This document shows, in pieces, positions 1-48,908 of a stretch of 48,908 bases of DNA. A program made the position numbers and the translations under genes. The notes under the pieces were generated by a model, which was given only the letters and a program-made list of their open reading frames with translations, made no database searches and was not told where the DNA came from. The DNA is from a virus, in the IMG/VR virus record IMGVR_UViG_3300047327_000020, positions 1 through 48,908 of that record; one strand, given 5' to 3'. Positions within the stretch are counted from its first letter, which is position 1. Every line of letters begins with the position of its first letter.

Positions 1-52
1 GGCGTCACACACTTGCCTCATAACCCCAAGGCGGCTAGATAGCCCTCGGCAT

Positions 53-127
53 GGGCGCGTAGCGCAGCGGTAGAGCACCACCTTGACATGGTGGGGGTCA
101 CAGGTTCAATCCCTGTCGCGCCCACCA
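53..127 (+). tRNA. tRNA-Val (anticodon GAC)
   Basis: A complete cloverleaf is visible. The acceptor stem GGGCGCG pairs with CGCGCCC, the anticodon stem CCACC/GGTGG encloses the loop TTGACAT (anticodon GAC, valine), the T-arm contains GGTTCAATCC, and CCA is encoded at 125-127. Phage genes begin shortly downstream, so the 3' end of this tRNA is the likely integration target of the prophage. A matching attR copy was not found. Confidence 0.95.
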
Positions 128-385
128 AAAAAAACAAAGGAAATGCTTGGTTTTTTTGTTCATAAAAGCCAGACGCATCGCAAGAACGGTTTAGCAACAT
201 CCGCCAGAGTCCACCGGCATAGTGTGCAAAATCCGATACGGTTTTCTAGTGGTGTTCCTGTGGTGTTCTAATTGCCCCGATCGCAGCGCGCTCGCACTCA
301 GGGCGGTTGTTGAACTGGTCGGGCATTGGTGCAGGACTCGCCCGAAGTTTCCTCGTTCCCGGTCGCCAGCCAGTCGCGCCTATAG
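128..385. other. Intergenic spacer after tRNA-Val, probable left prophage edge
   Basis: I see no convincing gene here. The stretch starts with an A-run and a T-run right after the tRNA. It carries a direct repeat GTGGTGTTC at 249-257 and 260-268. Short tandem repeats beside an attachment site can be integrase arm-binding sites, but nothing in the sequence proves that here. The left phage/host junction must lie in or just before this spacer. Confidence 0.4.
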
Positions 386-610
386 CTACCCGTGGTATTT
401 TACCTCTCCACGGCCGAGGGTCGGGCAGTTAGGTGGATTCTTTAAGCCAAAGCGGCGACCGGCCAGATTTTGAACTGGCTCGCCATCGTCGCCACATCCA
501 TCGCCAGAGCAATCGGGGCACCGCCCAACGTCTGTTTCTAATTCTGGATCATCCCATTGGGGATCGTGACGCCACAACCGGCCTTCAACGCAGCGAAGAT
601 CACCCTTCAT
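386..610 (-). CDS. Small Cys-containing phage protein
   Basis: 74 residues starting MKGDLRCVEG, acidic in the middle, with a CPDCSGDGCG segment resembling a zinc-knuckle or DnaJ-type CxxCxGxG half. A purine-rich GAAAGG lies before the ATG. No enzymatic family is recognised. It is the leftmost gene that looks phage-borne and it points toward the tRNA, opposite to the small genes that follow. A structural zinc-binding role is inferred from the cysteines only. Confidence 0.5.
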   Translation of the reverse strand: MKGDLRCVEGRLWRHDPQWDDPELETDVGRCPDCSGDGCGDDGEPVQNLAGRRFGLKNPPNCPTLGRGEVKYHG

Positions 611-642
611 TTTCAGCCTTTCGGGCAGTTTGTGAATGAACT

Positions 643-716
643 ACCGGGAAAAACCCGGTGGTTCGATATCTCATATAAACACAGAACTTGCAATCTGTCA
701 AATCCTATGTTATTCA
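643..716 (+). promoter_or_regulatory. Hairpin and candidate promoter before the left small-gene operon
   Basis: A perfect 6-bp hairpin ACCGGG-AAAAA-CCCGGT lies at 643-659. It is followed by TTGCAA (688-693), a 17-base spacer and TATTCA (711-716), a plausible sigma-70 promoter. This would place transcription start just ahead of the GTG at 742 and favours that start over the TTG at 688, which sits inside the -35 element. Confidence 0.4.
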
Positions 717-741
717 CCATCCAAATAGATGGGGCTACACA

Positions 742-1356
742 GTGCGAAAGTTTTACATCAGAGAAGCCCCCGGCCTGCCGACGATCAAAGCGCAGAAAAT
801 TGCGCTGGGGCTTGATAAAATCGCCGACGAAGACCCGGTCTATATCGACCTGAACCCCAAGCGGAAGCGCGCCACCCCCGCCGAGCCGTTTCCCGAGCTT
901 GCCCTAGCCATCCGCGCGTTGCGTCCGGGCGATGAGTTGGGGGTCGCTATCCCTGCCATCCTGGGCGGCACACAGGGGCTTGTGCTGGATGTTATGCAGG
1001 CAATTGGAGCCAAGCAGGCCGCAGTCTATAACGCCCAAAAGGACGAGGTTGTGCCTTGGGAACCGGCGGCGCTTAAGGTGCTTGAGATCGCCCGGGAAGC
1101 GGACAGTTTTACCCGGGCCGCGTCGCTCCGCAAGGCCAGGGTCCGGCGTGCCGAGCTTGGCCGGGGCAATGGCAAGGTGGCGGCGCTCGACAAAGAGAAG
1201 AACCCCAAGGCGTATAAGGCAGCGCTGGCGGTGTGGCTAAACCCCGAGCTAACCGGCAACCAGGCGGCGGCGGAAATCGGCGTTTCACCCTCGACGGCCT
1301 ACCGCAAGCTGGGGCCGCGCGATCAACCTATTTTTGGAAGGAAGTCAAAACTATGA
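742..1356 (+). CDS. Degenerate resolvase-like DNA-binding protein
   Basis: About 204 residues from the GTG. The C-terminus carries a resolvase-type helix-turn-helix (TGNQAAAEIGVSPSTAYRKL). The middle (IRALRPGDELGVAIPA and following) resembles the ALRPGDxLVVxRLDRLGRS segment of serine recombinases. The N-terminal part with the catalytic serine and the later arginine motif is not recognisable. It is therefore probably a DNA-binding derivative and not an active recombinase. The stop overlaps the next start (ATGA), so it heads the small-gene operon. A regulatory role is inference. Confidence 0.6.
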   Translation: MRKFYIREAPGLPTIKAQKIALGLDKIADEDPVYIDLNPKRKRATPAEPFPELALAIRALRPGDELGVAIPAILGGTQGLVLDVMQAIGAKQAAVYNAQKDEVVPWEPAALKVLEIAREADSFTRAASLRKARVRRAELGRGNGKVAALDKEKNPKAYKAALAVWLNPELTGNQAAAEIGVSPSTAYRKLGPRDQPIFGRKSKL

Positions 1357-1706
1357 GCGATCTTGCCATCATTCAAAAGCCGCTCGCACCGGACTTGATT
1401 AAGCGCATGGCCATGGAAATCGGTAAGGAGACCGTGGCCTATGTCGAGTATATGTACCCGGAAGCAATTAAGGCCACGTCCTCGACATTCCGGCTATCTC
1501 TACGCAACACGATTTATAATGAGATCATGTCGATGATGGCGATGGGTGATGAAGCTGCGATTGAAGAGCGCATGGACCGGCAGAAATCTCAGCGCCGCAA
1601 GAGCAAAGCGTTTTGGAAGCGGCACCGTGAGACAGATTGGGATAAAGTGCGGGCTGCGCGCGATGCAGAGATTGTGTCTACCGATATTACCACGAATGAT
1701 GATTGA
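1353..1706 (+). CDS. Small phage protein, unknown
   Basis: 117 residues (MSDLAIIQKPLAPDLIKR...). The start overlaps the preceding stop by four bases and has a good GGAAGGAAG ribosome site. The N-terminal half looks helical. The C-terminal third is strongly basic (QKSQRRKSKAFWKRH), which would suit nucleic-acid contact. No family is recognised. It belongs to a compact chain of small plus-strand genes that would follow the integrase in the circular phage genome. Confidence 0.65.
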   Translation: MSDLAIIQKPLAPDLIKRMAMEIGKETVAYVEYMYPEAIKATSSTFRLSLRNTIYNEIMSMMAMGDEAAIEERMDRQKSQRRKSKAFWKRHRETDWDKVRAARDAEIVSTDITTNDD

Positions 1707-1717
1707 AAGGATTTGAA

Positions 1718-1915
1718 ATGAGCCGAAGCGTAAACGCCCGCATTACTGTGTGGGAATACCCCAACGGTCGCCTTGAGGCTTTTTGGCAATGTGAGCCGGA
1801 TGGGTCTCAGCACGAAAAAGATATGCAGCCAATCGCTCGTGAGGTTGCCGTCGTCCGCGCGAAACTTCTTTTAGCCGATACCCCTGAGATTGAAGGAAGG
1901 GTGTCCCGCAAATGA
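1718..1915 (+). CDS. Small phage protein, unknown
   Basis: 65 residues (MSRSVNARITVWEYPNGRLE...). GAAAGGATTT precedes the ATG. The N-terminus suggests a short beta-hairpin and the C-terminus a helix. No motif is recognised. Its stop overlaps the next ATG, so it is probably translationally coupled. Confidence 0.6.
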   Translation: MSRSVNARITVWEYPNGRLEAFWQCEPDGSQHEKDMQPIAREVAVVRAKLLLADTPEIEGRVSRK

Positions 1916-2097
1916 GCGATCCAAAAAAGCCAACGGCTTTACAGGAATCCGCGGTGCATTTCGTCGCCGCGCTGGCTGCTGACGTAGACCGGCAACACGG
2001 CATCACCGCCCCAAACGGAACGCCAGAAACCCAGGCCAAGGTCATCGCCGTGGTGAAGGATCGCTTTTTTAAGGATGACGCAAAGGATGAGATATGA
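1912..2097 (+). CDS. Small phage protein, unknown
   Basis: 61 residues (MSDPKKPTALQESAVHFV...), likely helical, ending in a charged FFKDDAKDEI tail. It starts with a 4-base ATGA overlap with the previous gene and ends with the same overlap with the next. No function can be assigned. Confidence 0.6.
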   Translation: MSDPKKPTALQESAVHFVAALAADVDRQHGITAPNGTPETQAKVIAVVKDRFFKDDAKDEI

Positions 2098-2282
2098 GCC
2101 GACCCGGCGCGCCTTGGGATGGTTGCGTTTATCCCAAGTGCTATCAAACCACGTCATTGACGCGCAACTGCACTGGAACCTGCGGGCTATACCGCATGAT
2201 CAGTCCTGCACCACACGCCGCGCCATCGCGGGAAAATCCCAATTTCAAAATTGTCACTGTAGAGATGAAACCCACAAAATGA
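2094..2282 (+). CDS. Small cysteine-rich phage protein
   Basis: 62 residues with four cysteines near the N-terminus (C11, C16, C26, C30) in the segment CVYPKCYQ...RNCTGTCGLY. The spacing would suit a small zinc-binding knuckle. It overlaps both neighbours by ATGA. Function unknown. Metal binding is inferred from the spacing alone. Confidence 0.55.
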   Translation: MSRPGAPWDGCVYPKCYQTTSLTRNCTGTCGLYRMISPAPHAAPSRENPNFKIVTVEMKPTK

Positions 2283-2545
2283 GCGAAGAACCCCTGCACG
2301 GTGGCTTTTCTATCTGGGTCAGCGGCGTCAAGGTTGCCATCGGGTGCGGGCCTTACGAATGGATCAAAGACGAGGCGGCGCACTACGCAGCGCAGTATGC
2401 ACAAGATGGCCAGGTCAAAGTTCGGGTTTACAAATTTCCGGTGAGAAAGGCAGTCACAAAATGTGCAAGCTCACCGATCAGGAAAAAGGATTTCTCCACC
2501 TTATCTTGCGCTCGCCGCATGACGGCACCGGCTGGCGAAACGTAA
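2279..2545 (+). CDS. Small phage protein overlapping its downstream neighbour
   Basis: 88 residues (MSEEPLHGGFSIWVSGVKVA...). The first 60 look like ordinary protein with a beta-rich start. The last 28 are read out of frame over the next gene (2461-2673), giving an 85-base overlap, so that tail is probably unstructured. No family is recognised. Confidence 0.5.
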   Translation: MSEEPLHGGFSIWVSGVKVAIGCGPYEWIKDEAAHYAAQYAQDGQVKVRVYKFPVRKAVTKCASSPIRKKDFSTLSCARRMTAPAGET

Positions 2546-2673
2546 GCAACGCTGTTTGGCCTTTGGTGGAGAAGTTCACGCGGCCAGAATTGATTGAAGC
2601 CGTTCAAACCGATTTTGGCGGGCGATTGCGACTGACGGCGGCCGGCGAAACCGTCGCAACCTATTTGGTATAA
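2461..2673 (+). CDS. Small winged-helix-like phage protein
   Basis: 70 residues (MCKLTDQEKGFLHLIL...). It ends LRLTAAGETVATYLV, which resembles the wing strands of small winged-helix DNA-binding domains (compare LTxxGxxv). A DNA-binding role is a guess. It starts inside the preceding reading frame and has normal codon use of its own. Confidence 0.5.
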   Translation: MCKLTDQEKGFLHLILRSPHDGTGWRNVSNAVWPLVEKFTRPELIEAVQTDFGGRLRLTAAGETVATYLV

Positions 2674-2683
2674 GGATCATGAT

Positions 2684-2905
2684 ATGAGGCCAGAGATTGA
2701 AGGGCTTATTGAGAATAAGCTTAGGGCGCTTTGGCTTGCCGAAAAACCTAGCCGTGAAGCGCAGTCAATCCGAGCAATACTGTCAACCGCAGTGGACGAT
2801 TCTAGACCGGGAGGCTGGCTGCTTGACGAGCTTCCAGATTACGTTTGGCAGCTTGTCGATATTGCCGCCCAGCGCGGCCTCAATGCGAGATTGGACAGGA
2901 AATGA
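2684..2905 (+). CDS. Small phage protein, unknown
   Basis: 73 residues (MRPEIEGLIENKLRALWLAE...), mainly helical and acidic, with the segment GGWLLDELPDYVWQLV. The start follows a short gap with AAGGATCATGAT as ribosome site. No function is recognised. It is part of the coupled small-gene chain. Confidence 0.55.
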   Translation: MRPEIEGLIENKLRALWLAEKPSREAQSIRAILSTAVDDSRPGGWLLDELPDYVWQLVDIAAQRGLNARLDRK

Positions 2906-3081
2906 GCATTGAGCAGCAAGCGGTTGCCGACGTGCTTGAGAAACTCAAAACGGAAGGTGACGCCGTAGCCCGCAAGACTGCTAAGGAGTGGCAACGCGAC
3001 CACAACGTAAACGGGGTTCGCGTGATGCAGATAGCCCGAGAGCAGCGCGCACAACAGATTGGTAGAAAGAACCCCAAATGA
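2902..3081 (+). CDS. Small charged phage protein
   Basis: 59 residues (MSIEQQAVADVLEKLKTEGD...), helical and highly charged. KEWQRDHNVNGVRVMQIAREQ could be a helix-turn-helix-like half, but the evidence is weak. AGGAA lies just ahead of the ATG, and both ends overlap neighbours. Confidence 0.5.
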   Translation: MSIEQQAVADVLEKLKTEGDAVARKTAKEWQRDHNVNGVRVMQIAREQRAQQIGRKNPK

Positions 3082-3317
3082 GCGATTTAATCGTCACGGG
3101 AAATGCTAAAGCTGACCACGCAAAAGCGGCGCGTGTGATTATCGACCTGTTTGATAGTCAGCGTCGAAATGCGTACGACCTGGGTAAGGCGGCCTGGTCA
3201 ATGGGTCTCAAGTTTGGGGATAATCCGTTTGATTTTGGGTATCAGCAGCCCCTCATGGATGCGTGGACGAAGGGTATGCAGACGGCCCGCGAAAAGGCAC
3301 AAGGATCAGACAAATGA
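3078..3317 (+). CDS. Small protein with weak Rmf-like pattern
   Basis: 79 residues. The C-terminal half NPFDFGYQQPLMDAWTKGMQ followed by TAREKA recalls the spacing of ribosome modulation factor proteins (NP/CPY...W..G...AR), small versions of which occur in alphaproteobacterial phages. The likeness is limited and no profile search was possible. It overlaps both neighbours by ATGA. Confidence 0.45.
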   Translation: MSDLIVTGNAKADHAKAARVIIDLFDSQRRNAYDLGKAAWSMGLKFGDNPFDFGYQQPLMDAWTKGMQTAREKAQGSDK

Positions 3318-3598
3318 GCGATCTTAAGGACATTAACGACGAAATTCATGATACCAGCGACGACATGACGATAGTGCAATTTCTTCGTGCAAGTGGCGAG
3401 CATTGGGATGAAGATCGCTATACGGCTGGTGCGGACCGCATCGAGGCGCTGGAATCGGCCCTCAAAACTGCCGAAGCTGCATTGTCAGATATTGGCGATG
3501 CTGATCGGGAGGAGGGAGACGACCTCAAATGGTGCGAAAACCGGGCGGCAAAAGACCTGCCGGAAATCCGCCGTGTTTTGAATGAGAGGACGACCTAA
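3314..3598 (+). CDS. Small acidic phage protein
   Basis: 94 residues (MSDLKDINDEIHDTSDDMTI...), strongly acidic, with a central helix RIEALESALKTAEAALSDIG typical of short coiled-coil phage proteins that count time or position in early operons. Function unknown. The TAA stop overlaps an ATG at 3598 that opens a 12-codon reading frame leading into the HNH gene. Confidence 0.55.
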   Translation: MSDLKDINDEIHDTSDDMTIVQFLRASGEHWDEDRYTAGADRIEALESALKTAEAALSDIGDADREEGDDLKWCENRAAKDLPEIRRVLNERTT

Positions 3599-3632
3599 TG
3601 ACCAGCAACCAGACGACCAACGAGGCCAAAAA

Positions 3633-3950
3633 ATGAGCAACCCAACCACCAGCGGTTGGTGTATGGAGAAAAATTCCGCTGTCAAACGCAGACGATTTTT
3701 ACAGCTTTTTCGCAAGCAAAAGGGTCTGTGTGCGATTTGTGGCCACGCAATGGACCTTGACAAAAAAGGCCCTCGTGCCGGGAATTTAGATCATATTTTG
3801 CCTAAGTCTTTGGGTGGCAGCAATCGCATCGAAAACCTTCGTGCGACACATAAATACTGCAACCAGCAGCGAGGTCGGGATATGAGTGGTGTTTTTATCC
3901 AACACAATGGAGTGACGGCACTTTGCCATAACATCCGGAGCATTGGATGA
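3633..3950 (+). CDS. HNH endonuclease
   Basis: 105 residues. The HNH core is visible: zinc-type CAICGHAMD, then NLDHILPKSLGGSNRIENLR, then HKYCNQQRG. The DHI histidine and the following N and H residues match the metal-binding beta-beta-alpha fold. The N-terminus is basic (KRRRFLQLFRKQKG). A 12-codon leader (3598-3636) overlaps its ATG. In phages such enzymes act in packaging, recombination or as free-standing homing nucleases. It is the last gene of the left plus-strand operon. The direct role is inferred. Confidence 0.8.
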   Translation: MSNPTTSGWCMEKNSAVKRRRFLQLFRKQKGLCAICGHAMDLDKKGPRAGNLDHILPKSLGGSNRIENLRATHKYCNQQRGRDMSGVFIQHNGVTALCHNIRSIG

Positions 3951-3999
3951 TTCTCTGTAAGCCCGCAAGCCTTGGCCCTTAGGCCGGGGAGCATGTCAG

Positions 4000-4152
4000 C
4001 TATGCCTTCTCCGCAGCCGATGCGCTGGGCACGGGCGGCGCGGTCGCCAGCGGCAGGTCCACGCGAAAGAACCGCTGCCGCCCGATCTGCACCCGAAACG
4101 CTGCCTCAGTCGCCCAAGGCGGCGGATAGTCATGCGCGAATTTCTTTGGGAG
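4000..4152 (-). pseudogene. 3' fragment of a phage gene cut by the HNH gene
   Basis: A 50-codon open frame with no start codon reads LPKKFAHDYPPPWATEAA, then FRVQIGRQRFFRVDLPLATA, ending SAAEKA and TAG. Its third codon positions are strongly G/C biased, unlike the same bases in other frames, so it looks like genuine coding sequence. Its 5' part is missing exactly where the A+T-richer gene 4130-4789 ends. I read this as a small late gene whose beginning was removed or displaced by insertion of that gene. Confidence 0.55.
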
Positions 4153-4789
4153 CTATTTTGTCGATTATTGCGTGGAAAGCTTGGTTGTGTGTAAGGTGTT
4201 TTGTCCGCACTAAACGGAATACCCGTTCCTTTTTGATGCCGTAAGCGTCACAAGCGTCTGGCAACGCAATCGTATTTCCAGAAATTGTGACATAAGACGT
4301 TTTCCTGGTATTCCTATTCTGCTCAGTTTGTGTTGCCCATGAGCAATTACCGGGTTCATAATCTGCGTCGTTGTTGATCCTGTTAAGTGAGTATTTTTCG
4401 GGTGGCTCACCCATATCGGCGACGAAATTTTCGTATTTGAACCATCGCTCGCAAACTGAAATACCCCTTCCGCCGTAGTCCGCCCAACCCGTACTTTTTT
4501 CGTTTGTGCATCGCTGAAGCATATTTGCCCAAATTATGTAGCTTCTTTTTCTTTTGGTTCTTTTTGTGGCTGACCCATGTTTTATGCTACGGGCGGCGGA
4601 GGAGTCTGCCGAAAAACAGCCGCACGATTGCGTGTGGCCAGAGCGCAAATGCATCGCCAAAACAAGAACTTCTTGCCCGCATTCACACGCGCAAAACCAC
4701 CTAGCGTTTCCTCGATTATCGCTTGCAGCTCGTCCCGTAACGGTCAGTCGGTTGTATCGGGTATTTATAGGAATTTCTTTGAGAACCAT
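4130..4789 (-). CDS. Free-standing HNH/AP2-type homing-like protein
   Basis: 219 residues. It carries the phage family signature WANMLQRC, YGGRGISVCERW, YSLNRINNDADYEPGNCSWA and EQNRNTRK, the compact HNH-like core found in many phage insertion genes. The N-terminus (CACECGQ...SCGCF) adds a four-cysteine knuckle. The C-terminal YVTISGNTIALPDACDAYGI resembles an intron-encoded-nuclease DNA-binding repeat. Base composition is visibly more A+T rich than its neighbours. It overlaps the fragment 4000-4152, consistent with recent insertion. Nuclease activity is inferred. Confidence 0.7.
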   Translation of the reverse strand: MVLKEIPINTRYNRLTVTGRAASDNRGNARWFCACECGQEVLVLAMHLRSGHTQSCGCFSADSSAARSIKHGSATKRTKRKRSYIIWANMLQRCTNEKSTGWADYGGRGISVCERWFKYENFVADMGEPPEKYSLNRINNDADYEPGNCSWATQTEQNRNTRKTSYVTISGNTIALPDACDAYGIKKERVFRLVRTKHLTHNQAFHAIIDKIAPKEIRA

Positions 4790-4824
4790 ATAAAACCATA
4801 GCTTTTTTCTAGCTTTTTTGCAAG

Positions 4825-5334
4825 TTACACAACCCCAGCCATCCCTAGCCCAGCTGCCAAAATCGCATCCGGATAGGCAAAATTAGCGTTCTCCTGGGCA
4901 ATGATCGCCGCCACCATCGGCTTGGATAGATGGATATCATGCAGGTCGATCACGGTATCCGGCGAAACTCCGACGCGCCCGGCCACAAAGTTAATATAGG
5001 CCAGCGTGTCGTTCTCAATGGGGGGAGCCCACCGGGTAATCATAGTGCGGATGGTGCGGAGGTTGTGCACCGTCTGGTAGGTCAGCAGGACCGTGGTAAG
5101 GGCTCTGATGCCGTATTCCGGCGTGGTGAAGACGCAGAAGCGGGGATCGGTCTGGACGGGTGCTAGGCCCTCCCATGCGGTCCCTTGGTCCAGATTGCCG
5201 GGGTTGTTGTTCCGCACGCCCCTGGTAGCATTTGCGGGCGGCTCAAAGGGCGCCACGTCTGGCGGGGATTGCAGCGGCTCTGGCATGGCGCGTTTTCCTA
5301 AAATCCAGTTGTAAATGGCGGTGAAGGGGTTCAC
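4825..5334 (-). CDS. Putative phage peptidoglycan hydrolase (RNNNPGNL family)
   Basis: About 169 residues from a GTG that overlaps the previous stop (GTGA). The core GVRNNNPGNLDQGTAWEG with following CVFTTPEYGIRALTTVLLTY and IITRWAPPIENDT-like text matches a family often labelled virion or structural protein P5 or lytic transglycosylase-like. An N-terminal helix (FTAIYNWILGKR) could bind membrane. It is the last intact late gene, a common place for lysis functions. The catalytic residue cannot be named with certainty. Confidence 0.6.
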   Translation of the reverse strand: MNPFTAIYNWILGKRAMPEPLQSPPDVAPFEPPANATRGVRNNNPGNLDQGTAWEGLAPVQTDPRFCVFTTPEYGIRALTTVLLTYQTVHNLRTIRTMITRWAPPIENDTLAYINFVAGRVGVSPDTVIDLHDIHLSKPMVAAIIAQENANFAYPDAILAAGLGMAGVV

Positions 5335-5447
5335 TTGATGCTCAGAAGCGCAGCCGCGATGGGATGCCCAAAAATCGTCAGCGCTCCCGTAATCACGCCT
5401 ATGACCGTCGCCAGCACCGTCAGCGCGTCTGTGGGTGGCCAGATCAT
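5331..5447 (-). CDS. Small membrane protein, holin-like
   Basis: 38 residues: a short polar start, then a hydrophobic run LTVLATVIGVITGALTIFG and more hydrophobic residues to the end. It starts with ATGA overlap on the gene upstream and stops overlapping the GTG of the hydrolase gene. A small membrane protein directly before a cell-wall hydrolase gene suggests a holin-like part in lysis. It is shorter than usual holins, so this is tentative. Confidence 0.5.
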   Translation of the reverse strand: MIWPPTDALTVLATVIGVITGALTIFGHPIAAALLSIK

Positions 5448-5770
5448 CGCGCCTGCACCGGCAGAACAAAGCTGCGCGAAATCGTCTCGCCGTCCACTGA
5501 AAGAATGGTAGCCGTGCATGTGTATTGCGTGCCCGCCACGCCTCCCCCTAGCGGGGCCTGCACTGCAAGCGCGGGGCCGCCAACACCTGCAACAATGGCC
5601 GTTTGGCCAATCGTCAACCCAGCCGGAAACGAGGTCACATTAACGACTGACGCGATGATATCGCCGGACGGCAAAGCGCGGCTGAAATCCCACATAAACG
5701 GGACGTTTTGATCGAGAGGCGACATTGCGGTGAGCGATGGGATTGGAGGAGTGTATGCTGTTCCAGACAT
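5444..5770 (-). CDS. Tail-fibre-associated Ig-like protein
   Basis: 108 residues from MSGTAYTPPI. The pattern VNVTSFPAGLTIGQTAIVAG with TQYTCTATILSVDGETISRS resembles a single immunoglobulin/fibronectin-type beta domain, as seen on phage virion surfaces. Its ATG overlaps the stop of the large repeat protein (TAATG), so the two are coupled and probably part of the same fibre. No catalytic features are seen. Confidence 0.55.
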   Translation of the reverse strand: MSGTAYTPPIPSLTAMSPLDQNVPFMWDFSRALPSGDIIASVVNVTSFPAGLTIGQTAIVAGVGGPALAVQAPLGGGVAGTQYTCTATILSVDGETISRSFVLPVQAR

Positions 5771-7554
5771 TAAAACCGTCCTATCCTGATGTCGGTGTGA
5801 AAGATTGCCGTGCGGACGTCGGCCACGAAGATTGCTGTGCGCCCTGGAGTGGCCGCAAAGTGCTGCAGCTGCACGCTGGGAATAAGGCCTGTGACATTGG
5901 CAGTGCCCGCAGCGGGCTGGATGGTGACCTGAAAAGCGAAACTGGGCGTAAAGCCTTGGGCAAAAATTTGGCCGGCGGCAGGCGCAACAGTCACGTCGAT
6001 CTGCAACGTCGGTACGCGCCCTACAAAGGCCACAAAGCCAGCTGCTGGCGATAGCACCTCGCCGGTCATCACGGTTGGAGCTTGTCCAGATGCAGCCACT
6101 ATTCCCGCGCCAGGCGAGACGGTTACCGCACCAGTCACGGTGCTGACCGTGGGCGCATACCCTGTGGCGCTGGCAGTCCCGGCAGATGGCGTAAGCGTCA
6201 CGCCGTATGCAACCAGCGGCGCATGACATGCGGCGGCTACAAGCCCGGCTGACGGGGTGACGCTGACCGGGAAAGCCCCTGACGTAACCGTAGGGCTGTA
6301 ACCAAATGCCAAAGCCTGCCCAGCACTAGGCGACAGCGAGACGGCGTAGGATAGCGCGGGCGATTGCCCTGTCGTTGCGACTTGGCCAGCACCCGGAGCG
6401 ACGGTTACGGCCAGCGAGACAGTCGGCGCTTGGCCTGTGGCAACAATAGCGCCAGCAGACGTGCTTAAGGTGTTTCCAGCATTTGCGGTTGGCACGTATC
6501 CACTGGCAGCGACGGCACCGGCTGATGGGGCTACAGTCAGGCCCGAAGTTAGGCTTGGCGCTTGTCCAGAGACCGCGACTGCGCCAGAGCTAGGCGAGAA
6601 GTTTAAGGGCGATGCGCCCGTGCTTACGGTGGGCGCATTGCCGGCGAGACTTACTTGCCCAGTGCCTGGGTTAAAAACCGTCCCAGACGAACCAGACGAA
6701 ACATAGGTAATAACGATAAGGCCTTGGCCGCCATTGCCCCCGATGTTCGGGCCGGACCAAGGAGCCGCTCCAGCGCCACCGCCACCATAAAGCCCGCCAG
6801 CGCCGCCAGATGATGGGCCGGTGCTTTGAGTACTAACCGGAGTACCACCGCCACCGCCCGCGCCCGCCGTGCCGCCCGCCGTTGCGGTGTATTCTGCGCC
6901 CGGCAGGCCGGGATTACCTGTGGTGGTCGAGCTTCCTGCGCCACCAGCGCCACCACCATTAGCGCCAGCGCCGCCAGCGCCTGGACCCTCCGTTGTTCCA
7001 TTACCATTGCCGCCAGCACCGCCGCCATCAGCGCCGCCACCCCCGCCGCCGCCTGAGGAGCTATAACCACCTGCTCCACCTGGACCAAAAGGTCCGGCCG
7101 CGCCGCCACCGCCGCCATTGCCATAAATGCCATTTGGAGCGCCAGCGCCGCCAGCATAAAGGACTGTGCCTTGCGCACCGGTCGTGCTTCCGCCTGCGCC
7201 GCCAATGGCTGGTGCGCCGGCTTGCCCAGCGGCGCCGCCATTGGCACCGACCGACGATGTTGAGAGTGAGGTGCCCCCAAACCAGGTTGCGCCGCCTGCC
7301 GTGCCGTTAGTCGTGTTATTTCCGCCAGTGCCGCCGACGCCGACATTGTAATTAAGGACCGCGCCTGGCGTTACCGTGATCGTCCCACCGGAGAAACCAC
7401 CGCCACCGCCACCGCCGCCAAAGCTTGAGCCTTGCAAGCCGCCCGAGCCGCTGCCACCGCCGCCGATAACCGCAACAGTGATGGACGTGACGCCGGCTGG
7501 AACCGTCCACGTCCCAGCGCCGGTCGCCGTAAGGAATATGACCGTGTTGGTCAT
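5770..7554 (-). CDS. Glycine-rich repetitive tail fibre protein
   Basis: 594 residues. A short N-terminal beta segment (GTWTVPAGVTSITVAVIGGG) leads into a roughly 250-residue glycine-rich region, the architecture of tail-fibre adhesin domains. From about residue 294 to 564 there are twelve tandem 22-25 residue units of the form VxPSAGxVAxSGxAPTV. The C-terminal end has a short repeat RTAIF...RTAIFHTDIR. Likely a long fibre or adhesin exposed on the virion. The TnpB element sits directly upstream of its ribosome site (CGAGG). The start is ATG at 7554. Confidence 0.7.
   Translation of the reverse strand: MTNTVIFLTATGAGTWTVPAGVTSITVAVIGGGGSGSGGLQGSSFGGGGGGGGFSGGTITVTPGAVLNYNVGVGGTGGNNTTNGTAGGATWFGGTSLSTSSVGANGGAAGQAGAPAIGGAGGSTTGAQGTVLYAGGAGAPNGIYGNGGGGGAAGPFGPGGAGGYSSSGGGGGGGADGGGAGGNGNGTTEGPGAGGAGANGGGAGGAGSSTTTGNPGLPGAEYTATAGGTAGAGGGGGTPVSTQSTGPSSGGAGGLYGGGGAGAAPWSGPNIGGNGGQGLIVITYVSSGSSGTVFNPGTGQVSLAGNAPTVSTGASPLNFSPSSGAVAVSGQAPSLTSGLTVAPSAGAVAASGYVPTANAGNTLSTSAGAIVATGQAPTVSLAVTVAPGAGQVATTGQSPALSYAVSLSPSAGQALAFGYSPTVTSGAFPVSVTPSAGLVAAACHAPLVAYGVTLTPSAGTASATGYAPTVSTVTGAVTVSPGAGIVAASGQAPTVMTGEVLSPAAGFVAFVGRVPTLQIDVTVAPAAGQIFAQGFTPSFAFQVTIQPAAGTANVTGLIPSVQLQHFAATPGRTAIFVADVRTAIFHTDIRIGRF
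5863..6675 (-). repeat. Twelve tandem 66-75 bp coding repeats in the tail fibre gene
   Basis: The repeats code for units such as VAPSAGAVAASGYVPT and VSPGAGIVAASGQAPT. The protein pattern is kept while the DNA has drifted. They end before the unique last 30 residues. Such arrays can change length by recombination and so alter fibre length or binding. Confidence 0.65.
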
Positions 7555-7565
7555 CGAAACCTCGG

Positions 7566-7643
7566 CATGGAAACCGCCTCCTTCAGGCGGCGGAGAAAAT
7601 GCCGCCCTTGATTGAGTGTAAATAGCCCTCTATACTTGAGCGT
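7566..7643 (+). mobile_element. Left end of the TnpB element
   Basis: The stretch between the ribosome site of the tail gene and the tnpB start carries the hairpin CCGCCT-CCTTC-AGGCGG at 7574-7590, a typical IS200/IS605-type subterminal structure. The exact terminal base cannot be fixed without an empty site. Confidence 0.5.
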
Positions 7644-8735
7644 ATGAAGCTGGTTGCGGCAGTTAAGTTGGTTCCCTCGAAGTCTCAGGCACTTGCCCTG
7701 AAGGCGACTCTTGAGCGTTGTAACGAGGCGGCCACATGGCTTGCTCAGATCGGACATGACGCCAAATGCTTTCGCCAATTTGACCTTCATAAAATGGCTT
7801 ACCGAGACGTTCGTGAACGCTACGGCCTTGCCGCTCAAATGGCAGTTCGCACGATCTCTAAGGTAGCGGATGCCTTCAAGGTCAACCGCGAAGTGGCGCC
7901 GAAGTTCCGAAAGGACGCTGCCCAACCCTACGATGATCGTATTTTCCGCTTCGTGAAAGATGGCGCGGCGGCGAGCATCTGGACCTTGGAAGGCCGCGTC
8001 ACCGTGCCATGCCTCATGGGGGAGCATCAGCGGCGCCTGTTCGCTTTTCAGAAGGGCGAGATCGATCTCTGCTTTGTCCGTGGCAAATGGTATCTCGCCG
8101 CAACCTGTGATATCCGCGAAACCACCGAGTTCAACGCCGAGGATTGGCTCGGGGTAGACCTTGGGATTGTCTCTCTGGCTACGGACAGCGATGGCACGAC
8201 TTATTCTGGCGACGCCGTTGAGCATCTTCGGTCGCGGCTGGCTCGCCGTCGCCGTGGGCTCCAAAAGTGCGGCACCAAGGCCGCGAAACGCCGTCTGCGC
8301 AAGCTGGCGGGCAAACAAGCAAGGTTCCAGAAGCACACCAACCACGTGATTTCGAAGGCGCTCGTTTTGGACGCTGAACGCACCGGCAGAGGATTGGCTC
8401 TTGAGCAACTTAAGGGTATTCGAAGCAGGGTATCGGCCAGTCGCGACCATCGGGCAAGGCTTGGTAACTGGGCATTCGGTCAACTCGGCAGTTTCGTCAC
8501 ATACAAGGCGAAACGCGCGGGGGTGCCCGTTGCCTTTGTCGATCCGCGCAACACGTCCCGCGAGTGCCGGGCGTGCGGCTGCATCGACAAACGCAACCGC
8601 CCCGACCAAGCCACCTTAAATTGCATAGGCTGCGGCCATACGGCCAATGCCGACATCAACGCAGCGCTGAACATCCGGCAACGGGCGATCGGCGCAAGGG
8701 CGACTGTAATGACGCCTGAAGTTCTCGCGGCCTAA
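7644..8735 (+). CDS. tnpB: TnpB, RNA-guided endonuclease of an IS200/IS605-type element
   Basis: 363 residues. The N-terminus (MKLVAAVKLVPSKSQALALK) is typical of TnpB. The split RuvC domain has D172 (LGVDLGIVSLA), E254 (LALEQLKGI) and D337 (ANADINAALNI). The zinc ribbon has C308, C311, C327 and C330. All three catalytic acids are present, so it is predicted active, unlike the nuclease-dead repressor relatives. No TnpA transposase lies nearby, so it could only move with a transposase in trans. It lies opposite to the late genes around it. In its family, TnpB uses an RNA made from the element right end to cut DNA next to a short motif and helps keep the element in place. Confidence 0.92.
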   Translation: MKLVAAVKLVPSKSQALALKATLERCNEAATWLAQIGHDAKCFRQFDLHKMAYRDVRERYGLAAQMAVRTISKVADAFKVNREVAPKFRKDAAQPYDDRIFRFVKDGAAASIWTLEGRVTVPCLMGEHQRRLFAFQKGEIDLCFVRGKWYLAATCDIRETTEFNAEDWLGVDLGIVSLATDSDGTTYSGDAVEHLRSRLARRRRGLQKCGTKAAKRRLRKLAGKQARFQKHTNHVISKALVLDAERTGRGLALEQLKGIRSRVSASRDHRARLGNWAFGQLGSFVTYKAKRAGVPVAFVDPRNTSRECRACGCIDKRNRPDQATLNCIGCGHTANADINAALNIRQRAIGARATVMTPEVLAA

Positions 8736-8760
8736 ACCCCGCAGGGAAAAGCCGTTTCGT
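8715..8760 (+). ncRNA. Right end of TnpB element, probable omega-RNA 3' part
   Basis: The stop codon of tnpB lies in the loop of GCGG-CCTAAACC-CCGC (8727-8742), followed by AGGGAAAAGCCG. Overlap of the tnpB end with a right-end hairpin is the usual arrangement for the guide RNA of these elements. The RNA boundaries and the guide sequence that follows the end are not determined by eye. Confidence 0.5.
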
Positions 8761-8784
8761 TTACAGAGCGGATACATTACAAAT

Positions 8785-8952
8785 TTACGACCTTAAAAAG
8801 ATATTTTGCACAATGAAATTGGCTTTGTCCTGATAGACGGAATTGTCCGGATGAGGCTGGCCAGCATTCGGCCCGAGAGCCGAGCCATTGCCATATCGGT
8901 CGTACCACCGGACATCAGGGCGTATGCGAGATCGTGAAGATGCCGGACGCAT
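8785..8952 (-). CDS. Small phage protein or gene fragment beside the TnpB element
   Basis: 55 codons from an ATG inside the end of the next gene upstream. The text WYDRYGNGSALGPNAGQPHP then DNSVYQDKANFIVQNIFLRS looks like real protein, unlike the other two frames. There is no clear ribosome site and the first ten residues (MRPASSRSRI) look out of frame. It may be a small coupled gene or the 3' end of a gene that lost its start near the TnpB insertion. Confidence 0.4.
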   Translation of the reverse strand: MRPASSRSRIRPDVRWYDRYGNGSALGPNAGQPHPDNSVYQDKANFIVQNIFLRS

Positions 8953-9367
8953 TGGTTGTTACGGTCAGCGTGCCGCCGCCACCAGTCACCGAGGCACCGC
9001 CTCCCAGGTCGGAATAACAAAGCAGCTTATCGGTCGAGGCCAGCGATGAGCCGGCGCGCGAAAGGATGATACCGTATCGGAATGTGCCAGAAAAGGATGC
9101 CCAGGTGGGGGATGTGCATGTGAATGTTGCAACCCCGCCCGTGGTCGTAAATGTCACGCCTGAAAGCACCTCGCCGCCGACCGTGTAGCCATTGCCTGTC
9201 GCCAGCTCGTCAGCGCTGACATTGGCATAGGTCGCGTCAGTGTTCGGTGCTGGGGTGTAAGCCGAAGTCGCCAGGATCATGACGAAGGTGTTGGTCGAAA
9301 GATTAAAAGAGCCATTGCCCATTTCGAGCAACGCCTGAGAGTAGAGGTTGTATGCGCCTGCGGCCAT
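8915..9367 (-). CDS. Phage structural protein, beta-rich
   Basis: 150 residues starting MAAGAYNLYSQALLEMGNGS, with ribosome site AAGGGA. The sequence is rich in T, S and G and alternates like a beta-sandwich (EVLSGVTFTTTGGVATFTCT). Such proteins in tail regions are often minor virion or fibre-base components. No catalytic motif is visible. The TnpB element lies about 180 bases downstream. Confidence 0.55.
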   Translation of the reverse strand: MAAGAYNLYSQALLEMGNGSFNLSTNTFVMILATSAYTPAPNTDATYANVSADELATGNGYTVGGEVLSGVTFTTTGGVATFTCTSPTWASFSGTFRYGIILSRAGSSLASTDKLLCYSDLGGGASVTGGGGTLTVTTNASGIFTISHTP

Positions 9368-9398
9368 TAGAATGTCCCTTTGTTGAAAGTAGAAGATG

Positions 9399-9725
9399 TC
9401 ACTTTGCGAATCCCGAAAGATGAGCGATGAGCGACGTCGCCGCCGCAACAAAAATGCCTCCAACGGCCGCCAAAGCCATCACCTTTGTCCAGCCAATTTC
9501 AATGCGGAATTTGGTATCGGCTCGATAATCGTCCGTCTCTTTCTCGCGCACTTTTTGATTGCGATCGCGTTCAGTACGCATACCGCGCTCCTCGGACATA
9601 TAGTCGAGAACTTTTTTGAGATCGCTTTTGATGTCTTTAATGTCGCCCTTGACCTCGCGCACGTCTTCCTCCACCGCTTTAATGCGTTCAGTCAATGATC
9701 CATACTCCCGATCTTCGTTAGCCAT
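9399..9725 (-). CDS. Coiled-coil membrane protein, XhlA-like
   Basis: 108 residues. The N-terminal half is a coiled coil (SLTERIKAVEEDVREVKGDI and on). It is followed by a charged linker and one C-terminal membrane helix (VMALAAVGGIFVAAATSLIA). This order matches the XhlA-type holin-associated lysis proteins. It sits among peptidase-like and lipoprotein genes, supporting a lysis role. Family assignment is by architecture only. Confidence 0.55.
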   Translation of the reverse strand: MANEDREYGSLTERIKAVEEDVREVKGDIKDIKSDLKKVLDYMSEERGMRTERDRNQKVREKETDDYRADTKFRIEIGWTKVMALAAVGGIFVAAATSLIAHLSGFAK

Positions 9726-10344
9726 CGGCGACCTGCAATTCCAAACGCCAAGCATTGATGCCCTGCGCTTTGATAAAGTCCCGCTCAAACCATTGGTCTT
9801 CGCCCCAGGTCTCATCGGCAAAGCGCGAGCCGACAAAGCCGGTGCCGAGAAACGCATGGTCGCCGTCGAGCGGTGAGCCGGGAAAACACGACCAATCATT
9901 CTGCTGCATCTGCGCGGCGTCGAGCGCGGCGGTGTAATAAACAAAGCCGGTTTGCGCGATGGTTTCTTGCTGGCCGTCCATATCATCCAGCGCGAGCGCC
10001 CAGATGTTTTTGAGCAGGTAACCGCTGATCGGCGCAGCCATCCAGCGTTTGATAAGCACCGCCGGGTCAAGGCCAATGTCAGCCGGCATACCGCCGAGCT
10101 CTTCGTACAGCTCGAACGGCGCGATATTGTCGATAGGCCGCACGATGCCGCGGCGCATGTCGGTGATCGCGCAGGCGTTGAACGCGGCGACCGTCACGCA
10201 GTCACCGTGCACGTCATTGCCGCCGAGATAGACCGGCGTCCCGAGAATCATTGAATAGGCCAGCGGCACAGGCGATGCGGCCACGGCGCGCGGGCGAAGG
10301 CTGGCGGTGAACGTGTTGGGCAGCACGCCCGGCTTGCGCGCCAT
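9718..10344 (-). CDS. Putative papain-fold cysteine peptidase-like phage protein
   Basis: 208 residues. The segment GGNDVHGDCVTVAAFNACA offers a cysteine at the start of a helix, and GDHAFLGTGF supplies a histidine about 110 residues later, the order of a papain-type C-H dyad. A later DETWGEDQWF is conserved in look. There is no signal peptide. It could act on peptidoglycan cross-links at lysis or on a virion protein. The start overlaps the preceding stop as TGATG. Confidence 0.5.
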   Translation of the reverse strand: MARKPGVLPNTFTASLRPRAVAASPVPLAYSMILGTPVYLGGNDVHGDCVTVAAFNACAITDMRRGIVRPIDNIAPFELYEELGGMPADIGLDPAVLIKRWMAAPISGYLLKNIWALALDDMDGQQETIAQTGFVYYTAALDAAQMQQNDWSCFPGSPLDGDHAFLGTGFVGSRFADETWGEDQWFERDFIKAQGINAWRLELQVADG

Positions 10345-10562
10345 CAGCGGCAGTCCCGCACTTCGTCGCGTATGACGAGGTAGTCGCCCACCAACTTGCC
10401 CAGCGGGTCACCAGGAGGCAGCGCGGCGAGCTCGGCCGCCGCCTGCTGCTCAAACGCTTTGGAATAGGTGGGAATGACGGGGCACACATGCAGCGGTGCC
10501 GGTGCGGGTGCGGTGACACAGCCGGCCAAGCACAGCGCGGCGAGCAGGCTAAAACGTGCCAT
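10344..10562 (-). CDS. Small lipoprotein, Rz1-like outer spanin candidate
   Basis: 72 residues with a lipoprotein signal: MARF then hydrophobic LLAALCLAGC, the last cysteine (residue 15) being the lipidation site. A proline-alanine stretch (VTAPAPAPLH) follows, as in Rz1 outer spanins. The remaining part ends DYLVIRDEVRDCR. It overlaps the small membrane protein gene upstream by 14 bases, an Rz/Rz1-type layout. Confidence 0.6.
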   Translation of the reverse strand: MARFSLLAALCLAGCVTAPAPAPLHVCPVIPTYSKAFEQQAAAELAALPPGDPLGKLVGDYLVIRDEVRDCR

Positions 10563-10740
10563 TGTCGAGCTCCTTCACGGTCTGCGCGCGGTCGGGCGCG
10601 TCGGCCACGTCCTGCGCCATTTTGGTTTCGGTATCGACGGCCTGCTGCGCCGGCGATGCCGGCTTGAAAAAGCGGCCGAGCAAAAGATGCTCGACCAGCC
10701 ACGCGCCCACGTCGCCTAAAATTCCAATGAGAAAAGTCAA
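10549..10740 (-). CDS. Small membrane-associated phage protein
   Basis: 63 residues. The N-terminal hydrophobic stretch MTFLIGILGDVGAWLVEHLL is followed by a soluble, charged tail (KMAQDVADAPDRAQTVKELD). It may anchor in the inner membrane and pair with the lipoprotein encoded just after it. Classical inner spanins are longer, so that role is uncertain. Confidence 0.5.
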   Translation of the reverse strand: MTFLIGILGDVGAWLVEHLLLGRFFKPASPAQQAVDTETKMAQDVADAPDRAQTVKELDNGTF

Positions 10741-11204
10741 GATTTTATCTCCACAAGAGCGCTCAATACAAGGGCAAGATCGTCAGGAGCGATCTTGTTC
10801 GCCGGCGCGATGAGCGACGTTTTAAACCATCCACACGCCATGAGCGCGGCGGTCTGTAATTCGCTGCACATCCAGGCGCCAACGCGGTGCGCGGTTGTGC
10901 CAAAGAGAAACGCGCCGATGGCAATCTCGTCGTAGGGCGTGCCGATCTGACTCCGAAGCCAAGCAATCCAAATGGCGTCCACGGCGGGCGTAGATGGCAG
11001 GTCGACCACAAGCCGGGTTGCCCACGGCTCATAGTCGGCTGGCCGTCTCTGAACGCCCGCCGGAATGTCGCCGATGACATTTGAGCGAGCGTCAATATAC
11101 GACCCGTCAGGAAGCACGGCCATGCAGTGCGAATAGGTGCCGTGGTCGAACCACTCGATCACCTCTGCCGCTATGGTCGTGCTCCTGACGAATTGTAGCC
11201 GCAT
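10737..11204 (-). CDS. NlpC/P60-type (YiiX-like) cysteine hydrolase candidate
   Basis: 155 residues. YSHCMAVLPDGSYIDARSNV provides a histidine with following strands, and a later GAWMCSELQTAALM provides the cysteine in a helix. This permuted H-then-C order matches the YiiX/YaeF branch of the NlpC/P60 superfamily. Other members cleave peptidoglycan peptides or act as amidases or thioesterases. It overlaps the next gene by ATGA. Likely part of the lysis set. Confidence 0.6.
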   Translation of the reverse strand: MRLQFVRSTTIAAEVIEWFDHGTYSHCMAVLPDGSYIDARSNVIGDIPAGVQRRPADYEPWATRLVVDLPSTPAVDAIWIAWLRSQIGTPYDEIAIGAFLFGTTAHRVGAWMCSELQTAALMACGWFKTSLIAPANKIAPDDLALVLSALVEIKS

Positions 11205-11209
11205 GGGTA

Positions 11210-11704
11210 TTACGCAGCCTTCAGGATCAGGCGCGCCTCGTCGGCAGACAGGCCGGTGGCCTGCGATGCGGCGACCGTGGCGGACGATGACGCGGTTCCT
11301 GCGGTCAGGATGCCCACACCGGCCTCAATGTAGGGCAGCAGGGTGGCCACCGCGTTTAGGACGCTTGTGACAGCGACGGGCAGCGTGAAGCCCGCCAAAT
11401 CGGCTTGGAGAGCCGTGAAATCGGTGGCGATCTGCAACGCGACCGGCTTGGCGATGTTGGTCTCGACGGTCGTGACGATGCTCGAAGCGGCGTTGGAGAT
11501 TGAGGCTACGTAGCCCTGCACTTTGGCAACCAGTGCTTGGTCAATGCCCGTTACGCTTTCGATGGCAGTCAGCACGCCGGAAATGCCCGAGCCGACAAGC
11601 TGGATGTCGGTCAGCACGACCTGACTGATGTTGGCGCCGGCGGTGCCGAAAATCTTGGCCCACTCGGCTTCGACGAAAGCAAAAAACTGCTGGAAAACGT
11701 TCAT
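11210..11704 (-). CDS. Hydrophobic alanine-rich phage protein
   Basis: 164 residues starting MNVFQQFFAFVEAEWAKIFG. It is rich in A, V, I and T with no charged core. Several amphipathic or membrane-prone helices are possible. No family is recognised. It stands between tail-fibre and lysis genes. Confidence 0.5.
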   Translation of the reverse strand: MNVFQQFFAFVEAEWAKIFGTAGANISQVVLTDIQLVGSGISGVLTAIESVTGIDQALVAKVQGYVASISNAASSIVTTVETNIAKPVALQIATDFTALQADLAGFTLPVAVTSVLNAVATLLPYIEAGVGILTAGTASSSATVAASQATGLSADEARLILKAA

Positions 11705-11714
11705 GGTGATGGTC

Positions 11715-12140
11715 CTACTTGGTTGGGTTGGAAGGCACGGCGAGGGAAACAGGAATGGGCGGGGCGGCTTTCGGCAGCACCAGCGCGTCGTGCGCGCGGC
11801 CTGAGACAATCGCCTCCATGCGCGGTTGGTCGAGCTTGAGCGTGGCAACGGAGGCCGGCGCCATGGCCGCGACCAAGGCCGCGACCTTGCTAATGACCTG
11901 CGGAAGCATCACGGTCTCATTGTGCGCGGCGATGATAGCGAGCTCGCTGGTGACGAGGCCCGGCACATGCTCAAGCGCTTGATCAAGTGCATCCTGAGCG
12001 GCGGACCAGCCATGTTGCACCAGCCAAGCATTAAGCTGCTTGATGGCCCAGCCAACGACGGCGGCAGCGGCAGCGCTCACATACGGCGTGGCAGTCTGCC
12101 AGATCGGGGTAATGTTTGTCGCTACGAGATCGGTCGCCAT
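11715..12140 (-). CDS. Phage protein with N-terminal membrane segment
   Basis: 141 residues. The segment YVSAAAAAVVGWAIKQLNAW could span a membrane. The rest is helical and alanine-rich (LVTSELAIIAAHNETVMLPQ), ending in a proline-rich tail. No function is recognised. It lies one gene after the tail fibre group, a place where holins or antiholins often lie. Confidence 0.5.
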   Translation of the reverse strand: MATDLVATNITPIWQTATPYVSAAAAAVVGWAIKQLNAWLVQHGWSAAQDALDQALEHVPGLVTSELAIIAAHNETVMLPQVISKVAALVAAMAPASVATLKLDQPRMEAIVSGRAHDALVLPKAAPPIPVSLAVPSNPTK

Positions 12141-12154
12141 GCAGGGCTCCTAAA

Positions 12155-12691
12155 CTATATGATCGTTGCGGTGGCTGCTGGCAGCGCGCTGCCGGTCAAT
12201 ACGGCCAGTTTCACGGCGGCGACAAATTGAGCGGCGACCTTGGCAAATGCCAAAAATTCAGCAGTCGTCGGGAAGATCACTGACGCGCCCGTCAAAAGCG
12301 GCCAGGACAGATTTGTGGTTTGCCCATTTGTGAACTCCGAATAGGTGCTGATAAACTGCGCCTCGGTAGCGATGTCTTCCTGACCGAACGGAACGCCCGA
12401 TGCGACTGCATAAGTGCCATTGATAGCCGGCGTTCCGCTGGATGTGATCGTGATGCCATCCGCAAGCAAGGCGGTCGCCTGCTGCGCCAGCGTAAGGGGT
12501 GGCGCAGCAGGCGCGGCGGGCGCGGTAAACACGCCTGCCGAATAAGAATAGCCAATGCCTACAACCTGGCTCTCAAGAATTGCAACGGCGGTTGTGCCGG
12601 CCGGTGGCTCATAAGGCTGCACACCGTCCCAAACGATGATATTTTCGACAGCGCCGCTCGATGATACGAGAGCATAATTTTGCACGGTCAT
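12155..12691 (-). CDS. Tail-fibre accessory/assembly protein candidate
   Basis: 178 residues starting MTVQNYALVSSSGAVENIIV. The start VQNYALV..GxVENIIVWDG with QPYEPPAGTTAVAI resembles the N-terminal domain of tail fibre assembly proteins. The C-terminal half contains TFPTTAEFLAFAKVAAQFVA-like helices. A good AAAGGAA ribosome site fixes the start. It directly follows the fibre gene, as assembly chaperones usually do. Confidence 0.6.
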   Translation of the reverse strand: MTVQNYALVSSSGAVENIIVWDGVQPYEPPAGTTAVAILESQVVGIGYSYSAGVFTAPAAPAAPPLTLAQQATALLADGITITSSGTPAINGTYAVASGVPFGQEDIATEAQFISTYSEFTNGQTTNLSWPLLTGASVIFPTTAEFLAFAKVAAQFVAAVKLAVLTGSALPAATATII

Positions 12692-12701
12692 ATATTTCCT
12701 T

Positions 12702-13973
12702 TCAAGAATAATAAACAAATAAAGCGCAACCGGACCCGCCTGAGCCGCCGGTAAGCTGTCCACTCGAGTTATTATTTGATGCTCCGCCGCCGCCAGAGCC
12801 GAAGCCTGTAGCCGATAGTCCATTAGAACCATCCGAACCAGCGCCACCGCCTCCATATTGAGAAGAGCCGCCGCTTCCGCCGAAGAGCAACCCATTTATA
12901 ACAAATCCATTCAGGCCATTGGCTCCGCCTGTATCTTCGGCGCCGCCTGCGCTCGCCCCCCCAGCGGGACCTGCGGCGACAAAATTGTTGCTTGGACCAT
13001 ACTGTAGTCCTCCACCTCCGCCAGCCGCAGAATAAGTGAGGAATGATGTTGCGCCGCCAGCTCCGCCATTTAGACCAAGCACCGGCGAACCGGCTGCACC
13101 AATCGTTACTGATGCGCTTTGCGCCACAATGCTTCGACGAACGGTATGAGCGCCAGCGCCGCCGCCTGAGGCCGCACAATAGCTGCTTGATCCTGTAGCC
13201 TGGCAACCGCCACCCGCGCCGCCTGCGCCCTGTAAAAACACGTCCATCTTAGTGCAGCCGGCCGGCACCGTGTTGGCTCCCGACGATGTCATAAACTGGT
13301 AGCCAAGAAGGCGGCCAGACAGGGGCGACACGCCACCAATAAACGGTGCACTTGGTGCAATTGAGATGTTCCCAGCCACAATTTGGGACTGACCATAATT
13401 CACGGTGATCACGTAGAGCGGGACGTAGCCGGTGTCGGTGGCGGGCGTCGTCTGCGTGCCAGTGGTTGCTGCGGCGCCGGCCTTCAGCTGCAACTCGACA
13501 GTCTGCGCGCGCGTGGTGTTTTGCGCTACCCCGGTGTTATTCGGCCCCGAGTAGGGTTGCGCTGGGTTGGCGGCGTTCACATAGGGCAGCACTACCGCCG
13601 ATGTGTCTTGCTCGAGCAAAGTGCCCTCGATCAGGTAGTTGATCGACGTGCCGGCGCCGCCTGGCGCAGTGAGCGTGAAATTGGTCCCTGCTGCCTCTTT
13701 GTTGATTCCCATTTTCATCAACGGCGAGGCATCGGCCCCGAGCGAACCAAAGCTGGTCGCCTCAATTGTGCTGGGCATCCAGATCGCGCCCTCGCCGACG
13801 TTCACTGTCATGCTTGCCGGCGTTGAAGGTGTGCACGCCAAGCCGACAACCCCGGTCGCGGTCCCCATCACGGCTTGAATAACCCAGCCGAGCGCGATCA
13901 TCGCATCTTGCTGCGGCGTCAGAATATCGGTGTCCTGCGGGATTGAACCCGGATAAACGATGCGGCGATCCAT
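12702..13973 (-). CDS. Tail fibre protein with glycine-rich tip
   Basis: 423 residues. The N-terminal 200 (RIVYPGSIPQDTDILTPQQD, MTVNVGEGAIWMPSTI, YVPLYVITVNYGQSQI) match the baseplate-attachment part of myophage tail fibres. From about residue 240 (VPAGCTKMDVFLQGAGGAGG) it becomes a glycine-rich domain like the tip adhesins that bind host receptors. The same domain type opens the 5770-7554 protein. It lies right after the gpI-type gene, the usual place of a fibre gene. Confidence 0.75.
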   Translation of the reverse strand: MDRRIVYPGSIPQDTDILTPQQDAMIALGWVIQAVMGTATGVVGLACTPSTPASMTVNVGEGAIWMPSTIEATSFGSLGADASPLMKMGINKEAAGTNFTLTAPGGAGTSINYLIEGTLLEQDTSAVVLPYVNAANPAQPYSGPNNTGVAQNTTRAQTVELQLKAGAAATTGTQTTPATDTGYVPLYVITVNYGQSQIVAGNISIAPSAPFIGGVSPLSGRLLGYQFMTSSGANTVPAGCTKMDVFLQGAGGAGGGCQATGSSSYCAASGGGAGAHTVRRSIVAQSASVTIGAAGSPVLGLNGGAGGATSFLTYSAAGGGGGLQYGPSNNFVAAGPAGGASAGGAEDTGGANGLNGFVINGLLFGGSGGSSQYGGGGAGSDGSNGLSATGFGSGGGGASNNNSSGQLTGGSGGSGCALFVYYS

Positions 13974-13986
13974 AGATGAGCCTTTA

Positions 13987-14697
13987 CTAAGCTGGGTTGT
14001 CGATTTTGGTCCAAGCGATCACGCCCGCGGCAACTATGCCTGCAATGGTCGCGTAGATTTCGGCGTCCATCACCTGCGTTCCGGCGTCGGAAATGGTCGT
14101 GTATTCGATAGCGCCTGTGCAGTAGCCCCCGGGCGCATACGTGTTGCCGGTCAGAGTACCGTAGCCGCCGACGTTCGCGACGCCTCCCTCGATCTGCCTA
14201 TATGCAGTGATAAAAACTTGCGCGTGCAGCGCGAGTGAACCGTAGCCGCCGGCGACCCCGTATCCCAGATTTCCAAAACCATAAGCGCCGGTGTCGCCGG
14301 CATTGAATGGCTCGAAGATTGCCGGAGCGGTGCCGGTGAGGTTCACAAGAGCATCAATTACCGCAGCGCGCGTGGCTTTGGGGGCCAGAAGGTTGGCGCG
14401 GATGCGCGTGGAAAAAGCGGCATCGGGTTCGTTGGCGTTGCGCGTTATATTTGGCCCGAAATAGTCACTAGCGGCGAGATCGAGAAACACGTCGGTCGCT
14501 GTGGCAATGCGCGTTTGGTTCTGCGCATAGACGATCAGCGAGTAGATGAATGACAAAGCCCATGCTGAGCCTGAAAGAAGCCCGTCTAGAATAGGCGTGG
14601 CGCTTTTTGATGCACTCCCGCTCGTCGCCGGAAACCAACCGCCTGGCAGAAGCCCTTTCAGCCGGGCCAGCATGTCGCTTTGCGAACCGGTCGTCAT
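13987..14697 (-). CDS. Baseplate protein at the gpI position
   Basis: 236 residues. The N-terminus (MLARLKGLLPGGWFPATSGS) with LDGLLSGSAWALSFIYSLIV and DVFLDLAASDYFGPNITRNA is typical of the gpI/YmfQ-like proteins that follow gpJ in P2- and Mu-type tails. The C-terminal half is glycine and tyrosine rich. The 1-base overlap with gpJ supports the assignment. It probably links the baseplate wedge to the fibre. Confidence 0.65.
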   Translation of the reverse strand: MTTGSQSDMLARLKGLLPGGWFPATSGSASKSATPILDGLLSGSAWALSFIYSLIVYAQNQTRIATATDVFLDLAASDYFGPNITRNANEPDAAFSTRIRANLLAPKATRAAVIDALVNLTGTAPAIFEPFNAGDTGAYGFGNLGYGVAGGYGSLALHAQVFITAYRQIEGGVANVGGYGTLTGNTYAPGGYCTGAIEYTTISDAGTQVMDAEIYATIAGIVAAGVIAWTKIDNPA

Positions 14698-15818
14698 CAG
14701 CTTACCGTGATCGTGCCAGCGCGAACGACCTGCGAGGAACCGCCACCCAGGTCCGCCGTTCCGCCGTTGACCAACAGCGAAGTGACGTTACTGATGCCGA
14801 CGCTTGAGTCATAGATGACCTGCAAAAGTCTTGAATAAGGCAGAGACGAACCCATCGGCAATGCGCCGATATAATCCGCAACAGCCGATTGCACACCTGC
14901 GATGATGTTTGCTTTTACGATACCCGTTGACACCGAAAGAGTGAAAGAGATGTTTGCAACAATCTCCGATGGCCCTTGCACCGCATAGGCGATGCCCAGG
15001 GCGCGGGAGGCATTGACGGCCGCAGATATTGTCGAGAGCGTCGTTGACGGCGGGGCGCCAGAGCCGTCGTCAGCATAGAGTGTGAATGAGCCAGGCGTAT
15101 AAACGCCAGCCGGATTATAGAACTCGTCAATGCTCGCGGTGATATTCTGCGATATCGACGTGGCCGCATACAGCACCGCTGCTGGCGTCGCCTGAGATCG
15201 GGTATTGATGTAATTTATGAAACGCGCCTTGAACGCCGTGTCGGTCTCGGCATTTTCGCCGTTGGTAAAGGCTACCGCATTGTTGACGGTATCAATAAAA
15301 GGAATCGTGCCGGCGATCAGATTGATCGCGCCCGCGACGACGTTCCCACCTGAGCCCGCAACCGCGGCGATGACCGCTACCGAAACGCTCGATGTGCCGG
15401 ACGGGATCAAGTACCCGGCCAGCGACGCGCTGTAGTACGTGTTCGTCGTATCGACGACCACGTTGAAGGTCTCGGTGCCGTCAGCGGTGCGCACCTGCGC
15501 TCCGATCGGTACCAGCGCCGAATTGGTCGCGGTAAAGCGGGCAAACGTGACCGTGCCTGTGGCCGCCGTCGCGGGCAGGCGCGTAAAGCCAAAATCGGCG
15601 CCGAACGTATCGCACTGGCTGCCGCTGCTGGTCGCCAGACGTGTCGCCTGCAAGACGAGCAGGACTAGGAATTGCAGCCACAGAGCGATGCCCGCGACGG
15701 CTTCAAGCATCGCGCGAATTGCCGACCCCACGGTGAGATCGACGAGCGTGCTGCACGCGCCCTGGACCGCCGCGGCCATGTTTTGGACCATGGTGGTGAA
15801 ATTCTGCAATGGGAGCAT
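14697..15818 (-). CDS. Baseplate wedge protein J
   Basis: 373 residues. It has the gpJ signature: an N-terminal segment DLTVGSAIRAMLEAVAGIAL, then beta-rich PATAATGTVTFARF, VVAGAINLIAGTIPFIDTVN, and FTNGENAETDTAFKARFINY with its conserved E and D residues. In contractile tails gpJ forms the wedge that transmits the contraction signal. It is followed by the gpI-type gene and preceded by gp25, the standard order. Confidence 0.88.
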   Translation of the reverse strand: MLPLQNFTTMVQNMAAAVQGACSTLVDLTVGSAIRAMLEAVAGIALWLQFLVLLVLQATRLATSSGSQCDTFGADFGFTRLPATAATGTVTFARFTATNSALVPIGAQVRTADGTETFNVVVDTTNTYYSASLAGYLIPSGTSSVSVAVIAAVAGSGGNVVAGAINLIAGTIPFIDTVNNAVAFTNGENAETDTAFKARFINYINTRSQATPAAVLYAATSISQNITASIDEFYNPAGVYTPGSFTLYADDGSGAPPSTTLSTISAAVNASRALGIAYAVQGPSEIVANISFTLSVSTGIVKANIIAGVQSAVADYIGALPMGSSLPYSRLLQVIYDSSVGISNVTSLLVNGGTADLGGGSSQVVRAGTITVS

Positions 15819-15821
15819 GGC

Positions 15822-16184
15822 CTACACCTCGAAAGTCAGAAGCTGCACCGTGTTGGTGGCGGCGTCCGTGTAATTGATGGTGACCGAGACATTCCCCGTC
15901 AGATCTTGTGTGGCGGTGATAACGGGTGCGGGCGTGGTCGCGACATCGGCTTCTGCAAAGAGCTGCGAGCGAATAGCGTTTTGAATGGAGAGCAGATTGG
16001 GATTTTGCCCTACTTGTTGCCGCAGTCCTGCGCCGTAGGGCAAGTTCCAGAGATAATCGCCTTGATTGGTCAGCAGCCGGCGCAGGATGCGCTGCTGCAC
16101 CGCTGTGTCACCCGACACCAAAAGCAGATCGCCCGTGGCGCTCAGCTGAAGGTCGTTGCCAAAGATGTGTGCCGCGTCGGTCAT
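15822..16184 (-). CDS. Baseplate protein gp25/gpW-like
   Basis: 120 residues. It carries the family core TAVQQRILRRLLTNQGDYLW and NLPYGAGLRQQVGQN, which matches the lysozyme-like fold of gp25 that starts sheath assembly. It lies directly before gpJ as expected. Confidence 0.85.
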   Translation of the reverse strand: MTDAAHIFGNDLQLSATGDLLLVSGDTAVQQRILRRLLTNQGDYLWNLPYGAGLRQQVGQNPNLLSIQNAIRSQLFAEADVATTPAPVITATQDLTGNVSVTINYTDAATNTVQLLTFEV

Positions 16185-16426
16185 CAGGAGGTTTTGACTT
16201 TACCTTTTTGAGCATCGCCAACGGCGCGCGCGTCGGTGTCGGCGACAACCTCAATTTCAAAATTTACGATTTCCAAAACCGCGCGGTTCATCTGGTTTGG
16301 AAAAATTTCTATTTTGCATGAAACGACAAAAATATCTTTTATCTCAGCGCCATTTGCATCAAAAAACCTTGTTGTATTTGCGTGACCGTTACTTACAATT
16401 TTAATTTTTTTGTTCATAACTTTCAT
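16184..16426 (-). CDS. Small conserved-type phage protein, A+T rich
   Basis: 80 residues (MKVMNKKIKIVSNGHANTTR...). The pattern KIKIVSNGxxxxTRFFDANGAEI resembles a short phage protein often found in tail clusters, with no known function. It is more A+T rich than the baseplate genes around it and may have been acquired later. It overlaps the gp25 start. Confidence 0.55.
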   Translation of the reverse strand: MKVMNKKIKIVSNGHANTTRFFDANGAEIKDIFVVSCKIEIFPNQMNRAVLEIVNFEIEVVADTDARAVGDAQKGKVKTS

Positions 16427-16437
16427 AACTTGTTTTC

Positions 16438-16968
16438 TCAGGTTCCTGTTATCGGGGCACTGGTCGGCGTGCCCGGGCTTTCGCTGGTGTGCTCATGGTT
16501 AAGAAGGCTGATGTTCCGGCCGCCTCCGCCAGCCACCATGTCGCCGGTCGAGGTGATTGAGCCGGTCACGGTGACGTTGCCGGTGATCTGCACGCCAGCT
16601 GGCGCGTTCATCACAATGGCGCCGGAGGTCACCAGCTTAATTGATGCGCCGGTGACGTGAACGAGCCACATCTCACCGGAGACACCCGCCGGCGGCGGCT
16701 GAACCTGAGAGAACACCCGGCCGGAGATGATCAAGTTATTTGCATCGCCGTCGTGCGGCACGACAGTGACTTGGTCGCCTATGTTAGGCGGGCAAATCAA
16801 GCCCCAGCCGTTTCCCACCCATTCCGTCGTGATCGGCAGCCAGCCGGTCAAAGTGCCGTCCGGCTGCAAAGCCACCTTGGCTGTGTACGTGTTCGGGTCA
16901 ACGCTCTTCACAACAGCAAGGCGATTTTGCCCCATCTGCTTGTTCATGGATGCGGCCGTGCGCTTCAT
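16438..16968 (-). CDS. Baseplate spike protein V
   Basis: 176 residues. An N-terminal OB-fold-like part (LAVVKSVDPNTYTAKVALQP, GDQVTVVPHDGDANNLIISG) is followed by a beta-helix-like stretch (GVQITGNVTVTGSITSTGDM) and the tip HEHTSESPGTPT. This is the standard gpV layout, and the HxH-like tip may bind metal. In the virion it pierces the outer membrane. Confidence 0.85.
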   Translation of the reverse strand: MKRTAASMNKQMGQNRLAVVKSVDPNTYTAKVALQPDGTLTGWLPITTEWVGNGWGLICPPNIGDQVTVVPHDGDANNLIISGRVFSQVQPPPAGVSGEMWLVHVTGASIKLVTSGAIVMNAPAGVQITGNVTVTGSITSTGDMVAGGGGRNISLLNHEHTSESPGTPTSAPITGT

Positions 16969-18104
16969 GTGCCCGGTCCACCCACGGCCGTGATGCTTGA
17001 GACCACCGCGCTCGGCGTCGGCGGTACATTCCGGGCAGTGACAGCCATCCCGAAACCACCGCTCATGGAGATCTGCATGTCAATGCGGTCCGGGTAATAG
17101 CTGGTGTCGAAGGCGGTCCCGGTGCCCGAGAGCACGATCAGTTTGCGCGGCGTCAAAACCGTGTCACCCGGCAGGTCAAACTGGACCGTGCGCAGGTGGC
17201 GGGTGATATCCGCATAGCGCTGGTTAGCCAGCGCGATCGCCTGCTGTGGCGTAAGGTTCGGCGCATAGAAAACGTAATTCTGGCCGCCAGGCGCGACCTT
17301 GCCGGCATATTGCGGGTCTGAGGTTGTCGCCTTGATCGACTTGCCTGTTAGGCTGTTGTACGATTTCACGGTCACTGACACGCCTTTGGCGAGGGTCAAA
17401 GCGTGCTGTAGCGACAAGCCGATGACGTTGCTGTTCGGCACCCCGTTGGCGCCCATTGTCCAGCTGATATTGTAGGCCTGCTCGCTGGTCGCCGGCGGCT
17501 GGAAATACAGAGACGTGCCTGACACGAAAAGGTCAAACCCCTCCTGCTGCGCGAGATACACCAGCAAATCCCACTCTGTGATGTCCTGGGAAAACGCTCC
17601 GAGCCCGGTGTGTGTGGTGTCGATCTGGTAGTAGGTGCCGACGATCGTTTGGGTTGCGGTCACGACCGGCGTCAGACCCACCTGCTGCGCCAGCATCGTG
17701 GCGATTTCGCTGCTGGTCTGGTTTGAATAGGTGTTGGCGGTTTTCGTGTCGATCAGCTGCGCCGCCAAGTCGCGGCCGTTGACCGTGACGGTGCTGCTGT
17801 CGAGCAGGATTTCGTAATCGTCCACCACGCCGGTCATCAGCGTCTGCCAAGCCACGGTGCCGTTGACGAGCATGCCGGCCTGGATGACGGCCGTGACCTT
17901 GGTCTGCGTGCTCCACCAAGCGGCGTTCGTGGTGTATTCAGTGCCGACATCCGCCTCAAAGGTGAATTTGGAGGCCTGAAAGTCGTTCGCCAGGGAAAGC
18001 GAGACGCCGATCAAGCCCTGCATCACCACGCCGTTGAGCAGCACCTGCACCCGCGGCGCGCGCACTGTACCAGGCGTCACGGGGCCGCTCGCGGTTTGAC
18101 TCAT
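16965..18104 (-). CDS. Baseplate hub protein gpD
   Basis: 379 residues. The order matches the late-control-D/gp27-like hub family: RVQVLLNGVVMQGLIGVSLS, FTFEADVG, then VTVNGRDLAAQLIDTKT and ITEWDLLVYLAQQEGFDLFV, and SGTSLYFQPP. It forms the central hub to which the spike attaches. It overlaps gpV and gpX by four bases, consistent with one assembly module. Confidence 0.87.
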   Translation of the reverse strand: MSQTASGPVTPGTVRAPRVQVLLNGVVMQGLIGVSLSLANDFQASKFTFEADVGTEYTTNAAWWSTQTKVTAVIQAGMLVNGTVAWQTLMTGVVDDYEILLDSSTVTVNGRDLAAQLIDTKTANTYSNQTSSEIATMLAQQVGLTPVVTATQTIVGTYYQIDTTHTGLGAFSQDITEWDLLVYLAQQEGFDLFVSGTSLYFQPPATSEQAYNISWTMGANGVPNSNVIGLSLQHALTLAKGVSVTVKSYNSLTGKSIKATTSDPQYAGKVAPGGQNYVFYAPNLTPQQAIALANQRYADITRHLRTVQFDLPGDTVLTPRKLIVLSGTGTAFDTSYYPDRIDMQISMSGGFGMAVTARNVPPTPSAVVSSITAVGGPGT

Positions 18105-18289
18105 TGCGGCGGCACGCCTCCGGTCTGCGTTTCGTCAACGTCTGGAATAACAAGGGTCATGGCGGTATTCGGCAAAAACGGGTCGGTGAGACCGTTTTGC
18201 AAGGCGATGCGTGTCCACTGTGTGGCGTCGCCGAGATATTCAGCCGCCAGCGCATAGAGGTTGCCGCCGGCCACATTGATTGTTTTCAT
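18101..18289 (-). CDS. Tail protein X (LysM-like)
   Basis: 62 residues. The LysM-like pattern NLYALAAEYLGDATQWTRIA and LQNGLTDPFL is diagnostic of gpX-type tail proteins. It lies between gpU and gpD as in P2-like tails and binds in the tail hub region. Confidence 0.85.
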   Translation of the reverse strand: MKTINVAGGNLYALAAEYLGDATQWTRIALQNGLTDPFLPNTAMTLVIPDVDETQTGGVPPQ

Positions 18290-19122
18290 CAGGCGCTCGC
18301 GTTTGAGAGGTTGGTTTGCAAGCGGCTTAGATAGCCGCTCGCGGTGACGAGGTTTGAAAGATTTCCGGCGGCAGAGACCGCACCGGCCATGTTTTGGACT
18401 GCGGCAAACGTCGCCTGATACCCCGCGCCGGTGCCGAGGATGCCCGTGGCCCCCGTGAGCGCGGCAATGGTGGAACCTGCGGCAGTTATGCCGGTGCCGA
18501 TAGCCACCTGGGCCGTCGTGACTAGGCCCTGGGCGGCATTATAGGCCGTAGTGCCCAGCTCGGTCGCACCAGATACCAGAACACCCGCCTGCGCGGCCGC
18601 AACGGCGATTGAGGCCGCGCCCGAGGCGCTTGGCACATAGGCCGCTACCATCTCGGCGTCAGCCGATATCTGCTGGAAGGTAGAGGCGATCGGGTTTGCA
18701 GGCTGGGCGGCGTTGTCGGCCATCACCTCGTAGGTGATCGTGTACTCGACGTAATTTGTCCGGCGGTATTTGCCGGTGAATTCCGAGACGACGCCGGTGT
18801 AAGACATGGTGCCAAACGCCAGCGTGACATTTTGGCCGGACGCGCGTATGGCGTCGAGCTCGAGCATCCGCGATTCTGCGGTAGGCCCAAGCATGATTCC
18901 CCGCCAAGTCAGGGCGGCATCGTCGCGGCCCATGGCGTCGATGACGCGCTGGCCGCCGACGTATTTTTTGATCGCGAGCGAATGCTTGCCGCCGATCTCA
19001 ATAAAATCGGGCACCTCCATGCTCTGGAAGGAGAACGAGCCAAGAGTGACGAGACCTGATCCGCCAAACAAAACATTCACGGTCGTGAGCGCGCCCCCGA
19101 CGGCGCTGAGAAGGCCACTCAT
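18289..19122 (-). CDS. Tail protein U-like
   Basis: 277 residues. The N-terminal 130 (FSFQSMEVPDFIEIGGKHSL, ALTWRGIMLG, FTGKYRRTNYVEYTITYEVM) match gpU-type proteins. The remaining part is alanine-rich and helical. It is longer than usual gpU, so the C-terminal half is an extension. The start overlaps the tape measure stop. Confidence 0.75.
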   Translation of the reverse strand: MSGLLSAVGGALTTVNVLFGGSGLVTLGSFSFQSMEVPDFIEIGGKHSLAIKKYVGGQRVIDAMGRDDAALTWRGIMLGPTAESRMLELDAIRASGQNVTLAFGTMSYTGVVSEFTGKYRRTNYVEYTITYEVMADNAAQPANPIASTFQQISADAEMVAAYVPSASGAASIAVAAAQAGVLVSGATELGTTAYNAAQGLVTTAQVAIGTGITAAGSTIAALTGATGILGTGAGYQATFAAVQNMAGAVSAAGNLSNLVTASGYLSRLQTNLSNASA

Positions 19123-20981
19123 CAGATAGCCAGCGCCGCGCTGCCGGAAGGTTCGGCGCGCAAGTTAAAGCCTGTGGTGCCCGTATTGGGGGCGTTGGTG
19201 TCGCGCGTCAGCCGGGCGATCGTTGCGCGCGAGAGGTCGGACGCATTCACGATGTGCACCGCGAGCGCACCGTTGACGAACATCAGGTCGGCAGCGCCTG
19301 GTTGGGTTGGCACGTTATAGGCCGCTGGCGACACCGGGTACTGAGGCGCGCGGGTAGGCGGCGGCGGCACTGTGTAAGCTGCCGGTGTCGCAGGGTATTG
19401 CGGCGCTTTGATCATGCGTTGCGGCACGCGATAGGCGTCCGGCACGAAATTGACGCCGCCAGAAGGGTCATTAAGCGGATTATTCGGGCTCGTCGACCAG
19501 CCTTTGAACCATTTCTCAATTTTGGGCAGCGCGTCGTAAAGCACGGTGAATGCCGTCGCCACTCCGATGATGCCAGCGGCGACCAGCGCCAGCGTGCCGC
19601 CGGAGCCAATCATGCCCGCCAGCGCGCCGGCCACCGCAATGGCGCCGAGCGTGGTCAGCGCAACGCCAAGGCCGATCAGCATGTCATCAATGATTTTGGC
19701 GTATGTTGGATGCGCGCCAACCCACTGGGTAAAGTCGCGGATGCCGGTTGAGATAGTGTTGAGGACTTTCACCGCAGTCTGCGCGGCAGGCACGCCGAGC
19801 ACCTGCCAAAGTCCCCACATTGCATTTTCAAAATTTTGCTCCGCGCCAGTCAGGCTCTGCATGGCCGCGTCATACTGGCTGATCTTCGCCGCCTGCTTGA
19901 TGCCGACGACATCCTTTGCGTTCTGAACCGAGTTTCCAACCAGATCTGACAAAAACCTTACGGTGGTGTTTGCTAGCCCGCTCTGGGCGAGCACGGTCAG
20001 CATGTCTTTCAACGTGCCGTTCGGGCCTACGATCTTTTTGAGAGCCGGCAGGAGGTACTGGTTCGACCAAACTTGTGGATCTGGCATATCCGCAGCTCCA
20101 GCAATCGCACCCGGGTCTAGCTTGGCGTAGCCGGACATCCCCTTGTGTACGCTATTGGGATTGAGCAGACCGAGGCGCTCAAGCCACGACGTGCCGCGGG
20201 TCGTCATCACGCCACCGACAAAGGCCTTGTCGAAAGCCGTCAGCGCAGTACCGGCCTTCTGACCGCCCATCGCCTGGATGACCGGCACCATGTCCATCAG
20301 GCCCTGCGTGCTGAGCAGCTTGCCCGATGCCAGCGCCTGCTGCGCGAAGCCGAGAAGGCTTTGCGTGTCCACCCGGCCGTTGGTGCCCGAGATGATGGCG
20401 TCAATCATGTTCGCCATCTGCGCGGCGCGCTGCGGGTCCATCTGGCGCGTCTTGGCGTTCACGGTGTAGCCTAGCCGGTCCTCGATCAGGGCGATATCGT
20501 AGGCCGACTGCTCGGCCCCCTTGCCGGTCATCAGGCCGGCGGCAATGCCGGCTTTCATCATCGTCGGCGCCAGCCCGAGCGCGTCGGACAGATTGTTGAC
20601 ACCGAACACGGTGCGCAGATCGGCGACCAGCTTAAGGTTGTCCGAGTATTTGGACCCGGCAATGGCCACCATGTTCATGGCGGTGGCCATTTCTTTGTGC
20701 AGGTCGACCAGCGACGTGCCGTTGGCCAACATGCGCTGCTGCTGGTCGAGCACCTCGCCGCCGGCTTCGGCCAAGCTGGAAAAGGCTTTGATCATCGCCC
20801 CACCGGCAAAAGCTACGCCCGCACCGACGACGGCCAGCTTCATGCGGTCGAACTTGCCCTGCGTCAGGTCAACGGCGGCGCCCAGGCCGAGCACGTCGCG
20901 TTGGATCAGCTTCAGAACGGAGCTCACCCCGTTCTGCATCGCGATCCTGACGCTGATGTCGTACACGTTGGGCAAGCTCAA
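19122..20981 (-). CDS. Tail tape measure protein
   Basis: 619 residues, the longest helical protein of the tail cluster. Hydrophobic segments (LIGLGVALTTLGAIAVAGAL, ALVAAGIIGVATAFTVLYDA) lie in the second half. The C-terminus is proline-rich with near repeats APQYPATPAAYTVPPP and APQYPVSPAAYNVP. It sets tail length. The gene lies after the frameshifted chaperone, the invariant phage order. Its modest length predicts a short tail. Confidence 0.88.
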   Translation of the reverse strand: MSLPNVYDISVRIAMQNGVSSVLKLIQRDVLGLGAAVDLTQGKFDRMKLAVVGAGVAFAGGAMIKAFSSLAEAGGEVLDQQQRMLANGTSLVDLHKEMATAMNMVAIAGSKYSDNLKLVADLRTVFGVNNLSDALGLAPTMMKAGIAAGLMTGKGAEQSAYDIALIEDRLGYTVNAKTRQMDPQRAAQMANMIDAIISGTNGRVDTQSLLGFAQQALASGKLLSTQGLMDMVPVIQAMGGQKAGTALTAFDKAFVGGVMTTRGTSWLERLGLLNPNSVHKGMSGYAKLDPGAIAGAADMPDPQVWSNQYLLPALKKIVGPNGTLKDMLTVLAQSGLANTTVRFLSDLVGNSVQNAKDVVGIKQAAKISQYDAAMQSLTGAEQNFENAMWGLWQVLGVPAAQTAVKVLNTISTGIRDFTQWVGAHPTYAKIIDDMLIGLGVALTTLGAIAVAGALAGMIGSGGTLALVAAGIIGVATAFTVLYDALPKIEKWFKGWSTSPNNPLNDPSGGVNFVPDAYRVPQRMIKAPQYPATPAAYTVPPPPTRAPQYPVSPAAYNVPTQPGAADLMFVNGALAVHIVNASDLSRATIARLTRDTNAPNTGTTGFNLRAEPSGSAALAI

Positions 20982-21027
20982 ACATCCTTAAAGTTCGCGT
21001 TGTGCGTGGAGCGTGCTATGTCGGCGC

Positions 21028-21261
21028 ATGGTGAAAACCATCCGCCCTGACGGATCGCTTGATCCCGAATCAGACTTTGCCGACGATGGCGCTTCGTTTC
21101 GCGTGAGGCGCGATGCTTACTTAAGCCGTCGGAGACCCCGCAATATGCGGCAGGCCGCCATACAAGGCGGGCGCATAGTGCTGTGGCTGTGGATAACGCT
21201 ACTTTCGCTGTTCGTCGGCGTTATTCTCGGCGGAATAATTTGCTGCTTTAGCGGTCTATGA
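21028..21261 (+). CDS. Opposite-strand membrane protein (possible moron)
   Basis: 77 residues from MVKTIRPDGSLDPESDFADD. A polar and basic first half (RRDAYLSRRRPRNMRQAA) precedes one strong membrane helix (VLWLWITLLSLFVGVILGGI). It fills a 250-base gap between tape measure and tail completion genes and runs opposite to them. The layout fits a separately transcribed moron with an inner-membrane product. GGAG stands some way upstream. The function is unknown. Confidence 0.5.
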   Translation: MVKTIRPDGSLDPESDFADDGASFRVRRDAYLSRRRPRNMRQAAIQGGRIVLWLWITLLSLFVGVILGGIICCFSGL

Positions 21262-21742
21262 CCGGAATCGCGCCTTTGTGCACTTGCTCTCCTGTAAGTG
21301 CGCCATAGACGCTCTCGCCTATTACCTTCACCACCTCGTCTGCCTTACGAAACAGCGCACCGCCGAGAATTGATCGAGGGGGCATGTTTTGCGTGCCGAG
21401 TTCCTGATACCGGAGCACCTCGTTATTCGACCCTATTTCGGCTTCGGTCTTAAAGCCGCTCACAGTCACGGTATGCTCAATGCTGTCGCGCATGGTGCCG
21501 TCGCGCAGCTCAGGTTCATTTTCCGAGTAGCCCTGCTTTACGCGGTCATCCTTGGTGAAGTCGGACAACTCTGCCCATGCAACAAATGGCCCGCTTTGAC
21601 CCTGATAAACGCCCAGAGAGTTTTTTGCTTCTTTTTCGACGATCTGAGCAGCTTCTTCGAGAGCGTGCCGCGCCTCTGTGTCGGCGACAACAACAATTTC
21701 GGCCATTTTTGCTGCAAAACCTGCCAAGCTCAACGTGCTCAT
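21248..21742 (-). CDS. HK97 gp10-like tail completion protein candidate
   Basis: 164 residues. The helix ARHALEEAAQIVEKEAKNSL at the start and the core EIGSNNEVLRYQELGTQNMP with PRSILGGALF match the gp10-like fold (xxYQExGTxxMPPRxFLxxA). Such proteins close head-tail or tail ends. Its start overlaps the frameshift product of the chaperone gene. Confidence 0.65.
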   Translation of the reverse strand: MSTLSLAGFAAKMAEIVVVADTEARHALEEAAQIVEKEAKNSLGVYQGQSGPFVAWAELSDFTKDDRVKQGYSENEPELRDGTMRDSIEHTVTVSGFKTEAEIGSNNEVLRYQELGTQNMPPRSILGGALFRKADEVVKVIGESVYGALTGEQVHKGAIPVIDR

Positions 21743-21996
21743 GGCGTTCGCCGCTCCCAGCTTAAGGTGTCAAAATCGAATTTTGCGCCCTCGAACCCAG
21801 CAAGAATGACCATGTAGGCAAGCGCCTCGTGTTCAGGCAAGCTGAAGGCAACGTCGAAGGGGACGTTCTTGCTGACCAGGAAAAGCCTGTGCTGCAGCAA
21901 AACGTCCCCTGCTAGTTTTTTGCGATTTCGCCCGCGTTGGCCTGCTTGTCGCCGATCTCTGAGAACTTCATCTGAACGGCCTGCCAACCGCTCCAT
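21739..21996 (-). CDS. Tail assembly chaperone, -1 frame extension
   Basis: This frame has no proper start of its own. After a -1 shift at the slippery site it adds 58 residues, starting KLAGDVLLQHRLFLVSKNVP and ending DTLSWERRTP, to the 114 upstream codons for a product of about 173 residues. Gene order before the tape measure and the overlap size are those of GT-type frameshifted chaperones that coat the tape measure during tail assembly. Confidence 0.7.
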   Translation of the reverse strand: MERLAGRSDEVLRDRRQAGQRGRNRKKLAGDVLLQHRLFLVSKNVPFDVAFSLPEHEALAYMVILAGFEGAKFDFDTLSWERRTP

Positions 21997-22259
21997 CCGA
22001 GGCGATCGATGATAAATTCGATACCGGCCTCGTTTTGCGGGAACGGCATCGGCGTGCCTTCGATCGATCGCACGGAGGCGGCCATAAGCGCGTCCACCAT
22101 GTAGCCCGGATTGTCGGTGAATTTGCCGATCACCTTTTTGAACCGGAATTGCTCAACCGGGCTGAGCACGCGAACGGAGATGGGCTTGCCATCGGCTTCG
22201 ATGGTGAATTCCGGCGGCTGCGAGGCGGCAATGACTGCCTGGGTCGGGGTTTCCATCAT
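21912..22259 (-). CDS. Tail assembly chaperone, short form
   Basis: 115 residues. The text TPTQAVIAASQPPEFTIEAD and SVRVLSPVEQFRFKKVIGKF resembles the conserved N-terminal part of tail chaperones. It terminates with TAG immediately after the slippery heptamer. Most ribosomes should make this form and a minority the extended form. Confidence 0.75.
   Translation of the reverse strand: MMETPTQAVIAASQPPEFTIEADGKPISVRVLSPVEQFRFKKVIGKFTDNPGYMVDALMAASVRSIEGTPMPFPQNEAGIEFIIDRLGWSGWQAVQMKFSEIGDKQANAGEIAKN
21915..21921 (-). promoter_or_regulatory. -1 ribosomal frameshift site AAAAAAC
   Basis: In the zero frame the codons read GCA AAA AAC TAG, a perfect A AAA AAC slippery heptamer directly before the stop. 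Slipping back one base continues as GCA AAA AAA CTA GCA in the long downstream frame. A structure or further stimulator downstream was not resolved by eye. Confidence 0.8.
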
Positions 22260-22708
22260 TAGGTTACCACCCGGGTCTGTGCGAAGGCCTCGATGCTCAT
22301 CTTGACCGGATTGTCGACCGAGATGTCACCGCCATTCGCCAATTTCAGCGACGCGCCGATATACTGGTATGTCGTCACGCCGCCTGTCGGCTCGGTGACG
22401 TAAAGCCAGATAGAAGCCGCCGCATTGGTCCCGCCATCAGGCGTGCCGCCGGCCCACCATCCAGCCTCGATCTGGCTGAACAGCTGGTCAACACCCGACC
22501 CAGAACGGTCGAAATCCATCGTGACGCGCCAGCCCTTTGGCAGGTTGCGCTCAATCGGATATGTGTTCAGCGGGTCCGACCGCGGCGAATTATATTCTGG
22601 CATCACCTTGATCGTGGTGAGCAGCGGCATCGTGATGTTGGAACCATACGGCGAGGTCAGGACGAGATTGCAGTCCTTACCGACAGTGAAAGTCGAGGGG
22701 GTCGCCAT
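22259..22708 (-). CDS. Tail tube protein
   Basis: 149 residues. The size and the pattern VGKDCNLVLTSPYGSNITMP with TIERNLPKGWRVTMDFDRSG-like strands and a closing SVDNPVKMSIEAFAQTRVVT fit tail tube proteins. It follows the sheath gene and precedes the chaperones, the fixed order in contractile tails. Confidence 0.75.
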   Translation of the reverse strand: MATPSTFTVGKDCNLVLTSPYGSNITMPLLTTIKVMPEYNSPRSDPLNTYPIERNLPKGWRVTMDFDRSGSGVDQLFSQIEAGWWAGGTPDGGTNAAASIWLYVTEPTGGVTTYQYIGASLKLANGGDISVDNPVKMSIEAFAQTRVVT

Positions 22709-22777
22709 GTCAAAAGCCTCCGAGAAATAGGGGCGCGGGCCGCGCTGCGCCGCGAGGAAAAGTCAGGCGCGCGCTTA

Positions 22778-24355
22778 TCAGCCGGGCTGCACGACGGTGC
22801 TGCCGCCCTGCAGGGACACGATGAATATCTTGTTGATACCCTCGTAAGTGACGTTGACGTTCGCCTGGACGATGCCGATGGCCGTCTGGCTCTGCGGGTT
22901 GTTCGCCGCGTTGCACTGAACGGTGAACGGCAGCGCCGACTGGCCCTGCGAATTGGTGACCATCGCCAATAGCCCCTGCTGGAGCATCCCCTGGAAAAAA
23001 TTCGTCAGGGTCGCCGAGATGTTGTTGAATAGCGCCGGCGTGATCGGCTGGCCGACATAGCGCCCCATGCCCGCCGCCAGGGTGGCGGAGATGTAGTTGG
23101 TCATGCGCGTATAGCTGTCATCGTTCAGGCCCGCCTGCGCCGACGTGTTGAAGCCGCCCCGTACACCCCAATTCGCGCCGGCCGGGATCGGGTTGGTGAT
23201 CACATCGAAAGACGGCGCCGAGCCGCTGCCGAAGATAACCTGCAGGTCGGCCGGGGCGTAAGTCTGCGCCTGCGCCGAGCCAGGCTGGCCGCTCTGCTGC
23301 GAACCGATAACGCCGTACACCGGTTTGTTGCAGGACGATTGGTTCGGCGCGAGGTTCGAGAGCAGTCCGGCCGCGAAGGCCTGCGGGCTGACCAAGCGGG
23401 TGACCTGGTTGGTGGCGTCGGCCCAATAGAGCCAGTCGCCGAACATAACCTTTAGGCTGGTGTTGGAAGCGCCAGTGCCAACCAGCGCGGTCTGCTGCGT
23501 GGTCTCGGTGGCTGACGGCGTTCCCGTCGAGGCCGTCATGGCGGCGATCATGTAGATGCCATTTGCTTGGCCAAAGGAGGCCTGCGTGGTGAAGCTGGTG
23601 GTGTCGGTCAGATCGGCCAACATGCCGATTGAGCAGTTCAGGCCCTGCAGCGCGTACATGCCGGTCGCCGGTGCGGTGTTCGCGCCCACGAGCGTGGCGG
23701 TGATGACGGTCGTAACGCCATCGGTGCCGCCGGTGAGCGTCGTGGTGCCTACGGTCGGTGCCGAAGTACCAGCGCCTGCCACCGCCTTAACGATGGGCGA
23801 GGGGCCGACGAGCGCGGCTGGCACGCCGTTATTGATGGCCGCCGCCAGCGCCAGCCAGAAGGCGTTGCCGGTTCCAGAGATGTTCGGGAAGGTTTGCGCC
23901 TGGCCGGTTGCCGGCAGCGCGATCGTCACATTGTACGAGCTTGCGATCGGGGAGGCCGCAATCGTGACGGTGATCTGATTGCCGAGCGTGCCTGTGTAAA
24001 GCGCCGTGATGGTAATGCCGCTGGTGCCCAGCGATGCGGATGCCGGAACGTCCGAGCCGTCGGTGACGCGCACGCATCGGAAATTCTGGGCGCCCTGCTG
24101 CGTTGCGATGGCGACGGCGGTGCCTAGGTCATACGTGCGAGCTTTCACAGGGCCGAAATTCTGCGCGTATTGCGCCGGCGAGCCGATGACGACCGGTTTG
24201 TTGACCGGGCCCCAGGAGGCGGTGCCGACGATGCCGAGCACGTTCGTCGGCACGCCGTTGAGTGCGGCGATGGCGGGCGAGAGTACCTGCACATAAAGGT
24301 CGGGCACAACCAGCGCGGTCGTGTTCAGCGCGTTGCCATAGCTAATTTGGGCCAT
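22778..24355 (-). CDS. Tail sheath protein
   Basis: 525 residues. The N-terminal VVPDLYVQVLSPAIAALNGV and VLGIVGTASWGPVNKPVVIG, the middle insertion domain with repeated beta text, and the C-terminal NYISATLAAGMGRYVGQPIT and FFQGMLQQGLLAMVTNSQGQ are typical of contractile sheath subunits. It is the clearest evidence that the phage is a myovirus. Confidence 0.9.
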   Translation of the reverse strand: MAQISYGNALNTTALVVPDLYVQVLSPAIAALNGVPTNVLGIVGTASWGPVNKPVVIGSPAQYAQNFGPVKARTYDLGTAVAIATQQGAQNFRCVRVTDGSDVPASASLGTSGITITALYTGTLGNQITVTIAASPIASSYNVTIALPATGQAQTFPNISGTGNAFWLALAAAINNGVPAALVGPSPIVKAVAGAGTSAPTVGTTTLTGGTDGVTTVITATLVGANTAPATGMYALQGLNCSIGMLADLTDTTSFTTQASFGQANGIYMIAAMTASTGTPSATETTQQTALVGTGASNTSLKVMFGDWLYWADATNQVTRLVSPQAFAAGLLSNLAPNQSSCNKPVYGVIGSQQSGQPGSAQAQTYAPADLQVIFGSGSAPSFDVITNPIPAGANWGVRGGFNTSAQAGLNDDSYTRMTNYISATLAAGMGRYVGQPITPALFNNISATLTNFFQGMLQQGLLAMVTNSQGQSALPFTVQCNAANNPQSQTAIGIVQANVNVTYEGINKIFIVSLQGGSTVVQPG

Positions 24356-24377
24356 TTATCGAGCTTTCATGCGAGGT

Positions 24378-25223
24378 TCAGAGAAAGGCGGGATCAATGT
24401 CGTCGCCTACGGAAACAGCCGGCCCGGTCTGGGCTTGGCAAAGCACTTCGAAGAGCATCGCGCCGATGGCGGATGAGGTGTAGGCAATCGAAAATTCGTA
24501 GTCGCACAGCAAATCGCGCCTCCATTCGTCGGCGTGGTTTGGCAAGTCATCCGGCCCTGCTTCCTGTTGGTGCATCTGCGTCGCCACCGAGCCGTCAGGC
24601 ATTGCCAACCGAAAACCAAGATAAGTCACCGCAGCAGGTATCTGTGCAAAAATCGCGTCACGCAGGCCCGGCGTCGGTGTCCATACCGAAATTCGAAACA
24701 TCGCACGCTGCCGGCCGACATTTGTGGTCGTGCTGCCCGTCGCCACAATACGCGCTGCCGGCGTGCCGCCTGTGGCACGCAGGGTCACTACCGCGCCTGT
24801 TGCCGAAGCCGACGGGATCAGCCCCGCCAGAGCGGCGGCGATCGTGCCAAGCGTGTCGCCAGACTTTACGAGGTAGGGATACCAAATGCCCGCCGATTGA
24901 ATTGCAAGCGCCTGCCCGACAGATACCGCACCCGCCAGCGTGACCGTATTGCCCGAAATCGTTGCCGTGATCGTCGGTGCTCCGCACAAGATTTCGGCAT
25001 TCCAAAAATACCGCGTGGAGTCGCGCGACATGCCCTTGTCGGCATGAATCGAAACCAAGGCACTATTGTTCGCCACTGCCGAGGCGACTTGGGCCTCTGT
25101 CGGCCAACCTCGCATCAGCGTAACCGTCTCGACAACCGAAGATGGCTGCGCGGTGCCGTTCGGATAAAAAATCCCACTCAGCAGCGCCGCGAGGGCCTGC
25201 TCGACGTCCGCGCTGTCTGCCAC
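24378..25223 (-). CDS. Tail terminator / sheath-proximal neck protein candidate
   Basis: 281 residues. The start ADVEQALAALLSGIFYPNGT and VTLMRGWPTEAQVASAVANN fit neck proteins located just before the sheath. The middle holds a LysM-like stretch GIWYPYLVKSGDTLGTIAAA and a C-terminal domain RAMFRISVWTPTPGLRDAIF. It probably closes the tail or joins it to the neck. Confidence 0.6.
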   Translation of the reverse strand: MADSADVEQALAALLSGIFYPNGTAQPSSVVETVTLMRGWPTEAQVASAVANNSALVSIHADKGMSRDSTRYFWNAEILCGAPTITATISGNTVTLAGAVSVGQALAIQSAGIWYPYLVKSGDTLGTIAAALAGLIPSASATGAVVTLRATGGTPAARIVATGSTTTNVGRQRAMFRISVWTPTPGLRDAIFAQIPAAVTYLGFRLAMPDGSVATQMHQQEAGPDDLPNHADEWRRDLLCDYEFSIAYTSSAIGAMLFEVLCQAQTGPAVSVGDDIDPAFL

Positions 25224-25227
25224 CGCC

Positions 25228-25887
25228 TCAACCTTGCTTCCACATATCGACGGTCAGGCGCCAGCCGAGCGCGGTAAGCTCCGCCGCCGAGACGGCATAT
25301 TGATTGCCCAGATCGTCGGTCACGATGTCGTTGACAAAAAGCGTCACCGGAACGCTAACCGGCAGCAACACATTCATCGTGCCGAGCTTGGAATCGTTGG
25401 GCATCTGCATGGCATTGGCCGCGCCCTTCGAGCCCATGTTCATGATAGCCGCCGGCCAGCTGGTGATAACCGGCGTATCATCGGCCTGCACGTTGCCGCC
25501 ATATTGTGTTTGCAGCCCTGGCGAAACTTCCGATTGCATGCGGGAGATCGTAACGGTGCGGTTGGCCTGCACGAACATCCCAGGCGAGAAGCGCTCGATA
25601 TCGCAGACAAAAAACGTACCCAGCAACCCCACGAGGTAGTCACCCGGGTTGAGAACGGAGATATCGACCACGCCGTAGAAAAAAGGCTTGCCGTAGGTCT
25701 GCCCGCGGGCAAATTTTAGCGCCGGGTCGGCGCCAAACTGCGCCTGCAGGAAACCGAGCAAATTTGCCGGGGCGATCGGCGCGCCAGTGCCATACGCTCG
25801 ATATTGCTCGTAAGGATCACCAATCTGGCGCGCGGCGATCGCGCCGCCGTAGTTGATTTTCGCCTGGATGAACGCCCCGGTCGCCAT
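25228..25887 (-). CDS. Neck/tail connector protein, unknown
   Basis: 219 residues starting MATGAFIQAKINYGGAIAAR. The middle (KPFFYGVVDISVLNPGDYLV, GTFFVCDIERFSPGMFVQAN, VTISRM) looks beta-rich like proteins between capsid and sheath genes in alphaproteobacterial myophages. The ATG overlaps the previous stop (TAATG). The exact position in the virion is unknown. Confidence 0.55.
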   Translation of the reverse strand: MATGAFIQAKINYGGAIAARQIGDPYEQYRAYGTGAPIAPANLLGFLQAQFGADPALKFARGQTYGKPFFYGVVDISVLNPGDYLVGLLGTFFVCDIERFSPGMFVQANRTVTISRMQSEVSPGLQTQYGGNVQADDTPVITSWPAAIMNMGSKGAANAMQMPNDSKLGTMNVLLPVSVPVTLFVNDIVTDDLGNQYAVSAAELTALGWRLTVDMWKQG

Positions 25888-26294
25888 TACGAGCGCGCGA
25901 CCATGTTGCCACCGCCGATGGCCGGGCCAGGCGGTACGTTGAGCAGCTCGCACAGCCGGCGACGGTAATAATTGAACAGCGCGCGCCTTTCAGCAACCTC
26001 CGTTTTATTGTGCTTCCACACCGAGGCTGCGTCTGTGTCGAGATTCTGTACGGCTGCGGAAATGCCGGTGTCGAGGCCGGGCAGAAGCGTCAAAATCGTA
26101 ATAATGTTGGCCTGTTCGGAAAGCGTTACCAACAGCAGCTGCTCGTCGAGCGTTGCCATACCCGCCCCGCCCAGAATATAGCCGTAAGCAGCATACGAAC
26201 CGTACCCGCAATACATGCGGATAGCGGCTACCTGCGCGCCTGAAAAAAGGCCGATCCCGGTTATTGAGCCGGACGGACCGAGAATTTCGCTCAT
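25887..26294 (-). CDS. Head-tail adaptor candidate
   Basis: 135 residues. An N-terminal glycine-rich stretch (RMYCGYGSYAAYGYILGGAG) is followed by a helical bundle (EQLLLVTLSEQANIITILTL and SVWKHNKTEVAERRALFNYY). Its size and its position between capsid and neck genes fit a head completion or adaptor protein. No motif is conclusive. Confidence 0.5.
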   Translation of the reverse strand: MSEILGPSGSITGIGLFSGAQVAAIRMYCGYGSYAAYGYILGGAGMATLDEQLLLVTLSEQANIITILTLLPGLDTGISAAVQNLDTDAASVWKHNKTEVAERRALFNYYRRRLCELLNVPPGPAIGGGNMVARS

Positions 26295-26458
26295 TTGGCC
26301 GGTGTGGAAACTTTAAGCAAATCCAGCTCGGCCGACGGTTTTTTGTCGTCGGCCGAGTAAAGCTCGTCCTTCTTGGCATCGTAATCGCTTTTGTTGATGA
26401 GCACGCCGGCCGGATGTCCGGCGCGCTTCACCAGCACGGTTTTCGGGTGCTGAGCCAT
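26291..26458 (-). CDS. Small protein after the capsid gene
   Basis: 55 residues: MAQHPKTVLVKRAGHPAGVL then INKSDYDAKKDELYSADDKK and a short tail. It overlaps the next ATG by four bases and has GAAAGGCTTCGG upstream. Very short proteins of this kind with a VKRAGHPAGVLIN-like strand are common after capsid genes. Function unknown, possibly head decoration or joining. Confidence 0.6.
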   Translation of the reverse strand: MAQHPKTVLVKRAGHPAGVLINKSDYDAKKDELYSADDKKPSAELDLLKVSTPAK

Positions 26459-26498
26459 AACCGAAGCCTTTCAGGTTTTGGATAGAAGGTCGCGCGCT

Positions 26499-27698
26499 TT
26501 AGCCGGCGATGCGACACGCCAGGGCCGGCCGGATCGCCCCGACGCCCCAAAGCGCGCTGTAAGCGACGCGTGCCCGGTGATACTCGTCGCGGATTTCCAT
26601 GGTCATGGAGACGCCCGAGACGGGATCGGTCATCGTCATGCGCATGTCGGGATCTTTGCCCCCGATATGCGCGGTCTCCGGCCGCATAGCGAAACCAAAG
26701 GCCTGGCGGTGGAACGCCATGTTGACCGTATGGCTTGCCATCAGCGTGATCGCCACCGGCGAACCGCCGATCGCGACCTGCTTGGACGGAAAAATGTTCA
26801 GCACGCCGCTTGCGGACGCGCCCAGGGGTGCAGCCACCACGCCGCCCGCCTGCACTGCGTAGGTCTGGCTGTCGCCGGCAAACATCACGATGTCGCCCAC
26901 GTTCGGCGCAAAAGCAGCGCCAGCGGCAGTCGATACGGCGATGGCGAACAGCCCGGCGGCCTGCGTGGCGCCAGCAGTGACCGTGCCGGTCAGCGTGCCA
27001 GCGGTCTGAAAACCGGTCACGGCACCGCCGCCGACTGCGTTGCCGATCTGCTGATCCTCGTACCAATCGAAACCGAACTTGCGGCGGATCACGCCGTCGT
27101 CAACCGCATTGGTGTCGCCAGCCTGCAGGAACTGCCCGAAATTGGGCAGCGCGAGCGCGGCACCATAGGCGTTCGGCCCGAGCACGATGGCACGGTCGGT
27201 CACCGGCGCCAGATTCTTCGACAGGATCGTACGCGCCGCGATGGCTTCAATCGGCGTGCCCTCTGAGAAGGTGAACGGGGTCGTGCCCGCAGTGCCGACG
27301 AAGTTGCCGACATTGGTGTAAAGCCCGATGATTGAAGCGTTGATCGTTGCTGCCAGCGACTGCAGTGCCGAGGAAAGCTGGATCGGCACGATGCCGGCCA
27401 CAACCTGTGCATATTCCTTATTCGTCAAGGTGAACGCCGATTCCTCCCAATAATCCAGCGGGATCGTCGCGGTGGTCGGCGCGATATTCTGCGGGTCCGG
27501 CGCATACGCGGCCGGCACAATGGTGGTCGACGTCATATTGCTCGGCAGCGGAATCTGGATTACCTCGCCCTTCTGGCGAACTTCATCGCCAAAATCTGAA
27601 GTCACCAGTTTCGGCATGACGAGGTTGGAGCGCAGAGCGTCGAAGCCCTGCGCGAAAAGGGTCGGGATTACCGACGTCAGGGTGTTGTTCACGGCCAT
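26499..27698 (-). CDS. Major capsid protein (P22 gp5-like)
   Basis: 399 residues. The N-terminus (LTSVIPTLFAQGFDALRSNL, VMPKLVTSDFGDEVRQKGEV, IQIPLPS) and DYWEESAFTLTNKEYAQVVA fit the HK97-fold capsid proteins of the P22-coat type. It follows the scaffold gene. A terminator-like hairpin precedes it, possibly tuning its expression. Confidence 0.82.
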   Translation of the reverse strand: MAVNNTLTSVIPTLFAQGFDALRSNLVMPKLVTSDFGDEVRQKGEVIQIPLPSNMTSTTIVPAAYAPDPQNIAPTTATIPLDYWEESAFTLTNKEYAQVVAGIVPIQLSSALQSLAATINASIIGLYTNVGNFVGTAGTTPFTFSEGTPIEAIAARTILSKNLAPVTDRAIVLGPNAYGAALALPNFGQFLQAGDTNAVDDGVIRRKFGFDWYEDQQIGNAVGGGAVTGFQTAGTLTGTVTAGATQAAGLFAIAVSTAAGAAFAPNVGDIVMFAGDSQTYAVQAGGVVAAPLGASASGVLNIFPSKQVAIGGSPVAITLMASHTVNMAFHRQAFGFAMRPETAHIGGKDPDMRMTMTDPVSGVSMTMEIRDEYHRARVAYSALWGVGAIRPALACRIAG

Positions 27699-27751
27699 GT
27701 TATGTTCCTAAGTTGGCTGTTGAGAGGGTTGCGCGGGCTCGGCCAGCGTTA

Positions 27752-27790
27752 GAAAAAAACAGACCGCTATCGGTTCGACCGACAGCCGGT
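27752..27790 (-). terminator. Terminator-like hairpin between scaffold and capsid genes
   Basis: On the minus strand the stem CCGGCTGTCGGT (27778-27789) pairs with ACCGATAGCGG (27764-27774) and is followed by a run of seven T residues (27753-27759). It resembles a Rho-independent terminator inside the late operon. It may reduce readthrough or separate capsid expression, unless late transcription is antiterminated. Confidence 0.65.
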
Positions 27791-27791
27791 T

Positions 27792-28535
27792 TTAATCGAC
27801 GACTTGAACGCGCCCGCTGGCGATTTCTTTCACGTTCGCCAGGAATGCCTTGGTATCCGAGCGGCGAATTGTCTTGACACCTGCCCCGGCGGCGGCACTG
27901 CCGCCAGCGCCGCGCGCGCCGCCGCCCTGAGAGGGCTCAAACAGATGCGGTGCGCGCTCAACCAAGCTCGCCACCCACTCCTCGGTGCCCATCACATCGC
28001 CGCTCTTACCGAAAATCTGCTTGTCGCCATCCATTGGTACGGCCTTGCCGTCCACCAGCCGGAAAGTCTGACGGCCGCGGAGCAGCACGTCTTCGAGCGC
28101 TGATGGGCGCACGCCGGCCTTGGCCGCTGCATCGCGGATCGAACCGTCGATCAACAGGCTTTCCAGCTGCTGCTGCAGCGTTTTGTTCTGTATGTCGCTG
28201 GCTTTTAGCTTGTTCTCATAGTCTGTTCGCATTGTGCCGGTACGCTCCGCCACCAGCTCGTCGACCTTACCGGCCTCGATCAGCTGCTTGTCGCGCATCT
28301 TGTTGGCCTCGGCCGCCAGCTTCCGTGCGACGTCCGGGTCGATGCCCTCAAAACGCTTTGCAAGTTCCTCTTTTTCGCTGAACAACCGGCGATTGTTTTC
28401 GCGAAACTCGTCAAGCTTGTCTTTCGACACCAGACCTTCGACGGTCAGGTGATATTTTCCTTCTTTTTCGGCGTAAAAACCGCGCACGGCCTCGGGCACA
28501 GCATCGATGGAATCAACAACGGCCTTGAGTGTCAT
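27792..28535 (-). CDS. Capsid scaffolding protein
   Basis: 247 residues. The central stretch KLDEFRENNRRLFSEKEELA to about residue 135 is a long charged coiled coil. The ends are flexible, with a glycine-alanine-rich part near the C-terminus. Position between portal and capsid genes and the composition match phage scaffold proteins that guide capsid assembly and leave the head. Confidence 0.78.
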   Translation of the reverse strand: MTLKAVVDSIDAVPEAVRGFYAEKEGKYHLTVEGLVSKDKLDEFRENNRRLFSEKEELAKRFEGIDPDVARKLAAEANKMRDKQLIEAGKVDELVAERTGTMRTDYENKLKASDIQNKTLQQQLESLLIDGSIRDAAAKAGVRPSALEDVLLRGRQTFRLVDGKAVPMDGDKQIFGKSGDVMGTEEWVASLVERAPHLFEPSQGGGARGAGGSAAAGAGVKTIRRSDTKAFLANVKEIASGRVQVVD

Positions 28536-29926
28536 TTGTCCCTCGGGGTGTTTGCCGGCGGCTCAGCCACCGGCTGTTTGGCGGCGTCAACCAACACCTT
28601 GTTGGCAGCAGCCTTCGCGGCACTCAGCTTTGCAGCCTCGGTGCCGAGATCTGTGTCAGGCGGAAGCATGTTCGCCTGATCCAAATTGAACAGAAACGTC
28701 TCGATCGACATCGCGCCCGCTTGGTACGCCTGCACCATGCCGACCAGCGTCTGCGGATCTATTTTCTCGTCGATAAAGTCGCGGTTCAGGTGCAGCATAA
28801 TATCGCCGCTTTCGCGCACCCAATCGGCGGCATATTGCAGCGCTCCTTTCAGGCTCTCCTCAACCGAAGAAACAACGCCCATAAGCAGCGAATTTTCAGA
28901 ACTCGTCCGGATGCGCGCCGTTTCCGCCGCCTCCACCCCTTTTTTGCCGCCGGCAAACACTGCGGCACCCAGCACCGCCATTTGCTGTTCAGCGTCCTCG
29001 ATCCCTTTTTCCAGTGAGCCCAGCCCTGCGCCGGTGAATTCGGCATACCCGACCTTGCTGTTCACATCGCTCAGTTTGATTACCGCGCCGGCGCCAACCA
29101 CCACTTTATCGTCGTCGGCGGCGCCGGTAATGTAGAGCGTCGGCAGCGCCGTGAAATGCCGCCCATGCGCCAAATCCGCCGCCATCCGGTAATGATGGAT
29201 TGACACATTCACCAAACCCAACAGCGGAGGCTTTGAAATCGCGGCGCTCTGCCCCACCGGAGAGAGCCAAAACCACGGCAGCCGGTTCATCGGCTGGCCA
29301 AATGTCACCGGCACAATCGTCTCGACCACGCCAAAATCGCCGCTCGCTTTGCCCGCCTCGCGGCGCCACAGCCGCACAACATACGATCCGCCCTCAAGCA
29401 CCAACTCGCGGATCTGCGCGACGCTCGTCAGCGAATATTCATCATCCGCAGCTGGCTCGAAAAACTCCTCTAGCAGGACAATCCAATTATCCGACCAGTT
29501 CAAAATGCTCTCGGCGGCGTAAAACGTCAGATATGGCCGCTGCTTCGTGGCGTCGTACTCCACCAGCACGCCGCCACGCCCCAGCAGAATCGTTTCTCCG
29601 CACAGTTTCTTTTTGAACTCTGACAGCCCGACGCCGTCGGCCGTCAAATCCGCCAACAGGGCCGCCACCTTACCCGGCAACTGAACCTGATCGTCTTTGC
29701 GGGAAATCGCCCCCACAAACCCATCGACCGTCCGGCTGACAGACTCGTAATACGGGGCTCGGTTCTTGTAAGCCGCATATCCCGCAGCATCCTGTGTGGG
29801 GTCGACCTTCGGCAAATACGTTTCGCCGGCGGCTTTCACCGCATCCTCGCCCTCGTAAGCGTCCCGGCACCGCTTCCATCGAGGCATGTTGGCTCGATAA
29901 AGCGGATGGGGCGTCTCAATCGGCAA
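28532..29926 (-). CDS. Portal protein (DUF4055-like)
   Basis: 464 residues. Typical portal text is seen: RCRDAYEGEDAVKAAGETYL, YESVSRTVDGFVGAISRKDD, ETILLGRGGVLVEYDAT, and KGIEDAEQQMAVLGAAVFAG followed by ETARIRTSSENSLLMGVVSS. The family forms the dodecameric ring through which DNA is packaged. It lies between terminase and scaffold, as expected. Confidence 0.85.
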   Translation of the reverse strand: MPIETPHPLYRANMPRWKRCRDAYEGEDAVKAAGETYLPKVDPTQDAAGYAAYKNRAPYYESVSRTVDGFVGAISRKDDQVQLPGKVAALLADLTADGVGLSEFKKKLCGETILLGRGGVLVEYDATKQRPYLTFYAAESILNWSDNWIVLLEEFFEPAADDEYSLTSVAQIRELVLEGGSYVVRLWRREAGKASGDFGVVETIVPVTFGQPMNRLPWFWLSPVGQSAAISKPPLLGLVNVSIHHYRMAADLAHGRHFTALPTLYITGAADDDKVVVGAGAVIKLSDVNSKVGYAEFTGAGLGSLEKGIEDAEQQMAVLGAAVFAGGKKGVEAAETARIRTSSENSLLMGVVSSVEESLKGALQYAADWVRESGDIMLHLNRDFIDEKIDPQTLVGMVQAYQAGAMSIETFLFNLDQANMLPPDTDLGTEAAKLSAAKAAANKVLVDAAKQPVAEPPANTPRDK

Positions 29927-29929
29927 CTC

Positions 29930-31384
29930 TCAATACCCCAATCGTTGAATTCTCGCTCGCCCGGTCGTCGAGATTGCGCTGTACCCGTCCGCCGAGGCGT
30001 CCACCTGGTCGTCAAACTGCCCAGCCGGAAACGAACAGAGCTCATCCACATACGCCGCATTCCACGGGCCCTGGACCAGCGTCACATTTCCAACATTCCA
30101 CTGGCTCGCGAACGGCGCCGCCCGTGTCGACTTGTCCCCCGTCGGCCGGATTGCCTTAACCGTAAAACCCGACAACGCCCCGACCAAGTCCTGCACTTGT
30201 GCCACACCAGCTTGCCCCGGATCTTGCGGCAAAGTGACAACCACGTGTCGCCCATCGGCGCGCGCCGTGTCCCGGATGCGCTGCTTAACCTCAGCCGGCC
30301 CACCCCGAAACCGCACCACATCGGCAACCACAATCCGGCCTTCGACCATTCCCAGCAGTATGCCAGCAGTCCAATCGGGATTGCGCGCCGACGTCTTCGC
30401 CGTCGCCGCTAAATCCCAGGCCCTTACCCAACGTCCCGCCGCCGGTCGCGCCAGCAGTACGGGCGGCATCTTCGCCCGCTCGAACAGCGCACCTTCACCC
30501 GGTAAAGGATTGCCCTGATACAGCGCGTTCCAAACCCGCATCATGCCATTCTTCTGCAGGTCGGCTTTGGCCTCTCGTAAAATCTGCCCGTAATCGTATT
30601 CTGGGTCGTCGTCCCAAAGCATCGCGCCGGGCTCGCGCCCCAAAGGGTCGTCTTCCCCGGCTTCAGCCGGCAGGTGCACCAATTCCCAGCGCTCGCGGTC
30701 AGACGCCAACAGGCGCCCCGCCAAATCGTCTTGATGCCAGCGGGTCATCACCACAATCACCGCGCCACCGCGCTCCTCGGGCCGGGTCGCTGTCGCCTTC
30801 TTGCCAGCCTTCAAACGGCTGCTCACCGCCGAAAAGTACCATTTGAAAACGTCGTCGCGCTTCTTCTCGCTATCGACGTCAGTTTCGTTCTTCACCGGGT
30901 CGTCAATGATCATCAGATCAGCACGAAAACCCGTGATTGGCCCGTCAACACCAGCCGCAAGAACCTCGCCGCCATTGTCCGTGTTCCACCGCGCCACTGC
31001 ATGACTGTCAGCACGGATGCCCAGCCAATGCCCCTTATCCTGCACCCGCGCATTCATCTTGCCGTTATTCGATTCCGCCAAAGCAGCCGAATAACTCGCC
31101 AAAATCACCTTGCGGTTGCGCCGGCGCGCCATAAACCACGCCGGAAACAAAATCGAGCAATACCGCGTTTTTGCCGAGCCAGGCGGCATAATGACCATCA
31201 AACGGGCAATCTCTCCCCGCTCCAAAGCCATCAGTTTCTTGTTCAAAAGCCTATGATGCGTACCAGGACGCTCGCCATCCTCCTCCTGCGCAAGCTGACC
31301 CCATACCCCAAGGTCGCGAAGCGCCAACTGACGAAGTGCCAACGTCTCCTGCGCCTGCTCAGGACTGATCCCGCGTTCGCTCAA
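29930..31384 (-). CDS. Terminase large subunit
   Basis: 484 residues from TTG. Walker A MPPGSAKTRYCS at 66-77 and Walker B LMIIDDP at 157-163 mark the packaging ATPase. The C-terminal nuclease has WVRAWDLAATAK (first Asp), later the QDPGQAG segment, and a final FDDQVDASADGYSA. No ATG is available near the start. The same frame is open about ten codons further, with FWEFWV text, so the true start may be slightly upstream. It cuts and packages phage DNA together with the small subunit and portal. Confidence 0.92.
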   Translation of the reverse strand: MSERGISPEQAQETLALRQLALRDLGVWGQLAQEEDGERPGTHHRLLNKKLMALERGEIARLMVIMPPGSAKTRYCSILFPAWFMARRRNRKVILASYSAALAESNNGKMNARVQDKGHWLGIRADSHAVARWNTDNGGEVLAAGVDGPITGFRADLMIIDDPVKNETDVDSEKKRDDVFKWYFSAVSSRLKAGKKATATRPEERGGAVIVVMTRWHQDDLAGRLLASDRERWELVHLPAEAGEDDPLGREPGAMLWDDDPEYDYGQILREAKADLQKNGMMRVWNALYQGNPLPGEGALFERAKMPPVLLARPAAGRWVRAWDLAATAKTSARNPDWTAGILLGMVEGRIVVADVVRFRGGPAEVKQRIRDTARADGRHVVVTLPQDPGQAGVAQVQDLVGALSGFTVKAIRPTGDKSTRAAPFASQWNVGNVTLVQGPWNAAYVDELCSFPAGQFDDQVDASADGYSAISTTGRARIQRLGY

Positions 31385-31731
31385 AACCCAAAATTCCCAA
31401 AATGATATTTTCTGTCAGAGAGGCTGGCGGGGCGTGCCCGCCCGTCTAAAAAAAGACCCTATGCCACCCCCTTAATCTCAGCGTGCATTAACTGCGAAGC
31501 ACAACCATCGCCATAAACTGACGCAAGGCCGCACCACAGGGGTTATTTGTGGGATAGATTGCAGAAACGTGCGTCGCAATACGTTTTCGGTGAGGATTTC
31601 CAATGCCTTTTGGTGCCCATGCGGCGGAACGTCCATCCGCCTCACGGGTCGAAGTCACTCTACGAAATCGTGGCAAACGCTTCACCACCACCTTACCAAG
31701 GTGTTTGTCATCACGCCAAAACTGGCAGATT
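31385..31731. other. Unexplained spacer between the two terminase genes
   Basis: Terminase genes normally abut, but about 350 bases separate them here. The only minus-strand frame is a basic 67-codon one (31488-31691) with poor codon bias and no convincing ribosome site. A GGGGCGTGCCCGCCC hairpin and an A-run lie at 31429-31459. The spacer could hold a packaging site, a small RNA, or a decayed insertion. I cannot decide. Confidence 0.4.
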
Positions 31732-32304
31732 TCAGCCGTTTTCTGGGTTATCTAGCCTTTCGTGCACGGATATTGCACGGATATCGCCGATTTCGCCCTC
31801 AAAACCGTCGCTCTCTGGCTCGACGTCTATGACGATTCCCCGTCTCGAAGCGATCTGTGCCAGCTGGTCGTTTGTCATGGCTTCCAGGCGCACGCTGCCT
31901 TGGTGATCGACAGAAACTCGGTCGCCATAGACCTTAGGTAAGATCTTGGAAACAAACCATTTACGCGCATCAATTCGAGACTTGCGCTGTTGCTCCCAGG
32001 CGGCGGCACGACCCGCATCCAGCTCAGACGGGCATTCCTCATCGGCGATATCGATCACTGACGACGCCAAAACGTGAGCACCTTCCTCGCGTGCGCGCGC
32101 AAACTTGGAAGCAAAACCGTCTATATCAGTCCTTTCCCACTGCTGAATGGTAAATCTCGATGGCATGCCCTCTTTGGTACATACCGACGAAATTGAGTTA
32201 CCCAGTGCGATATCACTGAGAAAATCAGCCGCGAGTTCCCTGGAATAGATTGGGGGACGACCTGTTGGCCTTCCCGTACAGCGATTTGCTGGTCTAGGAG
32301 CCAT
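31732..32304 (-). CDS. Terminase small subunit
   Basis: 190 residues. The N-terminal helix-turn-helix part (GRPPIYSRELAADFLSDIAL, NSISSVCTKEGMPSRFTIQQ, WERTDIDGFASKFARAREEG) and the following helix DARKWFVSKILPKVYGDRVS match Sf6 gp1-type terminase small subunits that recognise the packaging start. It is the first gene of the late operon. Confidence 0.88.
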   Translation of the reverse strand: MAPRPANRCTGRPTGRPPIYSRELAADFLSDIALGNSISSVCTKEGMPSRFTIQQWERTDIDGFASKFARAREEGAHVLASSVIDIADEECPSELDAGRAAAWEQQRKSRIDARKWFVSKILPKVYGDRVSVDHQGSVRLEAMTNDQLAQIASRRGIVIDVEPESDGFEGEIGDIRAISVHERLDNPENG

Positions 32305-32640
32305 TGGTTCACAAATCCGAAATTTGTTGAAGGGAGAGTTCTATTTGAAACTTATGGGATAAACGCCGCCAGCGCGCGACTGCCCCGATTCGACACTTTT
32401 TTACCCGTGAAACTGTGTCCATGCAATAGAAATGTTATATGTCGTTGATTTTAATACATAAAATCTTGCGGAACTATTGACTTTCGTCTGTAAAAACCCT
32501 GTAAAATTCTCTTACCTGCGTCCAGGGGATAATCACCAATAATTTCGATCAGGTCCATTCTTCATTTGACAAAGCGCCCAATGGGCGTATATATAATTCA
32601 CCGAGACGCAATCAAGCGCCGGGAATTTAGGGCAAAGACG
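32305..32640. promoter_or_regulatory. Divergent control region between late operon and ParB-like operon
   Basis: This A+T-rich stretch separates the leftward late genes from the rightward short operon. Two rightward promoters are visible: TTGACT (32477-32482) with TGTAAA (32500-32505), 17 apart, and TTGACA (32566-32571) with TATATA (32588-32593), 16 apart. The late promoter toward 32304 is less clear. TTGCAT followed by GGGTAAAAAA on the minus strand is only a weak candidate. Confidence 0.6.
32575..32587 (+). promoter_or_regulatory. Operator-like palindrome inside the promoter
   Basis: CGCCC-AAT-GGGCG is a perfect inverted repeat between the -35 and -10 elements. A protein bound here would block RNA polymerase. 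The HTH protein encoded in the same operon (32946-33143) is the obvious candidate, giving autoregulation. The binding partner is inferred. Confidence 0.55.
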
Positions 32641-32949
32641 ATGATAATTATCCTTCCCCACGCCCATTATGACGCTGGTAAGCTGGCGGCTGTCACTGTC
32701 GAGATGAAGGCTATGGGTGCTCCGACAATCAAAGCAATCGACTGTGGCGATCACTACGTAGCTCTGGAGGGGACGCATCGCATACGTGCTGCCCACGCTC
32801 TCGGCTTGGTGCCTGTTATTGAGGCCGTTGAGTATGACGCTGACGCAGAGACGGACGATGTTGCGCCGGGGTCTTATCAAGACAACTACACGCTGGCAGA
32901 AATCGTAGCAGAATCTAGCCGCAGCATTCCCGTGGAGTTTGCGGCATGA
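32641..32949 (+). CDS. ParB-like domain protein
   Basis: 102 residues from MIIILPHAHYDAGKLAAVTV. The core HYVALEGTHRIRAAHALGLV, with its EGTHR box and following alanine-rich helix, matches the ParB/sulfiredoxin-like nucleotide-binding fold. The usual DNA-binding HTH of ParB is absent but is supplied by the next gene, which overlaps by four bases. It may work as a two-piece switch or as a CTP/ATP-dependent regulator. Function is inferred. Confidence 0.6.
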   Translation: MIIILPHAHYDAGKLAAVTVEMKAMGAPTIKAIDCGDHYVALEGTHRIRAAHALGLVPVIEAVEYDADAETDDVAPGSYQDNYTLAEIVAESSRSIPVEFAA

Positions 32950-33143
32950 CCCCCGCCGAACTTCACACCATCCGCGCCGCCCTGGGGTTAACCCAGGGTT
33001 CGCTAGCGACGGCCCTGGGCATCGGCCGGCGAACAATCCAACATTGGGAAGCTGACGAACGCGCCGTGCCAGAGACTGTCGCCAAGGTGATGCGTGCCGC
33101 TCTGATCGACCGGACTATCCTTGACCGGATAGCTGCTGCTTAA
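32946..33143 (+). CDS. HTH transcriptional regulator
   Basis: 65 residues. The HTH reads LHTIRAALGLTQGSLATALG with IGRRTIQHWEADERAVPETV, as in XRE-type regulators and small phage switches. It is coupled to the ParB-like gene. It probably binds the palindrome at 32575-32587. Confidence 0.75.
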   Translation: MTPAELHTIRAALGLTQGSLATALGIGRRTIQHWEADERAVPETVAKVMRAALIDRTILDRIAAA

Positions 33144-33183
33144 CCAAGTCCCACAACCCCCGATTTTACCCCAGGAGCCTATC

Positions 33184-33375
33184 ATGGACCCCATCGAACA
33201 ACGCCGTGCGGAAACCTTTGTAGCATTAGACAAACTACTGGGCGTGCAATCGTGCTCCAAGCTCGAAAAAATCGCAGCGCTGAGGCGCGCACCACGACCG
33301 AGACATCAACGCGGCGAAGAATATCCGCGCCGAAGGGCTTCGGATATTGGCGGCCGGAGCGGTCGCTTCTGGTAG
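33184..33375 (+). pseudogene. Small gene fused out of frame to a TnpB remnant
   Basis: A good AGGAG precedes the ATG. The first about 32 codons (MDPIEQRRAETFVALDKLLG and on) look like a normal small phage gene. From about 33284 the frame runs through TnpB remnant DNA in the wrong frame (RPRHQRGEEYPRR...) and ends by chance at 33375. The original gene was therefore cut by the insertion or deletion event. Confidence 0.6.
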
Positions 33376-33457
33376 TCGAGGCAATGTCAGTCATGGCGTG
33401 AGGCGCAATCCTCGTGTCAGTGCGGTTGCCGCTGAAGCTAGAAGCTCCGTCCTTTAG
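33284..33457 (+). pseudogene. 3' remnant of a second tnpB
   Basis: The 57-codon frame GAHHDRDINAAKNIRAEGLR continues as ILAAGAVASGSRGNVSHGVR and ends SAVAAEARSSVL with TAG. The HDRDINAAKNI motif is the last RuvC acid of TnpB with its usual surroundings. It differs from the intact TnpB (ANADINAALNI), so it derives from a different subfamily. Upstream the frame has a TGA at the junction. Everything before the last RuvC motif is gone. Confidence 0.75.
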
Positions 33458-33464
33458 GGCGGAG
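33445..33464 (+). repeat. TnpB right-end hairpin, remnant copy
   Basis: CTCCGTCCTTTAGGGCGGAG forms an 8-bp stem, with the remnant's stop codon starting in the TTTA loop. The exact reverse complement lies at 40994-41013. It is the right-end (guide RNA scaffold) hairpin of the lost tnpB element. The element ends directly at the stop of the next convergent gene. Confidence 0.65.
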
Positions 33465-33472
33465 TAGTTCAC

Positions 33473-33961
33473 TCAGAAAACCCGCTCGTCCAGGATTTCG
33501 GCACAATGCGCTTCTGGCAGGACGGGTAACCTTTTGGCATTTCCATCTTTGAGCTTTTTGGCGATGGCTTCGAGCCCTTGGATATACCAGCGCTGGATTG
33601 ATTTGCCGTCGATGGGGTCGGTTGGGACGAGGCGCTTGCCGATTTTGTCGAAACTGATCGGCCTGCCGCTGACGGGATGCACGGTGCATCGCAAGGCGAC
33701 GATTTTTCGTACGGGGGTTTGAGGGATAAACCGAAGCCAGGTGGCAATCTCGTCCATATCGCTGATGGCTTGAGACCCTGGGGTTGAGCGGCGATTGTGG
33801 AGCTCGTGCCAGCCATATCCCTCGATGACCTCTCGAAGGATTTCCTGCCGCCCTTGCGCGAGCTTTGTGGTCATGCGGTCCTGGGGCATGGCAAGCAGGG
33901 TGCTGACGGAAAACACCAGACAGCGCTCTACGTACCAGCGATCGATTTCCCAGTTGTGCAT
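33473..33961 (-). CDS. DUF6362-like phage protein
   Basis: 162 residues from MHNWEIDRWYVERCLVFSVS. IGKRLVPTDPIDGKSIQRWY with following helices looks like a small HTH-containing protein seen in alphaproteobacterial prophages next to replication genes. A regulatory or terminase-related role has been guessed for similar proteins. I rely on general similarity only. Its stop abuts the TnpB remnant end. Confidence 0.5.
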   Translation of the reverse strand: MHNWEIDRWYVERCLVFSVSTLLAMPQDRMTTKLAQGRQEILREVIEGYGWHELHNRRSTPGSQAISDMDEIATWLRFIPQTPVRKIVALRCTVHPVSGRPISFDKIGKRLVPTDPIDGKSIQRWYIQGLEAIAKKLKDGNAKRLPVLPEAHCAEILDERVF

Positions 33962-33974
33962 GTTGATCCTCGTT

Positions 33975-34280
33975 TTAAGCGCGTTGCAGGAAGGCGGCGT
34001 GGTTTGCCACCCCGAATGGCCGCGGCGATGTGGGCGAGCTGTCCTGGCCTTGCTGGGGCGCGTTGTGGCCGCTGTTTTTGGGCAGCCGCGCCACCAGCTC
34101 CCAGCCATCGCCCGCTTTGCGGTTGCAGCTGATGATTTCCCCGCGATCGCGCGCGGCTTTGAAGTCCTCGACCTCGCGGGGGTTGTAATATTTCCAGACC
34201 CAATGGCTTTGGCGATAGGCGTTGCGCTGACCGATGGTGGCCACGACGGTCCAGCATTCGCTTGAGAGGACGGGGTTCAT
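33975..34280 (-). CDS. Small phage protein, unknown
   Basis: 101 residues (MNPVLSSECWTVVATIGQRN...). It includes WKYYNPREVEDFKAARDRGE, a charged helix. The C-terminus is low-complexity. It overlaps the gene before it by ATGA, so it is coupled to the replication genes. No function is recognised. Confidence 0.5.
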   Translation of the reverse strand: MNPVLSSECWTVVATIGQRNAYRQSHWVWKYYNPREVEDFKAARDRGEIISCNRKAGDGWELVARLPKNSGHNAPQQGQDSSPTSPRPFGVANHAAFLQRA

Positions 34281-34783
34281 CGCTGGTGCGTGGCTTGGTG
34301 CTCAGCCAAAGCGGCCCGCAAGTCAGGACGCATTGCCAGAACCGCAGGCGATGCGCTCAACGCCAACTGGAGCTTGGTCGCATACTTTGGCTCGACTTTT
34401 GGCGGCTCGACGACCTGACGTGCTTCCATCTCGGCTTTGAATGCCGCCGCTTGGGCTGCGACCCGTTGGCGTTCCGCCTCGGTTGGCTCAGCGCGCCGGT
34501 GTTCAATGCGAAGCGCGCCGGGTGCGCCGCCAAGGCGCTGGTGGGCCGGTAGTGCGTCTTTCCACTCCGCGGCAAACGCCCGATCAATGTCGTCGAAAGT
34601 CGGCACAGCCGTTTTTCGGTCAATCTTCGCCGCCCGCTCGAGAGCTCGCCGCGTGTACCTGTCATCATCCGCCGGCAGCAGCGGCAGCATGTCCACAAAC
34701 GCCTTGGCGGCTCTTTCGGCATCCATCGGCGCCACGAGTTTGGCGAGCATCGAGCACCATTGCAGCTTTGTCGGGCTAATCAT
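34277..34783 (-). CDS. Replication accessory protein (helicase-loader position)
   Basis: 168 residues from MISPTKLQWCSMLAKLVAPM. The ATG overlaps the initiator stop (ATGA), which favours it over the ATG five codons upstream. The N-terminal part (LLPADDDRYTRRALERAAKI) and the long charged helix RRAEPTEAERQRVAAQAAAF recall proteins that follow initiator genes and load helicase. No Walker motif is present, so it would be a P-like rather than a DnaC-like loader. Inferred. Confidence 0.5.
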   Translation of the reverse strand: MISPTKLQWCSMLAKLVAPMDAERAAKAFVDMLPLLPADDDRYTRRALERAAKIDRKTAVPTFDDIDRAFAAEWKDALPAHQRLGGAPGALRIEHRRAEPTEAERQRVAAQAAAFKAEMEARQVVEPPKVEPKYATKLQLALSASPAVLAMRPDLRAALAEHQATHQR

Positions 34784-35664
34784 TGCAGCAAACTCCATGC
34801 GGGGTCGGGTTCAGAATTCATCAGAGTTCCATCGTCGTTGAGGCCGACAGCGCGCAGCACGGGATCGCCGGTTTTGGCTTCATCCAGCCACCGCTCGCCG
34901 TTCAGCCAGGTCGATGGATGCGGGATAAATCGCTCTCGGTCATCGAATTTTTGGCGGATAACTGCGGAAATTATGCTATCCGGGTCAGTGCGCTTGACGG
35001 CCTTCGACCAAGCTGATCGAGCAACGCCCTTGCCGACTTTGCGAGGATACGCCTGCCAAAACCGCTCAAACCCGGCTTCCTCGCACGCACCGCGCCTGCC
35101 AGACGCCGCAGCCGCTTGGCGTGGGGGTGTGGGGGTTCTTTCTTTCTTTCTTTCTTCCTCCTTCTTACTACCTCCTCCATCCTCCATCTGTTTCTCAATT
35201 TCGGAACTGGTGGGGAACTGGTGGGGAACTGGTGGGGAAACGTCCTTGTCTAAATCTGCGGTTGGTTCCGAACCTGAACCGTCATCATCGTCTTCAGTTT
35301 CCGAACTAGAATCATTTGTGGCTGCATAAATTCTCCATTCGTGCGGCATCGGGTAGAGGCTATTCGGCTTTTTTGGCCTCTGAAACTTGCCGAAGTTCCG
35401 AATCGCTCCGTATGATTTACCGCCCACTTCGTACTTCGCGATGAAACCAAGGGAAATTAAATACTCCAAGATTTCTACGCCGTCGGCGCTTGTAGCCGGG
35501 AGAATCCGCGCCTTTAATGACATTGGTTTCCAGTCAAACGCTCCTTTATCGTCAGCTTGTCCCCACAACCCAATCAAAAACACGCAAGCCAATGGGTTGG
35601 CGGTCGCTTCCATAAACGATTCGTCTGTAAATAAGCCAGGGTGGACGCTACGGATTCTTGCCAT
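34780..35664 (-). CDS. Replication initiator (lambda O-like)
   Basis: 294 residues. The N-terminal winged-helix domain (RSVHPGLFTDESFMEATANP, GQADDKGAFDWKPMSLKARI) and the C-terminal signature FERFWQAYPRKVGKGVARSA match phage replication proteins with split domains. The linker is acidic then lysine-glutamate rich and is encoded by repeats at 35203-35236, as in lambda O where the origin lies in the gene. It would bind the origin and recruit helicase through the next gene product. Confidence 0.75.
   Translation of the reverse strand: MARIRSVHPGLFTDESFMEATANPLACVFLIGLWGQADDKGAFDWKPMSLKARILPATSADGVEILEYLISLGFIAKYEVGGKSYGAIRNFGKFQRPKKPNSLYPMPHEWRIYAATNDSSSETEDDDDGSGSEPTADLDKDVSPPVPHQFPTSSEIEKQMEDGGGSKKEEERKKERTPTPPRQAAAASGRRGACEEAGFERFWQAYPRKVGKGVARSAWSKAVKRTDPDSIISAVIRQKFDDRERFIPHPSTWLNGERWLDEAKTGDPVLRAVGLNDDGTLMNSEPDPAWSLLQ
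35203..35240 (-). repeat. Iteron-like 11-bp repeats inside the initiator gene
   Basis: GGAACTGGTGG occurs three times in direct tandem (35203-35213, 35214-35224, 35225-35235), followed by the start of a fourth (GGAAA). A purine/pyrimidine-biased tract with TTTC repeats lies at 35137-35170. Both stand between the two domains of the initiator, the lambda-ori layout. Probable replication origin. Confidence 0.6.
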
Positions 35665-36227
35665 TAGTCGCCCCTAACTTTGTTCCAGCAGACACCACAA
35701 AAATAACGAAAAATTTTATCGTGTGATCCCCACCTGTCGCCGGAAATTTCCATAGCTTCGATCACCGCAGGAAGACCCAACTTTTCAAGAAAGTTTTTGA
35801 CGCTTCGCCGGGCAGAGTCAGCCAATGTATACCCCGGGTGAAACTTCGAAAATATCAGATCAATCTCGTCTATCTCACGCTCAATACGCTCGCGTTTTTG
35901 AGCGAGCGCGGCATAATACCCATGAATCTGTTCTTCTCGCTCCTTAACCTCTTGTGCCTTGGCAGAAAGAGATTGTGGAACAGCGTGAAGCGGCCTTGCG
36001 CCTTTCCCTCGGTTGCACGAAAAACAAGACGTGATCAGATTGTCAATATGGTCTGGCCCGCCATCAGCAACAGGCTGAATATGATCTGCCTCTAGAATTG
36101 CCTCAGGAGGATGCGCGCCACAATACTGACAAGAGAACCCGTCCCGCTTAAAGACCTCAAACCTGGTTTTTTTAGATATGGCTGTGCGTTTTTTTGTTGG
36201 CGTCAGTGGTTCAGGCAATTCGTGCAT
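35664..36227 (-). CDS. HNH endonuclease with helical C-terminus
   Basis: 187 residues from MHELPEPLTPTKKRTAISKK, with AAGGAAG ribosome site. The HNH core is FKRDGFSCQYCGAHPPEAIL then EADHIQPVADGGPDHIDNLI and SCFSCNRGKGARPL. The C-terminal half is a long coiled region (EREEQIHGYYAALAQKRERI). It lies between replication and methylase genes. The role could be recombination, packaging or host-DNA degradation. Confidence 0.8.
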   Translation of the reverse strand: MHELPEPLTPTKKRTAISKKTRFEVFKRDGFSCQYCGAHPPEAILEADHIQPVADGGPDHIDNLITSCFSCNRGKGARPLHAVPQSLSAKAQEVKEREEQIHGYYAALAQKRERIEREIDEIDLIFSKFHPGYTLADSARRSVKNFLEKLGLPAVIEAMEISGDRWGSHDKIFRYFCGVCWNKVRGD

Positions 36228-36414
36228 TTTTACTTCCTTGATAATCCGCCTCGGCCTTCGCAGAACAGACCGGGCAAGCATCCACCCCGCTGGGGACGTG
36301 AATTACCCGGTCGTCGTTGCATGAGCGGCAGCGCCCCGCCAATGTGGATAACCACGTATTCACGGGCTCCCGCCGGCCATCACTGCCGACAAATGTGTAT
36401 CGCCTCGGAATCAT
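36211..36414 (-). CDS. Small zinc-ribbon protein
   Basis: 67 residues from MIPRRYTFVGSDGRREPVNT. CRSC and, 18 residues later, CPVC form a four-cysteine zinc ribbon (GRCRSCNDDRVIHVPSGVDA then CPVCSAKAEA). It overlaps both neighbours. Likely nucleic-acid binding or a cofactor of the replication genes. Confidence 0.6.
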   Translation of the reverse strand: MIPRRYTFVGSDGRREPVNTWLSTLAGRCRSCNDDRVIHVPSGVDACPVCSAKAEADYQGSKNARIA

Positions 36415-36641
36415 CCCGCCGGCCTCGCCTTCAGTTTCGGATGCAACGCTTCCCAGCCGACGAACGGGGCATCGGTCGCTGCGGTGAACCCAAGATCCAC
36501 AAGATTCCCGACCTGGCCGTAGCAGATCGAAAAATGCCGCTCGATTGTCGCCGGCCGGCTCTCGCAGGCCGTCCACTCAAAGCACACGCCATCCACGAAT
36601 ATCAGCCCAAACTCGACGGTGACTTTGATGTCGGTCTTCAT
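36411..36641 (-). CDS. Small phage protein, unknown
   Basis: 76 residues (MKTDIKVTVEFGLIFVDGVC...), beta-rich first half. ATGA overlap at both ends puts it in one transcript with the methyltransferase gene. No family recognised. Confidence 0.5.
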   Translation of the reverse strand: MKTDIKVTVEFGLIFVDGVCFEWTACESRPATIERHFSICYGQVGNLVDLGFTAATDAPFVGWEALHPKLKARPAG

Positions 36642-37432
36642 ATCAGAACCTGCTGAACTGCTGCGAGCGAACTTTCGACAAACATATCGGGCTGCTTGTA
36701 TGCTTGCTCAATGCGGCGGCAGGCTATGTCAAAGTATTTCTGCTCGCGCTCAATGCCGATAAATTTTCGGCCTAGTTTGACGCAGGCAACGCCAGTTGTG
36801 CCGCTACCCATAAAAGGGTCGAGCACTGATTCTTCAATTTTGGTAAATAGATAAACCAACTCAGACATGAGTGCGACGGGCTTCTCGGTAGGATGCGTTC
36901 CTTCCCGATCTGCGGAATTAGTTGGATAGGTGAATACATTTCGTCGTCCACCGCCGTTCCAAGAGCTGACTCCAGAACCGCACCAAGCAGACACAAACAT
37001 TTCAGCGCCCATGGCAGGGCCTTGGCCATTGAACTGCGGTGCGGAATCAGGTTTTACCCAAATGCAAGCTCGCTTGTAGCGGGCGCCAACAGCTTCTATC
37101 TCGTCGCGCCAAGCTGCCACACCCTCGGGCGTGCAGAAAATGAGTAGCCATCCACAGCAAAGTCCGGCCATAAGCGGCATTACGACCTCGCGAACCCCGT
37201 CAATGCTCGCAAAATCAACGACCGCCGGATTAGCGTAACCATCAATTCGAATCCGCCGCTGTGCGCCGTAAACTTTGACCCCACGCTTAGCTGCGTGCAT
37301 GTGTGCTTCATAAGGCGGATCTGTAATTACGGCTCCGACGCGATTAAGGTTGGGAAGAACCTCTCGACAATCTCCAAGAATAAGACTGCAATCGCCTATT
37401 TGTTCTTCTCGATATGCGGCCGCGGGCATCAC
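36638..37432 (-). CDS. DNA methyltransferase (N6-A or N4-C type)
   Basis: 264 residues. Catalytic DPPY at 38-41 comes first, and the S-adenosylmethionine motif DPFMGSGTTG at 205-214 second, with HPTEKPVALM before it, the order of beta-type amino-methyltransferases. No restriction partner is adjacent, so it is an orphan enzyme that could protect phage DNA from restriction or mark replication. The ATG overlaps the RusA-like stop. Confidence 0.88.
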   Translation of the reverse strand: MMPAAAYREEQIGDCSLILGDCREVLPNLNRVGAVITDPPYEAHMHAAKRGVKVYGAQRRIRIDGYANPAVVDFASIDGVREVVMPLMAGLCCGWLLIFCTPEGVAAWRDEIEAVGARYKRACIWVKPDSAPQFNGQGPAMGAEMFVSAWCGSGVSSWNGGGRRNVFTYPTNSADREGTHPTEKPVALMSELVYLFTKIEESVLDPFMGSGTTGVACVKLGRKFIGIEREQKYFDIACRRIEQAYKQPDMFVESSLAAVQQVLI

Positions 37433-37863
37433 GCCGCTTCCTGCGCCAGCCGCTTAGCAATCCCGGCCGCATCGGTCTCGCGCACAACGACCCGCGTGCA
37501 CTGGTCAGCCCGGCGCCGTGCCTGGACGTGCAGGATTTGGGCAAAGCAGCGCTGGTGAGAATCGTCGCGAATAATACCAAGCCCGTAAACCCGCTTCGGC
37601 CCGGACGGCTGCAATACATCTAAGAGTCCCTTGAGCGCCGCGTAGCAGTTGTCCCTGTCCGGCGCCTGGATGCCGTGCCGCCACACCAGAACCTCGACAT
37701 ACTGCATCGGCTCGCCACGCGGCCCGACAGCCGCCATGACTTCCAGCGATAACGCCTTGCGTGCGGCAGCCCGTGCGCCGGCAGCGGCCTGCCAGCTACG
37801 GCCCAGGTTGACCCGGTTGGGCAGTTGGAGCGGCGATGAGAGGGTGAAGCAATACTCCCGCAT
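37429..37863 (-). CDS. RusA-type Holliday junction resolvase
   Basis: 144 residues. The acidic centre APDRDNCYAALKGLLDVLQP with the later GLGIIRDDSH matches the D..N...K..D pattern of RusA. It resolves branched DNA before packaging. It overlaps the methyltransferase and the small helical gene. Confidence 0.78.
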   Translation of the reverse strand: MREYCFTLSSPLQLPNRVNLGRSWQAAAGARAAARKALSLEVMAAVGPRGEPMQYVEVLVWRHGIQAPDRDNCYAALKGLLDVLQPSGPKRVYGLGIIRDDSHQRCFAQILHVQARRRADQCTRVVVRETDAAGIAKRLAQEAA

Positions 37864-38132
37864 CAGCGCATCTCCATCTTGGCTTGAAACCGCCCGGTTT
37901 TCTTGTCGCGCGGCTGACGCAGCGTGCTTAGCTCGAGCTCCAGCTGCCCAATCGTCTCCGCCTGCTGGCGTGCCAACGCCGCAGCGGCGTCCGCCTCGAT
38001 CTGCATCCGCAAAATCTCGTTGCTGGCCGCACTCAGCGCGACGGCGGCAAGGCCCAGATCGAGCTCATACTGTTCGAGACGCGCTGTGAGGTCGGCCACT
38101 CGCGGAAACAGGCGACTGAGAAAGAAGTTCAC
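37863..38132 (-). CDS. Small coiled-coil protein
   Basis: 89 residues (MNFFLSRLFPRVADLTARLE...). Long helix with heptads through QIEADAAAALARQQAETIGQ, and a basic tail (RDKKTGRFQAKMEMR). Its start lies within the previous gene. A small accessory to RusA or to replication is possible. Confidence 0.5.
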   Translation of the reverse strand: MNFFLSRLFPRVADLTARLEQYELDLGLAAVALSAASNEILRMQIEADAAAALARQQAETIGQLELELSTLRQPRDKKTGRFQAKMEMR

Positions 38133-38385
38133 GCAGTTTTTGCCTTTCTAGTTCGAGGGCCTTAGCCAAATCGTCACAGCGCGCGGCGAGAATTTCGGCG
38201 CGATCAATCGGCGGCATGTGCCCCCGGCGGCGCCAGGCGCCGGCCGTGTAGGGCGAGACGGCGTTACCCGGCAGCGATGCCGCGCGGGCCAGGGCCTTGT
38301 CTGTCAGCCCGCATTCCGTCAGCCACGCCTTAAACGCGAGCGAAACGGATGGTAGAGTGTTGTCACTAGTAATCGTTGCGCTCAT
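38065..38385 (-). CDS. Small HTH-like protein (CII/Cro-type position)
   Basis: 106 residues from MSATITSDNTLPSVSLAFKA. SLPGNAVSPYTAGAWRRRGH looks like a recognition helix with HMPPIDRAEILAARCDD, as in YdaS or CII-like regulators. The site ATAGGAGTGCTGACCTC precedes the ATG. It follows a terminator on the same strand, as lambda cII follows tR1. Confidence 0.55.
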   Translation of the reverse strand: MSATITSDNTLPSVSLAFKAWLTECGLTDKALARAASLPGNAVSPYTAGAWRRRGHMPPIDRAEILAARCDDLAKALELERQKLRELLSQSPVSASGRPHSASRTV

Positions 38386-38656
38386 GAGGTCAGCACTCCT
38401 ATGTCTGTGAGACGAAAGGAGCAGCAGTTTATGAGACGCACGACACGCAAAGCCGGGGCTGGGGAGCACGCAGGCAATGCACCAAAAAAGCCCCGGCGGT
38501 TTTTACGCCGCCGGGCAGTTTGGGAGGAAACGAGCCCTATCCGATACGCGGACGCGGCGGGCCAAATCGCGTCCGGAGACGATTCAAAAGCCGTGTCAAA
38601 TACTCGCGTGTTTAAAAACCGCCATGTTTGTGGGTAAAAAAAAAGAACGCCAGCGA
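38386..38656. other. Spacer with terminator between microproteins and replication operon
   Basis: Apart from the terminator at 38483-38515, I see only a weak -35-like TTGACA on the minus strand near 38605 and short frames without coding bias. The plus-strand frame 38401-38637 is basic and irregular and is not taken as a gene. Confidence 0.45.
38483..38515 (-). terminator. Rho-independent terminator, leftward early transcript
   Basis: On the minus strand CCCGGCGG-CGTAAAAA-CCGCCGGG is followed by GCTTTTTT. It is a strong terminator between the microprotein genes and the HTH/replication genes. By comparison with lambda tR1 it would limit early readthrough unless antiterminated. Confidence 0.75.
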
Positions 38657-38749
38657 TCATCGGCGCATCAGCCAGATCGCGAGCACGCACATGCAGCCGA
38701 CGATGGCGCACCAAGCGTAGACGCCCTGCATGGCTTCCGGCGGGATCAT
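38657..38749 (-). CDS. Membrane microprotein 3
   Basis: 30 residues: MIPPEAMQGV then YAWCAIVGCMCVLAIWLMRR, one hydrophobic helix with three cysteines and a basic end. It starts with ATGA overlap on microprotein 2. It is the last of three coupled microproteins before the terminator. Confidence 0.5.
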   Translation of the reverse strand: MIPPEAMQGVYAWCAIVGCMCVLAIWLMRR

Positions 38750-38856
38750 TCGTCGTCACCATCGTCAGAGCAGACGCAAAGGCCGTGGATAAACGCCAAG
38801 CCAATCAGAGCCAAGCATACCAAGCAAAGCCCCATAGTGACATGCTCCGCGGTCAT
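38746..38856 (-). CDS. Membrane microprotein 2
   Basis: 36 residues: MTAEHVT, then the hydrophobic GLCLVCLALIGLAFIHGLCV, then an acidic tail CSDDGDDE. One membrane helix with four cysteines. ATGA overlaps at both ends. Confidence 0.5.
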   Translation of the reverse strand: MTAEHVTMGLCLVCLALIGLAFIHGLCVCSDDGDDE

Positions 38857-38963
38857 GCCGGCAACCCTACGCCTTGTTCAATCTGAGCCGGGCTGATGCC
38901 GAGAAACCAGCAGACCAGAACCGCGAGGGCGAGTGCCCACAGGATGATCGCGGAGGCGCTCAT
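38853..38963 (-). CDS. Membrane microprotein 1
   Basis: 36 residues: MSASAIILWALALAVLVCWF, then LGISPAQIEQGVGLPA. One membrane helix followed by a short helix. It overlaps the next gene by ATGA. No strong ribosome site is seen just upstream. Confidence 0.5.
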   Translation of the reverse strand: MSASAIILWALALAVLVCWFLGISPAQIEQGVGLPA

Positions 38964-39031
38964 ATGAAAAGCCCCGCTTGGCGAACCGAGAAAAAGCCAG
39001 CTATCGTTTCATCACCAACCGGAGGTTTAAT

Positions 39032-39478
39032 ATGAAACGACTGATTTTGTTTATGTTGGGTTTCGCTGCGCCGGCATCCGCACAAACCGGCGGAATGGCG
39101 CTCTTTAAGTCGGATGCGCAGCCCTACATACACCTGAGCCAGCTTGCCGATGAGGCAAATTCGTGCGGATTGCGATCCAGCGACTGGAATCTGGACGCCC
39201 AAACGGCGATCAACGACAAATTCTCGTATTTCGCGGGTAATATTTGGGAAGACCCTAATGCCGCTGATGCGCAGGCGGCTATAGATTGGGCAACCGAAGA
39301 AGCCACTCTGTCGCAAGAGAAAAACTCTGATTACACGCCCAGGCAATGTGCGGCGCTCGCCAATAGCGACAACCTCACGATTCTGGATGACCTGATCATA
39401 ACCGACACCAACCTGCCAGGCGCCGCTTCGGACGTGCCACGCGACATTCCGGCCAATGCGGCACCGAGTGGCCAGTGA
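39032..39478 (+). CDS. Secreted or periplasmic protein, lysogenic-conversion candidate
   Basis: 148 residues with signal peptide MKRLILFMLGFAAPASAQ (cleavage after ASA). The mature protein holds two cysteines (NSCGLRSSDW and RQCAALANS) that could form a disulfide. It is acidic, with helices DAQAAIDWATEEATLSQEKN. A clear GGAGG precedes the ATG. It lies convergent to cro inside the early control region, a place where lysogen-expressed genes are often found. No homologous family recognised. Confidence 0.65.
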   Translation: MKRLILFMLGFAAPASAQTGGMALFKSDAQPYIHLSQLADEANSCGLRSSDWNLDAQTAINDKFSYFAGNIWEDPNAADAQAAIDWATEEATLSQEKNSDYTPRQCAALANSDNLTILDDLIITDTNLPGAASDVPRDIPANAAPSGQ

Positions 39479-39480
39479 CA

Positions 39481-39681
39481 TCACGCCGCCTCGCCATCGG
39501 AAGCCCGGCGGTAGAGGTCCGGCCTGAGCTCCTCACGCGGTATGCCTGTGATTTGCTCGACGGCGACTACATGACGAGGCGGAACCGCCGTCCAACCGCG
39601 AACTGAAGCCCTATGAAGACCAAGCTTTTCAGCCAATCGCGACGTACCGCCGCCTTTGACGATGATTTCGGAGATATCCAT
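39481..39681 (-). CDS. Cro-like / YdaS-type regulator
   Basis: 66 residues from MDISEIIVKGGGTSRLAEKL. The HTH is GGTSRLAEKLGLHRASVRGW with TAVPPRHVVAVEQITGI, a YdaS/Cro pattern. The predicted -10 lies only seven bases before the ATG and no ribosome site is present, so the mRNA is probably leaderless. It is divergent from the repressor and shares its operator, as cro does. Confidence 0.75.
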   Translation of the reverse strand: MDISEIIVKGGGTSRLAEKLGLHRASVRGWTAVPPRHVVAVEQITGIPREELRPDLYRRASDGEAA

Positions 39682-39685
39682 GCCA

Positions 39686-39740
39686 AGAATGTTGGCACTT
39701 CCAACATTCTGCGTCAAGGAATTTTGTTGGAAAAACCATC
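39686..39740 (-). promoter_or_regulatory. Leftward early promoter with two operators (PR-like)
   Basis: Minus strand: TTGACG (39717-39712), 17-base spacer, CAACAT (39694-39689). The operator AGAATGTTGG-CACTT-CCAACATTCT (39686-39710) is a perfect 10-bp inverted repeat covering spacer and -10. A weaker second site GTTGG-AAAAA-CCATC is at 39726-39740, upstream of -35 and ahead of the repressor gene. Confidence 0.75.
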
Positions 39741-39774
39741 CCGCGTGATTTTAAGTCCAACTATTCTATTTAGT

Positions 39775-40119
39775 ATGTCAGTAGAACCAAAAGAGAACAT
39801 CTTTCGCTCCCTTCGTCTTGCTCGTAAAGTAACCCAAGTGGTAGCTGCTGAAGCTCTGGGTATCTCCCGCTCGCACTTGGCTAATATAGAGAAAGGCAGT
39901 GATCTGCCTGGGAGGAACACCTTAATGGCCGCCGCCGATTTTTATAATGTTTCGCTAGATTCGCTCACACAGCGCGCACACGCGGTTTCAGGAGAAGACG
40001 CTAAAGCAAGAAATTCCCGCGAAGCATTATGGCTCGGCGCCTTCCGGCAACTGCCTGAATCTGAGGCAGACCATATTTTAGGTTACATTTTAGCGCGTAC
40101 TGCTCCACCAAAAAATTAA
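39775..40119 (+). CDS. CI-like phage repressor (short XRE type)
   Basis: 114 residues from MSVEPKENIFRSLRLARKVT. HTH: RLARKVTQVVAAEALGISRS then HLANIEKGSDLPGRNTLMAA. The C-terminal part (ARNSREALWLGAFRQLPESE) is short and helical with no LexA-type S24 peptidase, so induction would not use RecA-triggered self-cleavage in the usual manner. It lies between the two operator sets. The start was chosen because the upstream extension overlaps the operator. Confidence 0.78.
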   Translation: MSVEPKENIFRSLRLARKVTQVVAAEALGISRSHLANIEKGSDLPGRNTLMAAADFYNVSLDSLTQRAHAVSGEDAKARNSREALWLGAFRQLPESEADHILGYILARTAPPKN

Positions 40120-40155
40120 ACTTTTACATTTACGCGTTATTACTTTTTTTTAAGT

Positions 40156-40206
40156 GTTGGAATAACCAACTTTTTTGTTGACTTATAATGTTGGCTCTCC
40201 CAACAT
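40156..40206 (+). promoter_or_regulatory. Rightward early promoter with two operators (PL-like)
   Basis: Plus strand: TTGACT (40178-40183), 17-base spacer, CAACAT (40201-40206). The operator ATGTTGG-CTCTC-CCAACAT (40188-40206) covers spacer and -10. The second site GTTGG-AATAA-CCAAC (40156-40170) lies upstream. The layout copies the leftward promoter almost base for base. TATAAT at 40184-40189 within the spacer is probably not the -10. Confidence 0.75.
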
Positions 40207-40207
40207 A

Positions 40208-40232
40208 GCCTCATCACCCACGCTGATGAGGC
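40208..40232 (+). promoter_or_regulatory. Leader hairpin hiding the ribosome site
   Basis: GCCTCATCA-CCCACGC-TGATGAGGC is a perfect 9-bp hairpin. Its right arm contains GATGAGG, the only ribosome-binding-like sequence before the ATG at 40237. In the transcript from the rightward promoter the site would be closed, so translation control is likely. Confidence 0.55.
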
Positions 40233-40236
40233 TTAT

Positions 40237-40500
40237 ATGCCAGTCTTTCCCCCGCCTGCCCTTCTATCCCACCCGCTGCTTCAACCCGGCATTGCCGCGC
40301 GCATGGCCGACAGCATTGAGGCAATCCAGCTCGAAGAAAGCCTGGCCAGCTCAGAAATGCGCCTGAGCCACCTGCTGACAGCCCAAGAGCACCGCGGCGA
40401 TGACGAGACCGCCGATGAGGCTGCTGCGCTCGACCGTCTGATCGCCATCGCCCAGGTGCGCCGGTCGCGCATCCTGCGGGCGCTTGGGGGCGGCCGATGA
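40237..40500 (+). CDS. Small phage protein, first gene of rightward early operon
   Basis: 87 residues (MPVFPPPALLSHPLLQPGIA...). A proline-rich start is followed by helices MADSIEAIQLEESLASSEMR and DETADEAAALDRLIAIAQVR, and a basic end. By position it is the first rightward gene, like lambda N or its equivalents, but no antiterminator motif is seen. The ribosome site is inside a hairpin. Confidence 0.55.
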   Translation: MPVFPPPALLSHPLLQPGIAARMADSIEAIQLEESLASSEMRLSHLLTAQEHRGDDETADEAAALDRLIAIAQVRRSRILRALGGGR

Positions 40501-40622
40501 GCCCCGAACTGCGCGAGGCGCTGCGCGACATCCGGCGCCGGCCGCTCACGTCCGCGCTGAATGTGGCGCTGATCCTGTTGGTCGCCGTCGAGACGATGGT
40601 GTTTTGGGCGGCGCTTTCATGA
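40497..40622 (+). CDS. Small membrane protein
   Basis: 41 residues: a basic start (MSPELREALRDIRRRP), then LTSALNVALILLVAVETMVF as one membrane helix. ATGA overlap with the gene before, and its stop overlaps the next start. Function unknown. Confidence 0.5.
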   Translation: MSPELREALRDIRRRPLTSALNVALILLVAVETMVFWAALS

Positions 40623-40987
40623 TGAGCGAACGCCGCTATTTCATGTCCGACGCCGAACTGCGCGCAGATGGCGTTGAAATCCACCTGGAGCCTGCCGAGC
40701 AGATCGTTGAGGACGCGCGGTCCATGCTTGCGGAAGCATTTTGGGGCAAAAAAGCTCGCGCGTACCGAATTGCCCGTGAAGCGTGGCACGCCCTGCGCGA
40801 CGAGCAGCCCGATGACGGCTCACGCCGGGCTTGGGATGATCCACTGCGGGCGCGCTGTGAACACGCCGACAGGGAGTGGCGCAACCAAGCAAGCGAAATT
40901 TTGGCGATGCGTCGGCTGATCCCGGAGTGGATCGCCAAGGGCGAAGCGCACCGGGCGAACCGGGCAATGCAGATTGCCGCGGATTAA
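40619..40987 (+). CDS. Small phage protein, unknown
   Basis: 122 residues (MMSERRYFMSDAELRADGVE...). It is helical and charged, with REAWHALRDEQPDDGSRRAW and RNQASEILAMRRLIPEWIAK. Coupled to the gene before by ATGA. No motif is recognised. A TnpB right-end remnant begins right after the stop. Confidence 0.5.
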   Translation: MMSERRYFMSDAELRADGVEIHLEPAEQIVEDARSMLAEAFWGKKARAYRIAREAWHALRDEQPDDGSRRAWDDPLRARCEHADREWRNQASEILAMRRLIPEWIAKGEAHRANRAMQIAAD

Positions 40988-41040
40988 CATCTTCTCCGCC
41001 CTAAAGGACGGAGATTTCCACTGAAGGAAGTTCTCGTTTC
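40984..41040 (-). mobile_element. Solo TnpB-element right-end remnant
   Basis: The hairpin CTCCGCCCTAAAGGACGGAG (40994-41013) is the exact reverse complement of the one at 33445-33464. Read on the minus strand the text is GTGGAAATCTCC...GGCGGAG then AAGATGTTAA, the typical end of IS200/IS605-type tnpB elements as I know them. No tnpB coding sequence remains. It lies between two early genes. Confidence 0.55.
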
Positions 41041-41066
41041 ATCGCATGCAACCAAGGAGCACCGCC

Positions 41067-41183
41067 ATGATCAAAGCCATCAAATCTTTCAACATGCTGG
41101 GCAATGCCTACCCCCTGACCCGCGCCGGGATTTTCGCTATCGCGATGATCGCCGGGATCGCATTTCTGGCCTCAATTCACTAA
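41067..41183 (+). CDS. Small membrane protein
   Basis: 38 residues: MIKAIKSFNMLGNAYPLTRA then GIFAIAMIAGIAFLASIH, an amphipathic start and one membrane helix. AAGGAG stands at ideal distance. It is one of several membrane microproteins in this phage. Confidence 0.5.
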   Translation: MIKAIKSFNMLGNAYPLTRAGIFAIAMIAGIAFLASIH

Positions 41184-41195
41184 TCGGCCATCATC

Positions 41196-41414
41196 ATGAG
41201 CGACCCCGAAGCCTATATCGCGCAGCTCGAAATAGCTCTGCGGGCGCATCAAAATCTTGCCGTTGCCAAACGCAATGCCGAAGCTGCGCGTAAATCGGTT
41301 GAGTTTTGGCAATCCAATCTCGACGCGGCGCTGGCTGTTTTGGTCACTCAGCCGATCGCACTGCCGCGTTCGGCTTTCACAATCCCTAAATCGGAGACAG
41401 ACCATGAACGCTGA
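41196..41414 (+). CDS. Small coiled-coil protein with shared C-terminus
   Basis: 72 residues (MSDPEAYIAQLEIALRAHQN...). Long helix to residue 52, then the tail ALPRSAFTIPKSETDHER. The tail is encoded by a 49-bp repeat that occurs again in the next gene. It overlaps the next start by 11 bases. Function unknown. Confidence 0.5.
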   Translation: MSDPEAYIAQLEIALRAHQNLAVAKRNAEAARKSVEFWQSNLDAALAVLVTQPIALPRSAFTIPKSETDHER

Positions 41415-41572
41415 TAACATCAACGTGATCGTAAATGATCGCTCAATTTCGCTGGCTAATCTTTTTGCTAACCCAGGTGCCGCCACCTACGTGGTGGTCG
41501 ATAACTGCCCCGGCCTGACGGCGCTGCCGCGTTCGGCTTTCACAACCCCCAAACCGGAGACAGACCATGAAC
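41361..41572 (+). repeat. 49-bp direct repeat spanning gene ends and next starts
   Basis: Copies at 41361-41409 and 41524-41572 match at 46 of 49 positions. All three differences are C/T. Each copy contains the end of one gene, the GGAGACAGACC ribosome site and the ATGAAC start of the next. The period of 163 bases equals one gene, so the gene in between behaves as a duplicated cassette. Confidence 0.75.
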
Positions 41573-41580
41573 ACTCTTGA
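41404..41580 (+). CDS. Small protein with shared C-terminus
   Basis: 58 residues: MNADNINVIVNDRSISLANL, then FANPGAATYVVVDNCPGLTA, then the tail LPRSAFTTPKPETDHEHS. The tail nearly repeats that of the preceding gene product. It starts 11 bases before the previous stop and overlaps the next gene by 14. Confidence 0.5.
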   Translation: MNADNINVIVNDRSISLANLFANPGAATYVVVDNCPGLTALPRSAFTTPKPETDHEHS

Positions 41581-41749
41581 AGCCTACGAATTGATTTCGG
41601 CCGTGAAAGACTCGCTCTCAACTTTGCGCGGCGAATACGATGTTGACCGCCAGACCAAAAAATTTCTCGAAGCGTTGCACGAGCGCGGTCTTTCGATTGT
41701 TGGGCAAGCCAAGCCCGTTGCTGCGCCCGCACTGCATGAGGTGGCGTGA
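41567..41749 (+). CDS. Small helical protein before the nuclease gene
   Basis: 60 residues (MNTLEAYELISAVKDSLSTL...). It is helical, with DRQTKKFLEALHERGLSIVG. The TGA overlaps the start of the nuclease gene (TGATG). Function unknown. Confidence 0.5.
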   Translation: MNTLEAYELISAVKDSLSTLRGEYDVDRQTKKFLEALHERGLSIVGQAKPVAAPALHEVA

Positions 41750-42708
41750 TGGCTATCCAGGCACCCGGCATCTACGAGATTGACGAAGCGCAGTATCATG
41801 CTGACCCGTGCCCGGCCCCTTCGCTCTCGCACAGCATCGCCAAAATGCTTTTGCAGCGCAGCCCTCGCCACGCATGGGCGGCGCACCCGCGCCTGGGTGC
41901 GCTGACAGACAACGAGACCGACGCGGCGATGGATGCAGGAACGATCATCCACAAATTGATCTTGGGGCGCGGCGCCGAAATTGTGCCGATCACCGCGACC
42001 TATGGCCCCAAGCATGCGCGAGCTGGGCAAGTAGTCTCGGATTACAAAACAGATGCCGCCCAGGAAGAACGCGAGGCGATCCGCGCGGCCGGGCATATTC
42101 CGGTGCTGCTCTGCGCGCTGCCGCCACTGCAAGAGTGTGCGGAGGCGGCGCTCGAGCAAATGCGTGCCCACCCCGATCTGGCGGCATTTTTCGCGCCATG
42201 CCGCTCTGAGGCGGTGATGGCGTGGCAGGACGGCGAGACATGGTGCCGCGGCATTGTAGACCGGCTGCCCGACAACCCGCGGGCGCCGCTGTTCGACATC
42301 AAAACCACCGGAATGTCGGCCGCGCCAGCGTCGTGGGAACGCCGTATGATCCACGAATACGCCACGCAGGCGGCGTTTTACCGCGCCGGACTGCGCGCGA
42401 TTCGTGGCATTGAGCCCGGCCCGATGCTGTTCGTCGTGATTGAGACCGAGGCGCCCTACTGCATGTCGGTGGTCACGCCCGCGCCTTCGCTGTTGGCCTA
42501 CGCCGAGCGCGAGATTGAGCACGCTATCGAAGTCTGGCGCGGCTGCATCGCGACCAACGAGTGGCCCGGCTATCCGGCTTTCACCGCGCATGTCGAGCTG
42601 CCTGGCTACATGGAAATCCGCGAGGAAGAAACCGCAATCCGCCGGCAGTTCGTGCGCGGCGCCAAGCACAATCCCGATAACGCATTCAATATGGAGTTCG
42701 CCCCGTGA
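41749..42708 (+). CDS. PD-(D/E)XK exonuclease (RecE/lambda-exo type)
   Basis: 319 residues from MAIQAPGIYEIDEAQYHADP. Visible site residues are H68 (AGTIIHKL), D171 (GIVDRLPD) and D183-I-K185 (LFDIKTT), the RecB/RecE-type order with H, D, D-x-K. It precedes a RecA-like annealing ATPase by GTGA overlap. The pair makes a phage recombination module: the exonuclease exposes single strands and the partner joins them. Confidence 0.8.
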   Translation: MAIQAPGIYEIDEAQYHADPCPAPSLSHSIAKMLLQRSPRHAWAAHPRLGALTDNETDAAMDAGTIIHKLILGRGAEIVPITATYGPKHARAGQVVSDYKTDAAQEEREAIRAAGHIPVLLCALPPLQECAEAALEQMRAHPDLAAFFAPCRSEAVMAWQDGETWCRGIVDRLPDNPRAPLFDIKTTGMSAAPASWERRMIHEYATQAAFYRAGLRAIRGIEPGPMLFVVIETEAPYCMSVVTPAPSLLAYAEREIEHAIEVWRGCIATNEWPGYPAFTAHVELPGYMEIREEETAIRRQFVRGAKHNPDNAFNMEFAP

Positions 42709-43742
42709 GCTTTACCCTTCGCCCCGCCGTGCGGGAAAAAATCGGCCTGTTGTTCGGGATCGCCGGGGCGTCTGGTAGCGGCAAGACCTTTTCCGCGTTA
42801 ACGCTGGCGGCCGGCATTGCCAACGGCACAGGCAGGATCGCGGTGATTGATACCGAAGCCGGCCGCGCTCTGCATTACGCTCCGAAGCCCGGCGAGAAAG
42901 CCGATCACGCGCGCGGCACGTTTGACTTCTTGCACCTCGACTTTCAACCGCCTTTTACGCCCGAACGCTACATCGAAGCGATCCGCGAGTGTGAAGAGGG
43001 CGGTGCGACGGTGATCGTAATTGATTCCATGTCGCACGAATGGGCCGGCGAGGGCGGGTGCTCAGACATGCAAATGGCCGAGGCAACACGCATGGCGACC
43101 GACCGTGAAGGCAAGCTGCAGGAGTGGAAGATTGAGGCCATGACGGCGCCGGCTTGGAAGAAGCCAAAGTTGCGGCACATGCGCATGATGGCGCGGCTGA
43201 TCCAAACGCGCACGCATCTGATTTTTTGCCTGCGCGCGCAAGAGAAGATCAAGATTGTCAAGAAGCAGGACGGCAAAGGCACCGAAATCGTGCCAGTCGG
43301 CTTTCAACCTATATGCGAAAAAAACTTTATGTTTGAACTCTCAGGTAGTATGACGATGCACCCGGAAAGCCCTGGCCAGCCGCGCTATGACCTGCCGTGC
43401 AAGCTGAACTCCGATCTGCAGGCGATATTTCCGGAAGGTGCGCGCATCGGCGCGGTGGCAGGCAAACGCCTGCGCCAATGGGCAGAGGCGGGAGCTGATC
43501 GGCCGGCGGCCGACCGGGTGGCCGATGGTGTGCGCGATCTGGTCGAGCGCATCCAAGACGCGGCGAGCTCGTCTGATTTGCGTGCGATCACCGCCGAGGC
43601 CGACGTGATTAAGCAGCGCGCTTATCTTGCTGCGAAGCGGCCTGACTTGGCTGAAAAGGTGGATAAGGCCGTCGCCGACGCGCTGACGTTGTTCGATGCC
43701 AGCGGCGCGGCCGATGGGTTTGACGAAAGCGACGCAGCATGA
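42705..43742 (+). CDS. RecA-like AAA ATPase (Sak4 type)
   Basis: 345 residues from GTG. Walker A GASGSGKT at 21-28, Walker B TVIVIDSMSHEW near 102-113. The following region (AWKKPKLRHMRMMARLIQTR, THLIFCLRAQEKI) is typical of Sak4-like phage ATPases. The C-terminal 80 residues form a helical extension (DLVERIQDAASSSDLRAITA). It pairs with the preceding exonuclease in strand annealing. It may also work with host SSB. Confidence 0.8.
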   Translation: MSFTLRPAVREKIGLLFGIAGASGSGKTFSALTLAAGIANGTGRIAVIDTEAGRALHYAPKPGEKADHARGTFDFLHLDFQPPFTPERYIEAIRECEEGGATVIVIDSMSHEWAGEGGCSDMQMAEATRMATDREGKLQEWKIEAMTAPAWKKPKLRHMRMMARLIQTRTHLIFCLRAQEKIKIVKKQDGKGTEIVPVGFQPICEKNFMFELSGSMTMHPESPGQPRYDLPCKLNSDLQAIFPEGARIGAVAGKRLRQWAEAGADRPAADRVADGVRDLVERIQDAASSSDLRAITAEADVIKQRAYLAAKRPDLAEKVDKAVADALTLFDASGAADGFDESDAA

Positions 43743-43828
43743 CGACCCGCCGCAAGTGCCTGAGCTGCCCGGCCCTCGTGCCGCGCGGTCGGTTTTGGTG
43801 TGATCCGTGCGCGGAGAGGTTGGGGTGA
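43739..43828 (+). CDS. Zinc-ribbon microprotein
   Basis: 29 residues: MTTRRKCLSCPALVPRGRFW then CDPCAERLG. CxxC...CxxC (C7, C10, C21, C24) is a minimal zinc ribbon. It overlaps both neighbours by four bases. Likely nucleic-acid or protein binding. Confidence 0.6.
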   Translation: MTTRRKCLSCPALVPRGRFWCDPCAERLG

Positions 43829-44223
43829 CCGATTCGGCGTTCCTCACCCTGGCCGAGGTGCTCAACCAGCGCCTGCTGCCCTGCCGGCGGAATTTCCTGC
43901 TTGACCATTTGGCCAAAACGCCTCTGCATCACGGGAAACCAACCCACCGGCGGGTGGGGCGCCGCATTTTCTTCTACCCCGAAGACCTCGACACGCTGAA
44001 AGCGAGCCTCGCATGTCCATCGAAGTCGTCACCATTAAAGGCCGAAAAAACCTCTACCTCCGCGGAACCTTCCTCGGACAAAAGGTATTTGAAAGCGCTG
44101 GCACTGGCGACGCGGCTATCGCAAACGCCCTTCGCGTCAGGCGAGAAAACGCCATCCTCAACGAAAGCCTGCACGGCAAGCAAGCCGTCAAAACCTTCGC
44201 GGACGCTGCGGCTAGTTACCTGA
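43825..44223 (+). CDS. Excisionase-like protein with long overlap into int
   Basis: 132 residues from GTG (GTGA overlap). The first 65 residues (VTDSAFLTLAEVLNQRLLPC, KTPLHHGKPTHRRVGRRIFF, YPEDLDTLKA) look like an AlpA/MerR-type excisionase HTH. The last 70, rich in S, T, K and P, are read from the same bases as the integrase start in another frame (44013-44223). They may be tolerated filler or truly used. Xis would turn integrase toward excision. Confidence 0.6.
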   Translation: MTDSAFLTLAEVLNQRLLPCRRNFLLDHLAKTPLHHGKPTHRRVGRRIFFYPEDLDTLKASLACPSKSSPLKAEKTSTSAEPSSDKRYLKALALATRLSQTPFASGEKTPSSTKACTASKPSKPSRTLRLVT

Positions 44224-45167
44224 CTTTTGAGCCGCGCGCGCCGGCCACGGCCGAGAATGTGCGAAAGCTGCTGATCCATTTCCGCGATGCCCCGCTGGCT
44301 CACATCGGCCAGGACGCGCTGGTCGGGGCATTCCGGGCGGTGCTGCGCGACGGCCAAGCGGCAGCGCCCGCTACCAAGGTCCGAGCCGTCATTACCCCGC
44401 TGAACGCGATCATGGAGCACGCCGCCACGATGGGCTGGTGCGCCAGGCCGGCGTTCAAAAAGCCGCGGGTGCCCAAGACCTCGACCAATTTCCTCCTGCC
44501 GGCCGAGGCTGATGCGCTGATTGCCAACGCCGCGCCGCACCTGCGGCCGCTGCTGACGTTTCTGATCGGGACCGGTTGCCGCATGTCGGAGGCGCTCGAG
44601 CTCACGTGGGATCGGGTGGACCTGCACGGCGCGCGGGCGCGGGTTTGGCAAAAACAGGGCAACGAGCGCCGGGTGGATCTGCCCCCGCGCGTGCTGACCG
44701 CGCTCCGGGCTATTCCGATCAACGGCGAGGCTCGCGAAGGCGCGGTGTTCCGCCCGGTGCTCTCGCGCGCGGTAATCGGCCAGGAGCGGGCCAAGCATGG
44801 CAAAAAAGGAAAACAGCTGGGGCAGAGCTACCGGATCACCGGCTATGGCGGTGGGCAGATCAAGGCCGCCTGGGCGACGGCGTGCCGCAAGGCCGGGCTG
44901 CCGGGCACCTGGCGGGAATGGACGCCCAAGGGGTCCGATAAGCCCAAGCGCCAGTTTGTGCCGACGCTGACGCCGCACGACGCCCGGCACACATGGGCGA
45001 GCTGGCACGCCTGCATTTACCGCGACCCGTTCAAGCTGCGCGTAGATGGCGGGTGGGCGACGCTGACGATGGTGCAGAATTACGCGCACGCTATGCCAGA
45101 GGTCTATGCCGACGAGATCAGGGCTTGGTTGGCAGGGGGCGCGGCCGAACTGAGGCGGGAAGCCTGA
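44013..45167 (+). CDS. int: Tyrosine-type phage integrase
   Basis: 384 residues. N-terminal arm-type domain (VVTIKGRKNLYLRGTFLGQK), core-binding helices (VKTFADAAASYLTFEPRAPA), and the catalytic domain with Arg in GTGCRMSEALELTW, the HDARHTWASWH box and tyrosine in MVQNYAHAMPEVY. It inserts and removes the prophage with the excisionase and host factors. It stands at the right prophage edge, as usual, followed by a terminator. Confidence 0.92.
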   Translation: MSIEVVTIKGRKNLYLRGTFLGQKVFESAGTGDAAIANALRVRRENAILNESLHGKQAVKTFADAAASYLTFEPRAPATAENVRKLLIHFRDAPLAHIGQDALVGAFRAVLRDGQAAAPATKVRAVITPLNAIMEHAATMGWCARPAFKKPRVPKTSTNFLLPAEADALIANAAPHLRPLLTFLIGTGCRMSEALELTWDRVDLHGARARVWQKQGNERRVDLPPRVLTALRAIPINGEAREGAVFRPVLSRAVIGQERAKHGKKGKQLGQSYRITGYGGGQIKAAWATACRKAGLPGTWREWTPKGSDKPKRQFVPTLTPHDARHTWASWHACIYRDPFKLRVDGGWATLTMVQNYAHAMPEVYADEIRAWLAGGAAELRREA

Positions 45168-45183
45168 CCGAAATTGGCGCGCA

Positions 45184-45207
45184 AGCCCGGCCGTTCAGGG
45201 CCGGGTT
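45184..45207 (+). terminator. Hairpin terminator after int
   Basis: AGCCCGGCC-GTTCAG-GGCCGGGTT, a 9-bp stem with one G-T pair, begins 17 bases after the int stop. The following T-run is short, so it is a moderate terminator. The right attachment site probably lies here or just beyond. Confidence 0.5.
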
Positions 45208-45303
45208 AGCCCTTCTTCCTTTGCTGCTCCACGTAGCGCCATTTGGCCGGGCGGGCGATCCGGCGTATGATATTTTTTGAACTTGAAGTGCGAGGAGGTC
45301 GTG

Positions 45304-45783
45304 ATGGCGGGCAGCGTCAATAAGGTGACCCTGGTGGGGAACCTCGGCAAGGATCCGGAAATACGCACGGCGCAGACCGGCCTTAAAATCGTCAACCTCG
45401 CGGTCGCGACCTCCGATACCTGGAATGACAAGACCAGCGGCGAGCGCAAGGAACAAACCGAATGGCACCGCGTCGTCATCATGAACGACCGGCTCGCGGA
45501 AGTTGCGGAAAAATACCTGCGCAAGGGCTCAAAAGTGTATCTCGAGGGCAAATTACAGACGCGAAAATGGACTGACCAATCCGGCCAGGAGAAGTATACG
45601 ACCGAGGTCATGCTCGGTCGTTTCGGTGCCGAACTGGTACTGCTGGATCGCAACCCCGCTGCCGGCGGTGAAGCCTACGAGCCGCGCGCCGCAGCACCCG
45701 CCCGTGCCCCGGCACCGGCAAGGGCTGTGGGCGGCTGGGATACGCGGCCGGGCACCGATTTGGATGATGAGATACCCTTCTGA
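45304..45783 (+). CDS. ssb: Single-stranded DNA-binding protein
   Basis: 159 residues from [20 protein letters not shown], with GAGGAGG ahead. The OB-fold text ([58 protein letters not shown]) is standard. The C-terminal tip is DLDDEIPF, the conserved acidic partner-binding end. A promoter TTGGCC-N17-TATGAT lies upstream. It looks like the host chromosomal gene, so the prophage should end before it. Confidence 0.93.
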
Positions 45784-46227
45784 GTAAAGCAGCAAAAAAA
45801 CATTGATACTCTGGGTCCCGGGATCTGGCCGTATCCCGGGACTCGGAAGCAAAAGTTTTTTGCTACTTTTTTGATGGCAATAGGTACAGGCTCAGGCAGT
45901 ACGCAGGCCCAAAACAGGCAGCTTAAACGGAACACCCCGGCTTTCCAGGGCCGGGGTGTTGAAGAACTGTGTTCTACTAGGGCGCGGTACAAAGTGCGCC
46001 CTACCCTTTTTCGGCAAACTGGCAAACGCAGTCCAATTAAGGACTCCTCACAAGGATTTTCCGCCAGCACCAATAAGATAGTGATTCAAAATAGCGATGT
46101 AAGCAAGGCAATTTTGCAGCGCAATCACTATACGCAATACGCGTATAATATAAGCAATGGTATAATTTAATTACCCCGCCAATTCCCACCAAGTATCCGG
46201 CCACTCCACAATCTTACGGGCCAAGCC
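45784..46227. other. Hairpin-rich spacer after ssb
   Basis: No convincing gene. It contains GTCCCGGGAT/ATCCCGGGAC (45815-45842) with a following AAGCAAAAG-TTTTTTGCTACTTTTTT stretch, acting as ssb terminator. A second 10-bp hairpin AACACCCCGG/CCGGGGTGTT lies at 45931-45960, and a third TAGGGCGC/GCGCCCTA at 45978-46003. An A+T-rich end has an inverted repeat ATAGTGATT/AATCACTAT (46078-46086, 46123-46131). The first hairpin and T-tract resemble acetic acid bacterium intergenic repeats. Confidence 0.6.
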
Positions 46228-46671
46228 TTACTCTTCCTGATTAGCGGCCATACGCCATTTAACCTTCGTCTTTGTGCCGATTTGGTCCACCTTTCCGGCC
46301 TTCCTGAGATCGTGCAGAGAAACCAGTATGCGTCGCGTGAAATCCGCCCGCTGCTTCCGGTTGGCGTGCGCGTCTAGCCCCTTATCCACCATTGCGCTGA
46401 CCGCCACGTCATCAGCCGAAATCAGCCCGCGTTCCCGCATCATCTCGTAGCAGCGGCGGCTAATCTCTCCCCGCGCAAAATAAGTCGAACGCTTGGGCAT
46501 CCGACCCTTGGTCGGAATTTCGTCCGGTTCTAGCCCGTAGAGCTTCAGCACCGCGTCGATGTGGTAGAGATCGGCTTGGAGGCGGTCTATCTCCAGCCGT
46601 AGGTCAACGATACGCCCCGCAACGGCGGAACGCTTTTCCTTGAGACCGGAGATAATGAATGTGTCGCCCAT
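46228..46671 (-). CDS. Conserved alphaproteobacterial coiled-coil protein
   Basis: 147 residues. The N-terminus (FIISGLKEKRSAVAGRIVDL, RLEIDRLQADLYHIDAVLKL) is a helical hairpin seen in a family common in Rhizobiales and relatives (GLxxKRAELAGxIxxL...DLxxIDAxLxLF). The rest has basic patches and a winged-helix-like end (RILVSLHDLRKAGKVDQIGT). Function unknown, often beside mobile DNA. It points back toward the prophage. Confidence 0.6.
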   Translation of the reverse strand: MGDTFIISGLKEKRSAVAGRIVDLRLEIDRLQADLYHIDAVLKLYGLEPDEIPTKGRMPKRSTYFARGEISRRCYEMMRERGLISADDVAVSAMVDKGLDAHANRKQRADFTRRILVSLHDLRKAGKVDQIGTKTKVKWRMAANQEE

Positions 46672-46734
46672 CCTGGCATTGTAGCAAAACCGGGCGGCCG
46701 GGATTTCGGCGCGTGGTGGCGGGTGCTACATAAT

Positions 46735-47088
46735 ACCGGAAAAATCTGGTTCCGCACGATCCAGCCGGCCGCCTACCCGATCCCGTATGACGGCCCGGTC
46801 GGCGACATGCTGCGGGCGACCAACCGGCATCCCTGGCGGCCGGCGCATGTGCATTTCATGATCGCGGCAGCGGGATACGAGACGCTGGTCACGCATGTGT
46901 TCGTGGCGGGCGATGAGTATCTCGATAGCGACGCGGTGTTCGGCGTCAAAAACTCCCTGGTGACGGAATTCACGCGCCATCAGTCAGGCACCCTGCCCGA
47001 TGGCGCGCCCATTGCCACACCCTGGCGGCATTTATCCTATCAGTTCGGCCTGAAACCCAGCGCAGATAAAGGTGCAAAACATGATTGA
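46735..47088 (+). pseudogene. 5'-truncated intradiol (hydroxyquinol-type) dioxygenase
   Basis: The frame carries the C-terminal domain only: IWFRTIQPAAYPIPYDGPVG, HPWRPAHVHFMIAAAGYETL, THVFVAGDEYLDSDAVFGVK. The conserved RPAHVHF histidines bind iron. The iron tyrosines are on the missing part, apart from the Tyr in PAAYPIP. The recognisable homology starts abruptly near 46735, and the codons before it come from unrelated sequence. It cannot be an active enzyme alone. Its stop overlaps the monooxygenase start by eight bases, as in an intact operon. Confidence 0.8.
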
Positions 47089-48859
47089 GACGGATGTTCT
47101 GATCATCGGCAGCGGGCCGGCCGGTTCGGCGACGGCGCTGCTGCTCTCCACCTACGGCATCAAGAACATGGTGGTGACAAAGTACCGCTGGCTGGCGGAG
47201 ACGCCGCGCGCACACATCACCAACCAGCGCGCCATGGAGATTTTCCGCGACATGGGGATCGAGGAGGACGTGAAGCGCCTCGCGACCGCGCAGGATTTCA
47301 TGGGCAACACCGTGTTCTGCACGGCGCTGGCGGGCGAGGAGCTCGGGCGCATCCAGACCTGGGGGACGCATCCCAGGCGCAAGGCGGATTACACGCTGGC
47401 GAGCCCGACGACGATCTGCGACATTCCGCAAAACCTGCTGGAGCCGATCCTGCTCGGCAACGCCGCCGAACGCGGCACCCGGGCGCGGTTCGACTGCGAG
47501 TATCTGAGCCACGTGCAGGATGAGACCGGCGTCACCGCCACGATCCGCGACCGCCTGAGCGGCGAGGATTTTCAGGTGCGGGCCAAATATCTGGTCGGCG
47601 CCGATGGCGGGCGCAGCAAGGTCGCCGAGGATATCGGGCTGCCGTTCGAGGGCCAGATGGGCATCGCAGGCAGCATGAACATCGTGTTTGAAGCGGACCT
47701 GTCGGCCTATGTCGCGCACCGGCCGAGCGTGCTCTACTGGGTGCTGCAGCCGGGCTCGAATATCGGCGGCATCGGCATGGGGCTCGTTCGGATGGTGCGG
47801 CCCTGGCATGAATGGCTGATCGTGTGGGGCTACGACATCAACGGCGAAGCGCCGAAAATGAACGACGAGCTCGCGACCGAAATCGCGCATAAGCTGATCG
47901 GCGATGCGTCCATCCCGATCAAGATCAAGTCGCACTCGGTCTGGACCGTGAACAAGATGTACGCGACGGCCCTCAGCCGCGGGCGCGTGTTCTGCATGGG
48001 CGATGCGGTGCACCGGCATCCGCCGTCCAATGGTCTGGGCTCGAACACCTCGATCCAGGATGCCTACAACCTCGCCTGGAAGCTCGCGGCCGTGCTGCGC
48101 GGGCAGGCCGCTCCCTCGCTGCTCGACAGCTATGAGGCCGAGCGCGCGCCGATCGCCAAGCAGATCGTGACGCGCGCGAACCAGAGCATCGTCGAGTTCG
48201 GGCCGATCTTCGAGGCGCTCGGGCTTTTGAATACCGATGATCCGGCGGTGATGCGCGAACACATGGCGGCCCGGAAGATGAACACGCCGGAGGCAGCCCA
48301 GCAGCGCGAGGCGCTGCGCCAGGCGATCGCCTTCAAGGACTATGAGTTCAACTGCCACGGCGTCGAGCTCAACCAGCGCTATGCCTCGGGCGCCATCGTC
48401 GCGGACCCGCTGCCGGACCCTGGTTTCACGCGCGATCCGGAACTCTATTATCAGCCGACGACCCGGGCGGGGGCGCATCTGCCGCATGTGTGGCTGCAGC
48501 GCGGCGGGCGGCCGGTCTCGACGCTCGACCTCGCCGGACAGGGCAGGTTTTTGCTCCTGACCGGGATCGGCGGGGAGGACTGGGCGGCGGCGGGCAGGCG
48601 CGCGGCCGCGGCGTTCGGCGTCGGGATCAACGTCGCCGTGATCGGGCCGGACCGCGACTATGAGGATGCGCATGGCGAGTGGGCGCTGGCGCGCGAAATC
48701 GCCGAGGCCGGCTGCCTGCTGGTGCGGCCGGATATGCAGATCGCCTGGCGCGCGCCGGCGAAGGCCGCCGATGCGGGGGACGCGCAGGCGCAGTTGTTCG
48801 CAGCCCTCGGCCATGTGCTCGGGCGGGACGTGGAGGCCGCTGTCGCAAAAGCGGCCTGA
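47081..48859 (+). CDS. FAD-dependent aromatic monooxygenase (TfdB-like)
   Basis: 592 residues from MIETDVLIIGSGPAGSATAL. FAD motifs: GSGPAGSA near 10-17, the later LVGADGGRSKV (DG motif) and VFCMGDAVHRHPPSNGLGSN (GD motif). The text STYGIKNMVVTKYRWLAETP with RAHITNQRAMEIFRDMGI closely matches 2,4-dichlorophenol 6-monooxygenase and resorcinol hydroxylase types. It adds a hydroxyl ortho to a phenol using NAD(P)H and oxygen. With the dioxygenase before it, it was part of a phenol or resorcinol to hydroxyquinol route. Substrate uncertain. Confidence 0.85.
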   Translation: MIETDVLIIGSGPAGSATALLLSTYGIKNMVVTKYRWLAETPRAHITNQRAMEIFRDMGIEEDVKRLATAQDFMGNTVFCTALAGEELGRIQTWGTHPRRKADYTLASPTTICDIPQNLLEPILLGNAAERGTRARFDCEYLSHVQDETGVTATIRDRLSGEDFQVRAKYLVGADGGRSKVAEDIGLPFEGQMGIAGSMNIVFEADLSAYVAHRPSVLYWVLQPGSNIGGIGMGLVRMVRPWHEWLIVWGYDINGEAPKMNDELATEIAHKLIGDASIPIKIKSHSVWTVNKMYATALSRGRVFCMGDAVHRHPPSNGLGSNTSIQDAYNLAWKLAAVLRGQAAPSLLDSYEAERAPIAKQIVTRANQSIVEFGPIFEALGLLNTDDPAVMREHMAARKMNTPEAAQQREALRQAIAFKDYEFNCHGVELNQRYASGAIVADPLPDPGFTRDPELYYQPTTRAGAHLPHVWLQRGGRPVSTLDLAGQGRFLLLTGIGGEDWAAAGRRAAAAFGVGINVAVIGPDRDYEDAHGEWALAREIAEAGCLLVRPDMQIAWRAPAKAADAGDAQAQLFAALGHVLGRDVEAAVAKAA

Positions 48860-48902
48860 GGCCAGAGAGTATAAAAAAACAAAAGCAAGGGAGATAACGC
48901 CA

Positions 48903-48908
48903 TGAATG
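48903..48908 (+). CDS. Start of the next gene (partial)
   Basis: ATGAATG follows a GGGAGATAACGCC ribosome site. Only two codons lie in the window, so nothing can be said about the product. The short gap to the monooxygenase gene suggests the same operon. Confidence 0.5.

Follow-up and report, generated by a model that had tools for sequence, protein, structure and literature searches.

A probable lambda-like immunity switch with paired operators around a peptidase-free repressor gene in a temperate phage akin to those of acetic acid bacteria

The window (the whole 48,908-nucleotide stretch of viral DNA analysed here) exhibits a short gene for a 114-aa XRE repressor between two outward promoters, each overlapped by a palindrome. 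This locus raises the question of whether it is a switch of the lambda type and, if so, how the corresponding prophage would leave the lysogenic state: the repressor lacks a Ser/Lys peptidase, so that induction must use something other than self-cleavage. With a probability of about 0.87, the region controls the choice between lysis and lysogeny (immunity switch) in a temperate phage that has a contractile tail and whose relatives infect acetic acid bacteria.

Operators, promoters and genes of the region

The core palindrome GTTGG-N5-CCAAC occurs in exactly three copies in the 48,908 bases, all inside the switch (Table 1). With one mismatch allowed, three further copies are found in the record, OL2 among them. 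The full motif with up to 3 mismatches gives 6 matches (3 palindromic sites, both strands) against 0.45 expected, a number reached by none of 100 shuffled sequences. The operators are spaced by 35 bp (left pair) and 34 bp (right pair) from centre to centre. We also searched for four sites without assuming a sequence, trying all 1024 five-base arms with two sites on each side of the repressor gene and pairs 33-37 bp apart. This unbiased search chose GTTGG, with 39 of 40 letters matching; 20 Markov shuffles gave at most 30.

Table 1. Features of the switch region and of the flanking early operons (positions in the window)
Feature	Position	Strand	Description
Left early operon past cro	34780..37432	-	DNA methyltransferase, HNH endonuclease, replication initiator; counterpart of lambda right operon
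cro-like gene	39481..39681	-	66 aa; YdaS/P22-Cro family; ATG 7 bases past -10
OL1 operator	39688..39708		AATGTTGG-N5-CCAACATT, full site AATGTTGGCACTTCCAACATT; over spacer and -10 of cro promoter
cro (left early) promoter	39689..39717	-	TTGACG 39717-39712, 17-base spacer, CAACAT 39694-39689
OL2 operator	39726..39740		GTTGG-AAAAA-CCATC; one arm mismatch; 8 bases upstream of left -35
Candidate repressor promoter -10 (PRM-like)	39762..39767	+	TATTCT; no recognisable -35
Repressor gene	39775..40119	+	114 aa; HTH_3 and short helical C-terminal part, no peptidase domain
LexA-type box (alphaproteobacterial)	39784..39798	+	GAAC-N7-GAAC; 9 bases past A of repressor ATG
OR2 operator	40153..40173		AGTGTTGGAATAACCAACTTT; core GTTGG-AATAA-CCAAC 40156-40170; 7 bases upstream of right -35
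Right early promoter	40178..40206	+	TTGACT 40178-40183, 17-base spacer, CAACAT 40201-40206
OR1 operator	40187..40207		AATGTTGG-N5-CCAACATA, full site AATGTTGGCTCTCCCAACATA; over spacer and -10 of right early promoter
Inverted repeat	40208..40232	+	GCCTCATCA-N7-TGATGAGGC; 3' arm holds RBS of first right gene; 5' arm begins before predicted transcription start
First right-operon gene	40237..40500	+	87 aa; no assigned function
Right early operon	41746..45783	+	exonuclease VIII-like, AAA_24 recombination ATPase, integrase, SSB; counterpart of lambda left operon

An earlier note on this DNA had described two outward promoters in which TTGAC precedes a CAACAT -10 lying under the operator, a second GTTGG-N5-CCAAC-like site 7-8 bases upstream of each -35, and the repressor gene between the operators. 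All these elements were found in place, the second site having a perfect core on the right and one mismatch on the left. As a sigma-70 -10, CAACAT is weak, and it overlaps exactly with an operator arm; independent evidence for the promoters is therefore limited to TTGAC and its spacing. The exact composite TTGACN4AATGTTGGN5CCAACAT had no match in viral contigs. Within the right promoter, a perfect TATAAT (40184-40189) directly follows TTGAC, with a -35 that is poor for that position; it is a possible second transcription start, covered by the operator as well.

The same note had called the locus a full lambda-style switch, and with two promoters, operators, a cro-like gene and early operons it has the corresponding parts, arranged as the mirror image of lambda: the repressor gene points rightward, cro belongs to the left transcript, and the right transcript corresponds to that of lambda PL. 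Reversed, the gene order is that of lambda (PL operon, operators, cI, operators, cro, replication), with recombination and integration genes on one early arm and replication genes on the other. In a profile search, the left gene matches PF15943 (YdaS_toxin) with 46.3 bits against a cut-off of 30, and P22_Cro with 21.3 bits, under the cut-off of 30.2. The repressor exhibits HTH_3 only, in agreement with the proposed lack of a peptidase domain; its structure model is of moderate quality (pLDDT 77), so that the oligomerisation part is putative. The record, an IMG/VR phage genome, also codes for a terminase, a portal protein and a tail sheath, and has, at one of its ends, a host-like gene for an FAD monooxygenase.

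On the strand opposite the cro operon, a 148-aa ORF (39032-39478, plus strand) exhibits a signal-peptide-like start and no family match; it is possibly an exclusion or conversion gene. A tRNA-Val is located at 53-127 near the left end of the record, with GTTC-N7-GTTC at 254; the phage phiAX1 also has a tRNA-Val. Neither repeated ends nor an att repeat near the tRNA-Val were found in the window record.

Layout and operator types in relatives

No related phage DNA was detected by blastn, and the repressor alone as query identified no close relatives in viral contigs. The Cro-like protein as query retrieved 31 viral contigs. Four of them exhibit a near-identical left control region, with the same right pair 1.2-2 kb away beyond cargo genes. 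A repressor alignment was then used, yielding Acetobacter and other relatives in genomes and contigs; repressor matches are present in 35 of 397 Acetobacteraceae genomes. By unbiased scoring, 30 loci, mostly Acetobacteraceae prophages, carry two operators on each side with a pair spacing of 33-36 bp, these relatives not being independent (22 clusters at 75% repressor identity). When the loci are aligned on the inner operator, the TTG of the -35 has a fixed position, shared by 21-24 of the 30 left promoters and by 16-24 of the 30 right ones. The layout holds even with 0.5-1.5 kb of cargo between the repressor gene and the right pair, and loci anchored on the Cro-like gene exhibit the same layout with further half-site types.

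The cargo, in the position of lambda rexAB, varies between loci (L007, L017, L021, L023) and includes an M78 (ImmA/IrrE-like) protease, a RhuM family protein, membrane proteins and an unknown 297-aa protein. The M78 gene lies between the repressor gene and the right operators in one relative only (L017/L038).

The earlier claim of only two sites per side holds in the window and in most relatives, but not as a rule of the family: L086, L089, L093 and L103 exhibit a clear third site, which overlies the repressor promoter, and phiAP1 (see below) also has one. In the window the candidate for such a site matches 7 of 10 letters and is equalled by 9% of shuffles, no better than chance.

About 10 half-site types are represented in the 30 loci (GTTGG, GTCGG, GTGGG, GTTTG, GTTGC, GTCGC, GTCTC, GTCAC, GTAAG and TTAGC). 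The GTTGG type is retained with repressors down to about one third identity with that of the window, and at that level of identity the imperfect repressor-side arm of OL2 (GATGG, read inward) is kept as well. Across the 22 clusters, repressor residues 27 and 37 covary with half-site base 3 (p <=0.003 each) and residue 34 with base 4 (p <=0.005), all being single-test values from 400 shuffles that ignore tree structure. Lys37 pairs with GTGG, Glu37 with GTCG, and Asn37 mostly with GTTG. This covariation supports the palindromes as the repressor's own sites, and suggests that the operator sequence changes in step with the recognition helix while the geometry stays fixed.

One relative is an isolated phage. 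Acetobacter phage phiAP1 (LC644972) was obtained from Acetobacter by mitomycin C treatment and infects a cured host (PMC8566455). The palindrome TTCGC-N5-GCGAA is present in exactly three copies in its genome, all in its switch. Like the window, phiAP1 exhibits two operators on each side 34 bp apart, TTGAC at the same offset, a 5' inverted repeat on the right and a LexA-type box in the repressor gene; the distance from OL2 to the ATG is 43. It differs in operator type, and its repressor is only distantly related, matching the family profile with an E-value of 9e-7. Its repressor promoter is overlain by a third site that is almost perfect, and its OL2 is weak, with 3 mismatches. A short repressor thus does not prevent a phage of such layout from being recovered with a DNA-damaging agent. 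Other phages of the mitomycin C study exhibited no clear four-site arrangement (phiKX1, phiKX2, phiKM1) or no repressor match (phiAX1, phiAO1).

Repressor transcript, right leader and LexA-type box

In the window the centre of OL2 is located 42 bp upstream of the repressor ATG. The distance from this centre to an in-frame repressor ATG is 41 bp in 23 loci, 42 bp in 7 and 44 bp in one, which accounts for all 31 loci measured. Upstream of the ATG, A is found at -11 in 20 of 31 loci and T at -7 in 23 of 31, with no -35; this is the pattern of a -10 whose start is the ATG itself. The window's own candidate -10, TATTCT, is ordinary. In lambda, PRM is activated from OR2, likewise located about 42 bp upstream of the repressor start. 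With OL2 at the lambda OR2 distance in 31 loci, the left pair should have two roles, repression of cro and stimulation of the repressor gene. We infer from these positions that the repressor mRNA would be leaderless and activated by repressor at OL2. In 29 of 31 loci, 14-18 bp separate the OL1 centre from the cro ATG, which follows the -10 after about 7 bases and leaves no room for a ribosome-binding site; the cro mRNA is probably leaderless too.

We propose that the 114-aa repressor, as a dimer, would recognise GTTGG-N5-CCAAC and, at OL1 and OR1, would cover the spacer and the -10, keeping cro on the left and the recombination/integration operon on the right switched off. At OL2, 42 bp before the presumed start of its own leaderless mRNA, it would probably activate a promoter devoid of a -35. 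The Cro protein, of YdaS type, would probably compete for the same sites and thereby favour the lytic state. That the sites form pairs of similar spacing on either side suggests a cooperative contact between dimers, possibly with looping between the pairs. The LexA-type box near the start of the repressor gene would tie the switch to the SOS response.

The right leader may add a further element. Downstream of OR1, 25 of 30 loci carry an inverted repeat; the mean folding z is -2.05 versus +0.11 for the left leaders. A transcript initiated at the predicted start would lack the first part of the 5' arm, so that only RNA that reads through from further upstream could fold into the complete hairpin. 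The predicted pairing of the ribosome-binding site is 0.68 in read-through RNA versus 0.51 in early-start RNA (29 loci; 0.85 versus 0.57 in the window), a difference to be read with the fact that a truncated RNA pairs less anyway. These folding predictions suggest that the repeat may shield the lytic operon against read-through of the lysogenic transcript. RNAalifold yielded no consensus for the leaders, because the repeat arms do not align by sequence, and single-sequence folding was used instead.

The four sites could instead be purely repressive, OL2 and OR2 adding cooperative occupancy only, with a repressor promoter that is constitutive or otherwise activated. The location of OL2 and OR2 7-8 bp upstream of their -35 boxes is compatible with this, as is the spacing of 33-36 bp on the right side, where no repressor promoter exists. 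We nevertheless consider it unlikely, given an OL2-ATG distance conserved in every locus across many operator types, the -10-like columns lacking a -35, and the activating OR2 of lambda standing at the same distance. A toxin-antitoxin or defence module, in which the XRE protein silences a YdaS-like toxin, is very improbable. The Pfam name of the left gene points in that direction, and Rac RacR/YdaS has been described in a paper as a toxin repressor. We set this reading aside in view of the right operator-promoter, the flanking recombination and replication early operons and the integrase; moreover, YdaS is presented as a Cro analogue and not as a toxin in the CP-933P work (PMC8630535).

The GAAC-N7-GAAC box corresponds to the published alphaproteobacterial LexA motif, and all 8 Acetobacteraceae lexA upstream regions examined contain it, in the lexA orientation. 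The immunity regions, 39.9 kb in all, contain 21 copies where 0.6 would be expected, and no copy of the control arrangement GTTC-N7-GAAC. The loci with a box are L038-L041, L043, L060, L076, L077, L080-L082, L086, L091, L093-L096, L102-L104, the window and phiAP1, the phiAP1 box, within the repressor gene, being the only one of its genome. Coding constraint on the repressor N-terminus, together with chance, might account for the box without any functional LexA regulation: it falls on an R-T-L-R-E motif in several repressors, synonymous recoding predicts 1.8 occurrences in 32 loci, and no convincing sigma-70 promoter of SOS type was found at a fixed offset from the boxes in either direction. 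This explanation appears rather unlikely, as the box occurs at the 5' end of the repressor gene in 10 of the 32 loci, never reversed and spread over three reading frames, and 11 more boxes occur in non-coding DNA just after the repressor gene; the excess over expectation, the lexA genes and the sole box of phiAP1 also stand against it.

The SOS wiring of the switch is likely, on the evidence of LexA-type boxes in or beside most repressor genes and of phiAP1 recovered by mitomycin C. This weakens the earlier suggestion to look for inducing signals other than the SOS response. If LexA simply blocked transcription at the box, DNA damage would raise the amount of repressor, opposite to lambda. In L039, L040, L080-L082 and L102, the far end of the cargo carries a second LexA-type box in reverse orientation, some 55-95 bp short of the right operators; it perhaps serves a leftward cargo gene. 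As a tentative and somewhat less than even proposition, we suggest a broad phage family of acetic acid bacteria with a peptidase-free lambda-like switch, in which a host LexA site in or just behind the repressor gene would gate the lysogenic transcript directly, without self-cleavage or a distant antirepressor, and in which operator and recognition helix would switch together within a fixed two-plus-two geometry to give new immunity types.

These loci form a natural series of lambda-type switches, with fixed positions for two promoters, four operators and two putatively leaderless genes, and with at least 10 operator specificities. Such fixed positions combined with many specificities make the rules linking helix to operator and spacing to activation readable and testable. 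With the LexA-type box in the phiAP1 repressor gene, an isolated phage becomes available for testing how a prophage whose repressor cannot be cleaved responds to DNA damage.

Comparison with known systems

With lambda the window shares operators over two outward early promoters, a repressor gene between them, the position of the putative activating site, and the distribution of recombination/int genes on one side and cro/replication genes on the other. Unlike lambda, its repressor has no peptidase domain, which precludes RecA-dependent self-cleavage, there are two instead of three operators per side, and a tail sheath among the structural genes indicates a myovirus. OL1 and OL2 are about one helical turn further apart than OR1 and OR2 of lambda. 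The repressor DNA-binding domain has its best sequence-profile and fold matches in ImmR (ICEBs1) and DdrO (Deinococcus), for the HTH domain only. ImmR and DdrO are inactivated by ImmA/IrrE metalloproteases. In a switch of the ImmR/ImmA type an M78 metalloprotease accompanies the repressor, whereas none was found in the window record and the relative L017/L038 has one.

The nearest described system is PaaR2/YdaS of CP-933P. PaaR2-YdaS-YdaT form the immunity region of CP-933P / Sp12 in E. coli O157:H7, according to the published account (PMC8630535). As reported there, the repressor lacks a peptidase motif and YdaS acts as Cro; a second early promoter PL with matching operators lies past the repressor gene, as in the window, and cargo separates the two, as in the relatives of the window. 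The divergent PR and PRM of CP-933P occupy about 97 bp, and 94 bp separate the divergent cro and repressor ATGs of the window. In CP-933P, PR/PRM carries four palindromes at equal spacing and PL has three operators, against two clear sites per side in the window, with the 33-36 bp spacing of its family. The paaR2 transcript is leaderless by 5' RACE (PMC8630535), and in the window both cro and repressor transcripts look leaderless. The passages of that account considered here mention no LexA box in the repressor gene (PMC8630535), whereas the window carries a LexA-type one.

The Gifsy repressors GfoR/GtgR of Salmonella are short, non-cleavable lambdoid repressors of SOS-inducible prophages, with LexA involved (PMC3121763). 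The LexA targets in those prophages are antirepressor genes, separate from the immunity region and located outside it (PMC3121763), whereas the LexA-type box lies in the repressor gene of the window, and inside or right behind that gene in its relatives; unlike for Gifsy, no antirepressor was identified here. Compared with the systems described in the open-access literature, these loci stand out by their geometry, by the variety of their operator types and by the LexA-type box in the repressor gene.
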